Below are positions 1 through 64,000 of a DNA stretch of 64,000 nt, piece after piece. The translations under genes and the position numbers were made by a program. Numbering within the stretch: position 1 is the stretch's first letter; each line of letters begins with the position of its first letter. Below the pieces are notes generated by a model that was not told the DNA's origin, did not search any database, and saw nothing but the letters and a program-made list of their open reading frames with translations. This stretch comes from a bacterium (GTDB lineage: Bacteria > Armatimonadota > Zipacnadia > Zipacnadales > UBA11051): assembly GCA_021372615.1 (NCBI GenBank), contig JAJFUB010000039.1, positions 1 through 64,000 of the forward strand, in the 5' to 3' direction.

Positions 1-466
1 TGGCGCTGAAGATCATGTCCACGTAGGCGTCGAACGGCACGCCCCGCGGGGCGCTACCAGAGATCACGACCATCTGCGCATGGGGCAGCAGGCGGCTCCA
101 CTGCTGCCGCAGGTGGGCCAGCTCCGCAGGTGAAACCAGCGGCCCCACCTCGTCAAGCTGCGTCTGCGAGCGCGTCGCCTCGTCTACGATGTTCAGACAG
201 ATGCGCGAGTCCTCGGCGATGCGCACGAACTCCGTGCGGATCCCGTCGGCCTTGAGCATGCTGGTCAGCGCCGCGCCGATGTGTCCTCCGGCAAATCCGG
301 TGATGATGACGTCGTTCCCGAACTGCCGCAGGACCCGCGCGACATTCACGCCCTTGCCACCCGGCAGCACCCGGAAGCGCCGCGGCTGGTGGTACATCCC
401 CACGGCGAAGTTCGAGACCAGGTAGGTCCGGTCCAGTCCGGCATTGGCAGACAGCACGAGAATCAC
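1..466 (-). CDS. 1-phosphofructokinase-type PfkB sugar kinase (N-terminal part, cut by window edge)
   Basis: The first 155 residues of a PfkB-family kinase of the FruK/LacC branch, which phosphorylates fructose 1-phosphate or tagatose 6-phosphate with ATP. The segment LPGGKGVNVARVL near residue 40 is the family's sugar-binding glycine-lysine signature, and the protein begins MILVLSANAGLDRTYLV as in FruK. The ATP site and catalytic Asp lie outside the window. GTG at 466 is chosen because AAGGTGA lies 8 bases upstream; an in-frame GTG at 478 overlaps that ribosome site. It follows the aminotransferase gene across a strong hairpin, so it is probably a separate unit. Substrate is not certain. Confidence 0.85.
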   Translation of the reverse strand, partial: MILVLSANAGLDRTYLVSNFAVGMYHQPRRFRVLPGGKGVNVARVLRQFGNDVIITGFAGGHIGAALTSMLKADGIRTEFVRIAEDSRICLNIVDEATRSQTQLDEVGPLVSPAELAHLRQQWSRLLPHAQMVVISGSAPRGVPFDAYVDMIFSA

Positions 467-486
467 GACAGTCGTCACCTTGCGGT

Positions 487-520
487 GGGGCGGGGCGTCA
501 GCCCAGTGACACCCCGCCCC
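487..520 (-). terminator. GC-rich hairpin after the aminotransferase gene
   Basis: GGGGCGGGG (487-495) pairs with CCCCGCCCC (512-520) and the stem can extend through GTCA/TGAC inside the loop. It lies just beyond the aminotransferase stop and before the sugar kinase start. There is no U-tract, so it could be a factor-dependent terminator, an mRNA-stabilising hairpin or a palindromic repeat. Confidence 0.5.
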
Positions 521-531
521 GGTGTTCCGTC

Positions 532-1689
532 CTAGTTGAGCAACTCGCCCATGCGCCGCAGCGCCTCCTGGATGTTCTCCACGGAGTTGGCGTACGACAG
601 GCGCAGGTGGCCGTCCCCGTATTCGCCGAAGGCGGTGCCGGACAGGACCGCCACACCGGCCTCTTCGAGGATCTTCTTGGCCAGCGTGCGCGAGTCAATG
701 CCGGTGCCGGTGATCTGCGGGAACACGTAGAACGCGCCCTTGGGCCGCAGGCACTCGAAGCCCTTGATCTGGTTCAGGCCGTCCACGATCACGTCGCGGC
801 GCCGCTTGAACTCCGCCACCATCTTCACGCACTCGTCCTTGGGGCCCTGCAGAGCCGCGATCCCCGCGCGCTGCACGAATACGGTCGTGCAGGAGTTGCA
901 GTTCGTCTCCAGCTTGCCGATGGCGTCGGCGACTTCCTTGGGGCACACGCCGTAGCCCAGGCGCCAGCCGGTCATCGCGAAGCTCTTGGAGAAGCAGTCC
1001 AGGAGGATCGTCCGCTCCTTCATGCCCGGCAGAGCCGCGATGCTGTGGTGGGTGCCCTCATAGAGCACCGCCTCGTACGGCTCATCACTCATGACGATGA
1101 TGTCGTTCTTGATGGCGACCTCGGCGATGGCCTCCAGGTCCTCCATCTCCAGCACGCCGCCGGTGGGGTTCTGCGGCGAGTTGATGATGATCATGCGGGT
1201 CTTGGGCGTCACCAGCGAGATCAGTTCCTGCGGGTCGAGGCGGAAGTCGTTCTTCTGCCGCAGGGCGATCGGCACGGGCTTGGCGCCCACGAAGTTGATC
1301 ATGGACTCATAGATCGGGAATCCGGGGTTCGGGTAGATGACTTCCTCGCCCTCGTCCACGCAGGCCGTGATGCCCCAGTAGATGATGGGCTTAGCGCCCG
1401 GGACGATGACGACTTCCTCGGGTGCGACCGGGAACCCGCGGGAGGTGCTGATGTGCTCGGCTACGACCTCGCGTAGCTCGGGATCGCCCGCCGACGGGCC
1501 GTAGCCCGTCACGCCATCGGCCAGCGCCTTGCAGGCCGCGTCCTTGATGTGCTGGGGGGTATCGAAGTCGGGCTGGCCGATCTCGAGGTGGACGATGCTC
1601 CTACCTTCGCGTTCCAGTTGCTTCGCGCGCGCCAGGACCTCAAACGCGGTCTCGGTGCCGAGCCGCTCCATTCGCTTTGCCAGATGCAT
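532..1689 (-). CDS. class I/II PLP-dependent aminotransferase (aspartate aminotransferase-like)
   Basis: A complete 385-residue fold-type I aminotransferase that exchanges amino groups between an amino acid and a 2-oxo acid using pyridoxal phosphate. The PLP lysine is Lys235 in DCFSKSFAMTGWRLGYG; Asn174 (SPQNPTGG), Asp202 (SDEPYE) and Arg243 are the other cofactor contacts, and an Arg in GDGHLRLSYA near residue 362 should bind the substrate carboxylate. Length and motif order match the aspartate/aromatic/alanine aminotransferase group. Start ATG at 1689 has AAAGGA 7 bases upstream. The amino-acid substrate cannot be fixed from sequence alone. Confidence 0.93.
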   Translation of the reverse strand: MHLAKRMERLGTETAFEVLARAKQLEREGRSIVHLEIGQPDFDTPQHIKDAACKALADGVTGYGPSAGDPELREVVAEHISTSRGFPVAPEEVVIVPGAKPIIYWGITACVDEGEEVIYPNPGFPIYESMINFVGAKPVPIALRQKNDFRLDPQELISLVTPKTRMIIINSPQNPTGGVLEMEDLEAIAEVAIKNDIIVMSDEPYEAVLYEGTHHSIAALPGMKERTILLDCFSKSFAMTGWRLGYGVCPKEVADAIGKLETNCNSCTTVFVQRAGIAALQGPKDECVKMVAEFKRRRDVIVDGLNQIKGFECLRPKGAFYVFPQITGTGIDSRTLAKKILEEAGVAVLSGTAFGEYGDGHLRLSYANSVENIQEALRRMGELLN

Positions 1690-1707
1690 GGGTGGTTCCT
1701 TTCTGTA

Positions 1708-1805
1708 GGGCGGGGGCTTGTACCCCGCCGGTCACGGAGGCTTCTGTGCGGTCTGGGCGGGGCACGAGCCCTCGCCCTTCAGCATGCCCGGGCAGTTACC
1801 CGGGC
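1708..1805. repeat. intergenic G/C-rich palindromic stretch
   Basis: The 171-base gap between the aminotransferase and deacetylase genes contains two hairpins: GGCGGGG/CCCCGCC around 1711-1731, and GCCCGGG (1786-1792) paired with CCCGGGC (1799-1805) over a 6-base loop. The second may end the deacetylase transcript. The phrase GTAGGGCGGG also occurs at about 15881, suggesting a dispersed element. Confidence 0.4.
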
Positions 1806-1860
1806 CGACTAGAGCCGCCCTGATGGCATCCTCGGCGCAGCAATGGGGTGCGGAAACCTA

Positions 1861-2715
1861 TCATAGTGTCTCCGGCGGGTTGAGCGCCGCCTGTGCGACC
1901 TCGCGGTAGGTGACAAACCGCACCGGCTCGTGCTTGCGCTGCGCGTACTCGATCAGCGCCGCCAGCGCGGCCAGTTCCGGGTCGTGCCGCGAATGGGTAT
2001 CAGGATGGAGGGCCAGTGCGTACACCAAACCCCCCATATCATACGCGAAATCGAGGCAGTCGTGCAAATGCTTGATCCACCCGCGCAGGTCCCGCCCCTG
2101 GCTGTCGAACCAGTGCCGGTCGGAATACCCGCTGAGGGGGATCTCCAGCAGCCCGCTCTCGTATCGGCGGGGCTGCATGTGCTTCATCATCATGTATGCG
2201 TTCTTGTCGGCGACCACGTCGTACTTGCCGGTCGGAGCCTTCGTGGCGTAGTGGCTGCTGACGAAGCGCAGCCCAGTTGCCAGGAGCATCTCCTGCACGT
2301 CCCCGCGGCCGTGTAGCCCGTCGCGGTAGCCGCCCGGCCCCCTCAGCCCCAGCGGAGCGAACCCGAGCACCTCCGCGAACACTTCGTTCGTCTCCTCGAC
2401 CTCGCGCCACACCGCCCCGGCATCGTCTGCCAACAGCGACAGGTGGCTGTACGTATGCTGGTCCAGGGCATGACCGCGCGCGGCAAGGTCCCGCCACACC
2501 TCCGCCGGGTCCTCAAGGCTCTGCCCCAGGACGAAGTACTGCAGACGGAAGTCTGCCGCTTCGGCCAGGGCCGCCAGGTCCAGCATGTACTGCAGCACCC
2601 GGTCATCCAGGTGCCCGTGCGTGACGCCGGTCGGGTTGGTATCGGCGTACTCCCCGATCATCTCACAATCCCAGCCGACCGCCACCACGCACCGAGCGTC
2701 GCCGAAGAGAGTCAC
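1861..2715 (-). CDS. polysaccharide deacetylase-like protein (NodB homology domain)
   Basis: About 284 residues with the NodB carbohydrate-esterase 4 fold, the group that removes N-acetyl (or formyl) groups from glycans and related amides. Motif 1 is reduced to VGWDCEM (Asp16), and motif 2 is HTYSHLSL with metal-binding His87 and His91; RGPGGYRDG fits motif 3. No signal peptide, so it may act in the cytoplasm like PuuE-type members. GTG at 2715 is preferred (GGAG 8 bases upstream); an ATG at 2826 would add 37 residues of poor composition. It is followed by a hairpin and lies downstream of a Gfo/Idh/MocA dehydrogenase. Substrate unknown. Confidence 0.8.
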   Translation of the reverse strand: MTLFGDARCVVAVGWDCEMIGEYADTNPTGVTHGHLDDRVLQYMLDLAALAEAADFRLQYFVLGQSLEDPAEVWRDLAARGHALDQHTYSHLSLLADDAGAVWREVEETNEVFAEVLGFAPLGLRGPGGYRDGLHGRGDVQEMLLATGLRFVSSHYATKAPTGKYDVVADKNAYMMMKHMQPRRYESGLLEIPLSGYSDRHWFDSQGRDLRGWIKHLHDCLDFAYDMGGLVYALALHPDTHSRHDPELAALAALIEYAQRKHEPVRFVTYREVAQAALNPPETL

Positions 2716-2841
2716 TTCCCGCACTCCAGAAGATACGCCACGGCAGCCGGGGAGACCGGCTGCCATGGCTCGTAGTCGTGTTTGCCCCGCCAGGCCCATT
2801 ATGCCAGCTTGCGGGCCCGGTGGCAAGGCGCGTGCGGAGGC

Positions 2842-3831
2842 CTAGGCCAGCAGATCGGCCGGGTTGACCGCCGCCCCGTCCTGTTCGGCGGACTTGGCAA
2901 CCGCGACCGACACGGCCAGCGACTTGGCGGCGTCCTCGTAGTCCGAGAACGCCAGCGAGCGGTCGCCCTGGCAGGCTGCGACGAAGGCCTTGTCCTCGCC
3001 CGTGTAGCCGTCAGCCTGCATGGCGTACTCGCCGCCGCCGTCGGCACAGCCCCGGCCCGCCCACGACAGGTTGTGCCCCGCCACCTGTAGCGTGAACTCG
3101 TGGGCCATGACGCGCAGGGAACTCTGCCCCCAGCCGGCTACGATCGAGGTGTTCGAGATGTTCCCGATGGCGCCGCTGGCGAAGCGCAGGTTGGCCGACG
3201 CCGCGTCCGCGATGTCGTAGTTCTCCAGCACTTCGTGCATCACCCGGCGCGTCTCGAACCCGCTCACTTCGACGACGTCGCCGCACAGGTACCGGGCCAT
3301 GTCCACGATGTGCGTGGTCTGCTCGACGAACTGCCCACCCGACTGGGCCTGGACGCGCCACCACGGCGCGCCCGGTGTGCCGCCCCAGAAGTTGCCGAAG
3401 ACCAGGCCGATGCGCTTGTCGGCCAGCATCTCCTTGGCCTTCATCACATGGTCATCCCAGCGGTACTTGTAGGCCACGACGGTGGCCACGCCGGCACGCT
3501 TGATAGCGGACAGGATCGGCTTGGCCATCTCCATGTCAATGGCTACCGGCTTCTCGATCAGCATGGGCAGGCCGAGGTCACAGCAGGCGAACTCGATGTC
3601 GCCATGCGCGAACGGGGGCACACAGATGACGACCCCGTCCAGCTTGACCTTGTCGAGCAGCTTGCGGTAGTCGTCGAAGGCTTCCCCGCCGAAGTCGGCG
3701 GCGGCTTTCTGCGCGCGATCGAGCGCGACATCGGCATAGCCGGCCATCTGCACCTCGGCCATCTCCGACAGGCGCTTCATGTGGCCCTGGGCGATACCGC
3801 CGGTGCCGATAAACCCGAGACGAATGGACAT
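2842..3831 (-). CDS. Gfo/Idh/MocA-family NAD(P)-dependent oxidoreductase
   Basis: A 329-residue sugar or inositol dehydrogenase-like protein. The N-terminal Rossmann fold shows GFIGTGGIAQGH (residues 6-17) for the dinucleotide, and EKPVAI at 93-98 carries the family's conserved Lys. Length is typical and no secretion signal is present. Start ATG at 3831 has GGGAG about 9 bases upstream. It is followed by the NodB-type deacetylase, so the two may act on the same sugar derivative, but that is inference. The family covers many substrates. Confidence 0.9.
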   Translation of the reverse strand: MSIRLGFIGTGGIAQGHMKRLSEMAEVQMAGYADVALDRAQKAAADFGGEAFDDYRKLLDKVKLDGVVICVPPFAHGDIEFACCDLGLPMLIEKPVAIDMEMAKPILSAIKRAGVATVVAYKYRWDDHVMKAKEMLADKRIGLVFGNFWGGTPGAPWWRVQAQSGGQFVEQTTHIVDMARYLCGDVVEVSGFETRRVMHEVLENYDIADAASANLRFASGAIGNISNTSIVAGWGQSSLRVMAHEFTLQVAGHNLSWAGRGCADGGGEYAMQADGYTGEDKAFVAACQGDRSLAFSDYEDAAKSLAVSVAVAKSAEQDGAAVNPADLLA

Positions 3832-3871
3832 GTGAGAGTCACTCCCTCTGTGTGTCTATGACGAACAGGGG

Positions 3872-4924
3872 CTACTTCCCGCCCCCACGACGCTTCTCCT
3901 CCCGCAGCCACGCCAACACGCCGGTGAATTCCTGCGGCGCTGCCGCCTCCAGCGCCAACACCTTCCCCGTGGTGGGGTGTCGGAACGTGAGTCGCCCCGC
4001 GTGCAACCCCTGGCCCGGCAGGGCCGCGAGCAGCGCCAGCAACTCGGCCGGCTCCTCTGTGTCCCGCACCGGGTCGCCATACACCGGGTCGCGCATGATC
4101 GGGCAGCCCAGATGCTGCATGTGCACGCGGATCTGGTGGGTGCGCCCGGTCTCCAGCACGCAGGCCACGAGCGCCGCCTGCCGCCGCCGCGGACGCTCCC
4201 CCGCCCCCTCAGTCCACGACCAGGCGAAGCTCTCGACGCTGCGGTAGTGGGTGATGGCCTCGCGCCCTCTGCCCCACTCCTGCACCGCCATCATCGTCCG
4301 ATGCTGCGGATGACGCCCGAAGCCGGTCCGGACCGTGCCCTCCGCGGGCTCCGGACGCCCCCAGACCAGGGCCTGGTACTCCCGCCGCGCCTCGTGAGCC
4401 TCCACCTGCCGGGCGAGTTCCGCGTGCGCCTGCTCGGTCTTGGCCACGAGCAGTAGCCCCGAGGTATGCCGATCGAGCCGGTGGACGATCCCCGGGCGGA
4501 TGTCACCGCTGCCGGCACTCAGGCGACAGTGCGCCAGCAGGGCGTTCACGAGCGTCCCGTCCCCGTGGCCCCGCGCCGGATGGACGACCATCTTGGCGGG
4601 CTTGTTGACCACCAGCAGATGCTCGTCTTCGTATGCGATGTCCAGGGGGATGCTCTCGGGCTGGGGTGCGTAGGGCCGTGGCGTTGTGGGAGGGGTCACC
4701 GACCCCGACGGGTCGCGGTCGGTGACCGCTCCCACAACAATGGTCTGCCCGGCGGCAGGCTTGTCCGAGGCCCGCACGGGCGCGCCGTCTGTCAGGACCA
4801 ACCCGTCCTTGATGAGCCGCTGGAGGGCGCTGCGAGTCATGTCCGGCAGCAGTTGCGCCAGCACACGGTCCAGCCGTTGTCCGGCCAGATCGCCTGGCAC
4901 CACCAACTCGCGGGCGCGGTTCAT
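3872..4924 (-). CDS. rluD: RluA/RluD-type 23S rRNA pseudouridine synthase with a repeat-derived linker
   Basis: A 350-residue pseudouridine synthase. An S4 RNA-binding domain (about residues 5-62) is followed by the RluA catalytic domain (about 92-340) with catalytic Asp151 in HRLDRHTSG. It isomerises uridines in large-subunit rRNA. The linker between domains (residues 63-81) is encoded by a 54-bp palindromic repeat that keeps frame (4684-4737). The start ATG at 4924 overlaps the lgt stop as ATGA, so it is probably translationally coupled to lgt. The exact RluA/C/D subtype is inferred from domain order. Confidence 0.9.
   Translation of the reverse strand: MNRARELVVPGDLAGQRLDRVLAQLLPDMTRSALQRLIKDGLVLTDGAPVRASDKPAAGQTIVVGAVTDRDPSGSVTPPTTPRPYAPQPESIPLDIAYEDEHLLVVNKPAKMVVHPARGHGDGTLVNALLAHCRLSAGSGDIRPGIVHRLDRHTSGLLLVAKTEQAHAELARQVEAHEARREYQALVWGRPEPAEGTVRTGFGRHPQHRTMMAVQEWGRGREAITHYRSVESFAWSWTEGAGERPRRRQAALVACVLETGRTHQIRVHMQHLGCPIMRDPVYGDPVRDTEEPAELLALLAALPGQGLHAGRLTFRHPTTGKVLALEAAAPQEFTGVLAWLREEKRRGGGK
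4684..4737. repeat. 54-bp palindromic repeat inside the rluD-like gene
   Basis: Two 26-base arms (4684-4709 and 4712-4737) are inverted copies with 24 of 26 positions matching, separated by GG. The core is TGTGGGAGSGGTCACCGACC. Single arms of the same family occur at 19069-19094, 52815-52840 and 52859-52884. The element is 18 codons long, so it leaves the reading frame intact. Confidence 0.9.
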
Positions 4925-5913
4925 GGTCGTGGTTTGCGGGGAGGCTTCTCGGCCGGCGGCTCGGCAGTCGCCACGTGGGGCTTGCGCCACGTCAGCGCCA
5001 GCACCAGCCCCGCCGCAGCGAAGATCAGGATGGAGGCCAACTGGCCTTCGGTCAGCGCCGGCAGACCGGGCATGGGCTTGCCTGTCGCCCCGGCGCGCGT
5101 GTACTCCACCAGGAAGCGGTAGATCGAGTAGAGCATCAGGTACGACAGGAACAGGTGGCCCGGCCGGGGGAGCTTCCCGCGCAACTTGAGCAAGATAGCG
5201 AAGATGGCGAGAGAGGACACAAAGGCGTAGAGCTGCGTCGGATGGACCGGAACGTGGGGCATGTCCCCGTACGGGAACTGCATCGCCCACGGCAGGTGGC
5301 ACTCATGCCCGTGGCAGCAGCCGTTGAGGAAGCAGCCGATCCGTGTGATGGCATACCCCAGCGCGATGCCCGGCGCGGTGACATCGGTCAAGGCGGGAAA
5401 CGACTTGTGCCGCCGGTGTGCAAAGAGCAGCCCGGCCAGCACGGCCCCCAGCAGCCCGCCGTGGAAGGACAGGCCCCCCTCCCAGACATTCAGCAGCTTG
5501 TCCGTGTGCCCGGCGTAGTGGCCCCAGTCCAGCGCCACAAACACCACGCGCGCCCCCAGGATCGCGCCGATCAGCGCATACAGCGACAGGTCCAGGCACT
5601 CCGCTGGGGCGATGACATCCCGGGCGCCCGAGCGGGCCATGTAGACCGTGCCCGCGGCGAAAGCCAGCACCAGCATGGTGCCCCACGCCTTGATCTTGAC
5701 GGGACCGAAGTGATTGACGAGGAGGAACACGACCACGCCCACGGCCACTGCGGGCAGCAGGGCGACGAGGGCGCGCTGGACGGTGATCGGCTTGCCGTTG
5801 GCCCAGCGCCGTTCCCCCCACAGCCACGCCAGGACGAGGGCATAGGCGACGACAATGACCACCGGGAGCACCACCGGGCTCCACGGGCCTAGGGACAGCA
5901 GCTCCGGACGCAC
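4921..5913 (-). CDS. lgt: prolipoprotein diacylglyceryl transferase
   Basis: Inner-membrane enzyme, 330 residues, that moves diacylglycerol from phosphatidylglycerol to the lipobox cysteine of lipoprotein precursors, the first step of lipoprotein maturation. There are several hydrophobic segments; the Lgt signature RIGCFLNGCCHG lies near residue 195, with HPTQLYAF following, and GLSFHGGLLG holds the conserved His-Gly-Gly. Start is GTG at 5913, overlapping the lspA stop by one base (TAGTG), so Lgt and LspA, consecutive steps of one pathway, are co-translated. The lipoprotein at 21777 is a likely client. Confidence 0.95.
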   Translation of the reverse strand: MRPELLSLGPWSPVVLPVVIVVAYALVLAWLWGERRWANGKPITVQRALVALLPAVAVGVVVFLLVNHFGPVKIKAWGTMLVLAFAAGTVYMARSGARDVIAPAECLDLSLYALIGAILGARVVFVALDWGHYAGHTDKLLNVWEGGLSFHGGLLGAVLAGLLFAHRRHKSFPALTDVTAPGIALGYAITRIGCFLNGCCHGHECHLPWAMQFPYGDMPHVPVHPTQLYAFVSSLAIFAILLKLRGKLPRPGHLFLSYLMLYSIYRFLVEYTRAGATGKPMPGLPALTEGQLASILIFAAAGLVLALTWRKPHVATAEPPAEKPPRKPRP

Positions 5914-6458
5914 TAGGGGCCCTCCTCACCGACCACCGACTCGTCGGCCACCTCGGCACAGCTTGCGGGCTTGTGCAGGAACAGGCCATGCATCAGTAGC
6001 AGCAGCGCCCCGATCACCACGCAGGCATCGGCGAAGTTGAAGACCGGCCAGAAGCTGACATCAATGAAGTCCGTCACGCGCCCCACGCGGATGCGGTCCA
6101 CCATGTTGCCCAGCGCCCCCCCGACCAGCAGCGCCAGGGACCAACCAACCACGCCGCTCTGGCGCGCGTAGCGGCTGCCCCACAGCAGGAGGAGCACGAT
6201 GCACGCGGCCGCCAGCAGGGGCAACGCCCGGCCCCCGTCGGCCCACAGACCGAAGGCGATGCCGGTGTTGTCCGTGTGCCTGATCTTCACGAACGAACAC
6301 ACACGGATGAACTCCCCCCGCTGCAGATGCGAAATCACCAACCACTTGGTGAGCTGGTCAATCCCCACCACAACGCCGGCCAAGACGACCAGGAGCCAGC
6401 CCGGCAGCCGCCCCTGGCTACCCCCCTCACTGTCTTGCTCGCCGTTCAGGCAGCTCAT
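5913..6458 (-). CDS. lspA: lipoprotein signal peptidase II
   Basis: Membrane aspartyl protease, 181 residues, that cleaves signal peptides of lipid-modified prolipoproteins. Four hydrophobic helices are visible. The catalytic aspartates are Asp121 in GALGNMVDRI and Asp144 in FNFADACV, and NTGIAFG (64-70) is the conserved asparagine motif. The C-terminal tail is longer than usual. Start ATG at 6458 overlaps the stop of the dksA-like gene by one base (TAATG), and its own stop overlaps the lgt start. Confidence 0.95.
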   Translation of the reverse strand: MSCLNGEQDSEGGSQGRLPGWLLVVLAGVVVGIDQLTKWLVISHLQRGEFIRVCSFVKIRHTDNTGIAFGLWADGGRALPLLAAACIVLLLLWGSRYARQSGVVGWSLALLVGGALGNMVDRIRVGRVTDFIDVSFWPVFNFADACVVIGALLLLMHGLFLHKPASCAEVADESVVGEEGP

Positions 6459-6835
6459 TAGCCCGCCAGACGCTTGCGGCAGTCAGCGCACATCGCAGCC
6501 CAGGGCAGGAAATCCAGGCGCGCTTTGGCTATGTTCTTGCCGCACGAATCGCACTGTCCGTACGTGCCCTTGTCCATCTTCCCCAGCGCATGCTCGACGT
6601 AGGCCAGCATGTCGCGGAAGTTCTCCCCGATGGCCATGGCCTGCGTGCGCTCGAGGGTATCGGAGGCCGCGTCGCCGCCGGGCTCGTCGAAGTCCTCGGC
6701 GGAGATCTGCGAGTCCAGACGATCGCGGCCGGCAGTGCGGTCCTCGATGCGGCGGATCTGGTCGAGCAGACGCTCGCGTTCGGCCTCCAGAGCTTCACGG
6801 TACTTCTTGGTGTCCAGCTTACGTTTCTGAGCCAC
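6458..6835 (-). CDS. DksA/TraR-type C4 zinc-finger protein
   Basis: A 125-residue DksA/TraR-family protein: an N-terminal coiled coil (about residues 8-85) followed by a C4 zinc finger, Cys95, Cys98, Cys116, Cys119, in the family pattern CDSCGKNI ... LPWAAMCADC. Family members bind RNA polymerase through its secondary channel and alter promoter response, often with ppGpp. Start GTG at 6835 has GGAGGA about 7 bases upstream. It lies between ileS and lspA; an ileS-dksA-like-lspA order is known in other bacteria. Whether the coiled-coil tip acidic residues make it a true DksA is not shown. Confidence 0.9.
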   Translation of the reverse strand: MAQKRKLDTKKYREALEAERERLLDQIRRIEDRTAGRDRLDSQISAEDFDEPGGDAASDTLERTQAMAIGENFRDMLAYVEHALGKMDKGTYGQCDSCGKNIAKARLDFLPWAAMCADCRKRLAG

Positions 6836-6882
6836 GGAGAAGTCCTCCTGTTGTGTTGCATGCGGCAGGTCCGCGGGTGATA

Positions 6883-9675
6883 TTACGTTGTCAGCGCCCG
6901 CACGTTCGCCGCGCAGCGGGCGCACAGCGTCGGGTGGTCGGCGTCCTCGCCCACCGAGGGCAGGAGCATCCAGCAGCGCTCGCACTTGGGGTCGCTGCTC
7001 CGCTGCACGGCCACAGCCACGCCGCCGTCGTCGGTCACGTCGGCCGGCTTCTCGGCCATCGCGTGCAGGCGCACGAGAGACACGCCCAGGTGCTGCGCCA
7101 GCGGGCGGTCGAACCGCTGCAGGCCCGCGAGTGCACCCTCCTCGGCATACACGTCGGCGACGGCCTCGCGCGGGTTCTCGCAGACCCCTGCCTGCTTGGC
7201 CGCCTCCAGCGCCCGGAACATGGCGTCGCGCGTCGCCGAGTATGCCGACCAGACCTCCGCGTCGGGCTCGCCGGGGTCCATCGCCGAGGCGTCGGGCCAG
7301 TCGGCCAGTTGCACCGAGCACGGGAGCCGCGGGTCAATCTTCCGGCAGTGCTGCCAGACTTCCTCGGAGGTGAAGGTGAGCACCGGGGCGATGAGCCTGG
7401 TGAGCACCAGCAGCACATCCCACAGCGTGCTCTGCGTGTCGCGGCGCAGCTTGAAGTTCGGCTGCTCGGTATACAGCGTGTCCTTGACGGCCTCGAAGTA
7501 CTCCGAGCTGAGTTCGTTCACGCAGAAGGCATGCACGCGGTGGTAGAACAGGTGCAGGTCCCAGGTGTCGAAGGCCTCGGTGACTTCCTGAGTGTACTTC
7601 ACCAGGGCCCGGATGGCCCACCAGTCGGCCTGGCTGCGCTCGCGCAGGGGCACATAGTCGGTCGCCGGGTCGAAGTCGCCCAGGTTCTGCAGCATGAATC
7701 GGCAGGTGAAGCGGATCTTCTTGTAGGCGTCCGCTACCTGCTCGTAGATGCTCTCGGCCGCATACATCTTGCGCCGGAAGTCCGCGTACGTGAACCACAT
7801 GCGCAGCACGTCGGCGCCGTACGTGTCATAGATCTCCCGGGGATCAATGATGTTCCCCTTGCTCTTGGACAGCTTGTGCCCGGTCTCGTCCACAAAGAAA
7901 GCGTGGCCGACGACCGTCTTGAAGGGCGCCGGGCGCCCCAGCGCCACCGCCGCCCACAGCGAGGTCTGGAACCAGCACTGGTACTGGTCGTCGCCCTCAA
8001 GGTACAGATCCGCCGGGTTGGTGAGTTCGGGGTACGTGTCCAGCACGCAGTAGTGCGTGACCCCCGAGTCGAACCACACCGACATGATGTCCGGCTCTTT
8101 GACCAGGTTCGCCCCGCCGCACTTGCCGCAGACGGTTCCCGGGGGCAGCAGGTCCGCCGGGTCGCGCTCGAACCACACATCCGCCCCGTGCTCGGCGACC
8201 AGGTCGCGCACGAAGTTCGTGCTCCCCTCGGTCAGCAGCGTCTCGCCACAGTCGGCACAGTAGAACACCGGGATCGGCACGCCCCACACGCGCTGGCGCG
8301 AGATGCACCAGTCCGGCCGCGCCTGCACCATGCCGGCGATGCGGCTCTCGCCCCACGCCGGCACCCATTTGGCCTTGCCGATCTCGTCCAGCGCCGCCTG
8401 CCGCACGGCGTCAATGTCCATGAACCACTGCTTGGTGGCGCGGTAGATGACCGGCAGGTGGCAGCGCCAGCAGTGGGGATACTCGTGAGCGATGGTCCCG
8501 GCGCTCAGCAGCGCCCCGGCTTGCTCCAGCAGCGTGATGACTGTGCCGTTGGCCTGGTCCACGACCTTGCCTTCGAGGGCCTCCCCCGCCTCAGCGGTGA
8601 AGCGCCCCAGGTCGTCCACCGGGCTGATGACCGGCAGGTCATACCGCAGCGCCGTCTCGAAGTCCTCCAGCCCATGCCCCGGAGCGGTGTGCACCAGGCC
8701 CGTGCCCGACTCCATCTCGACATACTCGGCCAGCACGAACGGCGACGGGCGGCCGTACAGCGGGTGCACCGCCACCAGGCCCTCCAGGTCCGCCCCCGGA
8801 CGGGTCGCCAGGACCTCCAGTTCGCCCAGGCCGCAGTCCGCCGCGGTTCTGGCCGCCAGGGCCTGCGCCAGGATGAAGTAGCGATCCCCCGACCGGGCCA
8901 GCACGTACGTGTCCCGGGGGCTGAGCGCCGTGGCCGTGTTGCCCGGCAGCGTCCATGGCGTCGTGGTCCAGATGACGGCCTCGGCGGTCGCCCCGGCGGG
9001 CAGCTCGGGGAACACTCGCCCCGCCTCCGGCACCTTGAAGGTCACGTAGATCGAGGGGCTATCCTTGGTCGCGTACTCGATCTCGTCCTCGGCCAGGGCC
9101 GTCTCGCAGGTGTAGCACCAGTAGACCGGCCGCTCGCGCCGGTACACCAGGCCGCGCAGCGCGATCTTGGCGAAGGCCTCGATCTGCCGGGCCTGGTACT
9201 GCGGCTTGAGCGTCAGGTACGGGTTCTCCCAGTCGCCGCGCACGCCCAGCCGCTTGAACTGCTCGCGCTGCAGGTCCACGTAGCGCAGGGCCAGCTCGCG
9301 GCACTTGGCGCGCCACTGCAGCGGCGGGAGGCTGTGGCGGTCAATGTCGTACTCGCGCGCGACGCTCTGCTCGGTCGGCAGGCCCTGGGTGTCCCAGCCG
9401 GGCACGTACGGGCAGTCGTAGCCGCGCATCGTCTTGTACTTGATGGTGATGTCTTTGAGGATCTTGTTGAGCGCCTGCCCCAGGTGGATGTTCCCGTTGG
9501 CGTAGGGCGGGCCGTCGTGCAGGACGTACTTCGGCGCGCCCTGGCGGTTCTCTCGCACCAGGCGGTAGATGTCCCACTCGTTCCACAGCTTGAGAATCTC
9601 GGGCTCGCGCCGGGGCAGGTTCCCCTTGAGTGGGAAGTCGGTCTGCAGCAAGTTGAGCGTCTTGCGGTAATCCAT
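6883..9675 (-). CDS. ileS: isoleucyl-tRNA synthetase
   Basis: A full-length class Ia aminoacyl-tRNA synthetase (930 residues) charging tRNA-Ile. HIGH-type motif GNIHLG is at 61-66 and KLSKS near residue 600, with the editing (CP1) insert between them containing WTTTPWTLPGNTA. The C-terminal zinc ribbon CERCWMLLPS...LCARC is present, as in bacterial-type IleS. ATG at 9675 gives the normal N-terminus MDYRKTLNLLQTDFPLKGNL. A promoter lies about 210 bases upstream. No T-box was recognised in the leader. Confidence 0.97.
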   Translation of the reverse strand: MDYRKTLNLLQTDFPLKGNLPRREPEILKLWNEWDIYRLVRENRQGAPKYVLHDGPPYANGNIHLGQALNKILKDITIKYKTMRGYDCPYVPGWDTQGLPTEQSVAREYDIDRHSLPPLQWRAKCRELALRYVDLQREQFKRLGVRGDWENPYLTLKPQYQARQIEAFAKIALRGLVYRRERPVYWCYTCETALAEDEIEYATKDSPSIYVTFKVPEAGRVFPELPAGATAEAVIWTTTPWTLPGNTATALSPRDTYVLARSGDRYFILAQALAARTAADCGLGELEVLATRPGADLEGLVAVHPLYGRPSPFVLAEYVEMESGTGLVHTAPGHGLEDFETALRYDLPVISPVDDLGRFTAEAGEALEGKVVDQANGTVITLLEQAGALLSAGTIAHEYPHCWRCHLPVIYRATKQWFMDIDAVRQAALDEIGKAKWVPAWGESRIAGMVQARPDWCISRQRVWGVPIPVFYCADCGETLLTEGSTNFVRDLVAEHGADVWFERDPADLLPPGTVCGKCGGANLVKEPDIMSVWFDSGVTHYCVLDTYPELTNPADLYLEGDDQYQCWFQTSLWAAVALGRPAPFKTVVGHAFFVDETGHKLSKSKGNIIDPREIYDTYGADVLRMWFTYADFRRKMYAAESIYEQVADAYKKIRFTCRFMLQNLGDFDPATDYVPLRERSQADWWAIRALVKYTQEVTEAFDTWDLHLFYHRVHAFCVNELSSEYFEAVKDTLYTEQPNFKLRRDTQSTLWDVLLVLTRLIAPVLTFTSEEVWQHCRKIDPRLPCSVQLADWPDASAMDPGEPDAEVWSAYSATRDAMFRALEAAKQAGVCENPREAVADVYAEEGALAGLQRFDRPLAQHLGVSLVRLHAMAEKPADVTDDGGVAVAVQRSSDPKCERCWMLLPSVGEDADHPTLCARCAANVRALTT

Positions 9676-9882
9676 GGGTGGCTCGCCGAATGCCGAAGTC
9701 CAGTTACGGAGCAAGCCCGGGGACCGCACCGGGATTGCCAACAGGCGCTGGTTGCGTGCGGCCCTTCCGACAGCCCGACCCCTTCGCCCGAACGGACCGG
9801 GCAATGACGCGCGGGGGGCTGCCGTCCCGCGCGTACAAACGGAATGAAGCGCCGCACTATGGCAGCGCCCAGTCAGTCGGGT

Positions 9883-9911
9883 ATGTTACCCCATGACTCA
9901 TACGGAGTCAA
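9883..9911 (-). promoter_or_regulatory. sigma70-type promoter for ileS
   Basis: Reading the minus strand: TTGACT (9911-9906), a 17-base spacer, then TAACAT (9888-9883). The same arrangement, including GGGG before TAACAT, occurs upstream of murA. The leader to ileS is about 200 bases with a short CCCGG/CCGGG hairpin and no recognised riboswitch. Confidence 0.65.
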
Positions 9912-9932
9912 GGATACGGCCGAGGTTCTCCG

Positions 9933-10346
9933 TCAAACATCGAACACAATGGTGACGCTCGAAGTACCCTCGGAACGCTGAATCTGCAGCCCGTGCCGCG
10001 TCACGGCCTTCAGGAGCGCCCGCAAAGCGGGCTCCGCCTGGGCCCTCGGCACGACCCCGACCTGCAGCTTCGCCCCCTCCGCATCAGCCGCCACGACCCG
10101 CACGGTTACCGGCGCCAGCCCCTCATCCTCCAGCAGGTACAGCAGCTCCCGGAGGGCGTGGTGCAAGACCAGTTCAGCCCCTTCTGCGGCGACCGACACT
10201 CCGACTTCGTGCTCCGCCGCCGGCGGCCGCCCGCCGTACAGCAGGGCCACCATCCCCGCCGCCGCGTTCTCGATGAGCTCGCGCAGGTCCTGCCCGCTGG
10301 CGCGGATCGCCTGGTCGGCCGTGTGATCCAGTATCTCGTAGCGCAT
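9933..10346 (-). CDS. archease
   Basis: A 137-residue archease-family protein. The opening MRYEILDHTADQAIRA and the C-terminal GTSSVTIVFDV fit the family pattern (HTAD near the start and an acidic C-terminal metal site). Archease activates the RNA ligase RtcB by helping GTP-dependent guanylation. RtcB itself is not in this window. Start ATG at 10346 is chosen for the conserved N-terminus; longer forms would read through the palindrome that separates it from transketolase. Confidence 0.88.
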   Translation of the reverse strand: MRYEILDHTADQAIRASGQDLRELIENAAAGMVALLYGGRPPAAEHEVGVSVAAEGAELVLHHALRELLYLLEDEGLAPVTVRVVAADAEGAKLQVGVVPRAQAEPALRALLKAVTRHGLQIQRSEGTSSVTIVFDV

Positions 10347-10355
10347 CGGGCGTCT

Positions 10356-10416
10356 CGTAGTGGCGCGATTGATCGCGCCCAGCGACGGCCACGGCGCGAT
10401 GAATCGCGCCACTACG
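10356..10416. repeat. 24-bp-arm inverted repeat between transketolase and archease
   Basis: Arms 10356-10379 and 10393-10416 are complementary over 24 bases with one mismatch (core GTAGTGGCGCGATT and its inverse), with a 13-base loop. It begins 4 bases after the transketolase stop. It could terminate or stabilise the transketolase mRNA, or be a dispersed palindromic element; the ends GTAG/CTAC resemble those of repeats in the atp operon. Confidence 0.8.
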
Positions 10417-10420
10417 CGGC

Positions 10421-12511
10421 CTACAGGATCTCCAGCGCCTTGGCGGCGATATGCTCGCCCGTCAGGCCGAAGAACTTCATCAGTTCCCACGGCTGCCCGG
10501 ACTCGCCGAAGGTGTCCTGGACGCCAACCATGCGGAGCTTGACCGGCCGCGCCACATCGCCCTGGGCGATGACGCCGGCAACGAGGTTGCCGAAGCCGCC
10601 GACCTGGTGCTCCTCGGCGGTGACGATGATCCCGCAGTCGTTGGCTGCCGCCAGGATCGCAGCCCGGTCAATTGGCTTGACCGTGTGCACGTTGACGATG
10701 CGGGTCTCGATCCCCCGCTCCTCCTTGAGGATGTAGGCCGCGCGCATGGCCTCAGGCACCATCGGACCGCAGGCGATGATCGCAAGGGCCTCGTTTTCGG
10801 CCTTGTAGTCTGAGGCCAGGACCGTCTCAAAGGCGTCGGCGAAGTTCTCCTGCGCCCCGCGGAAGCGGATGACGTTCGCCTGGCCGTACTCGAACGGTGT
10901 GCCGTCGTTGGTGACCAGCGGCGTGGCCTCACGGGCGAAACGCACGACGCCCGGTCCCGGGACCTCGGCGATGGCCAGCGTGGCCTTCTCGGCTTCCTTG
11001 GAGTCGCACGGCACGATCATGTGGAACCGGGGGATGCAGGTGACGACGCTGATCTCCTCCAGCGCCTGGTGGGTCGCCCCGTCAGGCCCCACCGAGATGC
11101 CGCCATGGGCGTCGGCGACTTTGACGTTGTAGTCGTTGTACGCGCAGGTCGTGCGGAGCTGGTCCCAGTTCCGGCCGGTGATGAACACGCCGTACGAGCC
11201 GATCCAGCCGATCTTGCCTTCCTTGGCGAACCCGGCAGCCACCACCGTCATGTTTTGTTCCTGGATGCCCATGCTGAAGAAGCGCTTGAGGCGCTCCTCG
11301 TCCGTAGTCTTGCCATCGGGCTTGAAGAAGTAGTCCATCCGGATGGAAGAGGTGATGTCGGCGCCAAAGCCCACCACATCGTCCCGGCCGCTGAGCTTGG
11401 CCGCGCCCCAGCCGAAGCCGTTGCGGGTGGCGTCCATCTTGCAGTGCATGTCGGCGGCCTTGTTCCACCAGTAGTCCCGGCCGAACTTCGGCATCATGCC
11501 ATCTACCTTGGCATCCACGAAGGCCTGATACTTCTCGACGATGCCCATGAGCTGCGCGATGCGCTCCCGGGACATCTCCTCCTCGGCGTCGAGACAGTCC
11601 ACGCAGGCAAAGATGGACTCGGCGCCCTCCTTGAGGCCGTCCTTGGGCGGCACGCCGTGATAGCCGCACACGTTCTCGCAGAAACCGACCCCTTTGCCCT
11701 TGATCGTGTGGGCGATGATGCAGGTGGGCTTGTCTTTGACCGTCTCGGCCCTGGCCAGGGCCTTGAGGATCTGCTCCATGTCGTGGCCGTCAATCTCCAG
11801 CACGTGCCAACCGAAGGCCTCAAACTTCTCCTTCACGGGCGCAACTTCCATGACCTCGGTCGTGGTCCCGTCAATCTGCAACTGGTTGCGGTCCACGATG
11901 GCGCACAGGTTATCCAGTTTGTAGTGGGCCGCCGCCATCGCCGTCTCCCACATCGAGCCCTCATCCAGCTCTCCGTCACCCAGAAGCGCGTAGACCCGGT
12001 AGCTCTTGCCGTCCAGCTTGGCGTTCATGGCACAGCCCTGCGCCACGCCGAAGCCCTGTCCCAGCGAGCCGGAGGACAACTCCACCCCCGGTACCTTGAA
12101 CCGGTTCGGGTGCCCTTCGAAGCCCGACCCCAGCCGCCGCAGCAGCACGGTCTGCTCAATGCCGGACACGTTCTCGAGGCCCGGCACCGGCTCGCCGTTG
12201 AAGGTCACTTTGCGGTCGTCGAAGTACCCCGCGAAGGCCAGAGCCACGTACAGGGCCGGCGCCTTGTGGCCGGTGGACCAGAGGATTCGGTCGCGGTCAG
12301 GCCACTCCGGGTTGCGCGGGTCGTGCTTCGCGTGTTTGAGGTATAGGGCCGCGGCCACATCCATGATGGACAGCGTGCCACCGCTGTGCCCGGACCCGGC
12401 AGCGGTGATGGCCATCATGTTCCAGCAGCGCATCTGCCGAGCCTGGTCCGCCAGCTCGTCGAGCGAGAAGTCCCTCCGCGTACTTCCCGTCTGCGAATCG
12501 ACAATCGCCAT
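10421..12511 (-). CDS. tkt: transketolase
   Basis: A 696-residue thiamine-diphosphate enzyme moving two-carbon ketol units between sugar phosphates in the non-oxidative pentose phosphate pathway. Visible motifs: GSGHSGGTLS near residue 40, the TPP/Mg motif LLGDGELDEGS...IVDRNQLQ around 175-205, and the pyrimidine-domain FFSMGIQEQNM near 395. The N-terminus (GHSGG rather than the classical GHPGAPMG) resembles the archaeal-type split transketolases, here present as one chain. Start ATG at 12511; stop is followed by a palindrome. Confidence 0.9.
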   Translation of the reverse strand: MAIVDSQTGSTRRDFSLDELADQARQMRCWNMMAITAAGSGHSGGTLSIMDVAAALYLKHAKHDPRNPEWPDRDRILWSTGHKAPALYVALAFAGYFDDRKVTFNGEPVPGLENVSGIEQTVLLRRLGSGFEGHPNRFKVPGVELSSGSLGQGFGVAQGCAMNAKLDGKSYRVYALLGDGELDEGSMWETAMAAAHYKLDNLCAIVDRNQLQIDGTTTEVMEVAPVKEKFEAFGWHVLEIDGHDMEQILKALARAETVKDKPTCIIAHTIKGKGVGFCENVCGYHGVPPKDGLKEGAESIFACVDCLDAEEEMSRERIAQLMGIVEKYQAFVDAKVDGMMPKFGRDYWWNKAADMHCKMDATRNGFGWGAAKLSGRDDVVGFGADITSSIRMDYFFKPDGKTTDEERLKRFFSMGIQEQNMTVVAAGFAKEGKIGWIGSYGVFITGRNWDQLRTTCAYNDYNVKVADAHGGISVGPDGATHQALEEISVVTCIPRFHMIVPCDSKEAEKATLAIAEVPGPGVVRFAREATPLVTNDGTPFEYGQANVIRFRGAQENFADAFETVLASDYKAENEALAIIACGPMVPEAMRAAYILKEERGIETRIVNVHTVKPIDRAAILAAANDCGIIVTAEEHQVGGFGNLVAGVIAQGDVARPVKLRMVGVQDTFGESGQPWELMKFFGLTGEHIAAKALEIL

Positions 12512-12650
12512 CTAAGTCACCCTCATCGAACAGTCTCGGCGGTCGCGTCGCACGGCGACAGCGCCGGAGCGGCTCGCGAACGGCGGCCGCAAATGTCAAC
12601 TATTCCCCGCGAACTGAATTCCACCTGCAGAGGGGGAAAACTCCTCCCGC

Positions 12651-14405
12651 TCAGCGCTTCACCACCAGCAGCGCATTGGACACGGCCCGCTCGCCCCCAT
12701 CGCTGGGGGAGTTGAGCAGCCGGCCGTTCACCACGATGGCGCTGGAGCCGCCGCCGTCGAGGTTCATGGCGGTCCGGGCCCCGAGCTTCGCCATCACCCC
12801 GGCCAGCTCGCGCAGCGTCATTCCCGGTTCCTCCACCGCGACCAGCAGCACCTCGCCCCCGGCCGTGAGGCCCACCGCAGACCGCGGGCGGCAACCGTTG
12901 GTCACGTCAGCCCGGAAGCGCTCGGCGTGGCCGTTGACCGCGATCTGCCCCTGCGACACCAGCAGCGGCCCGCCTCCGAGCGCCTCCCACAGGTCCGGCC
13001 ACCGCGGCGTCGTCTGCAGGCGCAGTTGCACTTTCGTGCCCTGTGCCACCCCGGCGAGCGTCTGCGCCCGCCGCCCGTTGCCGGACAGGACATAGCCCCC
13101 CTGCGGGATGGGCGCATCCACGTTCTGCGGGTAGACCGCGCTCACGAGACCATCGGCATTGACAGCCAGGCGCACCTTGTCGGGTGCCCCGACCACCAGT
13201 GGCCCCCAGCGCCCCGTGAAGGCAATGACCGACTCGTCGGTTACGTGGCCTTCATTGATGCGGTCCAGGGGCAGCATCCCGAGCCCCTCAAACAGCGCCT
13301 GACCGTCGAAGTCCACGTTGGCGATCTGGTACTTCCCATCGCGGGTGATGCCCAGCACCGCGCGGTTGAACAGCGGCGCCTTGATCCACTCGCCGTCAAT
13401 CACGAGTAGCCCCAGCGGCGGCCCTTGCGAGGCGAAAAAGCCCCCATTGATGGCCGCGTAGGCCCCGTTGTCGGCCGCGATGCGGGACACCGTGCGCCGC
13501 CGCATGATGGTTGAGCCGGCCAGAGCCGGCCGGAGCGCCCACTTGCTCGTGGCCGGGTTGAAGCGGATCACGAACCCGCGCACCGGGCCCTTCGAGCCGG
13601 TGAACTGGCAGGCCTGCCAGATGTCGCCGGAGGTCGGGCGCACCGGGCGCGGCTTCTCCACCACCGGCGGGGGCGTGGGCGTCTCGCGCAACAGGTCCAC
13701 GACGATGCGCGCCGGGTCGCCCAGGGTGAAGAACTGCGGCGGCTCGGGGCTCTCGTGGCTGATCGCGATGCGCAGGAAGCCCTTCTGCACCGACTCCGTG
13801 ACCTGCGGCGCGAGCGCCTCCTCGAACTGGTGCAGGCGCAGGACCTCCGGCTGATCCGCCGCCACCGGCATCTCCAGCACGACCTTCCCGGGCTCCTGGT
13901 AGAGCCGGTAGCCAGCCGGAGCGGCGAGGTCGAACACAAACCGCACGCGGTCCTCGTGGGCGCCCTGGCGCACCTGCAGCAGGTTCGCGCACGGAGACTG
14001 AAGCGCCCACTTCTCCCCGTCGTGGGTCACCACCAGTTGCAGCGTCTGGCTCAACAGCGCCAGGGGCACGAAGAGCTGTTCGCCCCGCTGCAGCGGCGCC
14101 AGGGCGCTCTGCTCCTCACGGTCGTCGTGTCGGAGGGTGCGTTCCCCCGTGCGCACCAGCCACGTATGGTCGTAGTACGCCAGCCGCCAGAGGCCCTTCT
14201 CGACCTGCACCTGGACCCCCAGGTCGGTCGCCAGCACCTCGGTAGAGACGAACAGGCTGTCCTCGGCGACGAGGGCGGCCTGGGCGGTGTCGGTCGGCCG
14301 CCCGTTGACGGTCAGCGTCACGCCTTCGGTGCCCGTCTGGGCCATGCCCAACGCTGGCAGCAGCATGAGGAGTACGGCTATGAGGGTGTGCGGAGATGGC
14401 TTCAT
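12651..14405 (-). CDS. secreted copper-amine-oxidase-N/AMIN/phosphodiester glycosidase (NAGPA-like) protein
   Basis: A 584-residue exported protein in three parts. A signal peptide (about 1-22, ending GMAQ) is followed by a copper-amine-oxidase N-like domain (about 27-115), an AMIN-like beta domain (about 120-240), and a C-terminal NAGPA/DUF2233 phosphodiester-glycosidase domain (about 300-584) with AINGGFFA and NLDGGGSSAIVVNGRLLN. In NAGPA the family removes GlcNAc from a phosphodiester; bacterial members are linked to exopolysaccharide or cell-wall glycans. AMIN domains usually target periplasmic proteins to the envelope or peptidoglycan. Monocistronic between transketolase and pyruvate kinase. 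Substrate unknown. Confidence 0.85.
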   Translation of the reverse strand: MKPSPHTLIAVLLMLLPALGMAQTGTEGVTLTVNGRPTDTAQAALVAEDSLFVSTEVLATDLGVQVQVEKGLWRLAYYDHTWLVRTGERTLRHDDREEQSALAPLQRGEQLFVPLALLSQTLQLVVTHDGEKWALQSPCANLLQVRQGAHEDRVRFVFDLAAPAGYRLYQEPGKVVLEMPVAADQPEVLRLHQFEEALAPQVTESVQKGFLRIAISHESPEPPQFFTLGDPARIVVDLLRETPTPPPVVEKPRPVRPTSGDIWQACQFTGSKGPVRGFVIRFNPATSKWALRPALAGSTIMRRRTVSRIAADNGAYAAINGGFFASQGPPLGLLVIDGEWIKAPLFNRAVLGITRDGKYQIANVDFDGQALFEGLGMLPLDRINEGHVTDESVIAFTGRWGPLVVGAPDKVRLAVNADGLVSAVYPQNVDAPIPQGGYVLSGNGRRAQTLAGVAQGTKVQLRLQTTPRWPDLWEALGGGPLLVSQGQIAVNGHAERFRADVTNGCRPRSAVGLTAGGEVLLVAVEEPGMTLRELAGVMAKLGARTAMNLDGGGSSAIVVNGRLLNSPSDGGERAVSNALLVVKR

Positions 14406-14436
14406 GTGCGATAGAAGGGCGCCGCGGGGCGCGCCG

Positions 14437-15867
14437 CTACTCGATGACCTCGACGCTCAGGGTGTTGGTGCTGCCGGGCTGACCCATGGGCACCCCGGCG
14501 GTGAAGACCACACGGTCGCCCGCCGCCACGAGCCCCAGGCGCTTCAACTCCTGCCCTGTCTGTGCAATCATCTCTTCGGCGTCCTCGGCGTCGGGCACGA
14601 CCACAGGCAGCACGCCCCAGTAGAGGCTGCAGCGCCGGGCCGTCGGGGCCAGCGGCGTGCACGCCAGGATGGGCACTCCGGGCCGCCGCTTGGACGCCAT
14701 GCGAGCCGTCGAGCCGGACTCGGTGAAGGCGATGACCGCCCGGGCGTCCACGTGGGTCGCCACGTCCACCGCCGCCCGGCTGATGGCCTCGGCGATGGTC
14801 AGATCCTGTGCCTGTCCGCCCACGGCCTCGCGCGGGCCCAGACGGCGTTGCTCCTGCTCCGCGGCGGCGGCGATCCGCCGCATCATCGCCACGGTCTCGA
14901 CGGGGTACTTCCCCACGGCCGTTTCCGCCGAGAGCATCACGGCGTCCGACCCGTCGAAAATCGCGTTGGCCACGTCTGAGGCCTCCGCACGGGTAGGCTG
15001 CGGGTTGTCGCGCATGGACTCGAGCATCTGGGTGGCCGTGATGACTGGCTTGTTCTGCAGGGCGCACTCCGCGATGATGCGCTTCTGCCAGACCGGGACT
15101 TCCTCGGGCGACAGTTCGACCGCCAGGTCACCACGGGCGACCATGATCGCGTCGGCCGCGGCGACGACCTCGGACAGATGTTCGAGCGCCTCTGGCTTCT
15201 CGAGCTTCGCGATGATGGGGACGGCCTCGCCGTTGCGCCGGCACAGGCCGCGCAACTCCAGCACATCCGCCGCCGAACGCACAAAGCTCAACGCCACGTA
15301 GTCCACGCCCAGTTCCAGCGCGAACGCCAGGTCGTCCCGGTCCTTCTCCGTGCACGACGGCGCGCTGACCTGCACGCCGGGCAGGTTGATCCCCTTGTGC
15401 TCCGAGAGCATCCCCCCGACCACGACCTCGCAGGTGACGTCGGTCTTCGTCTTGCTCTTGACCCGCAGTGCGAGGGTCCCATCGTCCAGGAGAATCCGGG
15501 CGCCGGGGGTCACGTCGTGGCAGAGGCCCTGGTACGTCGTCGAGACGCGGTCGGCGGTCCCCGGGCACGGCTCGGTGCTGATGACCAGCTCAGCGCCCGG
15601 GATCAGCCTCACCGGCTGACCGCCCTCCAGCTCTCCGACACGGATCTTGGGGCCCTGCAGGTCGGCGATGACACCCACGTGGCAGCCCAGTTCGTCGCTC
15701 GCCCGGCGCAGGCGCTGGAACCGCTCGGCATGCTCCTGGTGGGTGCCGTGCGAGAAGTTCAGACGCGCCACATCCATCCCCGCCGAGACCATGTCGCGCA
15801 GAACCTGCTCGTCAGCGGAACCGGGGCCGAGGGTGCAGATGATCTTCGTGGGGTTGAAGGTGACCAA
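14437..15867 (-). CDS. pyk: pyruvate kinase
   Basis: A 476-residue glycolytic enzyme converting phosphoenolpyruvate and ADP to pyruvate and ATP. Signature segments: KIICTLGPGSADE near the start, MVARGDLAVELS, ATQMLESM and SAETAVGKYPVE, followed by a complete C-terminal regulatory domain. The start is TTG at 15867: AGGAAG lies 6 bases upstream and the protein begins directly with the conserved TK(I/V)xCTxGP region. An opposing promoter for the plus-strand operon begins about 30 bases away. Confidence 0.95.
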   Translation of the reverse strand: MVTFNPTKIICTLGPGSADEQVLRDMVSAGMDVARLNFSHGTHQEHAERFQRLRRASDELGCHVGVIADLQGPKIRVGELEGGQPVRLIPGAELVISTEPCPGTADRVSTTYQGLCHDVTPGARILLDDGTLALRVKSKTKTDVTCEVVVGGMLSEHKGINLPGVQVSAPSCTEKDRDDLAFALELGVDYVALSFVRSAADVLELRGLCRRNGEAVPIIAKLEKPEALEHLSEVVAAADAIMVARGDLAVELSPEEVPVWQKRIIAECALQNKPVITATQMLESMRDNPQPTRAEASDVANAIFDGSDAVMLSAETAVGKYPVETVAMMRRIAAAAEQEQRRLGPREAVGGQAQDLTIAEAISRAAVDVATHVDARAVIAFTESGSTARMASKRRPGVPILACTPLAPTARRCSLYWGVLPVVVPDAEDAEEMIAQTGQELKRLGLVAAGDRVVFTAGVPMGQPGSTNTLSVEVIE

Positions 15868-15896
15868 ACGGGGCTTCCTGTGTAGGGCGGGCTGCG

Positions 15897-15925
15897 TTTA
15901 CAGTGCCGACAAGCTCTGCTATAAT
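15897..15925 (+). promoter_or_regulatory. sigma70-type promoter for the DUF366-queE operon
   Basis: TTTACA (15897-15902), a 17-base spacer and a perfect TATAAT (15920-15925), 82 bases before the first gene of the plus-strand operon. It is one of the strongest-looking promoters in the window. Confidence 0.8.
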
Positions 15926-15941
15926 TCGATTGCCCGCCGAC

Positions 15942-15971
15942 ATGGTACCGAACGCGCCTGTGCCGTGTCAA
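15942..15971 (-). promoter_or_regulatory. possible promoter for pyk
   Basis: On the minus strand TTGACA (15971-15966), an 18-base spacer and TACCAT (15947-15942). It would start pyk mRNA about 70 bases upstream of the TTG start and overlaps the leader of the divergent operon. Confidence 0.5.
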
Positions 15972-16007
15972 CCACGGGCGCCCATTTCGCCATGCGAGGT
16001 TGCACTC

Positions 16008-16652
16008 ATGTCCGACGACCTGGATCTGGTAGCCCTCTGGCAGAAGGTGAACGTCGAACTCCACAAGGGCGACATTGACCGCAGCCTCTGGGAAGCAGCC
16101 CAGGCGGCTGTCCCCCTGGCAGCAGACGAGGACACGCTTGTCCTGGGCCTGAAGCCCGGCGAGATGCGCCTCTCCGGGTACCTGACGACCCCCTCCAAGC
16201 GGACCCAGATCGTGGCGATCGTTCAGCGGCTCTGTGGGCGCCGTCTCGATCTCCAGGTCATTGAGGGCCAGTCGGCCGACGACTGGGAGAAGTACAAGCA
16301 GCGCCACGAAGCTCAAGCCGATCAGACGCTGGAGCGAGCGCATTTCCGCACCGAGCACAAGGGTGCTCTGGCCGTGTGGGAGGGCCTGGCCGCCGACTTG
16401 CACAGACTCTTCACCGAGACCCAGCAGCGCCGCTTCGCCGAGCAGTTGGCGCGCCTGCTCATCCGCGCCCTGCCGCTCCTGGCCGAGGCCGAAGAGAAGG
16501 CCCGCGAAGCAGAGCCCGAGGCCGAGCAGCTACATTTCACCCACCTGAACCGCTCGTTTGACAAGCTCTCGACATATACCGACATTCCGGCGCCCATCGT
16601 GGCGCTGGAATACATGCGCTACCGCAGCAGCCGCCAGAAGCGGCAGGGCTAG
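16008..16652 (+). CDS. uncharacterised protein with a DnaA-domain-I-like N-terminus
   Basis: A 214-residue cytoplasmic protein. Residues 8-80 (LWQKVNVELHKGDIDRSLW ... TLVLGLKPGEMRLSGYL ... LQVIEG) have the length and hydrophobic pattern of the DnaA N-terminal domain, which binds partner proteins such as DnaB; this is a pattern judgement. The middle is a charged, Glu/Arg-rich helical region, and the end (TYTDIPAPIVALEYMRYRSSRQKRQG) is basic. No AAA+ or DNA-binding domain is seen, so it is not DnaA. First gene after a strong promoter, 70 bases ahead of the DUF366 gene. Function unknown. Confidence 0.75.
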   Translation: MSDDLDLVALWQKVNVELHKGDIDRSLWEAAQAAVPLAADEDTLVLGLKPGEMRLSGYLTTPSKRTQIVAIVQRLCGRRLDLQVIEGQSADDWEKYKQRHEAQADQTLERAHFRTEHKGALAVWEGLAADLHRLFTETQQRRFAEQLARLLIRALPLLAEAEEKAREAEPEAEQLHFTHLNRSFDKLSTYTDIPAPIVALEYMRYRSSRQKRQG

Positions 16653-16722
16653 GTCGGCCCCCTCGCCTCCCCGAGCAGGGCGGGGCGCCCTCCTCCGCCC
16701 GCAACCTGACGGGGGATTTCCC

Positions 16723-17277
16723 ATGCAGATTGCGTTCGGCAAGAACATACCCTATGACGGGTCACAACTGCGCACCGGGTGGATCGCGGAGACCTTCGGC
16801 GTCGCCGGCGATGCCATCGCCGTGTTCACCGGGGCCTGCGACGTCGCGCCCGAGCACATGCTGGACCTCGAGGACCTGGAAGCCGGCGAGAGCATCCGGG
16901 CCCGACACATGCTGCATTTCATTGTTGAGCACGCCGGGGTGGCGCTCCCGCTCATGGTCGCCCGGCAGCGCCTGTTGGCCAGTCTCGCCCGGGACGCCCT
17001 GGCACGACGGCGCAACGTCTCGGGCCTGGTTCGCCATGGCGACGACCTCTTCATCGGCCGGCGCAAGCTCTCTGTCTCCATCGCCGCCGCCTCCCCAGCC
17101 TCCGGGCTGATCCACTTCGCCATGAACGTGGACCCCGACGGGGCTCCGGTCCCGGCCATCGGCCTGCGTGAGATCGAGGTCAACGAGACCTCCCTCGGCC
17201 GCGTCATCGCCGAGGCCTATGTGGCGGAGATCGCCTCCTGCGACCACGCCGCCACGAAGGTGCGGCCGGCGCGATGA
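16723..17277 (+). CDS. DUF366-family protein
   Basis: A 184-residue protein matching my memory of the DUF366 family, for which I know no established function. Conserved-looking blocks are YDGSQLRTGW (11-20), FTGACDVAPEHMLDLED (35-51), MLHFIVEH (63-70), the GDDLF-IGRRKLSVSIA stretch (107-121) and IHFAMNVDPDG (130-140). The RKLSVSIA/IHFAMN arrangement suggests a ligase-like or nucleotide-binding beta-sheet, but this is a guess. Its stop overlaps the queE start as ATGA, a strong sign of joint work with QueE. Start ATG at 16723 lacks a strong ribosome site. Confidence 0.8.
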   Translation: MQIAFGKNIPYDGSQLRTGWIAETFGVAGDAIAVFTGACDVAPEHMLDLEDLEAGESIRARHMLHFIVEHAGVALPLMVARQRLLASLARDALARRRNVSGLVRHGDDLFIGRRKLSVSIAAASPASGLIHFAMNVDPDGAPVPAIGLREIEVNETSLGRVIAEAYVAEIASCDHAATKVRPAR

Positions 17278-18020
17278 GCGCCTCCGCCCCCCTCGCCGAG
17301 ATCTTCTCCTCCGTCCAGGGCGAAGGCCCCTATGTCGGCGTGCGGCAGGTGTTCGTGCGCTTGCGCGGCTGCGCCCTGACCTGCCGGTACTGCGACACAC
17401 CCGCGGCCCGCACCACGGACGGTCCCTGCCGCATCGAGCGCCTGCCGGGAAGCAATCGCCACGTCGCGTGCCCTAACCCCATGGCGGTCGAGAGCGTCCT
17501 GGACGAGGTGCTGGCCTTCACGACAGCGACGGCGCATCACTCGGTCTCGATCACCGGGGGCGAGCCGCTCCTGCATCCGCATTTCGTCCGCGCCCTGGCC
17601 GATGGCCTCGCCGCCGCAGGGCTGCGCACGTACCTGGATACCGCCTGCTGCTACCCGGCGGCGATGGCAGAAGTCGCACCCGCCGTCGCCATCGTCGCGG
17701 CCGACTATAAGCTGCCCGAGACGATGCGTGAGCCCGTGGACTTCGCCGACTTCGCGGCCACCTGGCAGGCCATCTTGGGCGAGCGCTTCATCAAGATTGT
17801 CCTGACCGCCGACGTGCAGCCAGATCGCTTCGGCGAACACTGCGCCCAGCTGGCGGAGCTCGACCCGCAGGCGCAGGTGGTGCTCCAGCCGGCCACACGG
17901 CGCGGCGACGTGCGTCCTCCCGACCGCTCGGCACTGTTCGCCCTGGCCGCCGCGGCGGCGGTCGCCCTGCCGACCGTCCGGGTCATCCCGCAGTGCCACC
18001 GCCTGTTGGGCGTGAAGTAG
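17274..18020 (+). CDS. queE: 7-carboxy-7-deazaguanine synthase
   Basis: A 248-residue radical-SAM enzyme that contracts 6-carboxytetrahydropterin to 7-carboxy-7-deazaguanine, the ring-forming step of queuosine and other 7-deazapurines. IFSSVQGEGPYVG (10-22) is the QueE opening, the cluster motif is Cys33, Cys37, Cys40 in CALTCRYC, and SITGGEPLLHP is the SAM GGE motif. It overlaps the DUF366 gene upstream and is one base from the HgdB-like gene downstream. No queC, queD, queF or tgt lies in the window, so the rest of the pathway must be elsewhere. Confidence 0.93.
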   Translation: MSASAPLAEIFSSVQGEGPYVGVRQVFVRLRGCALTCRYCDTPAARTTDGPCRIERLPGSNRHVACPNPMAVESVLDEVLAFTTATAHHSVSITGGEPLLHPHFVRALADGLAAAGLRTYLDTACCYPAAMAEVAPAVAIVAADYKLPETMREPVDFADFAATWQAILGERFIKIVLTADVQPDRFGEHCAQLAELDPQAQVVLQPATRRGDVRPPDRSALFALAAAAAVALPTVRVIPQCHRLLGVK

Positions 18021-18021
18021 C

Positions 18022-19050
18022 ATGAGTGCAGTGGCGGCGCAACCGGGCGCAGTGGGTTTCACCACGACCATCCCGGTCGAGGTCCTGCTGGCCGCTGGGC
18101 GTCGCCCGGTGGACCTGAACAACCTGTTCATCACCTCGGCCGACCCGGCCGCCTACGTTCGCCGGGCCGAACTGGAGGGCTACCCGCGCACCGCCTGTGC
18201 GTGGATCAAGGGTCTCTACGGCATCCTGCGCGAGCGCGCCCTCGAGGAGGTTATCGTCGTCACCGAAGGGGACTGCAGCCAGACCCACGCCATGATGGAG
18301 ACGCTGCAGCGTTACGGCGTGCGCCTCATCCCCTTCGCCTACCCATACGACCGTGACCCCGGGCGGCTCCGCCAGGAGATTGAGCGGTTGCTGGGCGCCT
18401 TCGGGGTCTCATGGCAGGAAGCCGAGAGCGTGCGGGAGGGATTGCGCGGCCTGCGGCGAAAGGTAGCCCTGCTGGACGAGTTGACCTGGCGGCAGGGAAC
18501 CGTCAGCGGCTTTGAGAACCACATCTTCCAGGTATCGTGCAGTGACTTCGAGGGCGATCCTGTTGCCTTCGAGGCACGGCTGGATACCTTCCTGGCGCAG
18601 GCCCAGGCGCGCCCGGCCCGACAATGGCCGCTGCGGCTGGCTTTCCTGGGCGTCCCGCCCATCTACAGCGATCTTTACCAGTTTCTCGAAGACCATGGGG
18701 CGCTGGTGGTGTACAATGAGGTCCAGCGGCAGTTCACCATGGCCGACGCCGCAGACGCCAAGCTGCTGGAGCAGTACCGGCGGTACACATACCCGTATGA
18801 CATCTTCGGCCGGCTGGCGGACATCAAGGGCCAACTGGCGCTGCGGCACGTAGATGGCGTCATCCACTACGTCCAGGCCTTCTGCTTCCGACAGATCCAG
18901 GACACGATCATGCGCCGGGAGTTGGACTGCCCCCTGCTGACGCTGGAGGGCGACGCGCCCGGCCCCCTGGACGGCCGCAACAAGCTCCGTCTGGAGGCGT
19001 TCCTGGAGACGTTGCAGGCCCGGCGGCAGGTGGAGCGCAGCGTTCCGTAG
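18022..19050 (+). CDS. 2-hydroxyacyl-CoA dehydratase-like (HgdB/BcrC family) Fe-S protein
   Basis: A 342-residue protein with the look of the PF06050 family, whose known members hold a [4Fe-4S] cluster and dehydrate 2-hydroxyacyl-CoA or reduce benzoyl-CoA. Candidate cluster ligands are Cys59 (ACAWIKGLYG), Cys85 (TEGDCSQTHA) and the Cys in AFCFRQ near 294; PLLTLEGD near the end and RLEAFLE are typical C-terminal features. It is a lone subunit: no partner subunit or activator ATPase is next to it, unlike classical dehydratases. It starts one base after queE stops, so it belongs to that operon. True substrate unknown. Confidence 0.8.
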   Translation: MSAVAAQPGAVGFTTTIPVEVLLAAGRRPVDLNNLFITSADPAAYVRRAELEGYPRTACAWIKGLYGILRERALEEVIVVTEGDCSQTHAMMETLQRYGVRLIPFAYPYDRDPGRLRQEIERLLGAFGVSWQEAESVREGLRGLRRKVALLDELTWRQGTVSGFENHIFQVSCSDFEGDPVAFEARLDTFLAQAQARPARQWPLRLAFLGVPPIYSDLYQFLEDHGALVVYNEVQRQFTMADAADAKLLEQYRRYTYPYDIFGRLADIKGQLALRHVDGVIHYVQAFCFRQIQDTIMRRELDCPLLTLEGDAPGPLDGRNKLRLEAFLETLQARRQVERSVP

Positions 19051-19068
19051 CCGCGTCGTTGATGCACA

Positions 19069-19094
19069 GATCGCGGTCGGTGACCGCTCCCACA
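19069..19094 (+). repeat. single arm of the TGTGGGAG palindrome family
   Basis: One arm of the repeat found in the rluD-like gene (orientation of its right arm), lying between the HgdB-like gene and the PTTPA-repeat protein. No second arm is present here. Confidence 0.75.
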
Positions 19095-19124
19095 TACACG
19101 TCGCTGAAATCTGAGGTGAACATG

Positions 19125-20075
19125 ATGACCAAGCACCTGAGCACCCTCGCAGTCGCGCTCCTGTTGGCCTCCGTCGCCCTCGCCCAGCAGCCGGCCACGC
19201 TGACCGGCACTATCACCTTCCGCAGCGGCGAGACGCTCAGCGGCGTCATCAAGGCCGCCGACCTGGGCATCATGGACGGCACGGGTGTGGGCACCGGCCT
19301 CAACGGCTTCGGGTCCATCAAGATCAATGTCAACGGCGTGAAGCAGACCATCCCGGCGACCAACATCGCCACCATTGAGGCCACCTGGGTGGACAAGAGC
19401 ACGCCCGAGGAGCCCAGTTGGGAGATCAGTGAGCTGCGGGTCACCACCGCCGACGGCAAGGCGCTCGTCGGCAAGCCGGACTGGCACATGCATGCCACCA
19501 ATGTCAGCGTGCAACTGGCCAGTGGCGAGACCAAGCGCGTCCACGCCTTCCCCCTCGGCGGCGCGGACTTCTCGCCCAATAACCTCATCGCCAAGATCCA
19601 GCTCGGGCCGGTGTCCACGGCGGCCACCGCCGCGACCGCAACGATAGCCCCGGCCCCGACGACGCCGGCTCCCACAGCGCCCGCACCGACCACTCCGGCA
19701 CCGACGACCCCGGCGCCGACGACGCCCGCACCGACCACTCCTGCGCCCCCGACACCGGCGCCGACGACGCCCGCACCGACCACGCCGGCCCCGGCGGCTA
19801 CCGTCGAGATCAACCCGACGCCTGCGCCGACCACCCCGGCCCCGACGACGCCCGCTCCGACCACTCCCGCGCCGACGGCGGTGGCCGCTGCCCCCGCCAC
19901 GCCGGTGCCTGCCGGCACTGTCTCGGCGGTCGTCGCGGCCCAGGCGACCAAGGCCCGCCCCGGCGAGCCGATGGTCATCAAGGTCCCGATTGCCGGCACG
20001 AACAAGGTCGTCAACATCCTGCTGTATGTCAACATCACCGAGGAGGGCATCGAGGTCATGCCCCCGGCGCAGTAG
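19125..20075 (+). CDS. secreted protein with a PTTPA-repeat stalk
   Basis: About 316 residues. A signal peptide (MTKHLSTLAVALLLASVALA) leads to an N-terminal beta-rich domain (about 22-170) that resembles the pattern of small SH3-like or RNA/glycan-binding beta domains but is not assigned. Next is a proline/threonine/alanine stretch (about 180-260) of repeated APTTP units, then a C-terminal globular segment ending EEGIEVMPPAQ. Such Pro/Thr stalks are often extended, surface-exposed and O-glycosylated. GAGGTG sits 6 bases before the ATG at 19125; ATG at 19122 is an alternative. Function unknown. Confidence 0.8.
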   Translation: MTKHLSTLAVALLLASVALAQQPATLTGTITFRSGETLSGVIKAADLGIMDGTGVGTGLNGFGSIKINVNGVKQTIPATNIATIEATWVDKSTPEEPSWEISELRVTTADGKALVGKPDWHMHATNVSVQLASGETKRVHAFPLGGADFSPNNLIAKIQLGPVSTAATAATATIAPAPTTPAPTAPAPTTPAPTTPAPTTPAPTTPAPPTPAPTTPAPTTPAPAATVEINPTPAPTTPAPTTPAPTTPAPTAVAAAPATPVPAGTVSAVVAAQATKARPGEPMVIKVPIAGTNKVVNILLYVNITEEGIEVMPPAQ

Positions 20076-20101
20076 CCGGTCGCCCCTCGGACGCTCCCAT
20101 G

Positions 20102-20130
20102 GGTACCTCAGGCCCCGTGCCTGAGGTACC
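20102..20130 (+). terminator. perfect 12-bp hairpin before tyrS
   Basis: GGTACCTCAGGC (20102-20113) pairs perfectly with GCCTGAGGTACC (20119-20130) over a CCCGT loop. It follows the PTTPA-protein stop by 26 bases. There is no U-tract; it may end that transcript or be a repeat element. Confidence 0.5.
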
Positions 20131-20170
20131 GTCTTCAGAGCCACTCGACTAGCAACGGAGAATGAGCTGC

Positions 20171-21385
20171 ATGTCGCCCAAGGCACAACTCGCCGAACTA
20201 CTCTCGCCGCCGCATCCGGTGGACATCGTCAGTGAAGAGGAACTGCTCGCCAAGCTCGAGCAGGGCCGCCCGCTGCGCATCAAGTACGGGGCCGACCCCA
20301 GCGCCCCGGACTTGCACCTGGGCCACAGCGTGCCCATGAGCCGCCTGCGCAAGTTTCAGGAACTCGGCCACACCATCGTCTTCATCATCGGCGACTTCAC
20401 CGCGCGCATCGGCGACCCGTCGGGCAAGTCCAAGACCCGCCCGATGCTCAGCACCGAGCAGGTGGATGCCAACGCGAAGACCTACGCGGCCCAGGTCGGG
20501 CAGATCCTCGACATCAACCGCTGCGAACTGCACTACAACAGCGAGTGGCTCGACGCGATGACCGTGGCCGACGTGCTGCGGCTCATGTCCCACTACACCG
20601 TGGCCCGGATGCTGGAACGCGATGACTTCGCCAAGCGCCTGCAGGAAGAGGCGCCGATCTCCGTCGTCGAGCTCATGTACCCGCTGATGCAGGCGTACGA
20701 CTCCGTGGCGATCAAGGCCGATGTGGAACTGGGGGGCACGGACCAACTGTTCAATTTCCTGGTGGGCCGCGACATCATGCGCGCCTACGGGCTGGAGCCG
20801 CAGGTCGTCATGACCTGGCCGCTGCTGGTGGGCACGGACGGCACCGACAAGATGAGCAAGTCGCTGGGCAACTACGTGGGCATCACCGACGCCCCCGGCG
20901 ACATGTACGGCAAGATCATGTCCATCCCCGACAGCGCCATGCCGATGTACTACTGGCTGCTGCTGGAGCAGGCGCCCGAGGCCGTGGACGAGATGGAGGC
21001 CCACCTGAAGTCCGGCGCGCTGCACCCGCGCGAGGCCAAGGCCCATCTGGCGCACCGCCTGGTGGGCCGCTACCACGGCGCCGACGCCGCCGATGCCGCT
21101 GCCGTAGAGTTTGACCGCATCTTCGCCCAGGGCGCGTTGCCCAGCGACATGCCCGACATCGTCCTGCCGCGCGAGGCCTTCGAGGACGGTAACGTCGGCC
21201 TGATCCAGGTGCTCGTTACCGCCGGCTTCGCGGCCAGCAACGGCGAAGCCCGCCGCCTGATCCGCGGCAAGGGCGTCAAGGTGGACGGTGAGGTCGTGGA
21301 CGACGAGATGGCTCGACTGGCGCTCAAGGGCGGGGAGACGGTGCAAGTGGGCAAGCGTCGCGTCGGGCGTGTAGTCATCGACTAG
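20171..21385 (+). CDS. tyrS: tyrosyl-tRNA synthetase
   Basis: A class I synthetase of 404 residues charging tRNA-Tyr. The HIGH-like motif is HLGH (49-52) in GADPSAPDLHLGHSVPM, KMSKS is at 227-231, and a C-terminal S4 RNA-binding domain begins near residue 340 (GLIQVLVTAGFAASNGEARRLIRGKGVKV). This is the TyrS branch with YGADPS/KMSKS found in many bacteria. ATG at 20171 is preferred, 10 bases after GGAG; ATG at 20162 is only one base away from it. Confidence 0.95.
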   Translation: MSPKAQLAELLSPPHPVDIVSEEELLAKLEQGRPLRIKYGADPSAPDLHLGHSVPMSRLRKFQELGHTIVFIIGDFTARIGDPSGKSKTRPMLSTEQVDANAKTYAAQVGQILDINRCELHYNSEWLDAMTVADVLRLMSHYTVARMLERDDFAKRLQEEAPISVVELMYPLMQAYDSVAIKADVELGGTDQLFNFLVGRDIMRAYGLEPQVVMTWPLLVGTDGTDKMSKSLGNYVGITDAPGDMYGKIMSIPDSAMPMYYWLLLEQAPEAVDEMEAHLKSGALHPREAKAHLAHRLVGRYHGADAADAAAVEFDRIFAQGALPSDMPDIVLPREAFEDGNVGLIQVLVTAGFAASNGEARRLIRGKGVKVDGEVVDDEMARLALKGGETVQVGKRRVGRVVID

Positions 21386-21421
21386 CGGTGTCTACTCGGA
21401 CGCCGCAGGAGGCCGTGTGAG

Positions 21422-21745
21422 ATGAGCGACAACCGCAACAGTCTGATGGACGCCGTGGGTGTGCTCGGGACCATGGCCGTGGGGGCCCTGATCGGGGCCG
21501 GCGTGGCGCTGCTCATGGCGCCCAAGTCCGGCGCCGAACTGCGCGAGGACCTCAAGGCCGGCGCCGAGAAGGTCAGCGAGGACCTCACCGAGGTCGGCCA
21601 CAAGGCGAGCGAGAGTGTGCGCGCCCAGGTCGAGAAGCTCGGCCAGAAGGCCGAGGAACTCACCAAGAAGGCCACCGAACTCGGCGAGCGCCTGAGCAAG
21701 CAGCCCGGGACCGCCGGGGCCGCCGAGGCCACTGAAGAGGCGTAG
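21422..21745 (+). CDS. YtxH-domain protein
   Basis: A 107-residue protein with one N-terminal membrane segment (about 13-33, GVLGTMAVGALIGAGVALLMAPKSG) and a long amphipathic, Lys/Glu-rich helix (about 36-95). The APKSGAELREDLK junction is the YtxH-family hallmark. Members are stress- or envelope-associated small proteins of unclear biochemical role. It sits 36 bases after tyrS and 31 bases before the lipoprotein gene on the same strand. Confidence 0.8.
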   Translation: MSDNRNSLMDAVGVLGTMAVGALIGAGVALLMAPKSGAELREDLKAGAEKVSEDLTEVGHKASESVRAQVEKLGQKAEELTKKATELGERLSKQPGTAGAAEATEEA

Positions 21746-21776
21746 GCCCCCCATCCCCCCGCCGAGGTGAGGGCAG

Positions 21777-22970
21777 TTGGTTTCTGCCTGCCGTCGGGCG
21801 CTTCTGGTAGCGCCCCTGATTCTCGCCATCGCGCTGGCGAACGGCTGTCGCCCTGCGTATGAGCGCCGGCCGTGGACGCTCGCCTTCCAGTATGGCGACA
21901 CCGGCCAGCGTCTACCCACGATCGTCCCAATGGGTGGGCCGTTCTTCTATCGCGCGCTGCAGCCTGAGGGCGCCGCCCCTTCGCCGACGGGCACCCACAT
22001 GCTCCTGGCCGCCCAGGGGGGCGAGCTGTGGCTCTGCGATGTGCTGGCGCGCCGCGACGCCTTCCGCCGTCTGGCCGAGAAGGGCGTAGCCGCCCAGTTC
22101 TGGCCCGATGTGTCCCCGTGGTCGCTCGATGGCCGCACGTTCGTCTATGTGCAGTCAGGCGACCTGTTCATCCGTCCCCTCGACGGCCAGCCGCGCCGCC
22201 TGACCACCACCGGTGATGTCTTCACCGCCGCCATCTCGCCCGACGGTAAGCAGGTCGCCTTCGGCCGACGCGATGCGCAGGATCAGGACCAGGGCCTCTG
22301 GCGGGTCCCTGCCGACGGTGGCGACCCGCAGCGACTCGTCGCCCCCACGAACGACATCTTCCACGCCTGCTGCCCGCACTGGTCGCCTGACGGCCAGTGG
22401 ATCGCCTTCCTGCAGGCCTTCGAGGGTGGGGCGCTGGGAGTCGTGTCGGCGGACGGGCTGGACCTGCGCGCGGGGATCGAGGCCGCCTGGGAGCCCCTGC
22501 GCTGGCTCCCGGACAGCAAGACGCTTCTCTTCACGAAGATCGTCTACGGGGAGCCCGGCGACGGGGCGCACGCCTACAACGTGGACACGAAGAAGACCTC
22601 GCTGCTGACCGCCAGCGGCCGCAACACCACCTACGCCCTGTCCCCCGACGGCACGCGGGCGCTGGTCGCTTCCTGGCGCGAGGCCAGCGACGGCAAGGTC
22701 ACGGACGGGAAGCTGGAGGTCGCCAGCGTAGCGACGGGCGCCATCGAGGGCCAGCCGGTGGCCCTGAGCGGCTCGGCGGCCAGTTGCCACTGGGCGCCCG
22801 ATGGTCGGCAAGTCGCGGTGCTGGTGGACGATGCGAAGGGGAATGGCTCCGTGCTGTACGGCCGCGAAGGCCTTGCCGCTCTGCAGCAGGCGCCGGGGGC
22901 AGCTTCGGGCGTCATCGGCTGGGTTCGTCTCTGGCAGCCGCCGCGCCAGTGGTGGCGCTTCTGGGGTTAG
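21777..22970 (+). CDS. lipoprotein with TolB/WD40-like beta-propeller repeats
   Basis: A 397-residue exported lipoprotein. The signal peptide ends with lipobox LANGC (Cys near residue 23), so it is processed by Lgt and LspA. The rest is a run of PD40-like blades, for example SPDGKQVAFGRRDAQ, SPDGQWIAFLQAF, SPDGTRALVASW and APDGRQVAVLVDD. Such propellers mediate protein binding in the periplasm, as in TolB, but Tol partners are not present here. The start appears to be TTG at 21777 with GAGG about 9 bases upstream. Confidence 0.82.
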   Translation: MVSACRRALLVAPLILAIALANGCRPAYERRPWTLAFQYGDTGQRLPTIVPMGGPFFYRALQPEGAAPSPTGTHMLLAAQGGELWLCDVLARRDAFRRLAEKGVAAQFWPDVSPWSLDGRTFVYVQSGDLFIRPLDGQPRRLTTTGDVFTAAISPDGKQVAFGRRDAQDQDQGLWRVPADGGDPQRLVAPTNDIFHACCPHWSPDGQWIAFLQAFEGGALGVVSADGLDLRAGIEAAWEPLRWLPDSKTLLFTKIVYGEPGDGAHAYNVDTKKTSLLTASGRNTTYALSPDGTRALVASWREASDGKVTDGKLEVASVATGAIEGQPVALSGSAASCHWAPDGRQVAVLVDDAKGNGSVLYGREGLAALQQAPGAASGVIGWVRLWQPPRQWWRFWG

Positions 22971-22995
22971 GCCCTCCCCGCCTGTAGCGGGGCCG

Positions 22996-23319
22996 CTACG
23001 AGGGCGCCCCTGATGAGGGCGGCGGCGGCGGGGCCGGTGGTGTCGCCGCGGGGGCCTGGCCGGTCAGGGCCTGCTTGCGCAGTTCTTCCATCTGCTCCTC
23101 GATCTGCACGACCCGTCGCAGCAGCACATCAATCTGCCCGTCCACGAAGGCGCCCTGCTGCCGCAACTCCCGCGCTCTCTTCCCCACCTCGACCAACTGC
23201 CGCTCCAACTCGCTCTCCAGGTTGCCCAGTTGCGCCTGGAGGGACAACTGCTCGGCCCCGCTGGAGACGGCCGCAGCCGCCTGCCCCAGGGCCTCCCTGG
23301 CTTTGTCAAACAGGTTCAT
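22996..23319 (-). CDS. small coiled-coil protein
   Basis: A 107-residue hypothetical protein. Residues 1-30 (MNLFDKAREALGQAAAAVSSG) form an amphipathic helix, residues about 35-88 a Glu/Gln/Arg-rich coiled coil, and the tail is proline-rich (APPPPPSSG). No membrane segment, signal or enzyme motif is seen. It is convergent with the propeller lipoprotein and lies downstream of the TIR gene. The family is not recognised. Confidence 0.65.
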   Translation of the reverse strand: MNLFDKAREALGQAAAAVSSGAEQLSLQAQLGNLESELERQLVEVGKRARELRQQGAFVDGQIDVLLRRVVQIEEQMEELRKQALTGQAPAATPPAPPPPPSSGAPS

Positions 23320-23360
23320 GTCGTTCTCCCAGATGCGGCCATTTCCGCGTCACGAATCGC

Positions 23361-24188
23361 CTAGAGGCCCTTCTTGTCTAGCTCGTGCTCAAGAGTGGCC
23401 ACACCGCGCTCGAAGTCCACTGACATGTCGATGCGCGTCTGCTGGTTCAGGATGATTGGCATCGGGCGGGACAAGCGCTTGGCTTGGATCACGAAGACCG
23501 GTATGCCTGCCTCCCGCGCGTAGATGTATTCCCCGGCTGGCCACTCAGTATCCCGCCATGCGTCGGTGACGATCGCCATGAAAGCAGCAGCGCCCTCGAT
23601 CTTCTCCTCGAGTTCGCGGTACAGAGCCGCGTGGAAATCGCGCTCGCTCGCCTGGTAGTCCCAGTAGGCGTAGCCCCGCCTACCTAGCACATCCCTCAAC
23701 TGCACAACGAAGTCGCTGTCTGAGCGAGGGTAACTGAGGAACACATACCCTTTCGCCCGCATCGGCGCGTCTGGCATAGCAGCGCCGCCGGACGCGACTG
23801 TGCCCAACCGGTGCAGAACCGAGATGACGATGGGAACGGCGTCAGCGCCCGTCCTGACATCGACCCCCTGTATGCCCAGCAAGGCAGGCCATGGCGCACC
23901 CGCTGCCTGAAGGCCGTCCACATACAGTGGCAGTACCTGCTTAGCCAGACCGCGCGCCATGCCCAACTCCAACTGCAGCCATGGGGAGTTCGCCGAGGCA
24001 GCTGATATGAGCACGATGAATACCTGGCATTCGCGGATTGCCTCCGCAATCGCCGACGATAGCTCCACCCCGGCTGCCACACTATCGGTCAGCCAGACGG
24101 TGTAACCGCTGGCCCGCAGACCGTCACTCAGAGCACGCGCCATCCTTACATCATGCTGGCTGTAGCTGATGAACACATCATAGCGCAT
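23361..24188 (-). CDS. protein with two tandem TIR domains
   Basis: A 275-residue protein made almost entirely of two TIR domains. TIR1 (about 1-128) starts MRYDVFISYSQHD, with putative NADase glutamate Glu74 in SPWLQLE. TIR2 (about 147-275) starts KGYVFLSYPRSDSD, with Glu220 in EWPAGEYIYARE, and ends with a helical tail. Bacterial TIR domains commonly cleave NAD+ or make cyclic ADP-ribose signals in antiphage or immune-like systems, or act as scaffolds. There is no sensor domain and no recognisable partner gene nearby. The gene appears less GC-rich than its neighbours, a hint of transfer. ATG at 24188 chosen from TIR homology. Confidence 0.85.
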   Translation of the reverse strand: MRYDVFISYSQHDVRMARALSDGLRASGYTVWLTDSVAAGVELSSAIAEAIRECQVFIVLISAASANSPWLQLELGMARGLAKQVLPLYVDGLQAAGAPWPALLGIQGVDVRTGADAVPIVISVLHRLGTVASGGAAMPDAPMRAKGYVFLSYPRSDSDFVVQLRDVLGRRGYAYWDYQASERDFHAALYRELEEKIEGAAAFMAIVTDAWRDTEWPAGEYIYAREAGIPVFVIQAKRLSRPMPIILNQQTRIDMSVDFERGVATLEHELDKKGL

Positions 24189-24304
24189 CGCATGCCCGCC
24201 TTCTGTACTCGGCCAGCCGTGACCCGCTGCTGTCTGTCTCGCAAGCTCCGCGCCCAGGACACGGTGGCGGACCCAGGCCACGACGTCAACTGGCCTTTCA
24301 TGGG

Positions 24305-27300
24305 TCACTCCACGCGCAACAGCCGCGTCTGCGGACCCGCCATCGGCACCTGCAGGTTCCTCACCTTTCGCCCCAGCACCTCGCCGGTCATCAGGTCCGT
24401 GACCGTCACCGGCTGCGGGAAGCTCAGCGTCTCCGTCCGCGCCGTGGCTGAGTGTAGCCCCACCATGTTGCGGGACACGAAGCTCGGCTCGGCGCTCGGC
24501 ACGATGATCGGCACACCGGCGCCCTGGCAGATGCGCTTGAGCAACTCCGGCGACAGCAGCGGCCCGGAGGCGTAGATGCTGGTCCAGTTCGCCACCTTCC
24601 GCACCACCAACGCCGGCACGTCCGTCCCTTCCCAGACGGCCGCCGTCTCCGCCGGCTGCGCCTGCGCCACGAATACGGGCCCCAGCTTCATGTTCGGCTG
24701 CGGAACGGTCCCAAGGCCCTTCGTCAGCGGGTTCGTGTCGCTGAGGGCCATCCGCCAGTCCAGCGTCTCGGCGCGCTCGCTGAACTGCATCCCGGTCAGG
24801 TCGCCCATCGCCTGCACGCTCAGAGCCCCGTCGGTCACGTAGCCTGGAGCGTAGGTCCACACGAGCGTCCGCCCGTCGCGCTGCAGGTTCTGCCTGATCC
24901 ACTGCCGCTCGCTGTCGCTCATGTGGTAGCAGTTCAGGAAGAAGTAGCAGCGGAACTTCGGCAGCCGCCCGCTCACCACGTCATCAAGCAGGACCATGTC
25001 CCATGGCGCGCCCAGGCGCTCGAAGGTCATCTTCTGCTGGTACACCGCCCACAGGTTCACCTGGAAGTCGTGGCTCATGTACGCCGCGGGTGTGTCCTCA
25101 TCCACCACAACCGCCACACCGTTGGGGTCCGGCCCGCGGTCGGGCCACGTGACCCACTGCTGCCCGATCTCCCGCAGCTTCCCGATGACCCGCCCCTGCC
25201 GTGCATCGCGCGCGATCCACCCGTTGCTGAAGTCATACCACTGCGTCGCCGAGCCCTTGGCCGTGGCGTTGGCGAAGGCCCGCTCGAGCTGGCTGACCGT
25301 GCCGCCCAGACCGTCGGGCGAACCGTGCGCCCGCTGGTTGGCCTCCGTCACCAGGTGGGTCCGCAGGTCCGCCTGCAGCACCCACAGCTTGTCATGGGCG
25401 AGCACCGAGCCGATGGGGCTCATCACCGTGTACGACTCTCCCACCCCGCGCGCCGCATAGTCGAACGGCGACATCAGGAAGTCGCACAGGGGCGAGTTGA
25501 GCAGGCGCGACAGCGCATAGTGCCCCGAGTCGCCCGCCCGGCGCGCCCCGCTGAGCATCGTCACCGTGTACCCGTAGTACGTGCCGCACAGCGCCCGCGG
25601 CTGCACCTGCTTGATGCTACGGAACACATGCTCGATGCCGTCCACCATGACGTCCTGGTAGAAGCGGTAGAAGTCAATGACATAGCCCGACTTGCCCGGG
25701 TCGCGGAACGCCAGGTGATCCGCCCCGTCGCGCTGCGCGACAGAGGGCACCTGCACGGCCTCGAAGCTGATCTCCGGCATGGCCCACGCCTGCCCCAGCT
25801 TCGCCACGTCCCCGCCGTACCGGCGGCGTGTCCACTCGCGGAACGCCTCCTGCATGGGCGCGCTGTAGTCGGTCGGCGAGAAGCCGCCCACCGAGCCCCA
25901 GTGCTGCCACTCCCAGCTCACGCCGTCACATGGCTGGTAGCCGATGACGCGCCCGCCCCACGGCGCCTTCATGCAGTGCTCCGTGAAGCGCCTGACGGCC
26001 ACGGCATACGCCTCGCGCCAACGCACCGACGCCAGGGAGATGATCTTTCCTGTGGAGCCGTAGATGCCGACCTTGTCACTGCCCTCGGCATCGCGGCATA
26101 GCTCCTCGGGATGCGCCTCGATCCAGAAGCGCTGGCTGAGGCCGGACACGTCGTAGGTGGGGATGATGACCGCCTGCGGGTCGTACGTGAGCAACTCCAG
26201 CACCCGGCGGTCCCACTCGCTGTAGTCGAACTGGTCGGGTCCCTTCCAGCCGATGTCGCCGGCGTCCACCTCGTACAGGTGCAGGCCCGCGTTCTGCGCC
26301 ATGTTCGTGATCCGCGTGGCGCCGACGTTGATCTCCAGGTAGTGCATGAACGAGTTCGGCTGCCCGTTGAGGAACAGCGTGGGCAGGCCGTTATGCCGCC
26401 GGATCTCGGCACGCACCGGCGCCTCCGGCTGCGTCGCCGCAGTGACGTTGACCGACCCGATGATGATGCCGTCGCGCCCCGCGTAGCCCGTGTAGGGGTA
26501 CCCCAGGGCCACCTCGTACTTGCCGGCCGTCATGAAGCGCGAGAGCGTGAGTGTGACCGGGCCCACGCGTGTCGGCTGTGCCACCCCTCCCTGCGCGGGC
26601 TCGACGCCGCGTGTCAGCACGGTCTTACCGTCCTGCAGCAGCGCGGACCGCGCCGGGAACCTGCCGGCGGCCAGCGGCACGCGGTCCAGCACGACCGCCG
26701 CCGTGAGCTGCCCCCCGGCCGCGACCTGCGCCGGCAGCGTCACCTGCACGGCCTTGAGCTGCTCGCGCGGGCCGAAGTACCTGTACGGCAGGTGCCCCCA
26801 CGGGCCCTGCCCGGCAGCGGCGATGACCTTCACCGCCGGCCACACGCCGTCGTCGAACCCCGGCTGCTGCCAACCCTCCGCCGTCTGTCCCACGCCCTTC
26901 CACGAGCCGTCAGTGAGCACTTCCAGGTCCATCCCCGGCGCGCGCACCCACCCCTCCAGCACGAACCCTTCCGCGGCGGCCACGTCTTCCGCCTGTACCG
27001 CCAGCACGTTTCGTCCTGCCACGAGGAGCGGCTTGAGGTCCACCGTCTCGGGCGTGCGCCAGCCGTCGGTGTCGCTGCTCCCGGCGACTTCCTTCCCGTT
27101 CACATACAGCCGGTACTTGTCATCGGCCGTCACCTGGACGCGGGCCTCGGTCACTTGCGCCGGGGCCACCGGCAGCTCGAACGACTTGCGCAGGTACGCC
27201 GTGCAGTGGTCCTTGCCGTACGTCTCGGCGGCCCAGACCCAGCTCGCGCGCCAAGTCTCCAGTGGCGCGGAGCTGAGGTCCGGCTCTTCCTTCACGTGCG

Positions 27301-28231
27301 TCAGCCGGACGTTGTCCCACCAGGCTGTCACGCCCGCGCCGCGCACCTCGAGCGCAACATCCGCACTCGCCGCCCGCGAGGGCGCCACGAACGTGCCGGC
27401 CAAGTGGCGCTTGGCCTCTCCGGAGGCGCTCGCGAGGCGCACGATGCTGTCCACGGACAGCGGCCGGTCGAAGACATCGTAGAACACGAGCTTGACGGCC
27501 GCCTCGGCCTGCTTGTCAGACAGCTCCACATCGGCCTGGAGCGCAAAGCGCCCGAGCAGGTCCAGCGGCGCCCGCGTCACGAGGGCGGCCGTCTCCTTCT
27601 GCCCGGCGGGGATACGGACCTCACACGAGCGCGTGCCGTCGGTCACGCCACGGCCCGAGAGCTTCCACCATGCCCCCTTCGCGTACCAGTAGTCGGGCAT
27701 TCCCGGGCCCCGCGTGTCGTCCTCGAAGCTCTCGTTGGGCACGGCGCCGGGGACCTGAGTCAGGAACCGCACGTAGTCCAGGGCGACCTCGGCCCCCGCG
27801 GGGTTGAGCAGGTCCAGCCGCAGGCCTGTGACCGCCCCCTGCCAGCCGGGCAGGGCGCTCAGGTCCACACGGTACACCTGCGGGTCCGCCCCGGCCTGCA
27901 GCATGTGCCGCGCCATGCGCTGCTCCGAGAAGCCCTCGCCTGCGCTGTGCCAGAAGACCTCGCCCCCGCCGGTCATGCTGCTGCGCACGCGGAACTCCAG
28001 CATCGGGTAGCGCGCCGCGTCGAGGCTCAGCGGTGGCGAGGTGAGCATCGGGTCGTACTTCGTCACGCCCTGCAGGAACCCACCCTTCACCTCCGTGCTC
28101 TGGAAGTTGTCGGCCTTCCAGCCCTCCATGTCGCCATCCGTGTCAAAGCGCCACACCGGCGCCTGCGCGGACGCGGGCCAAGCGGCGAGAATGGTCAGCA
28201 GCAGGGCACAGCCAAGCAGGAAGGCTCTCAT
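24305..28231 (-). CDS. large secreted GH42-like glycoside hydrolase with carbohydrate-binding modules
   Basis: A 1308-residue exported protein. A signal peptide (about 1-22) is followed by two beta-sandwich carbohydrate-binding-like regions (about 25-165 and 170-310), a rhamnosidase-N-like galactose-binding fold (about 320-445), a further beta domain, and a TIM-barrel-like region (about 615-1000) resembling GH42 beta-galactosidases (WEWQHWGSVGG, FREWTRRRYGGDVAKLGQAW). A flavodoxin/GATase-like domain (about 1030-1150) follows, as in GH42. The catalytic glutamates are not certain. Last gene of the minus-strand sugar cluster; GGAG 8 bases before ATG 28231. Confidence 0.8.
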   Translation of the reverse strand: MRAFLLGCALLLTILAAWPASAQAPVWRFDTDGDMEGWKADNFQSTEVKGGFLQGVTKYDPMLTSPPLSLDAARYPMLEFRVRSSMTGGGEVFWHSAGEGFSEQRMARHMLQAGADPQVYRVDLSALPGWQGAVTGLRLDLLNPAGAEVALDYVRFLTQVPGAVPNESFEDDTRGPGMPDYWYAKGAWWKLSGRGVTDGTRSCEVRIPAGQKETAALVTRAPLDLLGRFALQADVELSDKQAEAAVKLVFYDVFDRPLSVDSIVRLASASGEAKRHLAGTFVAPSRAASADVALEVRGAGVTAWWDNVRLTHVKEEPDLSSAPLETWRASWVWAAETYGKDHCTAYLRKSFELPVAPAQVTEARVQVTADDKYRLYVNGKEVAGSSDTDGWRTPETVDLKPLLVAGRNVLAVQAEDVAAAEGFVLEGWVRAPGMDLEVLTDGSWKGVGQTAEGWQQPGFDDGVWPAVKVIAAAGQGPWGHLPYRYFGPREQLKAVQVTLPAQVAAGGQLTAAVVLDRVPLAAGRFPARSALLQDGKTVLTRGVEPAQGGVAQPTRVGPVTLTLSRFMTAGKYEVALGYPYTGYAGRDGIIIGSVNVTAATQPEAPVRAEIRRHNGLPTLFLNGQPNSFMHYLEINVGATRITNMAQNAGLHLYEVDAGDIGWKGPDQFDYSEWDRRVLELLTYDPQAVIIPTYDVSGLSQRFWIEAHPEELCRDAEGSDKVGIYGSTGKIISLASVRWREAYAVAVRRFTEHCMKAPWGGRVIGYQPCDGVSWEWQHWGSVGGFSPTDYSAPMQEAFREWTRRRYGGDVAKLGQAWAMPEISFEAVQVPSVAQRDGADHLAFRDPGKSGYVIDFYRFYQDVMVDGIEHVFRSIKQVQPRALCGTYYGYTVTMLSGARRAGDSGHYALSRLLNSPLCDFLMSPFDYAARGVGESYTVMSPIGSVLAHDKLWVLQADLRTHLVTEANQRAHGSPDGLGGTVSQLERAFANATAKGSATQWYDFSNGWIARDARQGRVIGKLREIGQQWVTWPDRGPDPNGVAVVVDEDTPAAYMSHDFQVNLWAVYQQKMTFERLGAPWDMVLLDDVVSGRLPKFRCYFFLNCYHMSDSERQWIRQNLQRDGRTLVWTYAPGYVTDGALSVQAMGDLTGMQFSERAETLDWRMALSDTNPLTKGLGTVPQPNMKLGPVFVAQAQPAETAAVWEGTDVPALVVRKVANWTSIYASGPLLSPELLKRICQGAGVPIIVPSAEPSFVSRNMVGLHSATARTETLSFPQPVTVTDLMTGEVLGRKVRNLQVPMAGPQTRLLRVE

Positions 28232-28248
28232 CAGGTCATCTCCACGGT

Positions 28249-29493
28249 TCACGCACTGGCGATGGGGTACCGACCGTACTCATACGCCGCATCATAGGCC
28301 GCCACGATGTTCTCGGGCGGCGTCTGGGGCTGCACATTGTGTATGGGGCAGAACACGAAGCCGCCGCCGGGGGCGAAGAGTCGCACCCGCTCGGCCACCT
28401 CGGCCCGGACCTGTTCCGGCGTCCCGAACGGCAGTGTGGACTGCGTCTCGACCCCGCCGCCCCAGAAGGTCAGCCGGTCCCCCCACGTCGCCTTCAGCCA
28501 CGCCGGGGCCATGCCGGCCGCCGAGGTCTGCACCGGGTTGAGGGCATCCAGCCCGGCCTCGGCCATGTCCCCGATGATGCTCGTCATGCACCCGCACGAG
28601 TGCTCGAAGCTCTTCCACGTCGTGTGCGTGTGGATCCACTCGTAGTGTGCCTGCAGGCACGGCAGGTAGACCTCACGGAAGGTCTGGCGCGAGAAGAGCT
28701 CGGCCTTCTGGGTGCCGAAGTCCAGCCCCGAGATGACCACAGCATCTATGTCTTCGCCGATGGCCTCCCACATGAGCTGCAGGTTCCGCAGGCCCACTTC
28801 CGTCGCCAGGTCGAACAGCCCGCGCACGTAGCCCGGATCGCGCCCCAGCAGGCACAGGAAGTCGGGCATGGTGCCGATGTGGCGCGGCCCGAGCATCCCC
28901 CAGCAGTTCAGCACCAGCGCCTTGTCGGTGGTGCGGCGCAGCAGCGCTGCCCGCTGCGCCATGTGGGCCAGGTCCTCTTCAGACGCGATGGCGCTCTCGA
29001 ACTCCCGCGCCATGTCGGCCAGGGGCGGCGGCTCCCAGTCGAAGTTCCACGCCGTTTCGCCGAGGGTGTCGAAGTAGAAGCCCCCGCGCGGCATCTTGGC
29101 GGTGGGCACGCCGGAGGTGCTGCCGGGCGGCGTGAACAGCCAGTCCCCGTCGGGCGTCACCTGCACCTCGAACTCGCCGGGCATGAGCACCTCGCGCCCA
29201 TCCATCAGCCGCCACGGCTTCCAGTTCTCCCGCCGCAGCCCCATCGTCAGCACGGGCGGCTCGACGGGCAGGCAGTCCACGTGCAGCCGCTCCACCACAT
29301 CCATCTCCACCTCTCCCAGCATCTGGTAGGCGTCCACGACCTTGACGGGCCGCTCCTGCAGCCGCAGGTGCCGCCGCAGCTCATCGAGGGCCACGGCGGT
29401 GATGGAGGTGACGAAGCTGCCGCCCAGGTCGAGCGGCACACGGTCCGGCTCACGGTGGTCCAGGGCAGCCAACACCCGCTCGCGGCTGGTCAT
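28249..29493 (-). CDS. uroporphyrinogen decarboxylase-family (URO-D/MtaA-like) protein
   Basis: A 414-residue cytoplasmic TIM-barrel protein of the URO-D superfamily. It begins TSRERVLAALDHREPDRVPLDLGG, the usual opening of the divergent environmental URO-D clade, and has FEHSCGCM in the position where methyltransferase members (MtaA/MtbA type) bind zinc. Such proteins in sugar clusters are probably not haem enzymes; methyltransfer or demethylation is one guess. Start ATG at 29493 has GAGAGGAG 7 bases upstream. It sits between the pseudopilin and the GH42-like gene in the same orientation. Confidence 0.8.
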   Translation of the reverse strand: MTSRERVLAALDHREPDRVPLDLGGSFVTSITAVALDELRRHLRLQERPVKVVDAYQMLGEVEMDVVERLHVDCLPVEPPVLTMGLRRENWKPWRLMDGREVLMPGEFEVQVTPDGDWLFTPPGSTSGVPTAKMPRGGFYFDTLGETAWNFDWEPPPLADMAREFESAIASEEDLAHMAQRAALLRRTTDKALVLNCWGMLGPRHIGTMPDFLCLLGRDPGYVRGLFDLATEVGLRNLQLMWEAIGEDIDAVVISGLDFGTQKAELFSRQTFREVYLPCLQAHYEWIHTHTTWKSFEHSCGCMTSIIGDMAEAGLDALNPVQTSAAGMAPAWLKATWGDRLTFWGGGVETQSTLPFGTPEQVRAEVAERVRLFAPGGGFVFCPIHNVQPQTPPENIVAAYDAAYEYGRYPIASA

Positions 29494-29542
29494 GGCGTGG
29501 CTCCTCTCAGAGGCCGACAGGCGGTACCCACACGCAGGCGAA

Positions 29543-29573
29543 GCAGGCCCCCGCCGAGGTCTCGGGGGCCTGC
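29543..29573 (-). terminator. hairpin after the pseudopilin gene
   Basis: GCAGGCCCCCG (29543-29553) pairs with CGGGGGCCTGC (29563-29573) across a 9-base loop, 26 bases beyond the stop of the minus-strand pseudopilin. No long U-tract follows. Confidence 0.6.
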
Positions 29574-29598
29574 GCACGTTCGCATGCGACGTCGCCTG

Positions 29599-30300
29599 TT
29601 AGTTGGCCATCCAGTAGCCGGTCTGGTCGCCGCTCAGCGTAGACCCGGTGGCCACGATCGGCCCCAGCGCCGCGTCCTTGCAGCCCAGCCACTTGCTGTG
29701 GCCGTCGAGGAACGCGTAGTTCCCGCCGTTGTTGTGCCACTCCGACCACCAGAAGTACTGCGACCAGCTCGTGTTGCCGGAGTAGGCGTTCACGAACCAG
29801 TTCTCCAGGTACCCCGTCGGCGTCCGCGTCGAGTCGATCTTGCCGATGTCGCCCAGAATGATCTTCTGCGACACGTTCGAGAAGACCGCCAAGCGCTGCC
29901 CGCCGGCTACGCCGTTGTACGCGTACTGGGGGAGCAGCTTGCCTCCCGACGAGGTCAGATTGCCCTGGCTCGGGCACGACAGCACCTGCGTGTTCTTCAG
30001 ATAGGGCTCGACGCCCTCCATCCAGAAGTGGCGGTCATTGGCCGCCGAGTTGTCACGGTCGTACCACACGCTTGGGTACGCAGCGCTGACGACTCGGTAG
30101 TACGGCAGCGTTTCGTCATAGTCCTGCGCGTACTGTAGTACCCCCAGGATGAGCTGCTTGGTGTTGCTCAAGCAGCTTGACTGCCGGGCCTTCTCCCGCG
30201 CCTTCGCGAACACGGGAAACAGGATCGCGGCCAGGATCGCGATGATCGCGATGACGACCAGTAACTCAATCAGCGTAAACCCACGTCGCGTCATTGGCAT
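29599..30300 (-). CDS. DUF1559-type pseudopilin (type II secretion/pilin-like)
   Basis: A 233-residue prepilin-like protein. A short basic leader (MPMTRRG) is followed by [20 protein letters not shown], the type IV prepilin cleavage site with Glu5 and a hydrophobic helix, then [19 protein letters not shown] shared with the other three copies. The C-terminal domain ends with a [10 protein letters not shown]-like region and the DGHSKW motif typical of the H-X9-DG group. A prepilin peptidase would cleave before Phe; it may then join a pseudopilus or be surface displayed. AGGAG 5 bases before ATG 30300. Downstream of the SGNH gene. Confidence 0.88.
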
Positions 30301-30389
30301 GCACACTCCTATGTGGTGTTCCCCCAGCACAACGGACTCAACTCACGACGCCTTCCCCCGCCACGGCATTCCCGCAATTGCCCGGTGCC

Positions 30390-31493
30390 TTACCGGCTGA
30401 CCACCTCCCCCGGCCTGATCGGGGTCGTCGTATCGAGGTATGTCCCCGTACCATACGCTGAAGCCAGACCCGAGGGCCGTCTCTTCTCCAGCAGAATGCG
30501 GTCCAGCGTACAGTCCGTCAGGCTCATCGTGAGCGGCCCGGTTGTGTACCCGTATCCCGCGTAGCCGGTCATCAGGTTCCACGTCAGGCGCTTGCCGGCG
30601 CTGTCGGCCGGGACCGCGAACTTCAGCCGCGCCTGCTTGTCGCCCTCGCCCGCCCCGGTCAGCAGTAGCGTCCCCCCGCCCGCCCCCACGGTCTGGACGT
30701 CAAAGGACATCGTGTACCACCCGGCGATGATCGGCTGTGTCGTCCGCTCGCCGGCCCACAGGTTCACCACCTGCACCCCCGCGCCCGGTTGCACCGTCGG
30801 CGCCGCGATCGCCTCCGGCAGCTTCAGCGCCGCCCGGATGGCATCTGCCGTGATCTTCGCGACTACCTGGTAGCCCGGCTTGGTCGGGTGCAGCAGGATC
30901 ATCGGGCCCCAGTTCACCATGGCCCGGATGGGCTGCTCGTACTCAATCCACACGACCTTCCCGTCCGGGAACAGCGTGCCGATCTGCGGCCGCAGGATCG
31001 CGTTCACCTTGCTGTTGGTGACATCCCGGTTGGGGTCGTTGGTCTGGCACGGCAGGATGCTTCCCAGGAACACGCGCTGCACGCTCGGCTTGGCCAGCAG
31101 GCTCTGGACGATCTTCACGATGCGGTCGGCGCAGCCCCGGGCCAGCTCATCCTGCTTGGCGGGGTCCGGCGAGCGTCCGTCGTTCGTGCCGATGAGCAGG
31201 TGGTAGTACGGGGAGTCCGGGATGTCGTTCAGGCGCGCCAGCACGGCGTGGGTGCTGTTCCCGCCCTCCCCGGCATGACTGTAGCCCAGCACGGCCGAGT
31301 GGGTCCCGACGAAGGCCAGGCTGGGCAGGTGTTCGAGCAGGTACAGCCGCCAGTAGTCCCCTTCGCCCGCCCACGTGATGCTATCCCCGATCATGCACAG
31401 CGGCACCTGCGCCGGGACGGTCGCCGGTTGCGCGTGAACTACCGCGCAAATGAGCGCGCTCGCGATGATGGTGATCTCCGTGAAGCGTGTCAT
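30390..31493 (-). CDS. secreted SGNH/GDSL-type esterase-like hydrolase
   Basis: A 367-residue exported protein. A signal peptide (about 1-21) precedes an SGNH-hydrolase domain: block I MIGDSITWAG with the nucleophile Ser, block II GEGGNST with Gly, block III LLIGTNDG with Asn, and block V LLHPTKPGY with His (the usual Asp is shifted or replaced). The C-terminal 120 residues form a beta-sandwich-like module. Family members deacetylate sugars or cleave esters, fitting the neighbouring glycan genes. AGGAG precedes ATG 31493, only 9 bases after the upstream gene's stop. Confidence 0.85.
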   Translation of the reverse strand: MTRFTEITIIASALICAVVHAQPATVPAQVPLCMIGDSITWAGEGDYWRLYLLEHLPSLAFVGTHSAVLGYSHAGEGGNSTHAVLARLNDIPDSPYYHLLIGTNDGRSPDPAKQDELARGCADRIVKIVQSLLAKPSVQRVFLGSILPCQTNDPNRDVTNSKVNAILRPQIGTLFPDGKVVWIEYEQPIRAMVNWGPMILLHPTKPGYQVVAKITADAIRAALKLPEAIAAPTVQPGAGVQVVNLWAGERTTQPIIAGWYTMSFDVQTVGAGGGTLLLTGAGEGDKQARLKFAVPADSAGKRLTWNLMTGYAGYGYTTGPLTMSLTDCTLDRILLEKRRPSGLASAYGTGTYLDTTTPIRPGEVVSR

Positions 31494-31502
31494 CCCCTAC
31501 TC

Positions 31503-34500
31503 CTACTTGACCTCAATGAACTGCACGCGCTTGGCGGGCAGCGTCGTCCGCACTACCCCGGCCTCGACTGCCACCGTCGCCCCCGTCCGCAGGTCCCGGC
31601 CCCGGGCCCCGGCCGGAAGGCCCAGCTTCGCCAGGTCCACACCGAGGCTCACCGTCAGCGGCTCGTCGGTGGGGTTGCTCGCGCACAGCAGCAGCTTGCC
31701 CGGCCGCTGGTAGCCCGTCAGCAGCACCTCGGCGCGGTCGCATGTCAGCCCGGTCCCTTCATGCCAGAACGGCAACAGCTTCGTGTCCGCCTCCCCGATC
31801 CCGAACTCCTCCTGGATCTTCCGCGCCGCCAGGAGCGTCGGCTCGTGCGCGAACAGCGGCCAGATCAGCAGGTCATGCGGCACGACCGCCGCCAGCAGCC
31901 GCTCGGCCAACTCCGGGTCCTTCATCCATTCCGGGTTCATCTTGAACTGCGGAATGACATACACCGGTATCCCCCACGCCTCCGGCGAGAAACTGGCACG
32001 CCACTCCGCCGAGGTCGTGTTGGTGGTGTAGTCAGGGTTCTTGCCGACGATCGGGTAGCGCTCCTCGGCCATGAGCAGGCCATCGCCATAGATCGCCAGG
32101 GGCGGCACGCGCCCGCCGCTGATGTGGTAGGTGATGAAGAAGGGCCTGCCGGTGTCGGCGAACAGCTCCCGCACGCGCCGGAAGGTCTCCATCCGCGCCC
32201 GCATCGCGTATGTGCGCCGCCGTGTGCCATCGGCGGCCACATACCCGCACCCGTGGGCGACGTTGGCGCAGCCATACGGGCACATGTCGTCGAAGTAGAT
32301 GCCGTTGATCCCGTACTTGCCGATGAGATGATGGATATACCAGACATACCAGTCGCCGAAGGGCCCGCAGTGGCACACGTCCACATTGCAGACCGGACCG
32401 TAGCTCGTCGCCCGGTGGCTGGGCCGCACCCGCATCTCCGGCCGGAGCATCAGGTCGCCCTGCCACTCCGGCAGGAACGTCGTGTCCGTGTACGGCGTCC
32501 CCAGCAGGCCGTACTCCTGGACCCGCCATACCATCTCGGCGAACTCCTCGGGATCCTTCGGCGGCGTGGCGGTGAAGTACTCGTGGTAGGCGTACAGGTA
32601 CGCCACTTTGCCCGAGGGCGTCTGGCCTGCGAGGTCCGCCCGCGGGTACGGGTTCTTGCGCAGGTGCAGGAAGTAGCGTGTGATCTCCGAGGACGGCAAC
32701 TGCTGGTACGACCGCCAGTCCGGCTGCAGCGGCCGCACCGGCGTTGCCAGCAGCCCGAACTCGATCTTGAAGGGCCTCTCGACCCGCCGGGCCTGGCGCA
32801 CGATGTTCATGCACAGGCGCAGCGTCTGCCCGTCTCGTTCGAGCGACAGCGCCTGCTCGCCGTCCACGTCCCAGTGCTCGTCACTCTCGGCATACCAGCC
32901 GAGGCCCAGGTCCTCGGTCCCCAGCCAGAGGGCCGGCAGGAACTCCCGCTGCCACACCGTCCCCGCCCCCTCGGGCACCGCGCCATAGCCGAAGCGCTTG
33001 TCGTCCATGCGCCCGTAGGCATCGTACGCATACAGGCGCGCCATCTCCGACCGGAGCGGCACCTCCACCCGCAGCTTCTGCAACTCCAGCGGCTGTCGTG
33101 GGTCCAGCGTCAGGCTGAACCACAGCGTCCCGTCATAGCGCGCCTCCACCTGCGTCCTGAGGGCGAGCTGCCCCGCCAAGGCGCTGCCTGTGAAGCCGGC
33201 CCTGGCGTCGGACGAAGCCACGCACTCCAGCTTCCCCGCCGTAAAGGCTGCCGCCCCAACCGCGTCCGCCGCGACGATGCGCACCGGCCCGGCCAGCAGC
33301 TCCTTGCCGCGGCTGGTCATCCGCGTCGGCAGGCCATCGCCGCCCAGAACAGCGCTGCGGGCGTAGCATTCCAGGTGCCCGCCCGTTGTCTTGAGTGGCA
33401 GGAAGGGCGGCAGCACCCGATCACGCTTGCCCAGCTTCGCGGCGTCGGCCCACGTCTCGTTCGTCTCCTTGGGGATGCGCAGCGCCTCGACCGCCGCCGG
33501 CTTGCCCTCTCGCAGCAGCGTCAGCCGAGCTTCGTAGACGCCGAGCGGCAGCCTCGCCAGGTCAAGCTGCGCCTCGTTCAGACCGGCCTGCAGCGCCAGA
33601 TTCCTGCCCACGACTTCCTTGGCGTCCGCCCCGAGCAGCGACAGCCGCGCCTGCCGGCACGGCTCGCCCAGCGCGTCGTCGTAGACACGAGCAAGGACCC
33701 TCTGTCCGAGCAGGGCGTGGGTGAGCATGACGCCGGGCACGTCGCGAGGTGCGTCAGGGACGGCGGGCCGGCTACTAGCCGGCCCCTCCAACGGCGCTGG
33801 CGCCCCCGACGGTGTAACACCGGCCAGGGAAGCGATCTCCTCATCCGACAGCATCCGTCCGAAGACCATCGCCTCATCGAGGGCTGTTCGGTCGCCATTC
33901 GCGCCCCAGCACCCCCCGAAGCGGATCACGCTGCCAAGGGCTTCCTGCGTGAGCCCCACGCCCTGTGACTGCGCCGCCAGCCGCCCGTCCACATACAGCT
34001 TGGCGGCCTCGTACCGTGTCCATGAGCACGCGACATGGTGCCACTGTCCGGGTCGCCAGTCGGCGATGGGCTTGTACACGTTGGTTTTGGCCGCGACGCC
34101 CTCGTTGGGGTCCACGTGGAAGTTCAGTCCCCACGAGGGCGTGGCGTACTTGTAGAGCAGGTAGCCGCCGGCGGCGGCGGGGGCCTGGAGGAACAGGTGA
34201 TTCTGCTTGTCATCGCCCTGCCAGTTGACCGGCATGACCCACAGGCTGACCGTCCCGCGCTCGAGGCGGATGTTGCCCGCGCTCGGGAAGGTCACGGCTG
34301 CAGCGCCGCCCAGGTCGCCCACGACCACAGCCTGCCCCGCATGACCCGCCGTGAACTCCGGCTTGCCCTCCGCCTGACCGGCCGCGCTCCCCGCCGCCTG
34401 GGCGGCGGCCAGGGAGCCGTCAAAGGCGGCGTGGAACAGCCGCCCCGGCGGCACGGTGGCAGCGCCGGCCAGCGCGACGCAGAGCAGGGCCGGGAGCAGT

Positions 34501-34520
34501 GCGAGCAGACGGTGAGCCAT
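31503..34520 (-). CDS. secreted LamG-like plus DUF6067-like (GH123-type) protein
   Basis: About 1005 residues. A signal peptide (about 1-21) is followed by a LamG/concanavalin-like domain (about 25-235; GTVSLWVMPVNWQ, WHHVACSWTR, LYVDGRLAAQSQG). The large C-terminal part (about 330-960) resembles DUF6067, a TIM-barrel hydrolase group related to GH123 N-acetylgalactosaminidases: PALWLGTEDLGLGWYAESDEHW and GINGIYFDDMCPYGC. Its start ATG at 34520 overlaps the upstream isomerase stop (TGATG), so the pair is coupled. Probably cleaves an extracellular polysaccharide; linkage unknown. Confidence 0.8.
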   Translation of the reverse strand: MAHRLLALLPALLCVALAGAATVPPGRLFHAAFDGSLAAAQAAGSAAGQAEGKPEFTAGHAGQAVVVGDLGGAAAVTFPSAGNIRLERGTVSLWVMPVNWQGDDKQNHLFLQAPAAAGGYLLYKYATPSWGLNFHVDPNEGVAAKTNVYKPIADWRPGQWHHVACSWTRYEAAKLYVDGRLAAQSQGVGLTQEALGSVIRFGGCWGANGDRTALDEAMVFGRMLSDEEIASLAGVTPSGAPAPLEGPASSRPAVPDAPRDVPGVMLTHALLGQRVLARVYDDALGEPCRQARLSLLGADAKEVVGRNLALQAGLNEAQLDLARLPLGVYEARLTLLREGKPAAVEALRIPKETNETWADAAKLGKRDRVLPPFLPLKTTGGHLECYARSAVLGGDGLPTRMTSRGKELLAGPVRIVAADAVGAAAFTAGKLECVASSDARAGFTGSALAGQLALRTQVEARYDGTLWFSLTLDPRQPLELQKLRVEVPLRSEMARLYAYDAYGRMDDKRFGYGAVPEGAGTVWQREFLPALWLGTEDLGLGWYAESDEHWDVDGEQALSLERDGQTLRLCMNIVRQARRVERPFKIEFGLLATPVRPLQPDWRSYQQLPSSEITRYFLHLRKNPYPRADLAGQTPSGKVAYLYAYHEYFTATPPKDPEEFAEMVWRVQEYGLLGTPYTDTTFLPEWQGDLMLRPEMRVRPSHRATSYGPVCNVDVCHCGPFGDWYVWYIHHLIGKYGINGIYFDDMCPYGCANVAHGCGYVAADGTRRRTYAMRARMETFRRVRELFADTGRPFFITYHISGGRVPPLAIYGDGLLMAEERYPIVGKNPDYTTNTTSAEWRASFSPEAWGIPVYVIPQFKMNPEWMKDPELAERLLAAVVPHDLLIWPLFAHEPTLLAARKIQEEFGIGEADTKLLPFWHEGTGLTCDRAEVLLTGYQRPGKLLLCASNPTDEPLTVSLGVDLAKLGLPAGARGRDLRTGATVAVEAGVVRTTLPAKRVQFIEVK

Positions 34521-35374
34521 CACGCCTCCAGGGAGCGCAGGTACTTGAGTTGAGTGGAGATCTTCTCCTCCAGCGGCATGGTCCGGAAGTCCTCGACGGA
34601 GAGGAAGCCCTGGTAGTTCCGTGCCTGCAGTTCGCTGCAGAACTGCGCGACGTCAATGACGCTGTCCGCCAGGTCCACGGTATCCCAGCGGTACTGGAGC
34701 TGCCCGCGTTCATTGCGCTCGGCCGGCACAGGCTGCCCGCCGCCGGCGTGGACATGCGCCACGTACTCGCCCAGCAGGTCCAGCCCCATCTTCGTCGGCT
34801 CGTGCCCCTGCCCCAGGCTCATGTTCGCGATGTCGAAGATGACGCCAATGTCCCGGGCGTCGAACTCGCGCACGATGTTCCACGCCTGCGAGGCGCTGCA
34901 GGTGGTGGTGTTGCGGTGAATCTCGATGACGACCCGCACGCCCAGCGAGCGTGTGATCTTCAAGGCCTCGCCCAGCGCGGCGATCGTGTCGGCGATCAGG
35001 TCGCGGTAGTTCTCGGCCGCGTTGTAGCCCCGTGGGGCGCCGATGCGGAACATGGGGATGCCCCACTTGGCGCAGCCCTCGGCCACCTTGCGCACCTCGT
35101 CAAGCTGCGTGGCGGCCATGGATGTGGCCAGGCACACGATCTGCAGGTTGAACTCCTTGCTCAGCGCGACCAGTTCCTCGCCCCGGGTGTCCAGGTTGTC
35201 GGGCGAGAAGTCATTCTTCACGTTGCCCCAGGGTGAGTACGCCTGGTCCCTGGCGGCCTCAGGAATGTAGCGGCAGCGCCACTCGGCCCCATCAAAGCCC
35301 AGCCGCGAGAGGCACTCGGCCGTCTCCCGCATGTCGTATTCAGGCATCATGACAGTCGTTGCACAGATCTTCAT
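34520..35374 (-). CDS. sugar phosphate isomerase/epimerase (xylose isomerase-like TIM barrel)
   Basis: A 284-residue cytoplasmic AP-endonuclease-2/xylose-isomerase-like barrel. Metal-site residues are seen as Glu in VVIEIHRNTTT, Asp in VIFDIANMS, His in HVHAGGG and Glu in FLSVEDFRT, so an isomerase or epimerase reaction on a ketose or inosose is likely. First gene of the minus-strand sugar cluster that runs through to 24305; it is translationally coupled to the LamG/DUF6067 gene. GGGAGA lies 5 bases before ATG 35374. Confidence 0.88.
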   Translation of the reverse strand: MKICATTVMMPEYDMRETAECLSRLGFDGAEWRCRYIPEAARDQAYSPWGNVKNDFSPDNLDTRGEELVALSKEFNLQIVCLATSMAATQLDEVRKVAEGCAKWGIPMFRIGAPRGYNAAENYRDLIADTIAALGEALKITRSLGVRVVIEIHRNTTTCSASQAWNIVREFDARDIGVIFDIANMSLGQGHEPTKMGLDLLGEYVAHVHAGGGQPVPAERNERGQLQYRWDTVDLADSVIDVAQFCSELQARNYQGFLSVEDFRTMPLEEKISTQLKYLRSLEA

Positions 35375-35514
35375 CGGTCTCCCTCTGCTACTTCGGAATG
35401 TGCACCAGTTCGCCACCGTCCACATGTTGACCTTGCCCGCCCGCAGAGGTCTTCTCACCCTCGGTCGGGAACAACCCTTCGGCGCGGCCGATCGCGCCCC
35501 GGACTGAGGACAGC

Positions 35515-36273
35515 ATGAACGAACACGATCTCCGCCAGCTACTTGCTCAGGTCGCCTCGGGCGATCTGGCCCCCGACCAGGCCGTCGAACGCCTGCGTCT
35601 CCTGCCGTTCGAGGACCTCGGCTTCGCCAAGGTGGACCACCACCGCGCCCTCCGGACGGGTTTCCCGGAAGTCATCTACTGCGAGCGCAAGACGCCTGAC
35701 CAAGTCGTGGAGATCGCCACCCGCATTGCGGGCATGGCCCCCTGTGTGCTGGCTTCCCGCGCTTCCCGCGAGGTCTACGAGGCCGTGGCGGCACGCTTCC
35801 CGGACGCCGAGTACCACGAGCCGGCCCGCTGCATCGTCATCGGTGAGAAGCCCACACCTCCGGAGGGCTGCCCCTCCGTGCTCGTCATCACCGCCGGCAC
35901 ATCGGATATCGGCGTGGCCGAGGAAGCGGCCCTCGTGGCCGAGGCCGCGGGCGTGCCGGTGGACCGCCTCTTCGACGTCGGCGTGGCGGGTCTGCACCGT
36001 CTGCTGGTGCACCATGAGAAGATGCTCCAGGCAGGCGTCCTGGTGGTCGTCGCGGGGATGGAGGGGGCGCTGGCAAGCGTCGTGGGGGGGCTGGTGGACA
36101 AGCCGGTCATCGCGGTGCCCACAAGCGTCGGCTACGGGGCGAGCTTCGGGGGCGTAGCGGCCCTGCTGGCGATGCTCAATAGCTGCGCGGCGGGGATGGC
36201 CGTCGTCAACATAGACAACGGCTTCGGGGCCGGCTACATGGCGGCCATGATCGCCAGGCTGGGCCGCAAGTAG
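35515..36273 (+). CDS. larB: nickel-pincer nucleotide biosynthesis carboxylase LarB
   Basis: A 252-residue protein of the LarB family, an AIR-carboxylase-like enzyme that carboxylates nicotinic acid adenine dinucleotide with hydrolysis of the pyrophosphate, first step of the nickel-pincer cofactor of lactate racemase and related racemases/epimerases. The N-terminus DLRQLLAQVASGDLAPDQAVERL and the core ITAGTSDIGVAEEA, FDVGVAGLHRLL and PVIAVPTSVGYGASFGG are the family blocks. LarC, LarE and LarA are not in this window, so the pathway would be split. It is divergent from the sugar cluster and convergent with the AsnB-like gene. Confidence 0.92.
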   Translation: MNEHDLRQLLAQVASGDLAPDQAVERLRLLPFEDLGFAKVDHHRALRTGFPEVIYCERKTPDQVVEIATRIAGMAPCVLASRASREVYEAVAARFPDAEYHEPARCIVIGEKPTPPEGCPSVLVITAGTSDIGVAEEAALVAEAAGVPVDRLFDVGVAGLHRLLVHHEKMLQAGVLVVVAGMEGALASVVGGLVDKPVIAVPTSVGYGASFGGVAALLAMLNSCAAGMAVVNIDNGFGAGYMAAMIARLGRK

Positions 36274-36329
36274 CGGCGCGGCTCACCGCGTCAGCCGCGG
36301 TCGCCCCCCCCTCGCTCTGCGCAGGGGCA

Positions 36330-38165
36330 CTAGCCATAGTGCTTCAGCCACTCATCGAGCGTGATCCAGGGCCCGAGCGCGTGCGCCGCCCGGCGCCGCC
36401 CGGCGATCGCGTCGTCTACCACCCGGCGCAGGCCGTCACCCTCCAGCAGCCCCAGGTCAAGCACCGGCGAGTTGCGCAACCGCGAGCGCAGGAACCCATG
36501 CCACTCCGGGGATTGGCTGAGCTGAATGCGCAGCCGGGGCCAGGCCGAGCGATCGTGGTTCCGGTAGCGGCACAGCTTCGCTCTCAGCTCCCCCAGCATG
36601 ATCGAGGTCCACTCGCCGTAGTACCCGATGATCTCCCCGCAGCGGCCACCGGCGATGGGCAGGCACGTCCAGGAGCGCGGAATGGCTGCCACCTGCGCGT
36701 TCAGGAGTCGCAGTGCGCCCCCGTAGGCCCGGTGGTTGAAGCGGTACTGGGGTGGCAGCCGCAGGAATGCGGACAGCATCTCCTGGTCATGAAACGGCAG
36801 GCCTTCGTCCGTGAAGCGACCGTAGGAGGAGATGTTCAGGGCCGAGCGGTGCTTGGCGATGTTCGAGAAGGGCAGCCACGTGGCCACATCGTAGTCCGAC
36901 TGAGCCCCGGCCGCGATCCCCTCGGCAGCCGCCACCAGGGCAGCCTTCCCCTCCTGCTCCACCTCGGCCAGTGAGTACCCTCGGAGCATCCGCTCCAGCC
37001 AGGGCCGCGGGGCACTGCGGAACCGGTTGAGTGTGTAGCGCACCGGGTCCACGGGTGCGGTCGGGGCCAGCGTGGGAGGCAGCAGGCGTCGGAGCCCCGA
37101 GGCGTTGCCGGTCGGCAGGCCGCGGCCGCCGAACAGCGCATCGAGGCCAAACCCGTTGAGCAGCAGGGACAGTCTCTCCTGGGCCAGCAGCGGACCGACC
37201 AGCCAGCTCTGCGCGTGATGGAAGCTGTGCATGCCGTCCCCCAGCAGCGATCCCAGTGTCACCAGCTCCATCGGGAAGGTGCGGCTCAGGGCCAGGAAGT
37301 GGTGGGGGTACCCCAGAGCCCCCGCGATCCGCCGGGCCAGCGCCACCTCTGCTCCCGGCCGCACATGCAGGGTCATGCACTGCAGGGGCGTCTCGCTGGC
37401 ACTGGCGATCGCGCGCGAGTCCAGACCGGCACTGAGCATCAGCCCGATGCGCTCGTGCCCGGCGCACACCCGTCGCACGGAGTTCCGCAGGGCGGCCGCG
37501 ATGCCGTGACTGTGCTCGTCCAGCGAGCTCTGCTCCGTCCACTCGAAGCGCGGGCTCCAGTAGGTCTCTGTCCGCTCTCCCCCGTCGGCAATGGTCAGGA
37601 CACTCGCCGGTGGCACCTGCCGGATATGGTCATAGTAGGTCGCCGTCCCCGGGAGGAACTCGAGCACCAGGAACTCGCGCAGGCGGTCGTGGTTGAGCGT
37701 ACGCGACACGCCGGGGTACTCGAGTATGAACTTCACCTCGCTGCCAAAAACCCAGGGGGACTGCGTGAGGTAGTAGAGACCACGGCTCGCCGTGCGATCG
37801 GTGACGAGGTGCAGTTCGCCCTTCGTGCGGTCGTAGATGGCGACCGCGAACGTACCATTCAGGTGGGTGGGGAAGGCCTTGCCGTACTGCTGGTAGAGCT
37901 GCAGGCACCACGCCGCGGGACGCCGCTTGTGATCAAGGTCGCTGCCGTAGAGGTAGCCGGCGAACGCGGCGACGATGTTCCCCTCGGTTGTGGTCGCGAT
38001 TCTCTCGGGATCGCTGCCACCGACAGGGCTCGTGGCCGCAACGCTGTACTCGCCGGCTGTGCCTGTCTGTAGTGGGGACTGCGGCAGCTTGCAGGCCCCG
38101 GCCATCGCCTGCAGCACTCCGCCGTCGGCAGTGCTGGGTCCGAACCATCCAAGAAGCGAACTCAT
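36330..38165 (-). CDS. asparagine synthase-like protein without the glutaminase cysteine
   Basis: A 611-residue AsnB-like protein. The N-terminal Ntn-glutaminase fold is recognisable (FAGYLYGSDLD, LNGTFAVAIYDRT, VTDRTASRGLYYL), but the protein begins MSSLLGWFG instead of Met-Cys-Gly, so the catalytic Cys is missing. The ATP-binding PP-loop is SAGLDS (245-250; AsnB has SGGLDS). It resembles the asparagine-synthase-like cyclases and exopolysaccharide-linked paralogs that use ammonia or an internal amine rather than glutamine. Monocistronic; start ATG at 38165. Its acceptor cannot be named. Confidence 0.85.
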   Translation of the reverse strand: MSSLLGWFGPSTADGGVLQAMAGACKLPQSPLQTGTAGEYSVAATSPVGGSDPERIATTTEGNIVAAFAGYLYGSDLDHKRRPAAWCLQLYQQYGKAFPTHLNGTFAVAIYDRTKGELHLVTDRTASRGLYYLTQSPWVFGSEVKFILEYPGVSRTLNHDRLREFLVLEFLPGTATYYDHIRQVPPASVLTIADGGERTETYWSPRFEWTEQSSLDEHSHGIAAALRNSVRRVCAGHERIGLMLSAGLDSRAIASASETPLQCMTLHVRPGAEVALARRIAGALGYPHHFLALSRTFPMELVTLGSLLGDGMHSFHHAQSWLVGPLLAQERLSLLLNGFGLDALFGGRGLPTGNASGLRRLLPPTLAPTAPVDPVRYTLNRFRSAPRPWLERMLRGYSLAEVEQEGKAALVAAAEGIAAGAQSDYDVATWLPFSNIAKHRSALNISSYGRFTDEGLPFHDQEMLSAFLRLPPQYRFNHRAYGGALRLLNAQVAAIPRSWTCLPIAGGRCGEIIGYYGEWTSIMLGELRAKLCRYRNHDRSAWPRLRIQLSQSPEWHGFLRSRLRNSPVLDLGLLEGDGLRRVVDDAIAGRRRAAHALGPWITLDEWLKHYG

Positions 38166-38310
38166 TGATGCTGGTCCCCTCAGGGGGATGTGGGTGCTGG
38201 CGGCGGTAGGCCGGTGTTGTGCTCAGGTTCCCCGCAGGAACGACCGCACCTCCCGGCGACGGCGCCGAGGTCTGAGCCGTCCCGCAGCGGCTCTCTCGGC
38301 GCCCAGAGCA

Positions 38311-38342
38311 ACGGGGCCGAGCCATCTCTGGCTCGGCCCCGT
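38311..38342 (-). terminator. strong 14-bp hairpin after the NIL-ferredoxin gene
   Basis: ACGGGGCCGAGCCA (38311-38324) pairs perfectly with TGGCTCGGCCCCGT (38329-38342) around TCTC. It begins 22 bases after the minus-strand NIL-ferredoxin stop, so it likely ends the homocysteine operon. The 199-base gap 38166-38364 holds nothing else recognisable. Confidence 0.75.
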
Positions 38343-38364
38343 CCCGTCTGCGTATTCCGTTGCT

Positions 38365-38772
38365 CTAGAACGTCAGCTCCATCGCCCGTGGCGGACAGAC
38401 CGGCACGCACGCCTCGCACGCGATGCACTTGTCGGCATCAAACGCGATATGGCGCGTGTCGGCGTCAATGACGAGCGCCTTGGTCGGGCAGATGGTGATG
38501 CAGGCCCCGCACTCGGTGCAGCGGGCCTCGTTGCGCACCACGCCCTGCGCGATCGGCTCCACGATGACACCCCGCTTCTTCAGGCTCTTGAGGGCAGCTT
38601 CCAGCCTGGCGTCTTCGCCGGTGAAGCCGATGACCATGAGCCCTTCGCGCTGGGGCGTGATCTCCGCGCGCAGGATGTTGAAGTCCAGTTCGTACGTCTT
38701 GATCGTCTCGGAGATGATCGGCTCATCCGAGAGTTTGGGGGGGAAACGCAGCACCACACGTGTGCTCGCCAT
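38365..38772 (-). CDS. NIL-domain 2x[4Fe-4S] ferredoxin of the homocysteine/sulfide-assimilation system
   Basis: A 135-residue protein with a NIL domain (about 4-75, RVVLRFPPKLSDEPIISETIKTY) and two [4Fe-4S] motifs: Cys85, Cys88, Cys91, Cys95 and Cys116, Cys119, Cys122, Cys126. In anaerobic archaea a NIL-ferredoxin partner of the DUF39 protein is needed for sulfide-dependent homocysteine formation from aspartate semialdehyde. Its ATG at 38772 directly abuts the DUF39 stop, and a strong hairpin follows its own stop, consistent with the end of the operon. Confidence 0.92.
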   Translation of the reverse strand: MASTRVVLRFPPKLSDEPIISETIKTYELDFNILRAEITPQREGLMVIGFTGEDARLEAALKSLKKRGVIVEPIAQGVVRNEARCTECGACITICPTKALVIDADTRHIAFDADKCIACEACVPVCPPRAMELTF

Positions 38773-40005
38773 CTAGCCCACCTCCTTCAGCGTGCGCGTG
38801 CGAGCCTTGAGGTGACGTTCAGTGAAAGGCTTGAACTTCACCCCTGAGTCCACCGAGGGCAGCGTCTCCACCGGCTCCGTCAGCAGGAACTGGCCCGACT
38901 GGACCTGCTCCTTGAGCACACCGGCGATCTCCTGGGCGCGTACGTATGAGGACAGCGGCGTCGTCGGGACCTGCTTGCCCTCCACCTCGATGGTCCCCGT
39001 CTTGAGCTGGGCGTAGCTCACCTGCCCCAGCGGCCCGCGCTCGCCGTATGCATAGCCCCGGCTGTAGTCCACGATGGGGCACACGATGTCCTCGTCGCGG
39101 ACGGCCGTGAACCGCGCCATGTCGGCGTCCAGGATCGGGATGGGAATGCCGATCCCCAGCGCCAGCGACACGCCGTAGCCGTACATGCTGACCCCGACGA
39201 CATACCGCGGGTCCATGGCCTTGAGGTCGCCGACGGTCGCGATGGTGCCGGCCCCGCCTGTGGGCGTGCCGTTCTCGCTCCGCGTCGAGGCCGGGTCGTG
39301 CTGGGTGCCCTGCCAGAAGATGTACCCCTGTGCGCCGCCGATGAAGATGCGCGACCCGATACCGATGGTGCGGTAGTACGGGTCATTCAGCAGCGGCGAG
39401 AGCTGGCCGGCCGAACAGAAGCTGGCCGATCCGAGGTTCTTCTGGAGCACGCCCATGTACGTGTACAGGTCGCGATGCTTGTCCAGGTTCACCGCGCAGT
39501 TGTAGTTCTGATAGGCGTTACGCGGGTTGCAGATGAAGGCCTGGTTGAGGTCCGCCAGGCGGATCATCGACTCCAGCTCCCGGCGCGGATAGCAGTCCGT
39601 ACCGTAGCTCTCGGCCCGCATGGCGATGTCCTTGCCGGCTACGAGGTCGGCGATCACGTGGGCTCCGCCGTAGCGGAACTCGCCCGGATGCTGGCGGTTG
39701 AGCGAGTCTCCCTCGGCCACTTCCGTCGCACCGATGTAGCAGTCCACGGCCGCCACACCGGCGTACGCGGGGACGTCGTTCAGCCACACCCGGCTCATCC
39801 TCATCCGCGGCTTGGTGTGCCCGAAGTTCAGGAACGCTCCGGACGAGCACATCGGCCCGAAGGTCCCTGTGGTGACGACGTCCACCGTCTTGGCCGCCTG
39901 CTTGGCGCCTTGCTCGGCGACGACGTCTATCATCTCCTCGGCGGTCACCACGACCGCCTTGCCCTGCTTGATCTTCTCGTTGATTTCGGCAACCGTCTTA
40001 GCCAT
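38773..40005 (-). CDS. DUF39 homocysteine biosynthesis protein (L-aspartate semialdehyde sulfurtransferase type)
   Basis: A 410-residue DUF39/HcyBio-family protein, MAKTVAEINEKIKQGKAVVVTAEEM at the start. Archaeal members with the NIL-ferredoxin convert aspartate semialdehyde and sulfide to homocysteine, bypassing O-acyl-homoserine. Conserved features are TTGTFGPMCSSGAFLNFGH with a Cys, DCYIGATE, and RTIGIGSRIFIGGAQGYIFWQGTQHDP. AGGAG lies 8 bases before ATG 40005. The UPF0280 gene upstream is the third protein linked to this chemistry. Assignment rests on recalled family knowledge. Confidence 0.9.
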   Translation of the reverse strand: MAKTVAEINEKIKQGKAVVVTAEEMIDVVAEQGAKQAAKTVDVVTTGTFGPMCSSGAFLNFGHTKPRMRMSRVWLNDVPAYAGVAAVDCYIGATEVAEGDSLNRQHPGEFRYGGAHVIADLVAGKDIAMRAESYGTDCYPRRELESMIRLADLNQAFICNPRNAYQNYNCAVNLDKHRDLYTYMGVLQKNLGSASFCSAGQLSPLLNDPYYRTIGIGSRIFIGGAQGYIFWQGTQHDPASTRSENGTPTGGAGTIATVGDLKAMDPRYVVGVSMYGYGVSLALGIGIPIPILDADMARFTAVRDEDIVCPIVDYSRGYAYGERGPLGQVSYAQLKTGTIEVEGKQVPTTPLSSYVRAQEIAGVLKEQVQSGQFLLTEPVETLPSVDSGVKFKPFTERHLKARTRTLKEVG

Positions 40006-40168
40006 GCCTGTGGCTCCTGTCTCCGGCGGGCGCGGAGCATGACCGCGCCGGCGCCTGTGATGATGTCCGCTCGGGGCCGCGTCCACAGCGCGCTCGCGTG
40101 CGAGCGCAGGGACGCTGACGCATGCCCATGGACATCACCACAGACCGGTCGAGAAACTGCGCTGTCAT
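39998..40168 (-). CDS. possible small ORF before the DUF39 gene
   Basis: A possible 56-residue peptide, MTAQFLDRSVVMSMGMRQRP..., preceded by a very strong ribosome site AAAGGAGG and by GGAG directly at the ATG. Its stop TAA overlaps the DUF39 start region (ATGGCTAAG), so it could couple translation. The rest is Arg/Ala/Ser-rich with little resemblance to a folded protein, so it may be a leader peptide or a chance ORF. Confidence 0.25.
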   Translation of the reverse strand: MTAQFLDRSVVMSMGMRQRPCARTRARCGRGPERTSSQAPARSCSAPAGDRSHRHG

Positions 40169-40216
40169 CTCCGCTATCCCTCCTTTACCAGGGAATGCTG
40201 ACCATCGCCGGGCCCG

Positions 40217-40942
40217 CTACGGCGGCCCCACTGCCGTCAGCTCAAACTCCCCCCACACACCCATCGTCTCCCCCACGATCACCAGGGCCTGCCTCACGCC
40301 CGGGGCCGTCTGCGCCCACTCCATGGCCGCCGGCACGTCTGCCGCGCTCTGCACACGGTTCCCCAGCGCCGAGGCGAACGCATCCGCCAAGGCACCGTCG
40401 TCTGCCGCGATCAGCGCGGCATCCGCTCTCCCGAAGCTCAGCGAGTGCCCCACCGTGCCCGAGCTGGTGCAGACCCCCAGGCTACCCGCCGGGATCTTGA
40501 GCCCAAGCTTGCCGCTCAAGGGAGACTGGCCGGCCTGAATGCCGATAACTCTACTAACTTTACTGATTATATATATATCCCCACCGTTTTCAACCACTAT
40601 TTGCGCCGAATGCGGCTGCAAAGCCCGGGCGACGCTCTCCGCCACCGCCCCGGCCACCGCCGCCATCGGCCCCACCCCCGCCTGCTGCGCCGCCTCGTAC
40701 ATGGCCCGCACGACCGGCGGACAGGCCCTGCGCGTCGGCAGTGGCTCGAGGCTGGTCAGGAACCGACGGTCCAGGCCGATCTCCTGCTCGATGTCCTCAC
40801 GCAACGCGCGCACGATCGCGAACCCCCGCGCTGCCTGGTCGCTCTCGGCGCTGACCAGCAGGTCAGTCTCAGCGACACACACACGGAAGCTGACGAGGTC
40901 GTCAGACCCGGCCTGGTTGCGGTACACCCGTGGCTGGAACAT
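40217..40942 (-). CDS. UPF0280-family protein (ApbE-like fold; sulfide assimilation)
   Basis: A 241-residue UPF0280 (COG2122) protein. VVENGGDIYI and GVCTSSGTVGHSLSFGRADAALIAADDGALADAFASALGNRV are the family's characteristic blocks, the latter similar to the flavin-transferase ApbE fold and carrying Cys in GVCTSSG. In Methanosarcina a member is implicated in sulfide-dependent cysteine/homocysteine synthesis with persulfide chemistry. Here it lies upstream of DUF39 and NIL-ferredoxin on the same strand, supporting one pathway. A promoter 50-80 bases upstream fits. An AT-rich (TA)n patch at about 40558-40574 is unlike the rest. Confidence 0.88.
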   Translation of the reverse strand: MFQPRVYRNQAGSDDLVSFRVCVAETDLLVSAESDQAARGFAIVRALREDIEQEIGLDRRFLTSLEPLPTRRACPPVVRAMYEAAQQAGVGPMAAVAGAVAESVARALQPHSAQIVVENGGDIYIISKVSRVIGIQAGQSPLSGKLGLKIPAGSLGVCTSSGTVGHSLSFGRADAALIAADDGALADAFASALGNRVQSAADVPAAMEWAQTAPGVRQALVIVGETMGVWGEFELTAVGPP

Positions 40943-40996
40943 GGTCCGCACATGCGACGACACGCCCGGCGGCACCGGACGTGGTGGGATGTCGGC

Positions 40997-41025
40997 ACTA
41001 TACCACAGGCCCCCGGTCTCGGCAA
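40997..41025 (-). promoter_or_regulatory. promoter for the UPF0280-DUF39-ferredoxin operon
   Basis: Minus-strand TTGCCG (41025-41020), 17-base spacer, TATAGT (41002-40997), 55 bases before the UPF0280 ATG. The opposite strand of this 199-base gap also serves the creatininase gene, for which only the ribosome site GGAGG is clear. Confidence 0.6.
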
Positions 41026-41141
41026 GCGCCCAGGCCGCCGGGCTCACCTCGCAGGCAGGAACGACAGGCCCTGCCGACCAATCATCCCGTCATCGTTCTG
41101 GCCAACGTCGTATCCAGACCGCTTCGCGTCGGAGGCTGCCC

Positions 41142-42074
41142 ATGCCCGAGGTCCGCTTTGACCGCATGGTCCCGTCGGAAGTCGTGGCGCGACGAGACGC
41201 CCGCAGCCTCGCCTATCTCCCTGTCGGCTCCCTCGAGTGGCATGGCCCCCACATGCCCTTTGGCACGGACTACATGACCGTAGGCTACCTCGCCGAACAG
41301 GCCGCCTCGCGTTTCGGGGGCGTGGCCTTCCCGCCTGTCTACTACGGCGATGTCCGCTACATCCTGCAGGAATGCCGTCAGGAGTGGCGGCGCAGCTACC
41401 AGCAGGCCATGCGCGTTTCGGAGGGCGCCCCGGCAGCCTTCCCGCTCCAGGCCCACGATGGCTCACCCGGCTACGACTGCCCCACTGCCCCCGACGACGG
41501 CGAGCCGGCCGAGCACCCCCTGCCCTTCGACAAGGCCGGCATGGAGCAGCGCTTCGCCGAGAGCCTCGCGGCGATCCTGCTCTCGATCCACCTGTACGGC
41601 TTCCGCCACATCATCCTGCTTCCCGGCCACGGCCCCAACCCGGCCTACTGCCGGCGCGCTGAGGACATCTACGCCCAGAACGTTCGCCGCCGCGCTTCCT
41701 TCGGCGAGCCCGCCCGCACCATGACGTGGTTCTACATCGAGGCCGCCAAGGAGTTCGAGCCCTGGCTTGCCCAGTTCTGGATCCACGCCGACAAGTGGGA
41801 GGGGTCATTGACGATGGTGGCGGCGCCGGGGACGGTCAAGCCTGAGTGCCTGCCCCAGGACCGCTCGGAGTTGGCCCCCGCCTATCTGGGCCATCCGTAC
41901 CTTCACGAGGACACAGGCTACAGTGAGGAGTACAAGCACCTGTGGGAGGGGTTCGACGCTCTCGACCCGCGCAACGACACCAACGAGACCTATGGGCGAC
42001 AGCAGTGGGAGGGGATCATCGAGCGGTTCGGCGAGGCCGTCGAGCAGTGGCTGACCAACCAGGGATCCGGCTAG
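41142..42074 (+). CDS. creatininase-family amidohydrolase
   Basis: A 310-residue member of the creatininase/MftE family of metal-dependent amidohydrolases. The metal motif GSLEWHGPHMPFGTD gives Glu32, His34, His37 and Asp43, and LPGHGPNP is the second conserved loop. Members hydrolyse creatinine, formamides or trim peptide-derived cofactors. No other mycofactocin or creatine gene is nearby, so the substrate is unknown. GGAGG lies 6 bases before ATG 41142. Ends 53 bases before the convergent mreB gene, across a C-rich stretch. Confidence 0.88.
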   Translation: MPEVRFDRMVPSEVVARRDARSLAYLPVGSLEWHGPHMPFGTDYMTVGYLAEQAASRFGGVAFPPVYYGDVRYILQECRQEWRRSYQQAMRVSEGAPAAFPLQAHDGSPGYDCPTAPDDGEPAEHPLPFDKAGMEQRFAESLAAILLSIHLYGFRHIILLPGHGPNPAYCRRAEDIYAQNVRRRASFGEPARTMTWFYIEAAKEFEPWLAQFWIHADKWEGSLTMVAAPGTVKPECLPQDRSELAPAYLGHPYLHEDTGYSEEYKHLWEGFDALDPRNDTNETYGRQQWEGIIERFGEAVEQWLTNQGSG

Positions 42075-42127
42075 TCGCCGTTGCCGTTACCCTTGACCCT
42101 CGACCCCTGACCCTCGTCCCTATCCCC

Positions 42128-43150
42128 CTACCGGGCTGGACGCAAGGTGTGTCGTCGCTGCAGGGTCTCGATGGCTTCGAGAACCCTCCCCGTGCCGATC
42201 GCGACGGACGACATGGGGTCATCGGCGACGTGGACGGGGATCTGGGTCTCCATCTGCAGGATCAGGTCAATGCCGCCGAGCAACGCGCCCCCGCCGGTGA
42301 GGGTGATGCCCCGCTCAATGATGTCGGCAGCCAGCTCCGGCGGCGTCTTCTCCAGGATCGTCTTCACCGCGGCCACGATCTGGGAGACGCTCTCGAAGAG
42401 CGCGTCGCGCACCTCAATGGAGCTGACGGTGACGGTCTGCGGGAGACCGGAGACGATGTCCCGCCCCCGCACCTCCATCTCCTGTTCCCCGTTCGTCTTG
42501 CACGCCGACCCGATCTGGATCTTGATGTTCTCGGCCGTGCGCTCACCGATATCCAGATTGTAGACCCGCCGGATGTGGCGAATGATCGCCTCATCGAGTT
42601 GGTTGCCGCCCACCCGCAGCGAGTCGCTGACAACGATGCCGCCCAGGGAGATGACCGCGATGTCGGTCGTGCCCCCACCGATGTCCACGACCATGTTCCC
42701 GCCGGGGTTGGCGATGGGGAGCCCGGCCCCGATGGCGGCGGCCATGGGCTCCTCGATGGGGTAGGCGTCGCGGGCGCCGGCCGCACGCGCAGCGTCCAGA
42801 GCGGCGCGCTGCTCCACGCTGGTGGCGCCCGAGGGGATACACACAACGACGAGGGGCTTGAACAGGCGGGCGCGGTTCCCGCAGGCCTTGCGGATCAGGA
42901 AGGCCAGCATGTCGCGGGTCACGGAGTAGTCCGCGATGACGCCGTCGCGCAGGGGGCGAATGGCCACGATGGTGCCGGGCGTGCGCCCCAGCATCTCGCG
43001 CGCGTCCTCCCCCACCGACAGCACCCGCCGCGTGGCCTTGTCTATGGCAACGACCGACGGCTCGCGCAGAACGACGCCCCGCCCCCGCGCGTACACTACG
43101 ATGTTGGCTGTCCCCAGATCAATCCCCAGACGCTCGCCCAGGCCTAGCAT
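42128..43150 (-). CDS. mreB: MreB/Mbl rod-shape actin homologue
   Basis: A 340-residue bacterial actin that guides peptidoglycan synthesis in rod cells. Phosphate-1 loop GIDLGTANIVVY (residues 9-20), phosphate-2 VVDIGGGTTDIAVISLGG and the adenosine motif LTGGGALLGGID are all present. It starts inside the murA stop region (ATGCTAG, 7-base overlap), so MurA and MreB, both in wall growth, are co-translated. mreC and mreD do not follow; the convergent creatininase gene does. Confidence 0.95.
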   Translation of the reverse strand: MLGLGERLGIDLGTANIVVYARGRGVVLREPSVVAIDKATRRVLSVGEDAREMLGRTPGTIVAIRPLRDGVIADYSVTRDMLAFLIRKACGNRARLFKPLVVVCIPSGATSVEQRAALDAARAAGARDAYPIEEPMAAAIGAGLPIANPGGNMVVDIGGGTTDIAVISLGGIVVSDSLRVGGNQLDEAIIRHIRRVYNLDIGERTAENIKIQIGSACKTNGEQEMEVRGRDIVSGLPQTVTVSSIEVRDALFESVSQIVAAVKTILEKTPPELAADIIERGITLTGGGALLGGIDLILQMETQIPVHVADDPMSSVAIGTGRVLEAIETLQRRHTLRPAR

Positions 43151-44427
43151 ACGGCCTCCTCGATGGCGTGCTGCTGGCGATGGACCTGTGCGCCCAGGGA
43201 GGTCAGTTTGCCCTCGAAGTCCTCATAGCCCCGGTCGAGCTTGTCCGCACCCGATACCTCCGTGTGGCCGTCGGCCGCCAAGCCTGCCAGCACCAGCGCC
43301 GAGCCGGCGCGCAGGTCGGTCGCGACCACCGGCGCCCCCGAGAGCTTCTCGACCCCGCGAATGATCGCCACCCGGTCCTTGACCTGTATGTCGGCACCCA
43401 TCCGCAGCAGTTCATCGGTGTACGTGAACCGCATGTCGAAGATCGTCTCCTCGATGACGCTCGTGCCGGTGGCAATGCACCCGACTACGGCCATGTTCGG
43501 CTGCAGATCGGTGGGGAAGCCCGGGTAGGGGTTGGTGGTGATCTCCACGCTGCTGGGCCGGTTGACGGCTCGCAGGCGGATGGCATTGCCCTGACGCTCG
43601 ATGTGGGCTCCGGCTTGCTTCAGGTCCGGCAGCACGACATCCATGTGCTCGGGCACGCAGTGCGTGACGGTGACGTCGCCCCGGGTGATCAGTCCGGCGA
43701 TCAGGAAGGTCCCGGTCTCCATGCGGTCGGCAATCGCCGTGGCCTGCCCCGGTGCCAGCCGCTTCACCCCGCGAATGACCAGCCGCGAGGTCCCCATTCC
43801 CTGAATGTCAGCTCCGCACGACTGCAGGAACTGCTCGCAACTCACGACTTCGGGCTCCCGAGAGGCGTTCTCGATGATCGTGACGCCCTCGGTCAGCACG
43901 GCGGCCAGGAGCAGATTGACGGTTGCCCCGACGCTGCGGGTGCGGCCGTCCAGCAGCAGCTCGGTGCCCTGCAGGTGGGCGCCGCGCGCATGCATGACCC
44001 CACCCTCGATGCGGACATCGGCCCCCAACTCCCGGAACCCCTTGATGTGGTAGTCCACCGGCCGTTGCCCGAGCACGCAGCCCCCGGGCAGCGGCACCTC
44101 GGCCTCGCCGAACCGGGCCAGCAGCGGTCCGGCTACGTAGAACGAGGCCCGCATGGCGCGCATCAGTTCATCCGGGGGGGCGAGGGAACTGATGTTCGAG
44201 GCGTCAATCTTCAGACAGTCCCGGCCGACGAAGGTGCAGCGAGCGCCCAGCGCTCGCAGCAACTCAATCATGATCAGGACATCGGTGATCTGGGGGACGT
44301 TCTCGACGACGGTCTCGCCCTCAATCAGCAGGGCGGCGGCGAGGAGCGGCAAGCTTCCGTTCTTGGAGCCACTGATGCGGACTTCGCCCTGCAGCGGCCG
44401 ACCCCCGACAATGTGGAGCGTGTCCAC
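43144..44427 (-). CDS. murA: UDP-N-acetylglucosamine 1-carboxyvinyltransferase
   Basis: A 427-residue MurA, first committed enzyme of peptidoglycan synthesis, adding enolpyruvate from PEP to UDP-GlcNAc. Active-site Cys117 lies in LPGGCVLGQRPVDYH (fosfomycin target; not the Asp variant), and Lys22-Asn23 (SGSKNG) and Arg122 match substrate-binding residues. Start GTG at 44427, 6 bases after GAGAGGGA, agrees with the family N-terminus. Driven by a promoter inside the end of atpC; overlaps mreB. Confidence 0.96.
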   Translation of the reverse strand: MDTLHIVGGRPLQGEVRISGSKNGSLPLLAAALLIEGETVVENVPQITDVLIMIELLRALGARCTFVGRDCLKIDASNISSLAPPDELMRAMRASFYVAGPLLARFGEAEVPLPGGCVLGQRPVDYHIKGFRELGADVRIEGGVMHARGAHLQGTELLLDGRTRSVGATVNLLLAAVLTEGVTIIENASREPEVVSCEQFLQSCGADIQGMGTSRLVIRGVKRLAPGQATAIADRMETGTFLIAGLITRGDVTVTHCVPEHMDVVLPDLKQAGAHIERQGNAIRLRAVNRPSSVEITTNPYPGFPTDLQPNMAVVGCIATGTSVIEETIFDMRFTYTDELLRMGADIQVKDRVAIIRGVEKLSGAPVVATDLRAGSALVLAGLAADGHTEVSGADKLDRGYEDFEGKLTSLGAQVHRQQHAIEEAVC

Positions 44428-44641
44428 CGGCGGTCCCTCTCTTTCCCACGAATGCTGCTGCGTTTGCTGTGCGCCGGGGCACTGATCCGACCCTCTCGCG
44501 CAACCACCCGGCACGATGCTGTGCTGCGATTATGACTGCGTTGTGGACAGAGGCGGAAATGGCGTTGCAGACGGATACCCGCGTGGCCGGGCCGTGGTCT
44601 GCGGGGCGTGGCAACTCGCCGCACCGGCGGCGGTTAAGGGC

Positions 44642-44670
44642 ATGTTACCCCAAACCACACAGGGTGTCAA
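44642..44670 (-). promoter_or_regulatory. sigma70-type promoter for murA-mreB
   Basis: Minus-strand TTGACA (44670-44665), 17-base spacer, TAACAT (44647-44642); the -35 overlaps the atpC stop codon. Same architecture as the ileS promoter. The 239-base gap to murA contains a long 5' leader with no recognised riboswitch. Confidence 0.7.
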
Positions 44671-45080
44671 TGCGGCGGCTCACCGGCGACGCGCAGGCGG
44701 TTGATGGCCCGCAATAGCGCCGCCTCAGCCCGGTTGAGGTCCACTTGGGGGCTCTTCCGCTGTGCCAACCGCTCTCGCGCACGCCCCACCGCGGCACGGG
44801 CACGGTCCACATCAATCCCCTCCGCCGGCTCCGCCGCGTCGGCCATGACCGTCACCCGACCGTCCCGGAGGTGCAAGATCCCGCCGGCCAGGGCGAAGTG
44901 CCGCCAGTCCGATCCCCTGCGCACCCGCAGGTCGCCGACCCCGAGCTGTGAGATCAACGGCGCGTGGTGTGGGAGCATCCCGAAGTAGCCGTCGAGACCG
45001 GGCGCCACTACGCCGTCGGCCTCACCCTCGAAGGTGATCCCGTCGTGTGTCACTATCTCAATGTGGAGTTGCTTCGCCAT
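44667..45080 (-). CDS. atpC: F-type ATP synthase epsilon subunit
   Basis: A 137-residue central-stalk subunit: N-terminal beta-sandwich (about 1-88, HIEIVTHDGITFEGEADGVVAPGLDGYFGMLPHHAPLI) and C-terminal helix-turn-helix that can inhibit rotation. Last gene of the atp operon. No clear ribosome site precedes ATG 45080; the gap to atpD contains a palindromic repeat instead. Confidence 0.95.
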   Translation of the reverse strand: MAKQLHIEIVTHDGITFEGEADGVVAPGLDGYFGMLPHHAPLISQLGVGDLRVRRGSDWRHFALAGGILHLRDGRVTVMADAAEPAEGIDVDRARAAVGRARERLAQRKSPQVDLNRAEAALLRAINRLRVAGEPPH

Positions 45081-45121
45081 GGTATCAGTACTGCGCGTCC
45101 GCGGCCGTGCCGCGTGCGCGG

Positions 45122-45179
45122 GCGTGTCCTCACGCCCGCGATCCGCAGGCCGCCACAGGCCGCGCGCGTGAGGACACGC
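45122..45179. repeat. GCGTGTCCTCACGC inverted repeat between atpD and atpC
   Basis: GCGTGTCCTCACGC (45122-45135) and its exact inverse GCGTGAGGACACGC (45166-45179), 30 bases apart, in the 134-base atpD-atpC gap. A near copy occurs in the next gap at 46637-46687. The flanks also contain CCCACGCGG twice. Confidence 0.8.
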
Positions 45180-45214
45180 GCGCCCACGCGGTCCCTGCGC
45201 CGCCCACGCGGTCT

Positions 45215-46708
<1,494 letters not shown>

Positions 46709-47569
46709 TCAGTCTTCCTGCGACAGGGCGTCAGCGCCGCTGACGACCTCCAGCAGCTCGGTCGTGATCCCCGCCTGCCGTGCCCGGTTCAGATCGCGCA
46801 CCAGGTTCTGGCGCAGCTCTGCCGCGTTTTCCGTGGCCGCCGACATGGCCGTCATGCGGGCGGCCTGCTCGGCTGCGGCTGCCTGAAGCATCATGTTGAC
46901 GATCTGCGCCTCGACCGTGCGAGGCAGCAGTCCCGCCAGCAACTGCTCAGCCGGCGGCTCGAAGATGTACTCGCCCGTGGACGTCTCCGCCCCGTCGCTC
47001 CCGACAATCGGCAGCAACTGCTGCAGCCGCGCCGGGCGCCGCAACGGCGAGATGAACTCAGTGTAGATCATGTCCAGACGGTCAATGCGCCCGGCGTCGA
47101 ACAGGCCTCGGGCCGTTCGCGCCCCCTGCACCGCCTCCCGGCTATCGCCGGTGCCCGGCGCGGCCATGCTGAACACGTCATTCCAGCCCCGCCGTCGCGC
47201 GAACTCCGTCGCCCGGGCCCCCACGGTCAGCACCGTCACCGGCACATCCTGGTCGGCCATGTACTGCTCAGCCAGACGGAAGATGTTGGCGTTGTGGCTC
47301 CCGGCCAGGCCCTTGTCCCCTGCCACGATGATGAGCCCGACGTTCTCCACTGTCCGCTCCTGCAGATACGGGTGCAGGTCGGCGGGCACGTGGGCGGCCA
47401 CGTCGGCGGTGATCTCCGACAGGCGGCGCAGATACTCGCGGCTCGACTCCACGCGCGGCTGGACGCGCTTGAGACGGCTCGCCGCCACCATCTGCATGGC
47501 GCGAGTGATCTGCCAGATATTGCCGACGGTCTTGATCTTCCGCCGGATGACTCTCAGGTTGGCGCCCAT
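46709..47569 (-). CDS. atpG: F-type ATP synthase gamma subunit
   Basis: A 286-residue central shaft: N-terminal helix MGANLRVIRRKIKTVGNIWQITRAMQMVAASRLKR and C-terminal helix QAAAAEQAARMTAMSAATENAAELRQNLVRDLNRARQAGITTELLEVVSGADAL form the coiled coil that turns in the alpha3beta3 ring. CTGGAG precedes ATG 47569. Confidence 0.96.
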   Translation of the reverse strand: MGANLRVIRRKIKTVGNIWQITRAMQMVAASRLKRVQPRVESSREYLRRLSEITADVAAHVPADLHPYLQERTVENVGLIIVAGDKGLAGSHNANIFRLAEQYMADQDVPVTVLTVGARATEFARRRGWNDVFSMAAPGTGDSREAVQGARTARGLFDAGRIDRLDMIYTEFISPLRRPARLQQLLPIVGSDGAETSTGEYIFEPPAEQLLAGLLPRTVEAQIVNMMLQAAAAEQAARMTAMSAATENAAELRQNLVRDLNRARQAGITTELLEVVSGADALSQED

Positions 47570-47576
47570 GCTCTCC

Positions 47577-47685
47577 AGGGGTCTGTCCCCGTGAGACCGG
47601 CCGCACCGGTCTCTGAGGGGGCTGACCCCGACTCCTAGTCCTGATCTTGACTGCCGGGGTCAGCCCCCTGCGGGGACAGACCCCT
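47577..47685. repeat. nested 109-bp inverted repeat between atpA and atpG
   Basis: Outer arms AGGGGTCTGTCCCC (47577-47590) and GGGGACAGACCCCT (47672-47685) and inner arms AGGGGGCTGACCCCG (47616-47630) and CGGGGTCAGCCCCCT (47655-47669) are perfect inverse copies. A further hairpin, GAGACCGG/CCGGTCTC (47593-47613), lies in the left half. It could fold into a large branched structure in the atp mRNA. Confidence 0.85.
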
Positions 47686-47690
47686 CCCGC

Positions 47691-49208
47691 CTAGCTCGCC
47701 TGCTTCTGCGTCCGCTGGCGCAGGAAGTGCTGGATCGCCTCGCGCAGCGCCTCGCCGTCGGCGTCGTCCAGCCTGAGTGTCTCCGTCAGTCGCCGCACCA
47801 GCTCAGGGTACGCCTCGTGCACGAACTTCACGAGCTGCGGCGCCAGCGCGTGGACTTCCTCCACCTCGACCTGGTCCCACAACCCCTGCGTGCCCGCGTA
47901 GATCGTGATGACCTGGTCCACGACCGACACCGGCTCGTACTGGTTCTGCTTCAGCAGCTCCATCATGCGGCCGCCGCGCGCCAGCGTCGCGCGCGTGTTG
48001 GCGTCCAGATCGGACGCGAACTGCGCGAAGGCGGCGAACTCGCGATAGCTGGCCAGGTCGAGTTTGAGCCGACCCGCGACCTGCTTCATGATCTTGGTCT
48101 GCGCGGCGCTGCCCACGCGGCTGACGCTCATGCCGATGTTGATGGCCGGCCGCTGCCCGGCGTAGAACAGGTCGGGCTCCACGTAGATCTGCCCATCGGT
48201 GATGGAGACGAGGTTCGTCGGGATGTAGGCCGAGAAGTCGCCCTCCTGCGTCTCGACGATGGGCAAGGCGGTGAGGCTGCCCCCGCCCTTCTCGTCCGAC
48301 AGCTTGGCGGCGCGCTCAAGCAGCCGGGAGTGCAGGTTGAAGATGTCGCCGGGGAAGGCCTCGCGGCCCGGGGGCCGGCGGAGCAGCAGCGACACCTCGC
48401 GGTACGCCCGGGCGTGCTTGGTCAGGTCGTCGTAGACCACCAGAGCATGGCCCCCGCCGTCGCGGATGTCCTCGCCGATGGCGCAGCCCGCATACGGGGC
48501 GATGTACTGCAGGGCCGACGGGTCGGCCGCGGTGGCCGCCACGATGCAGGTGTACTCCATCGCGCCATGCTCTTCGAGCACGGCCCGCAGGCGCGCTACC
48601 TCGGCCGTCTTCTGGCCGATGGCCACGTAGATGCAGTAGACGCCCTTGCCCTTCTGGTTGATGATCGTGTCCGTGGCGATGGCCGTCTTGCCAATCTGGC
48701 GGTCGCCGATGAGCAGCTCGCGCTGCCCGCGACCGATCGGGATCATCGAGTCCACGGCCTTCAGGCCGGTCTGCAGCGGCTCGCTGACCGGCTGGCGCTC
48801 AATCACGCCGGGGGCGCGCTGCTCCAGCTCCATCCACTTGTCGCTGACGATCGGGCCGCCGCCATCCAGCGGCTCGCCCAACGGGTTCACGACCCGGCCG
48901 AACAGCGCGGGCCCGACGCGGGTGCCCGAGATCCGACCTGTGCTGCGCACTTCGTCGCCCTCGACGATGCCTTCATCCGGCCCCAGCAGGATGCAGCCCA
49001 CGTTGTCTTCTTCGAGATTGAGCACGATGCCCATGACGCCGCCGGGGAACTCCACCAGCTCGTTCGACATGGCCGCGGACAGCCCGTACACGCGCGCGAT
49101 GCCGTCGCCGACCTCCAGCACGGTACCGGTGTTCGCCATCTCCACGCGGGACTCGTACTCCTGCAATTCCTGCCTGAGTATCCCTGTGACTTCCTCGGGT
49201 TTCAGCAC
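47691..49208 (-). CDS. atpA: F-type ATP synthase alpha subunit
   Basis: A 505-residue non-catalytic nucleotide-binding subunit of F1: Walker A GDRQIGKT near 170, [21 protein letters not shown], and the C-terminal [27 protein letters not shown]. Start GTG at 49208 with GAGGAG 6 bases upstream. Normal length. Confidence 0.97.
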
Positions 49209-49286
49209 GGCTTGCTCCTCACTGCGGTGCGGCGCCGTTCATGACGCCAGTGTCGTCCAGTAACGCACGCGGCGGCTGTAACTGTC

Positions 49287-49345
49287 CAGTAGCGCGGGCG
49301 GCTCGCCCGCGCACGGCCCGGGCAGGCGAGCCGCCTGCCCTACTG
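49287..49345. repeat. 26-bp-arm inverted repeat between atpH and atpA
   Basis: Arms 49287-49312 and 49320-49345 are inverse copies with four mismatches (core GGCGGCTCGCC / GGCGAGCCGCC), 7-base loop. It resembles the CAGTAGGGCAGG-type palindromes and is distinct from the other atp-gap repeats. Confidence 0.8.
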
Positions 49346-49353
49346 AACTCGAG

Positions 49354-49911
49354 CTAGCCCAGCGCCGCCCTCTCGGTGCGCTGGAACTCCTGTCGCAGAC
49401 TCTCCAGGCGACCGCGGACGCTGCCATCTATGAGCAGGTCGCCCACTTTCACCGATACCCCCGCGATAACGCTCCGGTCCACCTTGGCGGTCAGCACGAT
49501 CTGCAGCCCCAGCAGGCCCGACAGGGCCTCCTGCAGCCGCTGCTGCTGTTCGTCCGACAGCGGCAGGGCGCTGCGCACCTCTGCGTGCCGGATCCCGGCC
49601 GCCTCGTCCTGCAGCCGCGCGAAGACCGTCCCTGCGTGGTGCAGTACGCCCAGCCGATGCTTTTCGATCAGCAGGTCGGCGAACCGCGCGAGCAGCGGTG
49701 GCGCGGCGGGGCCCATCAGGCGCAGCAGCACCGCTCGCTTCTGCGCATGCGGCAGGCGCGGGTCTGACAGCGCGTTGCGCAGACGCGTGTGCAGGCGGTA
49801 CATCTGCTGCACCTCGTGCAGCGTCACCCCGACCTGATCGGCCAGCCCGGCCTCGTGAGCGAGGCCGAAGAGGGCGGCAACATATCGTCGCGCGATGCGT
49901 TCGCTGATCAT
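49354..49911 (-). CDS. atpH: F-type ATP synthase delta subunit
   Basis: A 185-residue stator subunit joining F1 to the b subunits: ARRYVAALFGLAHEAGLADQV at the start, and C-terminal VKVGDLLIDGSVRGRLESLRQEFQ, the AtpH signature. Its ATG (49911) directly abuts the atpF stop. Confidence 0.95.
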   Translation of the reverse strand: MISERIARRYVAALFGLAHEAGLADQVGVTLHEVQQMYRLHTRLRNALSDPRLPHAQKRAVLLRLMGPAAPPLLARFADLLIEKHRLGVLHHAGTVFARLQDEAAGIRHAEVRSALPLSDEQQQRLQEALSGLLGLQIVLTAKVDRSVIAGVSVKVGDLLIDGSVRGRLESLRQEFQRTERAALG

Positions 49912-50433
49912 CTAGCCGGGCCTCTGCTCGCGCGCGGCGCGCTCGATGTCGCGCAGGAAGTCGTCCACGAGCGCCTCCTGGCGCTGCTCATCGAGGGCTT
50001 CCCGGATCACCTTGCCCGAGATCTCGACGGCCAGGTCGCTCACGGTGCGGCGCAGTTCGGCCAGGGCGATCTCCTTGCTGCGCTCGATCTCCCGCTGGCC
50101 CTGCTCAATGAGTTCCTGGCGCTCTCGCCGGCCCTCGGTGTGCATCTCGGCGATGGCGGCCTTGGCTTCCTGGGTCAGGCGCGCAATCTCGGCCCGCGCG
50201 CTCTCACGCTCGGTCTGCAGTTCCGCCTGCAGGCTCTCGTGCCGCTGCTTGGCCTCGTCGTTGAGCTGCTTGGCCTCGTTGATGCGGCCCTCAATCTCCC
50301 GGGAGCGGTCACCCAGGAACTGCGCGATCGGGGCCCACAGGTACGCCTTGAAGAACCACAGCAGCAGCAGGAAGCCGATAATGTTGATGAGCAGCGCTCC
50401 GGGCTCGATGCCCAGGTCGTGGAGAAGCTGCAT
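49912..50433 (-). CDS. atpF: F-type ATP synthase b subunit
   Basis: A 173-residue peripheral stalk: one N-terminal membrane helix (about 11-30, PGALLINIIGFLLLLWFFKAYLW split over the membrane) followed by a long Glu/Arg-rich coiled coil. AAAGGGAC upstream of ATG 50433. Only one b-type gene is present, so the stalk should be a homodimer. Confidence 0.95.
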   Translation of the reverse strand: MQLLHDLGIEPGALLINIIGFLLLLWFFKAYLWAPIAQFLGDRSREIEGRINEAKQLNDEAKQRHESLQAELQTERESARAEIARLTQEAKAAIAEMHTEGRRERQELIEQGQREIERSKEIALAELRRTVSDLAVEISGKVIREALDEQRQEALVDDFLRDIERAAREQRPG

Positions 50434-50456
50434 GGTGTGTCCCTTTCTCGCCCGTA

Positions 50457-50514
50457 GAGCGCGGCTCTCCAGCGCCGCAGGCAGGACTGCGTGCGGCCCT
50501 GCAGAACCGCGCTC
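50457..50514. repeat. inverted repeat between atpF and atpE
   Basis: GAGCGCGGCTCT (50457-50468) pairs with AGAACCGCGCTC (50503-50514) with one mismatch, in the 91-base atpE-atpF gap; the outer ends GTAG and CTAC (just before the atpE stop) echo the 10356 repeat. Confidence 0.65.
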
Positions 50515-50524
50515 CGGGGCTCTG

Positions 50525-50794
50525 CTACTGCCCGACTCTGGCTCGAATCACGTCCAGGACGGGAGCCAGCTTGCCCATGAGGATCAGGGCCAAGACGAAG
50601 GCGTAGATGACCAGCGACTCGATGAGCGCCAGGGCGATCAGCATTACCCGCTGGATGTCCGCCACGGCATCGGGCTGCCGCGCGATGGCTTCGAGAGCCG
50701 AGGCGGCGGCGCGTCCCTGCCCGATGGCTGCCGACAGGACCGCGATGGACACTCCCAGCCCAACCGCCAGCGCCAGTGCAGCTTCGTAAGTCAT
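50525..50794 (-). CDS. atpE: F-type ATP synthase c subunit (ring proteolipid)
   Basis: An 89-residue two-helix hairpin. Helix 1 has GxGxG-type packing (VGLGVSIAVLSAAIGQGRAAAS), the loop is ARQP, and helix 2 has the ion carboxylate Glu59 in LIESLVIYAF. Gln26, Glu59, Ser60 and Tyr64 match much of the sodium-binding signature of Na+-dependent rings; Thr after Ser is Leu here, so the ion is uncertain. AAAGAGGT precedes ATG 50794. Confidence 0.95.
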   Translation of the reverse strand: MTYEAALALAVGLGVSIAVLSAAIGQGRAAASALEAIARQPDAVADIQRVMLIALALIESLVIYAFVLALILMGKLAPVLDVIRARVGQ

Positions 50795-50882
50795 GTTCGT
50801 ACCTCTTTCCTCATCCGTCCGGCCGACCCGGACTGTGGCCCGTAGGGGGCGTGCAAGGCTAGGGACGGGCGCGGGGCCCGTG

Positions 50883-51665
50883 TCAGGCGGCGGGGGTCGC
50901 ATCGGTCGCGACCGGCCCCGGCGCCTCCTCGTGTGCGACGTGTTCCTCGTGCCCTTCGTGCTGGGTCGCCATCCCGATATAGGCCGCGGTTAGCGTAGTG
51001 AACACGAAGGCCTGGATGAACCCACCGAAGATGGCGAACGCGACCATCGGCAGGTGCAGCGGCAGGGGCACGTGGATGGCGTGGAAGATCTGCGTGGACA
51101 GGTCCAGGAAGGCCGCGACCGTCTTGTCCTCGCCGAAGATGTTGCCGAACAGACGCACCGACAGCGACACCGGTTTGGCCAGCTCACCGATGACGTGGAT
51201 GGGGATGTTCAGCGGGGCCAGCCACGGCGGGTCGCCCATGAAGTGCTTCAGGTACCCCAGCCCGCTGGCGCGGAAGCCGAAGTACTGCACCGCGCAGAAC
51301 ACGACGATGGCCAGCGCCACGGTCATGTTCAGGCTGGTCGTGGGCGACAGACAGCCGGGGATGATCCCGAACATGTTCAGGAAGAAGATGTAGATGAACA
51401 GCGTGGCCAGCAGCGGCAGGTACTTCTCTCCCCCCGTCCCGATCACGCCCACCGCAAAGCCTCGGAAGACCTCGTAGACCCACTCCCACAGGTTCTGCCA
51501 CCCGCGGGGGACGGCCGTCATGCGGCGGGTGCCCAGCACGACGAGCACCACCAGGATGAGCATGACCGTCCAGTTCGCCAGGGTAAAGACGTTGACGAAG
51601 CCGTGGCCCCACTTCTCGATCAGGGGCTCGAACGCGTTGTACCAGGTCTGCAGTTGCTCTTCCAT
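50883..51665 (-). CDS. atpB: F-type ATP synthase a subunit
   Basis: A 260-residue membrane subunit forming the ion half-channels. Five or six hydrophobic helices; the essential Arg is in KPVSLSVRLFGNIFGED, and GGFIQAFVFTTLTAAYIGMA is the last helix. The C-terminal tail (HEGHEEHVAHEEAPG) is rich in His and Glu. ATG 51665 is one base from the stop of the upstream gene. Confidence 0.95.
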   Translation of the reverse strand: MEEQLQTWYNAFEPLIEKWGHGFVNVFTLANWTVMLILVVLVVLGTRRMTAVPRGWQNLWEWVYEVFRGFAVGVIGTGGEKYLPLLATLFIYIFFLNMFGIIPGCLSPTTSLNMTVALAIVVFCAVQYFGFRASGLGYLKHFMGDPPWLAPLNIPIHVIGELAKPVSLSVRLFGNIFGEDKTVAAFLDLSTQIFHAIHVPLPLHLPMVAFAIFGGFIQAFVFTTLTAAYIGMATQHEGHEEHVAHEEAPGPVATDATPAA

Positions 51666-51666
51666 C

Positions 51667-52032
51667 TCAGGCTTTCGGCTCGGCCCCCGCCGCGCGCGGT
51701 GCTGCCGCGTACACGTGGACCAGGAAAACGACCAGGGATAGGGTGTAGCCGCCCAGGAGCAGCAGCGCATTGCGGCGCAGCGACACCACCAGCACATACA
51801 GCACACCGAGAATGAGCGGGTACTTCAGGAGGTGCACGACCAGCAGCAGCGTCTGCCGGGGCCCACGCGGTCCGGGGCCCAGGCCCCCCACCATCGCGCG
51901 CAGCCCGGACATGGTCAGCGCGCCCAGAACCAGACCCAGGGCGAAGTCCAACACTCCCGGCAGCCCGGTCCGCAGGGCGACAACCGCCGCGGCCATACCT
52001 GCAACGCCGCCGATGACCGCGTGCCGGCTCAC
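51667..52032 (-). CDS. atpI: ATP synthase subunit I-like membrane protein
   Basis: A 121-residue protein with about four hydrophobic helices and an Arg/Pro-rich loop (GPGPRGPRQT). Position between AtpZ-like and AtpB, size and topology fit AtpI, which helps assemble the c ring. Sequence identity alone would not prove it. Confidence 0.75.
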   Translation of the reverse strand: MSRHAVIGGVAGMAAAVVALRTGLPGVLDFALGLVLGALTMSGLRAMVGGLGPGPRGPRQTLLLVVHLLKYPLILGVLYVLVVSLRRNALLLLGGYTLSLVVFLVHVYAAAPRAAGAEPKA

Positions 52033-52036
52033 TGTC

Positions 52037-52315
52037 TCATCGCTTCCCGGTCCCCGCCATCTTCACCAGCCGGAACATCTGGACGAAACCGGCGGCGGCG
52101 CCCAGTAAGGCGCCCAGCGCGGTCAACCAGGGCTCGGTGTGCAACTGCCTGTCCAGCCACATGCCGCCCAGCGTCCCCAGGGCCACGCTGCCTGCCAGCA
52201 GGAAGCCAATGCCGCTCAGGATGGCGACAGCACGCCAACCGGCCGCCGCGCGCGCGGCGCTCGACGCCGCCTCACGCCTCCGCCGGTCTTCCTCGTCACC
52301 CATGCCCGTACCCAT
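52037..52315 (-). CDS. atpZ: AtpZ/AtpI-type protein heading the atp operon
   Basis: A 92-residue protein with a charged N-terminus and two membrane helices (about 28-52 and 62-82; AILSGIGFLLAGSVALGTLGGMWLD). It matches the small AtpZ family linked to ion supply or assembly of F-ATPase. First gene after the promoter; start at 52315 or the in-frame ATG at 52303, neither with a good ribosome site. Confidence 0.8.
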   Translation of the reverse strand: MGTGMGDEEDRRRREAASSAARAAAGWRAVAILSGIGFLLAGSVALGTLGGMWLDRQLHTEPWLTALGALLGAAAGFVQMFRLVKMAGTGKR

Positions 52316-52371
52316 TCTTCACGGTGACGTGGCCGTGGCGGTACTGCCACGTGACCACCTCACCGCCGCCG

Positions 52372-52400
52372 ATAATACGCCCCTGCTCCCCGCCTGTCAA
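52372..52400 (-). promoter_or_regulatory. near-consensus promoter of the atp operon
   Basis: Minus strand: TTGACA (52400-52395), 17-base spacer, TATTAT (52377-52372), about 57 bases before the first gene. It explains expression of the whole ten-gene unit. Confidence 0.85.
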
Positions 52401-52429
52401 CAGCCCTGGCGCCCTTTCTGACGCCTCGG

Positions 52430-52459
52430 TTGACGCCCCCGCCTCCGCTCTGATAAACT
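52430..52459 (+). promoter_or_regulatory. promoter for gatC-gatA
   Basis: TTGACG (52430-52435), 18-base spacer, TAAACT (52454-52459), 37 bases before gatC, divergent from and 30 bases away from the atp promoter. Confidence 0.6.
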
Positions 52460-52495
52460 GGCCCTATCCCCTTAGAATGTACGCCGGAGTTCGAC

Positions 52496-52795
52496 ATGGC
52501 TGAAGTAACCAGGGACGACATCCGTCACGTCTGCAAGCTGGCCCGCCTGGACCTTTCCGACCAGGAGATGGATCGCGTCGGCGCGGAACTGAACCGCATC
52601 ATGGGCCATTTCCAGGAGCTGCAGCTCCTGGACACCAGTGAGGTCCCCATCACCTCCCACGCCATCCCGATGAAGGACGTCTACCGCGACGACGCCACCC
52701 GTCCGTCGTTGTCCGTCGCCGAGGTCGTGGGCAATGCCCCGGATGCCGTCGAGGGCTTCTTCCGCACCGCGCTCTTCATGGAGACCGAGGAGTAG
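52496..52795 (+). CDS. gatC: aspartyl/glutamyl-tRNA amidotransferase subunit C
   Basis: A 99-residue GatC, the small subunit that holds GatA and GatB together in the enzyme amidating Glu-tRNA-Gln and/or Asp-tRNA-Asn. ITRDDIRHVCKLARLDLS-type opening (here VTRDDIRHV) and RDDATRPSLS at the end are the family blocks. Separated from gatA by two repeat arms. gatB is not in this window. Confidence 0.95.
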   Translation: MAEVTRDDIRHVCKLARLDLSDQEMDRVGAELNRIMGHFQELQLLDTSEVPITSHAIPMKDVYRDDATRPSLSVAEVVGNAPDAVEGFFRTALFMETEE

Positions 52796-52814
52796 CCGCC
52801 CGGTCGCGAGAGAG

Positions 52815-52884
52815 TGTGGGAGGGGTCACCGACCTCGACCGTAGCACCACCAACAGGCTGTGGGAGGGGTCACCGACCCCGACC
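52815..52884 (+). repeat. two direct copies of the TGTGGGAG repeat arm between gatC and gatA
   Basis: Arms at 52815-52840 and 52859-52884 in the same orientation, 18 bases apart, differing at one central base, upstream of gatA. They match the left arm of the palindrome in the rluD-like gene. Confidence 0.85.
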
Positions 52885-52905
52885 GGCCCTCAGGAGATGT
52901 ACGCC

Positions 52906-54369
52906 GTGCAACTACACGAAATGACCGCCTGGCAAGTGGCGGAGCTGCTGCGCAAGGGTGAGGTCTCAGCCGTCGAGACGGTCACCGCCTGCCTGGACCG
53001 CATGACCGCTGTCGAGGACCGCGTGCGGGCCTTCATCACCCCGACGCCCGAAGCTGCCCGGCAGCAGGCCGCCACCCTGGACGAGCGCCGCTCCCGCGGC
53101 GAGGCCCTCCCGCCGCTCGCCGGCATCCCCATCGCCCACAAGGACCTGCTCTGCACCACCGGCGTCCTGACGACCTGTGCCAGCGAGATCCTGCGCAACT
53201 TCGTCCCGCCGTACACCGCCACGGTCGTCGAGCGCTGCGACGAGGCCGGCCTGCCCATGGTCGGCAAGACGAACATGGACGAGTTCGCCATGGGCTCCTC
53301 GACCGAGAACTCCGCCTTCCAGATCACCGCGAACCCGTGGAACCTGGAGTGCGTGCCAGGCGGCTCGAGCGGCGGCTCCGCAGCCGCCGTTGCAGCCGGC
53401 GAGGCCTTCTGGGCCCTGGGCTCCGACACGGGCGGCTCGATCCGCCAGCCCGCCGCGCTCTGCGGCCTCGTGGGCATGAAGCCCACCTATGGCCGCGTCT
53501 CGCGGTATGGCGTCGTGGCCTACGCTTCGTCTCTCGACCAGGTCGGCCCGCTCGCCAAGGACGTGCGCGACTGCGCCTTGCTGCTGGGCGTCATCGCGGG
53601 CAAGGACGAGCGCGACTCGACCGCCGCTGACCTGCCTGTACCCGACTACACCGCCCGCCTCGGCCAGGACGTCAAGGGCCTCAAGTGCGGTCTGGTGCAT
53701 GAGCTGCTCTACGGCGAGGGGATCGCCCCGGAGGTGCGTGCGGCCGTTGAAGAGGCCGTCAAGACGCTTGAGGGCCTCGGGGTGACCTGCGAAGAGGTCA
53801 GCCTGCCCAACTCGGAGTACAGCCTCCCGGTGTACTACATCATCGCCCCGGCGGAGTGTTCGAGCAACCTCGCCCGCTACGACGGCGTCCGCTACGGCCA
53901 CCGCACCGCGCAGCCGACCGAGGACATCTACGACATGTTCGCCAACAGCCGCGCCGAGGGCTTCGGCCCCGAGGTGCGCCTGCGCATCATCAAGGGCACC
54001 TACGTCCTGAGCGCCGGCTACTACGACGCCTACTACCAGAAGGCCCTCCAGGTCCGCACGCTCATCAAGCGGGACTTCGAGCGGGCCTACGAGAAGTACG
54101 ACTTCCTCCTCTGCCCCACCTCACCGACCGTCGCCTTCAGGATCGGCGAGAAGGCCGACGACCCGCTGGCGATGAAGCTGGCGGACATCTGCACCCTTCC
54201 CATCAACCTGGCCGGCATCCCGGCGATGAGCCTTCCCTGCGGCATGTCCGACGGTCTGCCCATCGGGATGCAACTGATGGGCCAGCCCTTCGACGAGCCG
54301 ACGTTGCTGCAGGTGGCCTACGCCTACGAGCAGGCCACGCCGTGGCATGAGCAGCGCGCCGCGCTGTAG
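52906..54369 (+). CDS. gatA: aspartyl/glutamyl-tRNA amidotransferase subunit A
   Basis: A 487-residue amidase-signature protein that releases ammonia from glutamine for tRNA-bound Glu/Asp amidation. The Ser-cisSer-Lys triad is Lys79 (IAHKD), Ser154 (PGGSSGGS) and nucleophile Ser178 (SDTGGSIRQPA). GTG 52906 is preferred because AGGAG lies 9 bases upstream; ATG 52897 touches that site and would add three residues. Confidence 0.95.
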   Translation: MQLHEMTAWQVAELLRKGEVSAVETVTACLDRMTAVEDRVRAFITPTPEAARQQAATLDERRSRGEALPPLAGIPIAHKDLLCTTGVLTTCASEILRNFVPPYTATVVERCDEAGLPMVGKTNMDEFAMGSSTENSAFQITANPWNLECVPGGSSGGSAAAVAAGEAFWALGSDTGGSIRQPAALCGLVGMKPTYGRVSRYGVVAYASSLDQVGPLAKDVRDCALLLGVIAGKDERDSTAADLPVPDYTARLGQDVKGLKCGLVHELLYGEGIAPEVRAAVEEAVKTLEGLGVTCEEVSLPNSEYSLPVYYIIAPAECSSNLARYDGVRYGHRTAQPTEDIYDMFANSRAEGFGPEVRLRIIKGTYVLSAGYYDAYYQKALQVRTLIKRDFERAYEKYDFLLCPTSPTVAFRIGEKADDPLAMKLADICTLPINLAGIPAMSLPCGMSDGLPIGMQLMGQPFDEPTLLQVAYAYEQATPWHEQRAAL

Positions 54370-54460
54370 AAGGCGCCGACGCCCCCCCGGATCCTGCTTG
54401 CGCTAGGCGCAGGATGGCGTACCTTGTCGCACACATCATCTCAGGAGAGTGTCATCTGAC

Positions 54461-55081
54461 ATGCGCAGGGGTTTCACGCTTATTGAGCTTCTCGTCGTCA
54501 TCGCTATCATCGCCATTCTCGCCGCGATCCTCTTCCCCGTCTTCGCCAAGGCCCGTGAGAAGGCCCGCCAGTCGAGTTGCTTGAGCAACTCCAAGCAGAT
54601 TGGCCTGGCCATGCTGCAGTACGCCCAGGACTACGACGAGATCCTGCCGCGGGTGAACATCCACCCCAACGCCACGGACTACTACGGGTGGATCTCGCTG
54701 GTCCAGCCGTACGCCAAGAATGCCCAGATGTTCACCTGTCCCTCGCGCCCTGACCTGAAGTGGAACCAGGTCGTCACGACCTACTCCGGTTTTGGCTACG
54801 GCTACTTCGGCCCCAATGGCGGCGGTGTCGCAGGCCTGGCCCTGGGCGCCATCTCCGCCCCGGCGTCCTGTGTCATGCTGGCCGACTCCCCGTCCAACGG
54901 CTACTACGTCATAGACGGCACGCTGGACTCGAGCGACAATGGCTTCCCGCCCGAGCCCCGGCACAACGACGGCGCCAACTTCTGCTTCTGCGACGGCCAC
55001 GGCAAGTGGCTGGCCAAGACGAAATACTCCGCGTGGAGCGGCACGGTCGCCCCGCCTGACGCTACGCTGTGGACCCCGTAG
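54461..55081 (+). CDS. DUF1559-type pseudopilin
   Basis: A 206-residue prepilin-like protein starting [16 protein letters not shown] and continuing [28 protein letters not shown]. The C-terminal part ends with the [20 protein letters not shown]9-DG-type motif. Same class as those at 29599, 57973 and 63105. ATG 54461 gives a four-residue leader before the cleavage site; AGGAG is 13 bases upstream, and GTG 54449 is an alternative. Followed by a true terminator, then a secreted hydrolase-like gene. Confidence 0.88.
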
Positions 55082-55103
55082 CCGCGTGATCCTGCCTATC
55101 CAG

Positions 55104-55141
55104 GGCCTGCGCCCCCTCCCGGGGCGCAGGCCTTTTCGTTT
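55104..55141 (+). terminator. intrinsic terminator after the pseudopilin gene
   Basis: Perfect 12-bp stem GGCCTGCGCCCC (55104-55115) / GGGGCGCAGGCC (55121-55132), CTCCC loop, then TTTTCGTTT. This is the clearest rho-independent terminator in the window. Confidence 0.9.
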
Positions 55142-55193
55142 CCCCCGGCGAAATGTCCCGTTCTACCGTCGCTTCCATCCAAGGAGCCCCCTC

Positions 55194-57851
55194 ATGCGAA
55201 CACTCATCTGCGCCGCCGGCCTGCTCGTTCTCGCCGCGACGCTGCACGCCCAGGAGTACGAACTCGTTCCTGCAGAGGTCCGCATCCCCCGTGGCGAGAG
55301 CCGCAGCTTCGAGTTCACCACCGTCCCCCAGAAGGACCACACCATCCTGCTGGACATCATGGCCCGCCTGGACTCCGACGGGCTCGGCGGCTCGCTGTAC
55401 TTCATGAAGCTCACGCTCAACGGCCATGTCGTCCAGGCCGCCAAGACCCGCACGGCGGTGCGCCTGACCAACAAGAAGCTCGTCTCCCCGGTTGCGCCCG
55501 GCACGCCCTATACGTGGTCGGACAACCAGGCCTGGCGTGTCCTGTACGCCCCGGACTTCGAGTCGGCCCTCAAGCAGAGCTACTATGAGGGCAACCCCTA
55601 CCAGACGGTACTGGACGTCACGGACCTCACCAATCCGGCGGCCGAGAACCGCCTGGAGGTCGCCAACGTCTGCACCTACAAGCCCCCGGCAGGCGCGAAG
55701 GGCAATCACGGTCTTGTCATCAAGGCCCTGACCGTCCGCGTCAAGCCCGGGGCCAGCCCGATGATGGCACCCTCGGGCACGGACCAGACCGTCATCAACC
55801 GCGGCACACCCGGCGCCGGGCCCACACCCTATCGGGGCAAGCTCCTCCCCGGCGGTGGCTTCACCCTTACCACCGGCAGGCGGACCCTTGCCTTCGGCAG
55901 CGCCATCTCTTATCCCAACGCCGGCCTGAACCGCCTCGCCGCCGCCACAAAGCCCGATGCGACCGGCCAGCCCGGCTGGCGAGTCTCAGTCAAACCAACC
56001 ACCACCGGCGGCCTCGTCATCGCCGAAGGCCCCGACTACCGCCTAGAACGCACCGTCCGCTTCACCCCGCGTAAGGCCGAGGTGTCCGACAAGCTCACGA
56101 GCAAGCACACAGACGGCAAGCTTGGTCTCCTCGTCGAGGACGCGGTCAACCTCAAAGGCCTCCCGGCCGGTGTGCGCCTGGCGGGCAACCCCGACCCGGC
56201 CCTCAACGCCTATTACTCCCCGGGCAACCCCTCGGTCTATGCGGCCCTCAAGACGTTCGGGCTGGGCATGATCTGCGAGGACGACATCTTCCGCAATCAG
56301 GCGACGCTGTTCTGCGACGGCGACACCGGGCTGGCAGGCCTGCGCACCGAACGCCTCTGCCTGGCCCCCGGCGGCAGCGTCACCCTCCAGTGGTCGGTCT
56401 ACCCCGTCGCGTCGGTAGACTACTATGACTTCATCAACCTCGTCAGGCAGGACTGGGGGAGCAACTACACCGTGGAGGGCGCCTGGACGTTCTTCGACCC
56501 CGACACCATCATCGGCATGACCGTGGACGACGTCCGGCAGAAGTTCACCCGCCTGGGCATCACCCGCGCCTGTTACTGTGGCGGGTGGGTGGACCGCAAG
56601 CATGACCGCAGGCGGATCGGCTTCGGCACCGGCGTCTTCGACGACTACTGGGCCGACTTCCGCGACCGCCTCCGCCAGGCCGCCGACAAGATCCACCAGG
56701 CCGTGCCCGACTGCAAGGTGTACGTCTACTACGACACCCAGCGCGACACCTCCGAGGGCGGCCACGAGCGGTTCCAGGATAGCTGGCTCACCGACCCCAA
56801 GGGCAACCAGTACTCGACCGAATGGGGCGGCGTCTACAGCCTCACCTACAGCGTCGTTGCCACGCTGGACAACTCCTACGGCAAGGCCATGCTCGGGCTC
56901 GTGGATCGGTACCTCAAGGAGATGAAGATTGACGGGCTGTACTGGGACGAGATGGAGGGCGTCGGCTACGGCTCCCCCCTCATCACGTACAACGCCTGGG
57001 ACGGCTACTCGTGCGACCTGGACCCCAAGACCTACACCATCGCCCGCGAGTGCGGCATCAATACCATCATGGGCGAGGGGCACCGGATCGCGGTCATCAA
57101 GCGGGTGCGCGAGCTGGGCGGCGACATGATGGGCAACGGCCCGACCGCGACCAGGGACCTCCTGGCGCTCAAGCCCCAGCGCATGATCGAGATCCAGCAC
57201 AACGAGTACTGGAACTACGAGGGCAACCTCGACAGCCCGCTCGGCTACGGTTCGTCCCCGATGGGCTTTGACAACTGGATCCGCGCGCTGACGATGGCCA
57301 CCCTGATCGTGGGCACCCGCTACACGTACACCCACGAGATCTCCCCGTACGTCTTCCCCTTCACGCCCCTCGAGTTGCACGCCGGCTACCTGCTGGGCAA
57401 GGAGCGCCTCATCACGCTCCATGACGGCAACTACGGCTGGCCGGGCGACAAGTCGCTGGTGCAGGTCCGGTACTTCAACAAGGAGGGCCTGCTGACCGAG
57501 CGCGACTTCCCCACCACCATCGGCACAGAGGCGCGGACGCAGGCGCAGGTCCCCGAGGGCGAGGCTCTCGTCCTGGTGCGCGTCCCGGCACAGCTCTTTC
57601 CGAAGAAGAGCGAGGCGACAGTCAGCAAGGTGGACTATGGGGTCACAGGGCTGAAGTGCACGGTCCTGGCCCGGCAGGGCGCGATTCTCGAGGTCCGCAG
57701 CGGCCAGTTCCCGTTCCAGCCCAATGCGAAGCTGGTCTGGCTACTCAACGGCAAGGAGCACCCGTTGACGGTAGACGCCAAGGGTGTGGCGAGACTGGCG
57801 ATCCCAGCGACGACGAAGCCGGCCGAGGTCATCGTGACGGTGGGGCAGTAG
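55194..57851 (+). CDS. large secreted TIM-barrel-like glycan-active protein
   Basis: An 885-residue exported protein. A signal peptide (about 1-18) precedes N-terminal beta-sandwich regions (about 20-480), then an alpha/beta barrel-like region (about 485-800) with ITRACYCGGWVDRKHDRRR, KIDGLYWDEMEGVGYGSP and MGEGHRIAVIKRVREL, and a C-terminal beta domain. The YWDEM segment is placed like a clan-GH-D/TIM-barrel catalytic acid. Resembles uncharacterised hydrolases of sugar clusters; family not named. AAGGAG 7 bases before ATG 55194. Confidence 0.75.
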   Translation: MRTLICAAGLLVLAATLHAQEYELVPAEVRIPRGESRSFEFTTVPQKDHTILLDIMARLDSDGLGGSLYFMKLTLNGHVVQAAKTRTAVRLTNKKLVSPVAPGTPYTWSDNQAWRVLYAPDFESALKQSYYEGNPYQTVLDVTDLTNPAAENRLEVANVCTYKPPAGAKGNHGLVIKALTVRVKPGASPMMAPSGTDQTVINRGTPGAGPTPYRGKLLPGGGFTLTTGRRTLAFGSAISYPNAGLNRLAAATKPDATGQPGWRVSVKPTTTGGLVIAEGPDYRLERTVRFTPRKAEVSDKLTSKHTDGKLGLLVEDAVNLKGLPAGVRLAGNPDPALNAYYSPGNPSVYAALKTFGLGMICEDDIFRNQATLFCDGDTGLAGLRTERLCLAPGGSVTLQWSVYPVASVDYYDFINLVRQDWGSNYTVEGAWTFFDPDTIIGMTVDDVRQKFTRLGITRACYCGGWVDRKHDRRRIGFGTGVFDDYWADFRDRLRQAADKIHQAVPDCKVYVYYDTQRDTSEGGHERFQDSWLTDPKGNQYSTEWGGVYSLTYSVVATLDNSYGKAMLGLVDRYLKEMKIDGLYWDEMEGVGYGSPLITYNAWDGYSCDLDPKTYTIARECGINTIMGEGHRIAVIKRVRELGGDMMGNGPTATRDLLALKPQRMIEIQHNEYWNYEGNLDSPLGYGSSPMGFDNWIRALTMATLIVGTRYTYTHEISPYVFPFTPLELHAGYLLGKERLITLHDGNYGWPGDKSLVQVRYFNKEGLLTERDFPTTIGTEARTQAQVPEGEALVLVRVPAQLFPKKSEATVSKVDYGVTGLKCTVLARQGAILEVRSGQFPFQPNAKLVWLLNGKEHPLTVDAKGVARLAIPATTKPAEVIVTVGQ

Positions 57852-57867
57852 CCTGCACGGGGGGTAC

Positions 57868-57887
57868 GCCCGACACTCCTGTCGGGC
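57868..57887 (+). repeat. short hairpin in the convergent gap
   Basis: GCCCGACA (57868-57875) and TGTCGGGC (57880-57887) with a 4-base loop, 16 bases after the hydrolase stop. No U-tract; possible repeat or first part of a terminator. Confidence 0.45.
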
Positions 57888-57909
57888 GCTCCATACCACG
57901 CTAACGAAC

Positions 57910-57935
57910 GGGCCGCTGCATCATTGCAGCGGCCC
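57910..57935. terminator. bidirectional hairpin between convergent genes
   Basis: Perfect 11-bp stem GGGCCGCTGCA (57910-57920) / TGCAGCGGCCC (57925-57935), TCAT loop, TGTTGGTGT after it. Lies between the plus-strand hydrolase and the minus-strand pseudopilin and could stop both. Confidence 0.7.
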
Positions 57936-57972
57936 TGTTGGTGTCTGAAGGGATGCGGAGGACGCTCGGCGG

Positions 57973-58602
57973 CTACAGGCCGGTCCAGGCGCGATCGTTG
58001 ACCATGATGCTGTCCGACTTGACCCACTTGGCATGCCCATCGCAGTACGCGACATTCAGACCGTCGTTGTGGCGCGGCTGGAGCGTTCCGCCATTGGTCG
58101 TGTCGAACGTGTCAGTGGTCGCGTTGTAGTAGATCCTATACGGGTTGCCGGGCGTGTAGGTTTCCGCCAGGGCGATGCACTCGGCCGGGTACGTGATCTG
58201 CGCGTCGGCCTTGCCGTTGAGGTAACCGTTCCACCCGTAGCGCATGTCGCCGGTGTACGCGCCGGTGAAGGTCGTCCCCGCGCTGGGGCAGTTGAACAAC
58301 TGAACGTTCTTGACATAGGGGTAGACCATGAACATCCACAGCATGTAGCCACCCGTGATCGTCTGCCCGCTCGGAGTGACATAGGAGACGCCGGGGCCGT
58401 AGCTGTCGTACATGAACTTCTCGTCGTAGTCCTGCACGTACATCTTGATGCCCATGCCGAGCTGCTTCATGTTCGACAGACAACTGGCGGCACGGGCCTT
58501 CTCACGGGCCTTCGCGAAGACGGGGAACAAGATCGCGGCGAGGATCGCAATGATCGCGATGACGACCAGCAACTCAATGAGCGTGAAGCCACGACGCACC
58601 AT
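57973..58602 (-). CDS. DUF1559-type pseudopilin
   Basis: A 209-residue prepilin-like protein: [53 protein letters not shown], and the closing [18 protein letters not shown] motif. Strong ribosome site AAGGAGGT before ATG 58602. It is immediately downstream of tmRNA (minus strand) and convergent with the secreted hydrolase at 55194. Confidence 0.88.
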
Positions 58603-58726
58603 GATACGACCTCCTTCGCAGGCTGGGGTTGATGCTAGAGACTTCAGGGCGTCCCACCCGATTCCTTGTTCTGGGAGGAAACAGCACAGCCTTCGCAATG
58701 CCATCTGACGCTGGCCTTGCGAAGGC

Positions 58727-59074
58727 TGGTGGAGGCGGCGGGAATCGAACCCGCGTCCGAAGAGGAACCAACCGGGACTTCTACGAGCGTAGTGACTGTT
58801 CAGTGTCGCCCCGACCGAGTACAGGCACAAACTCGAGCGAGGCCAGCCCGATTGGCATTCGCCGCTTGGCCTCCGGGCGAAGACCGCGCAACTAGCTGAT
58901 CGTGATGACGCCGGAGCTAAGCCAGACCAGCGTGGCCCAGCGGGCGTGGCAGGTTAAGCTGCCAGAGCCAAGTTGTTGTTGGCGTTTATCAGGGTGCCAG
59001 GTTTAGGCAGGTGTTGGCGACCTGCGCTCGCTATCCCGACCAGTCCAAACTCCCCGTCTAGCCCGATCGCCCCC
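58727..59074 (-). ncRNA. ssrA: transfer-messenger RNA
   Basis: About 348 bases, one-piece tmRNA. The 3' end is tRNA-like: TTCGGACGCGGGTTCGATTC (complement near 58740-58760), then the acceptor stem and encoded CCA (58729-58727). The 5' acceptor GGGGGCG (59074-59068) pairs with CGCCTCC (58737-58731), one G-U. The tag reading frame ends with codons for ANNNLALAA then TAA near 58957, the AA ending marking rescued proteins for degradation. A -10-like TATACT lies about 9 bases before the 5' end. It is the only RNA gene found. Confidence 0.95.
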
Positions 59075-59118
59075 ACAACGTCAAGTATAGCACAGTTGTA
59101 CGAGTTGGGGAATAGGCA

Positions 59119-59973
59119 TTGAGCGTTGGGAACTGGGAAGGAGCTGCGCCCCACCACAACGAAATCCCACCCCACAAGCCCGCCTTCCCGATTTCCGGAT
59201 CCCGGTTCCCGCCCTTGAACACTCGCGCGCTCTGCCTGGACCTCTGGCTCTTCATCCGCAAGGTCAGCCTCAACGCGCTGGCGATCCTCGTCACGCTGCT
59301 ACTGAGCGCGGCGGTGCTCCATGGCGCCGGGGCCTGGCCGGGGGCTACCTTCGAGCAGTGCTGCATCCGCTCGTTCTACATGATGACGATTGAGAGCGTG
59401 GACCCGCCGCGGCAGCCGGTCCTGCAACTGCTGGTGTTCATCCTGCCCGTCCTGGGGATCATCTTCGCGGCCGAGGGCCTCGTGTCGGCCACCGTGCTGT
59501 TCCTGAACCGTAGCCAACGCCTGGGAGAGTGGAACGCCGTGCTCGCGTCAACATACAGTGGCCATATCGTGATCTGTGGGATGGGGCAACTGGGGGGCAC
59601 GCTCATCCAGGGCCTCTATGAGGCCGGACACAAGGTCGTGGCGGTGGAGTTGGACGAGGACTTGCCGCACGTCGTGACCGCCCGTCGTCGCGGCGTGCCG
59701 GTCATCATCGGCGACATGACCCTGACCGAGACGCTCGCCGAAGCCAACGTGACGAAAGCCCAGTGCGTCGTCGTCTGCTCAGGGAACGATCTGGCGAACA
59801 TCGAGACGGCGATCACGGTCAAGGAAATGAACCCAACAGCGGTGGTCTATGCGCGGGTCTTCAAGAAGTCCCTGGCAGACAAGATCAACGCGGCGCTGCG
59901 CTACGACATCCGCACGTTCAGCCCGTACGCCACGGCGGCCGAGAGCATTCTCTCGCAGATTGACAGGAGCTAG
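59119..59973 (+). CDS. RCK/TrkA-N domain membrane protein resembling a potassium channel
   Basis: About 284 residues (start uncertain). Two hydrophobic helices (about 45-70 LNALAILVTLLLSAAVLHGA; 95-120 LQLLVFILPVLGIIFAAEG) flank a short pore-like segment FYMMTIESVDPP, then a C-terminal RCK NAD-binding domain with GMGQLGG (about 153-159) and IGDMTLTETL. It follows K+-channel/TrkA design, but the TVGYG selectivity filter is absent. TTG 59119 gives a long soluble lead; TTG 59215 starts closer to the first helix. No partner gene. Confidence 0.78.
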   Translation: MSVGNWEGAAPHHNEIPPHKPAFPISGSRFPPLNTRALCLDLWLFIRKVSLNALAILVTLLLSAAVLHGAGAWPGATFEQCCIRSFYMMTIESVDPPRQPVLQLLVFILPVLGIIFAAEGLVSATVLFLNRSQRLGEWNAVLASTYSGHIVICGMGQLGGTLIQGLYEAGHKVVAVELDEDLPHVVTARRRGVPVIIGDMTLTETLAEANVTKAQCVVVCSGNDLANIETAITVKEMNPTAVVYARVFKKSLADKINAALRYDIRTFSPYATAAESILSQIDRS

Positions 59974-60118
59974 TCGGCGGGAATCACGGTGAAGCCCTCG
60001 TGGCCGGCCGCCCTTCCGCCCCACCGTCCCTTGCCCCATTCGGGTCGGACCGCGCGTTAGGCAGGTGAGCCCTGCACGGGCGGGGAACCCAGGAGCACTC
60101 GTACCCAGGAGGAACAGC

Positions 60119-61138
60119 ATGGCCCCAGCGAAGAAGGCAGCCGCGGTCGCCAAGAAGGCGCCGAAGAAAGCCACCCCCACGAAGGTCCGTCTCGCGCTCA
60201 TCGGCGCCGGCGGCATGGCCAACAGCGTACACTACCCGTCCCTCAAGGAGATGAGGGACGTCGAGATGGCGGCGATCTGCGATCTCGTCCCGGACAAGCT
60301 CCAGGCCACCGCCGACAAGTTCGAGATCGAGAAGCGCTACAGCAACTACCGGCAGATGATCGAGGAGACGGCCCCGGACGCGGTCTATGTCCTCATGCCG
60401 CCCCACCACCTCTTTGACATCGTCATCCACGTCGTGAGCCAGAAGCTGCACTGCTACATCGAGAAGCCGCCGGGCGTCACCAGCGAGCAGACCCGGCAGA
60501 TGGCCAACGCCGCCGAGGACAATGGCGTCATCGGCATGGTCGCCTTCAACCGCCGCTACATCCCCCTGATGCGCCAGTGCAAGGCCAAGGTCGAGGCCTC
60601 CGGCGCCATGAACCAGGTCGTCTCCACCTTCTACAAGCAGCATGACGGTGGCCCGTACTACGGGGGGGCCATTGACATCCTCAGTTGCGACGCCGTGCAC
60701 GCGGTGGATGCCCTGCGCTTCATGGGTGGCGGTGTCGTGGGTTGCGCCAGCGCGGTGCGCACCCTCGGCAAGAGGTTCGCCACGAGCTGGACCGCCCTCG
60801 TCGAGTTCGAGAGCGGCGCCGTCGGCGTGCTGCTGACCAACTGGCAGACCGGTGGGCGCGTGCACCAGTTCGAGATGCACTCGCACGGCGCATCGGCCTT
60901 CATTGACCCCGACGACAAGGCCATCCTGCACCTGAACAACAAGCTTGCCGCGGAGACGATCACCGCCGTTGAGGCCGCCGGCGGGCGCGAGGAGAAGTAC
61001 CACAGCTACGGCTTCTTCGGTGAGAACCGCCACTTCATTGACTGCATTCAGTCCGGCAAGCAGCCCGAGACGAGCTTCGCCGATGCCGCCAAGACGATGG
61101 AGCTGGTGGACCTGATCTACGCCACCTCGATCATGTAG
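60119..61138 (+). CDS. Gfo/Idh/MocA-family oxidoreductase with a lysine-rich N-terminal tail
   Basis: A 339-residue dehydrogenase: VRLALIGAGGMANSVHYPSL (about 23-42) is the dinucleotide fold, EKPPGV near 118 carries the conserved Lys. Before it comes an unusual basic tail, MAPAKKAAAVAKKAPKKATP, similar in composition to histone-H1-like tails. Strong AGGAGG 7 bases before ATG 60119. Convergent with the methyltransferase over a hairpin. Substrate unknown. Confidence 0.9.
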   Translation: MAPAKKAAAVAKKAPKKATPTKVRLALIGAGGMANSVHYPSLKEMRDVEMAAICDLVPDKLQATADKFEIEKRYSNYRQMIEETAPDAVYVLMPPHHLFDIVIHVVSQKLHCYIEKPPGVTSEQTRQMANAAEDNGVIGMVAFNRRYIPLMRQCKAKVEASGAMNQVVSTFYKQHDGGPYYGGAIDILSCDAVHAVDALRFMGGGVVGCASAVRTLGKRFATSWTALVEFESGAVGVLLTNWQTGGRVHQFEMHSHGASAFIDPDDKAILHLNNKLAAETITAVEAAGGREEKYHSYGFFGENRHFIDCIQSGKQPETSFADAAKTMELVDLIYATSIM

Positions 61139-61156
61139 TCTCCGCCGTACAACGCA

Positions 61157-61188
61157 TGGCCGGCGCCCTCGGCAGAAGGCGCCGGCCA
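61157..61188. terminator. hairpin between convergent genes
   Basis: TGGCCGGCGCC (61157-61167) pairs perfectly with GGCGCCGGCCA (61178-61188) over a 10-base loop between the dehydrogenase (+) and methyltransferase (-) stops; can act for either strand. Confidence 0.7.
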
Positions 61189-61201
61189 CTTCGCTCTTGC
61201 C

Positions 61202-61837
61202 CTATGTCTCGCCCGTGCGTCTGCCCACCGTCAGCAGCACCATGAACTCCCCCGTCTCGCGCGCCATCTTCGCCCCCTCCACGGTCTGCACGTCCGTCAG
61301 CCCGGCTGCCTCGAACATCTCCCCCATCTCCTCGGCGCTGAACCCGTGGTGGAACACGCCCGTCGGGTCGGGATGGAAGCCTTCCGAGCCGCCCGCCAGG
61401 TCGGCGATGGCCAGCCACCCGCCCGGACGCAGCGCCGCCGCCAGTCTGCTCACGACCACCCCGGCCTGCCGGATGTGATGCAGCGCCATGCTGCTGACAA
61501 TGACGTCGAACGGCTCACCCGTCCAGTCCTCTTGCTCCAGATCCAGACGCCGGGCGCTCACGTTGTCCAGTCCGGCCACTTCCAGCTTCGCCGACAGTTC
61601 GTCCAGCATCCCCTCCGAGTTGTCCGCCGCCACTACGGACGCGACGTACGGGTGCAGGGCCAGCGCCACCAGCCCCGTGCCGCAGCCATAGTCCAGCAGG
61701 CGCATATCCTGTCGCAGTGGCACCAGCCGCGCCATCGCCTCCGCCAGCGCCCGGGTGCGCTCCACGCGCACCGGGTGCTGATCCCACGTTGCGGCCACGG
61801 CATCGAAGTCTCGTCTGCGTCCGGCTCCTGCGTCCAT
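61202..61837 (-). CDS. class I SAM-dependent methyltransferase
   Basis: A 211-residue Methyltransf_11-type enzyme: motif I LLDYGCGTGLVAL (about 45-57), post-I VVAADNSEGML, motif II region FDVIVSSMALHHI, and C-terminal FHHGFSAEEMGEMFEAAGLTDV. UbiE-like in outline; acceptor unknown. ATG 61837 chosen with upstream AGGAGG; the 195-base gap to the AraC gene is a divergent promoter region without a clear motif. Confidence 0.88.
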   Translation of the reverse strand: MDAGAGRRRDFDAVAATWDQHPVRVERTRALAEAMARLVPLRQDMRLLDYGCGTGLVALALHPYVASVVAADNSEGMLDELSAKLEVAGLDNVSARRLDLEQEDWTGEPFDVIVSSMALHHIRQAGVVVSRLAAALRPGGWLAIADLAGGSEGFHPDPTGVFHHGFSAEEMGEMFEAAGLTDVQTVEGAKMARETGEFMVLLTVGRRTGET

Positions 61838-62032
61838 CCTCTGCTGCCCTCCTGAGTGTCGTCGTGTCGGCACTTCGTCCTGCCGACCGGCAGCCCCTCC
61901 CCGACACGACGAAGGTCAGTGGTGGCGAGCAGTGACGCAAGGCGGCAGGAGTCCGCCGGGCGCATAGTGAACTCTCTCACTTGGACTGGCGGAGCGGCGG
62001 CACTCCGCCCATCGTCGCATGCGAGGCGCACC

Positions 62033-62911
62033 GTGAGCACGGCTAACTCCCTTCAGTGCTACTACCCAGACCCACGTCTGCCCATCCGCGTCATCCCACA
62101 CCGTGGCACCTTTACCCACGACGCCTATCCGGTACACATCCACGAGGACGTCAGTTGGGAGTTCTGCTACAGTGTGCGCGGTCACGTCACCGCCATGGTC
62201 CGCGGCGTGCCACGGCGCATCGCGCCGGGCGAAGTGCTCGTTCTCGGCCCTGACGATGTGCACGGCTTCGATGCCTGGACCGGCAAGCACATCACGCTGA
62301 TGTTCCAGCAGCAGGTACTCAGGCAGACACCCCTGACCGTGCGGAGCCGCCGTGTCTCGCGCCTGGAGATGGGTGGCATCATCCTGCCCCAGCGCCTCAG
62401 GATCGCACCCCACCGTCGCCCTCTGGTCGAGCACACACTCGAGCAGATTCGCCGTGAGGAGGAGAACGACCACCCGTTGCGGGAGACGATGGCCGCCCTC
62501 CTGCTCTCCCAACTGCTCCTGGAGCTGATGCGCAATGCCCAGGACACCGGGGCCCCTGTCGAGCTCCACATCAGCGCGGCCGCGCGCGAGACCATCGAGC
62601 AGTTCTGCGGTGAACTGCGCGGCAACCTCGACTACCCGTGGACACTGACCGAGATGGTCCGACGCAGCGGCTACGGTGCGTCGCAGCTCAGCCGCCTGTT
62701 TCGCGAGGTGACCTCGCTCAGCCCCTGCGCCTGGCTCACCGAGGAGCGTGTCCGCCGCGCTCGCGACCTGCTCATCCAGTCCGACAAGAAGGTCACGGAG
62801 ATCGCCGTCGAGGTCGGCTTCGGGAGTTGTTGCCACTTCACGCGGGTATTCAACACCGTGATGGGCACGAGCCCGCGTGAGTACCGGGAAGCGATGCGTC
62901 TCCGAGAGTAG
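62033..62911 (+). CDS. AraC-family transcriptional regulator
   Basis: A 292-residue regulator. An N-terminal cupin-like sensing domain (about 10-100, HEDVSWEFCYSVRGHVTAMVRGVPRRIAPGEVLVLGPDDVHGF) and C-terminal double helix-turn-helix (about 195-290; LTEMVRRSGYGASQLSRLFREVT and TEIAVEVGFGSCCHFTRVFNTVMGTSPREYR). Such regulators often control sugar uptake. GTG 62033 has GAGG 7 bases upstream. The neighbouring pseudopilin/GHL10 genes are possible targets. Confidence 0.88.
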   Translation: MSTANSLQCYYPDPRLPIRVIPHRGTFTHDAYPVHIHEDVSWEFCYSVRGHVTAMVRGVPRRIAPGEVLVLGPDDVHGFDAWTGKHITLMFQQQVLRQTPLTVRSRRVSRLEMGGIILPQRLRIAPHRRPLVEHTLEQIRREEENDHPLRETMAALLLSQLLLELMRNAQDTGAPVELHISAAARETIEQFCGELRGNLDYPWTLTEMVRRSGYGASQLSRLFREVTSLSPCAWLTEERVRRARDLLIQSDKKVTEIAVEVGFGSCCHFTRVFNTVMGTSPREYREAMRLRE

Positions 62912-63104
62912 TACAGACGGAGCCTCACAGCACTACCACCACACCCCTGTGTGCTTGCCCCCAGGGCCGCAATATCTGCAGCATCCCCCGCAGGATGTGC
63001 AAAGCCTGCGCGTCTCGCATGCACTATCATTGTAGTTGCCCACCGGACGCCCACTCTCGGCTGCCGGATGCGGGCACTGCTAGAACGTGCAAGGCGGGAT
63101 ACCC

Positions 63105-63752
63105 ATGCACAGGCGCGGTTTCACCCTCATCGAACTTCTTGTCGTCATCGCGATCATCGCGATCCTCGCGGCCATCCTGTTCCCGGTATTCGCCAAGGCC
63201 CGCGAGAAGGCCCGGCAGGCCAGTTGCCTGTCGAACCTCAAGCAGATCGGCATCGGCTGTCTGACGTACCTGCAGGACTACGACGAGTGCTTCCCCCCGT
63301 CCTACGTCGCCAGTTCGCCCCGCCACAGCTTCATCGAGCAGATCCAGCCGTACGTCAAGAGCCTTCAGATCTTTGACTGCCCTTCGCAGACCGTCAAGTG
63401 CCTCAGCCCCCCCCAGTACAACGGCGAGCGCAGCTACGGCGCCAACACCTACCTGTTCTGGCAGCCTCAGGCGTCCGTCACCGACCCGGCCGGCACCATC
63501 ATGGTTGCGGACATCACCCCCAGCCTCTACTACGGCGCCTGGTACATGCAGCGGCCCGGCCGCGGCCATCGCCCCGACGATGTCTCCGGCAAGGACTACG
63601 CCGTCTGGGGTGACACCATGGTCTGGCGCTACATGAACTTCGTCCAGCGCCACAACGACATTGGCAACGCGTGCTTCGTGGATGGCCACTGCAAGGCCAT
63701 GAAGTATGAAGTGCTGTACGCCGGTGGGGCCGACACCTACTGGGACCTGTAG
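63105..63752 (+). CDS. DUF1559-type pseudopilin
   Basis: A 215-residue prepilin-like protein, [17 protein letters not shown] then [36 protein letters not shown], ending with the [19 protein letters not shown] version of the H-X9-DG motif. The 193-base gap before it holds no recognised element. It lies directly upstream of a secreted GHL10-like gene, the same arrangement as at 54461. Confidence 0.88.
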
Positions 63753-63870
63753 AGAACCAGCCCGCGACCCGGGGTGCGGCCCGACGCCATCGCGCCGTGC
63801 CGCATCCCTGGTCCTGGCTATGGCTCTCATGCACCGCCGACCGTCGCAGACCTCAGTAGAGAAGGCCCCC

Positions 63871-64000
63871 ATGTCACGCAACGCATCCCTTGCTCTCCTG
63901 CCGGCACTCTTCGCTCTTCCCGTCGCGGCCCAGACTGCCGAGCACCGCGGCCTGTGGATGACGAGCGCCAGCTATGCCACACCCGAGAAGGCCGAGGCCA
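63871..64000 (+). CDS. secreted GHL10/DUF187-type glycosyl hydrolase-like protein (N-terminal part, cut by window edge)
   Basis: The first 43 residues: a signal peptide (MSRNASLALLPALFALPVAAQ) and EHRGLWMTSASYATPEKAEA, the opening of glycosyl-hydrolase-like 10 (DUF187) proteins, where RG(V/L)W(V/M) begins the barrel. The rest is outside the window. GAAGG lies 5 bases before ATG 63871. Follows the pseudopilin on the same strand. Confidence 0.65.
   Translation, partial: MSRNASLALLPALFALPVAAQTAEHRGLWMTSASYATPEKAEA

What the first reader, a model, noticed from the sequence alone, without database searches (positions are those of the whole stretch)
23361..24188. Stand-alone protein with two TIR domains
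Both halves are TIR-like and each keeps a glutamate in the usual NADase position (Glu74, Glu220), which is rare as a whole-protein design. No sensor is attached, and the gene seems less GC-rich than its neighbours, suggesting transfer. It could be an NAD-consuming effector or a TIR-TIR scaffold.
Basis: partly seen in the sequence, partly recalled or inferred. Interest (0 to 1): 0.62.

Follow-up and report, generated by a model that had tools for sequence, protein, structure and literature searches.

The report
Rare two-TIR protein with swapped half
This gene makes a small bacterial protein built only from two immune-type TIR domains, one almost constant and one that has been swapped between relatives; it belongs to a rare family found in three bacterial phyla that probably cleaves NAD+, and no description of such a family was found.

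Summary
ORF 24188..23361 (-) encodes 275 aa with two Pfam TIR_2 domains and nothing else. Glu74 and Glu220 align with the catalytic Glu of solved TIR NADases. GC3 (0.745) is the lowest of 41 window genes (others 0.885 ± 0.033). It is not unique: 11 further two-TIR proteins were found, mostly in Anaerolineae, one in a Planctomycetaceae MAG, and none among the other 290 genomes searched in the window's phylum.

The new point is that the halves evolve differently. The C-terminal TIR is a distinct, nearly constant subfamily (59% mean identity, invariant WxxxE, not found alone in the genomes searched). The N-terminal TIR averages 32%. In the window's own subclade it was exchanged: the C-terminal TIRs form one clade, while their N-terminal TIRs group with unrelated TIRs (one clade rejected, AU p = 1e-4). 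Most Anaerolineae copies sit beside BatA/vWA genes, others beside proA or topA. The window copy has no recognisable partner.

Best reading: an NADase-competent TIR pair, with a constant catalytic C-terminal TIR and an interchangeable N-terminal TIR that completes the head-to-tail site or provides recognition. Structure and motifs support competence. Activity, trigger and defence role are inferred.

The parts
23361..24188 (-). TIR-TIR gene, 275 aa, no other domain
   Evidence: start agrees with 11 homologues
23805..24188 (-). TIR1 (residues 1-128), the fast-evolving, exchanged N-terminal TIR
   Evidence: Pfam TIR_2; fold like the SPARTA TIR, Z 17.7, 132 aligned, 2.0 A; 23-32% identity to the TIR1 of other members; nearest relatives are TIRs outside the family
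23751..23804 (-). linker (residues 129-146), low confidence in the model around 135-141
23364..23750 (-). TIR2 (residues 147-275), constant C-terminal TIR subfamily with noncanonical BB loop (WDYxxSxR[DN][YF]H)
   Evidence: Pfam TIR_2; model alone pLDDT 84.4, pTM 0.80; SPARTA TIR Z 18.8, 124 aligned, 2.0 A; 29 invariant residues of the family lie here
23967..23969 (-). Glu74 codon, putative catalytic Glu of TIR1 (W70xxxE74)
23529..23531 (-). Glu220 codon, putative catalytic Glu of TIR2 (W216xxxE220), invariant in 11 of 11
24069..24071 (-). Gly40 codon, BB-loop glycine of TIR1, invariant in 12 of 12
24199..24203 (-). possible ribosome-binding site GAAGG, 10 nt before the ATG
   Evidence: read from the sequence; inference

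Best explanation
The gene encodes a stand-alone pair of TIR domains. TIR2 is the constant, NADase-competent domain of a dedicated family. TIR1 is an interchangeable TIR that pairs with it in one chain. Known TIR NADases work only when two TIRs stack head to tail, because the active site spans both (BE interface). Fusing two TIRs supplies this partner permanently, so that a further trigger (protein-protein contact through TIR1, or crowding into a longer strand) could switch on NAD+ cleavage by TIR2, and possibly by TIR1, whose Glu is also kept. The most likely outcome is NAD+ depletion or an ADP-ribose-type signal under stress or phage attack. Shown here: two TIR folds, conserved Glu and Trp positions, unequal constraint, exchange of TIR1, horizontal spread. 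Inferred: NADase activity, the intramolecular pairing, the trigger, the defence role.
For: Two TIR_2 domains. Both model as TIR, closest to the SPARTA TIR domain, a known NADase. Glu74 and Glu220 align with the catalytic Glu of SPARTA, AbTir and BtTir. W216xxxE220 invariant in all 11 complete members; Glu74 in 11 of 12. TIR2 59% and TIR1 32% mean identity. The TIR2 profile shows a clear gap between two-TIR members (220 and 178 bits) and every other TIR (52 bits or less) in 199 genomes, so TIR2 was always found with a TIR1. Clade-B TIR1s rejected as one clade, p-AU 0.0001, while TIR2s form one. Composite head-to-tail active site in TIR NADases: PMC11364022, PMC12847820, PMC11156904.
Against: No activity data. 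In SpbK the catalytic TIR uses its own BB loop against the next TIR, and the BB loop of TIR2 lacks the usual glycine pattern, so its geometry may differ. Orientation of the two domains in the model was not examined (no coordinates available), so intramolecular pairing is untested. No defence gene among nine neighbours. Stable placement in housekeeping-type operons of Anaerolineae fits a physiological role as well as defence.
Confidence: 0.45

Rival explanations
1. TIR adaptor or modulator: TIR1 resembles the TIR effectors of its host and docks into their assemblies, while TIR2 caps, nucleates or silences the strand. The protein regulates other TIR proteins and need not be the enzyme.
For: The host genomes carry many TIR proteins (12 in G000; 58 matches in G292). 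In G291, TIR1 groups with TIRs of its own genome (L046, L048, L050) within a 10-row set supported 100/98. TIR1 exchange would fit matching to local TIR partners.
Against: Window TIR1 does not group with a TIR of its own genome. The Glu is kept in both domains, which a pure scaffold would not need.
Confidence: 0.22
2. Physiological, non-defence role in Anaerolineae: a NAD+/ADP-ribose-linked regulator of the BatA/vWA membrane system, later passed to other phyla as a solitary gene.
For: Six of nine Anaerolineae-type loci lie directly beside BatA- and/or vWA-type genes: L042, L128, L129, L130, L131, L132; composition of several copies matches their hosts.
Against: L096, L125 and L126 lie elsewhere (proA or topA side); the window, L041 and L127 copies have no such neighbours. 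Adjacent vWA-MoxR genes with TIR effectors are themselves a known theme of conflict systems (PMC7159879).
Confidence: 0.2
3. An ordinary TIR NADase in which one TIR is a decayed duplicate of the other.
For: The TIR1 Trp of WxxxE is lost in 9 of 12 members and the Glu is Asp in one; TIR1 evolves faster.
Against: TIR1 is not a copy of TIR2: 26% identity within the window protein, and TIR1s group with other TIRs. Glu and BB-loop Gly are held in TIR1 across all but one member, which decay would not do.
Confidence: 0.13

Closest known systems
SPARTA TIR (TIR-APAZ of short prokaryotic Argonaute systems)
   Same: Best fold match of both TIRs (Z 17.7 and 18.8) and top profile match; Glu on helix alphaC; active site across two TIRs (PMC11156904)
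   Different: No APAZ domain; no Argonaute among the neighbours; both TIRs in one chain, whereas SPARTA brings TIRs together by tetramerisation
AbTir, BtTir, PdTir and SARM1 TIR NADases
   Same: Fold and WxxxE position
   Different: Single TIR with a separate regulatory region; here the only other domain is a second TIR
SpbK (Bacillus subtilis anti-phage TIR)
   Same: TIR NADase needing head-to-tail TIR contacts (PMC12847820)
   Different: SpbK senses the phage portal by an N-terminal non-TIR domain; here a TIR occupies that position
Thoeris ThsB / ThcB4
   Same: Weak to moderate TIR-domain matches (42 bits)
   Different: Far under the ThcB4 cut-off of 220 bits; no ThsA-like partner nearby
Eukaryotic tandem-TIR proteins (mollusc Toll receptors, PMC4929906; Dictyostelium TirE, PMC13142454)
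   Same: Two TIRs in tandem
   Different: Receptor or repeat-domain proteins of eukaryotes; not stand-alone, and no sequence relation was tested
MoxR-vWA ternary conflict systems with TIR effectors (PMC7159879)
   Same: TIR genes beside vWA genes in six Anaerolineae loci
   Different: BatA-type vWA genes here; the paper mentions neither BatA nor DUF58; the window copy has no such context

Membership tests
TIR domain superfamily (Pfam TIR_2) | profile match over the curated cut-off, in both halves | tested here: met
   74 and 47 bits against a cut-off of 28
TIR domain superfamily (Pfam TIR_2) | TIR fold of both halves | tested here: met
   TIR1 Z 17.7; TIR2 Z 14.3 to RRS1; TIR2 alone Z 18.8
TIR NADase | catalytic Glu on helix alphaC | tested here: met
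   E74 and E220 aligned with the known catalytic Glu; E220 lies in helix 70-80 of the TIR2 model
TIR NADase | NAD+ cleavage | not testable with these tools
   needs an assay
TIR NADase | head-to-tail BE assembly forming the active site | not testable with these tools
   no coordinates or multimer modelling available
Thoeris (ThsB/ThcB4) | equivalog score for ThcB4 | tested here: not met
   42.4 bits, cut-off 220
Thoeris (ThsB/ThcB4) | adjacent ThsA-type effector gene | tested here: not met
   none among the neighbours from 14437 to 34523 tested; the rest of the genome was not searched for it
SPARTA | APAZ domain and adjacent short Argonaute | tested here: not met
   no APAZ in the protein, no defence family among nine neighbours
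CBASS/Pycsar TIR effectors (TIR-SAVED, TIR-STING) | ligand-binding SAVED or STING domain in the same chain | tested here: not met
   only the TIR part of such models matches; the whole 275 aa is accounted for by two TIRs
Two-TIR family described here | stand-alone 270-300 aa chain, any TIR followed by a TIR2-type domain with WDYxxSxR and WxxxE | tested here: met
   12 members, one of them truncated

The most novel reading that the evidence does not exclude
A previously undescribed bacterial TIR-TIR family in which a dedicated catalytic TIR is always paired in the same chain with a second TIR that is exchanged between lineages, so that a TIR itself plays the recognition or assembly part normally played by a sensor domain.
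Probability: 0.3. Interest if true: 0.75.

Novelty: new variant of a known kind. Interest (0 to 1): 0.5.

Why it matters
TIR NADases are thought to be controlled by bringing TIRs together. A minimal protein that carries both partners in one chain, with one partner constant and the other exchanged, would let one ask directly which TIR supplies the catalytic Glu, which supplies the second face of the site, and whether a TIR can act as the recognition module. With two glutamates to mutate separately, the roles of the two TIRs can be told apart in a way that homo-oligomeric systems do not allow.

Tried and rejected
Unique chance architecture: rejected, 11 further members found. Recent internal duplication: rejected, TIR1 and TIR2 of the window share 26% and TIR1 groups with other TIRs. 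Phage or plasmid gene: no match in phages, no full-length match in plasmids (best 52% coverage, 29-33% identity), none in viral contigs with a protein or two profiles; the structure library of viral proteins gave only deoxyribosyltransferase-like and TIR-like folds. Partner gene in the window: none of nine neighbours matches a defence family. My first thought that TIR1 donates a BB loop to the active site of TIR2 was dropped: in SpbK the Glu and the BB loop used belong to the same protomer and the neighbour gives the betaD/betaE/alphaE side (PMC12847820), so which TIR plays which part is left open. Literature: no paper on a stand-alone bacterial TIR-TIR family was found among the open-access papers held, which does not exclude one in journals not held. 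ThcB4 was not found described in the held papers.

Full report
What is there. The minus-strand frame 24188..23361 encodes 275 residues. Pfam TIR_2 matches it twice, at 23847-24176 and 23394-23744 when the genome is searched. Nothing else was recognised in it. Residues 74 and 220 are glutamates. A GAAGG stretch lies 10 nt before the ATG. The longer 513-aa frame in the ORF list is an open frame upstream of the real start: homologues begin at the same place as the 24188 ATG.

Composition. Its GC is 0.618 and GC3 0.745. For 40 other genes picked in the window by length and codon-position GC the means are 0.673 and 0.885 with standard deviations 0.023 and 0.033. It has the lowest GC3 of all. This supports transfer but rests on the window only.

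Distribution. No full-length relative was found in the other 290 genomes searched in the window's phylum with the protein or with TIR2 alone. A scan of about 85,000 species genomes with peptide patterns, which finds close relatives only, gave two: a Planctomycetaceae MAG (L041, 40% identity in the best segment) and an Anaerolineae MAG (L042, 35%). Profiles then found one further genome in the class of the latter (G1170) and eight more in the order of G1170, so that 9 of 121 genomes of that order hold one. In a sample of 400 genomes of the phylum of L042's genome and one of 392 of the phylum of L041's genome, only the source genome passed E 1e-30; that threshold may miss divergent members, as members of the later set scored 277-320 bits against 449-498 for those nearest the profile. 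Phage, plasmid and viral-contig searches gave no full-length relative.

Two halves, two histories. Over the complete members the mean pairwise identity is 32% in TIR1 and 59% in TIR2. Five invariant residues fall in TIR1 (M1, Y9, L24, W32, G40) and 29 in TIR2. TIR2 keeps W216xxxE220 and W211 in all 11; TIR1 keeps the Glu in 11 of 12 (Asp in one) but the Trp four residues before it in only 3 of 12, the window among them. TIR2 has an unusual BB-loop region, WDYxxSxR[DN][YF]H in nearly all, while TIR1 keeps the usual BB-loop glycine in 12 of 12. The tree of whole proteins puts the window with L041 (100/97) and both with L127 (100/99). In a tree of TIR1s with those TIRs, the three are not one clade (log-likelihood 54 lower when held together, p-AU 0.0001). 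L041's TIR1 falls within a set of 10 TIRs supported 100/98, including TIRs of its own genome, and L127's among Anaerolineae TIRs, more weakly. In a joint quick tree the TIR2s form one clade with SH-aLRT 100 and the clade-B TIR2s one with 97. The simplest reading is that the N-terminal TIR was replaced at least twice among three members while the C-terminal TIR stayed. Caution: window TIR1 is a long branch and its exact source is unsure; the outside TIRs were picked by similarity; a very fast TIR1 could mimic part of this, though 48% identity of L127's TIR1 to an outside TIR against 26% to its sister in the window is hard to get that way.

Structure. AlphaFold2 on four members gave pLDDT 77.7 and pTM 0.72. 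TIR1 matches the SPARTA TIR (Z 17.7, 132 aligned, 2.0 A), AbTir (15.6) and SARM1 (14.9); TIR2 matches RRS1 (14.3, 127 aligned, 2.8 A), SARM1 (13.0) and the related nucleotide N-glycosidases DNPH1/Rcl and BcmB (about 13). TIR2 alone with 11 rows gave pLDDT 84.4, pTM 0.80 and matched the SPARTA TIR at Z 18.8 (124 aligned, 2.0 A) and SARM1 at 15.4. Glu220 lies in the helix that follows the third strand, where the catalytic Glu of TIR NADases lies. Profile alignments place E220 on the Glu of BtTir's WTEYE and E74 on the SPARTA Glu. SPARTA lacks the Trp of WxxxE too and is active (PMC11156904), so loss of that Trp in most TIR1s does not by itself mean an inactive site.

Neighbourhood. In the window, the block from a radical-SAM-like gene (17274) through TyrRS (20162-21385) to a 107-aa gene (22996-23319) is conserved in G001, G002 and G004 of the same family, without TIR-TIR beside it; the glycosidase-like gene on the other side (24305-28252) lies elsewhere in relatives. 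So the gene sits at the edge of a conserved block. Neighbours are enzymes, a PD40 protein and a glycoside hydrolase; none of nine matches a defence family. In Anaerolineae, six copies lie beside BatA and/or vWA genes (L042, L128, L129, L130, L131, L132; Pfam on eight of the neighbours), with a DUF58 gene in L132; three lie beside proA or topA (L096, L125, L126; product names read from the sequence). L041 lies between EF-Ts-like and Tgt-like genes. There is no shared partner across the family.

Mechanism. All TIR NADases studied so far form their site between two TIRs stacked head to tail (PMC11364022, PMC12847820, PMC11156904). A two-TIR chain brings two in one molecule. Given constant TIR2 with the complete motif and exchanged TIR1, the reading I favour is TIR2 as enzyme and TIR1 as the exchangeable partner that completes the site or provides contact to a trigger. 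Evidence does not say which TIR plays which part, nor that the pairing is within one chain. A role in phage defence is plausible from the kind of domain and the patchy spread, but the Anaerolineae context also allows a physiological role.

Name of the host. The prepilin-like protein at 29599-30330 and gene content remind me of Armatimonadota; this is memory only.

Noticed in passing
L001, L002, L003, L005-L011, L013 (genome G000): The window's genome holds 11 other TIR proteins; several are fused to what look like NTPase, FtsK-like, HD-type and TPR regions (read from the sequence). None of them carries two TIR_2 matches.
   Followed up: partly
G292 (L042, L045, L047, L049, L051-L062): One Anaerolineae MAG of 6.6 Mb has 58 matches to the two-TIR profile at E 1e-10, an unusually large TIR set.
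   Followed up: no
L132:8615-9199: Copy in G1304 ends with a stop codon within TIR2, 91 bases before the contig end; either a broken copy or an assembly end effect.
   Followed up: no
L126:13584-16256: A further 891-aa frame close to the TIR-TIR gene of G1287 begins with a TIR-like stretch (YLGYVVSDGGFAAQLAADLKNRGVRVWIDSFEL).
   Followed up: no
window 19059-20075: Frame with long TPAPT repeats in its C-terminal half; the N-terminal part is conserved next to TyrRS in relatives.
   Followed up: no
window 22996-23319: A 107-aa coiled-coil-like protein without Pfam match; orthologue in G001 carries an added C-terminal zinc-ribbon-like CxxC stretch.
   Followed up: no
L096:9894-10337 and 10963-11409: Two similar proteins of about 148 aa of unknown function follow the TIR-TIR gene of G1170.
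   Followed up: no
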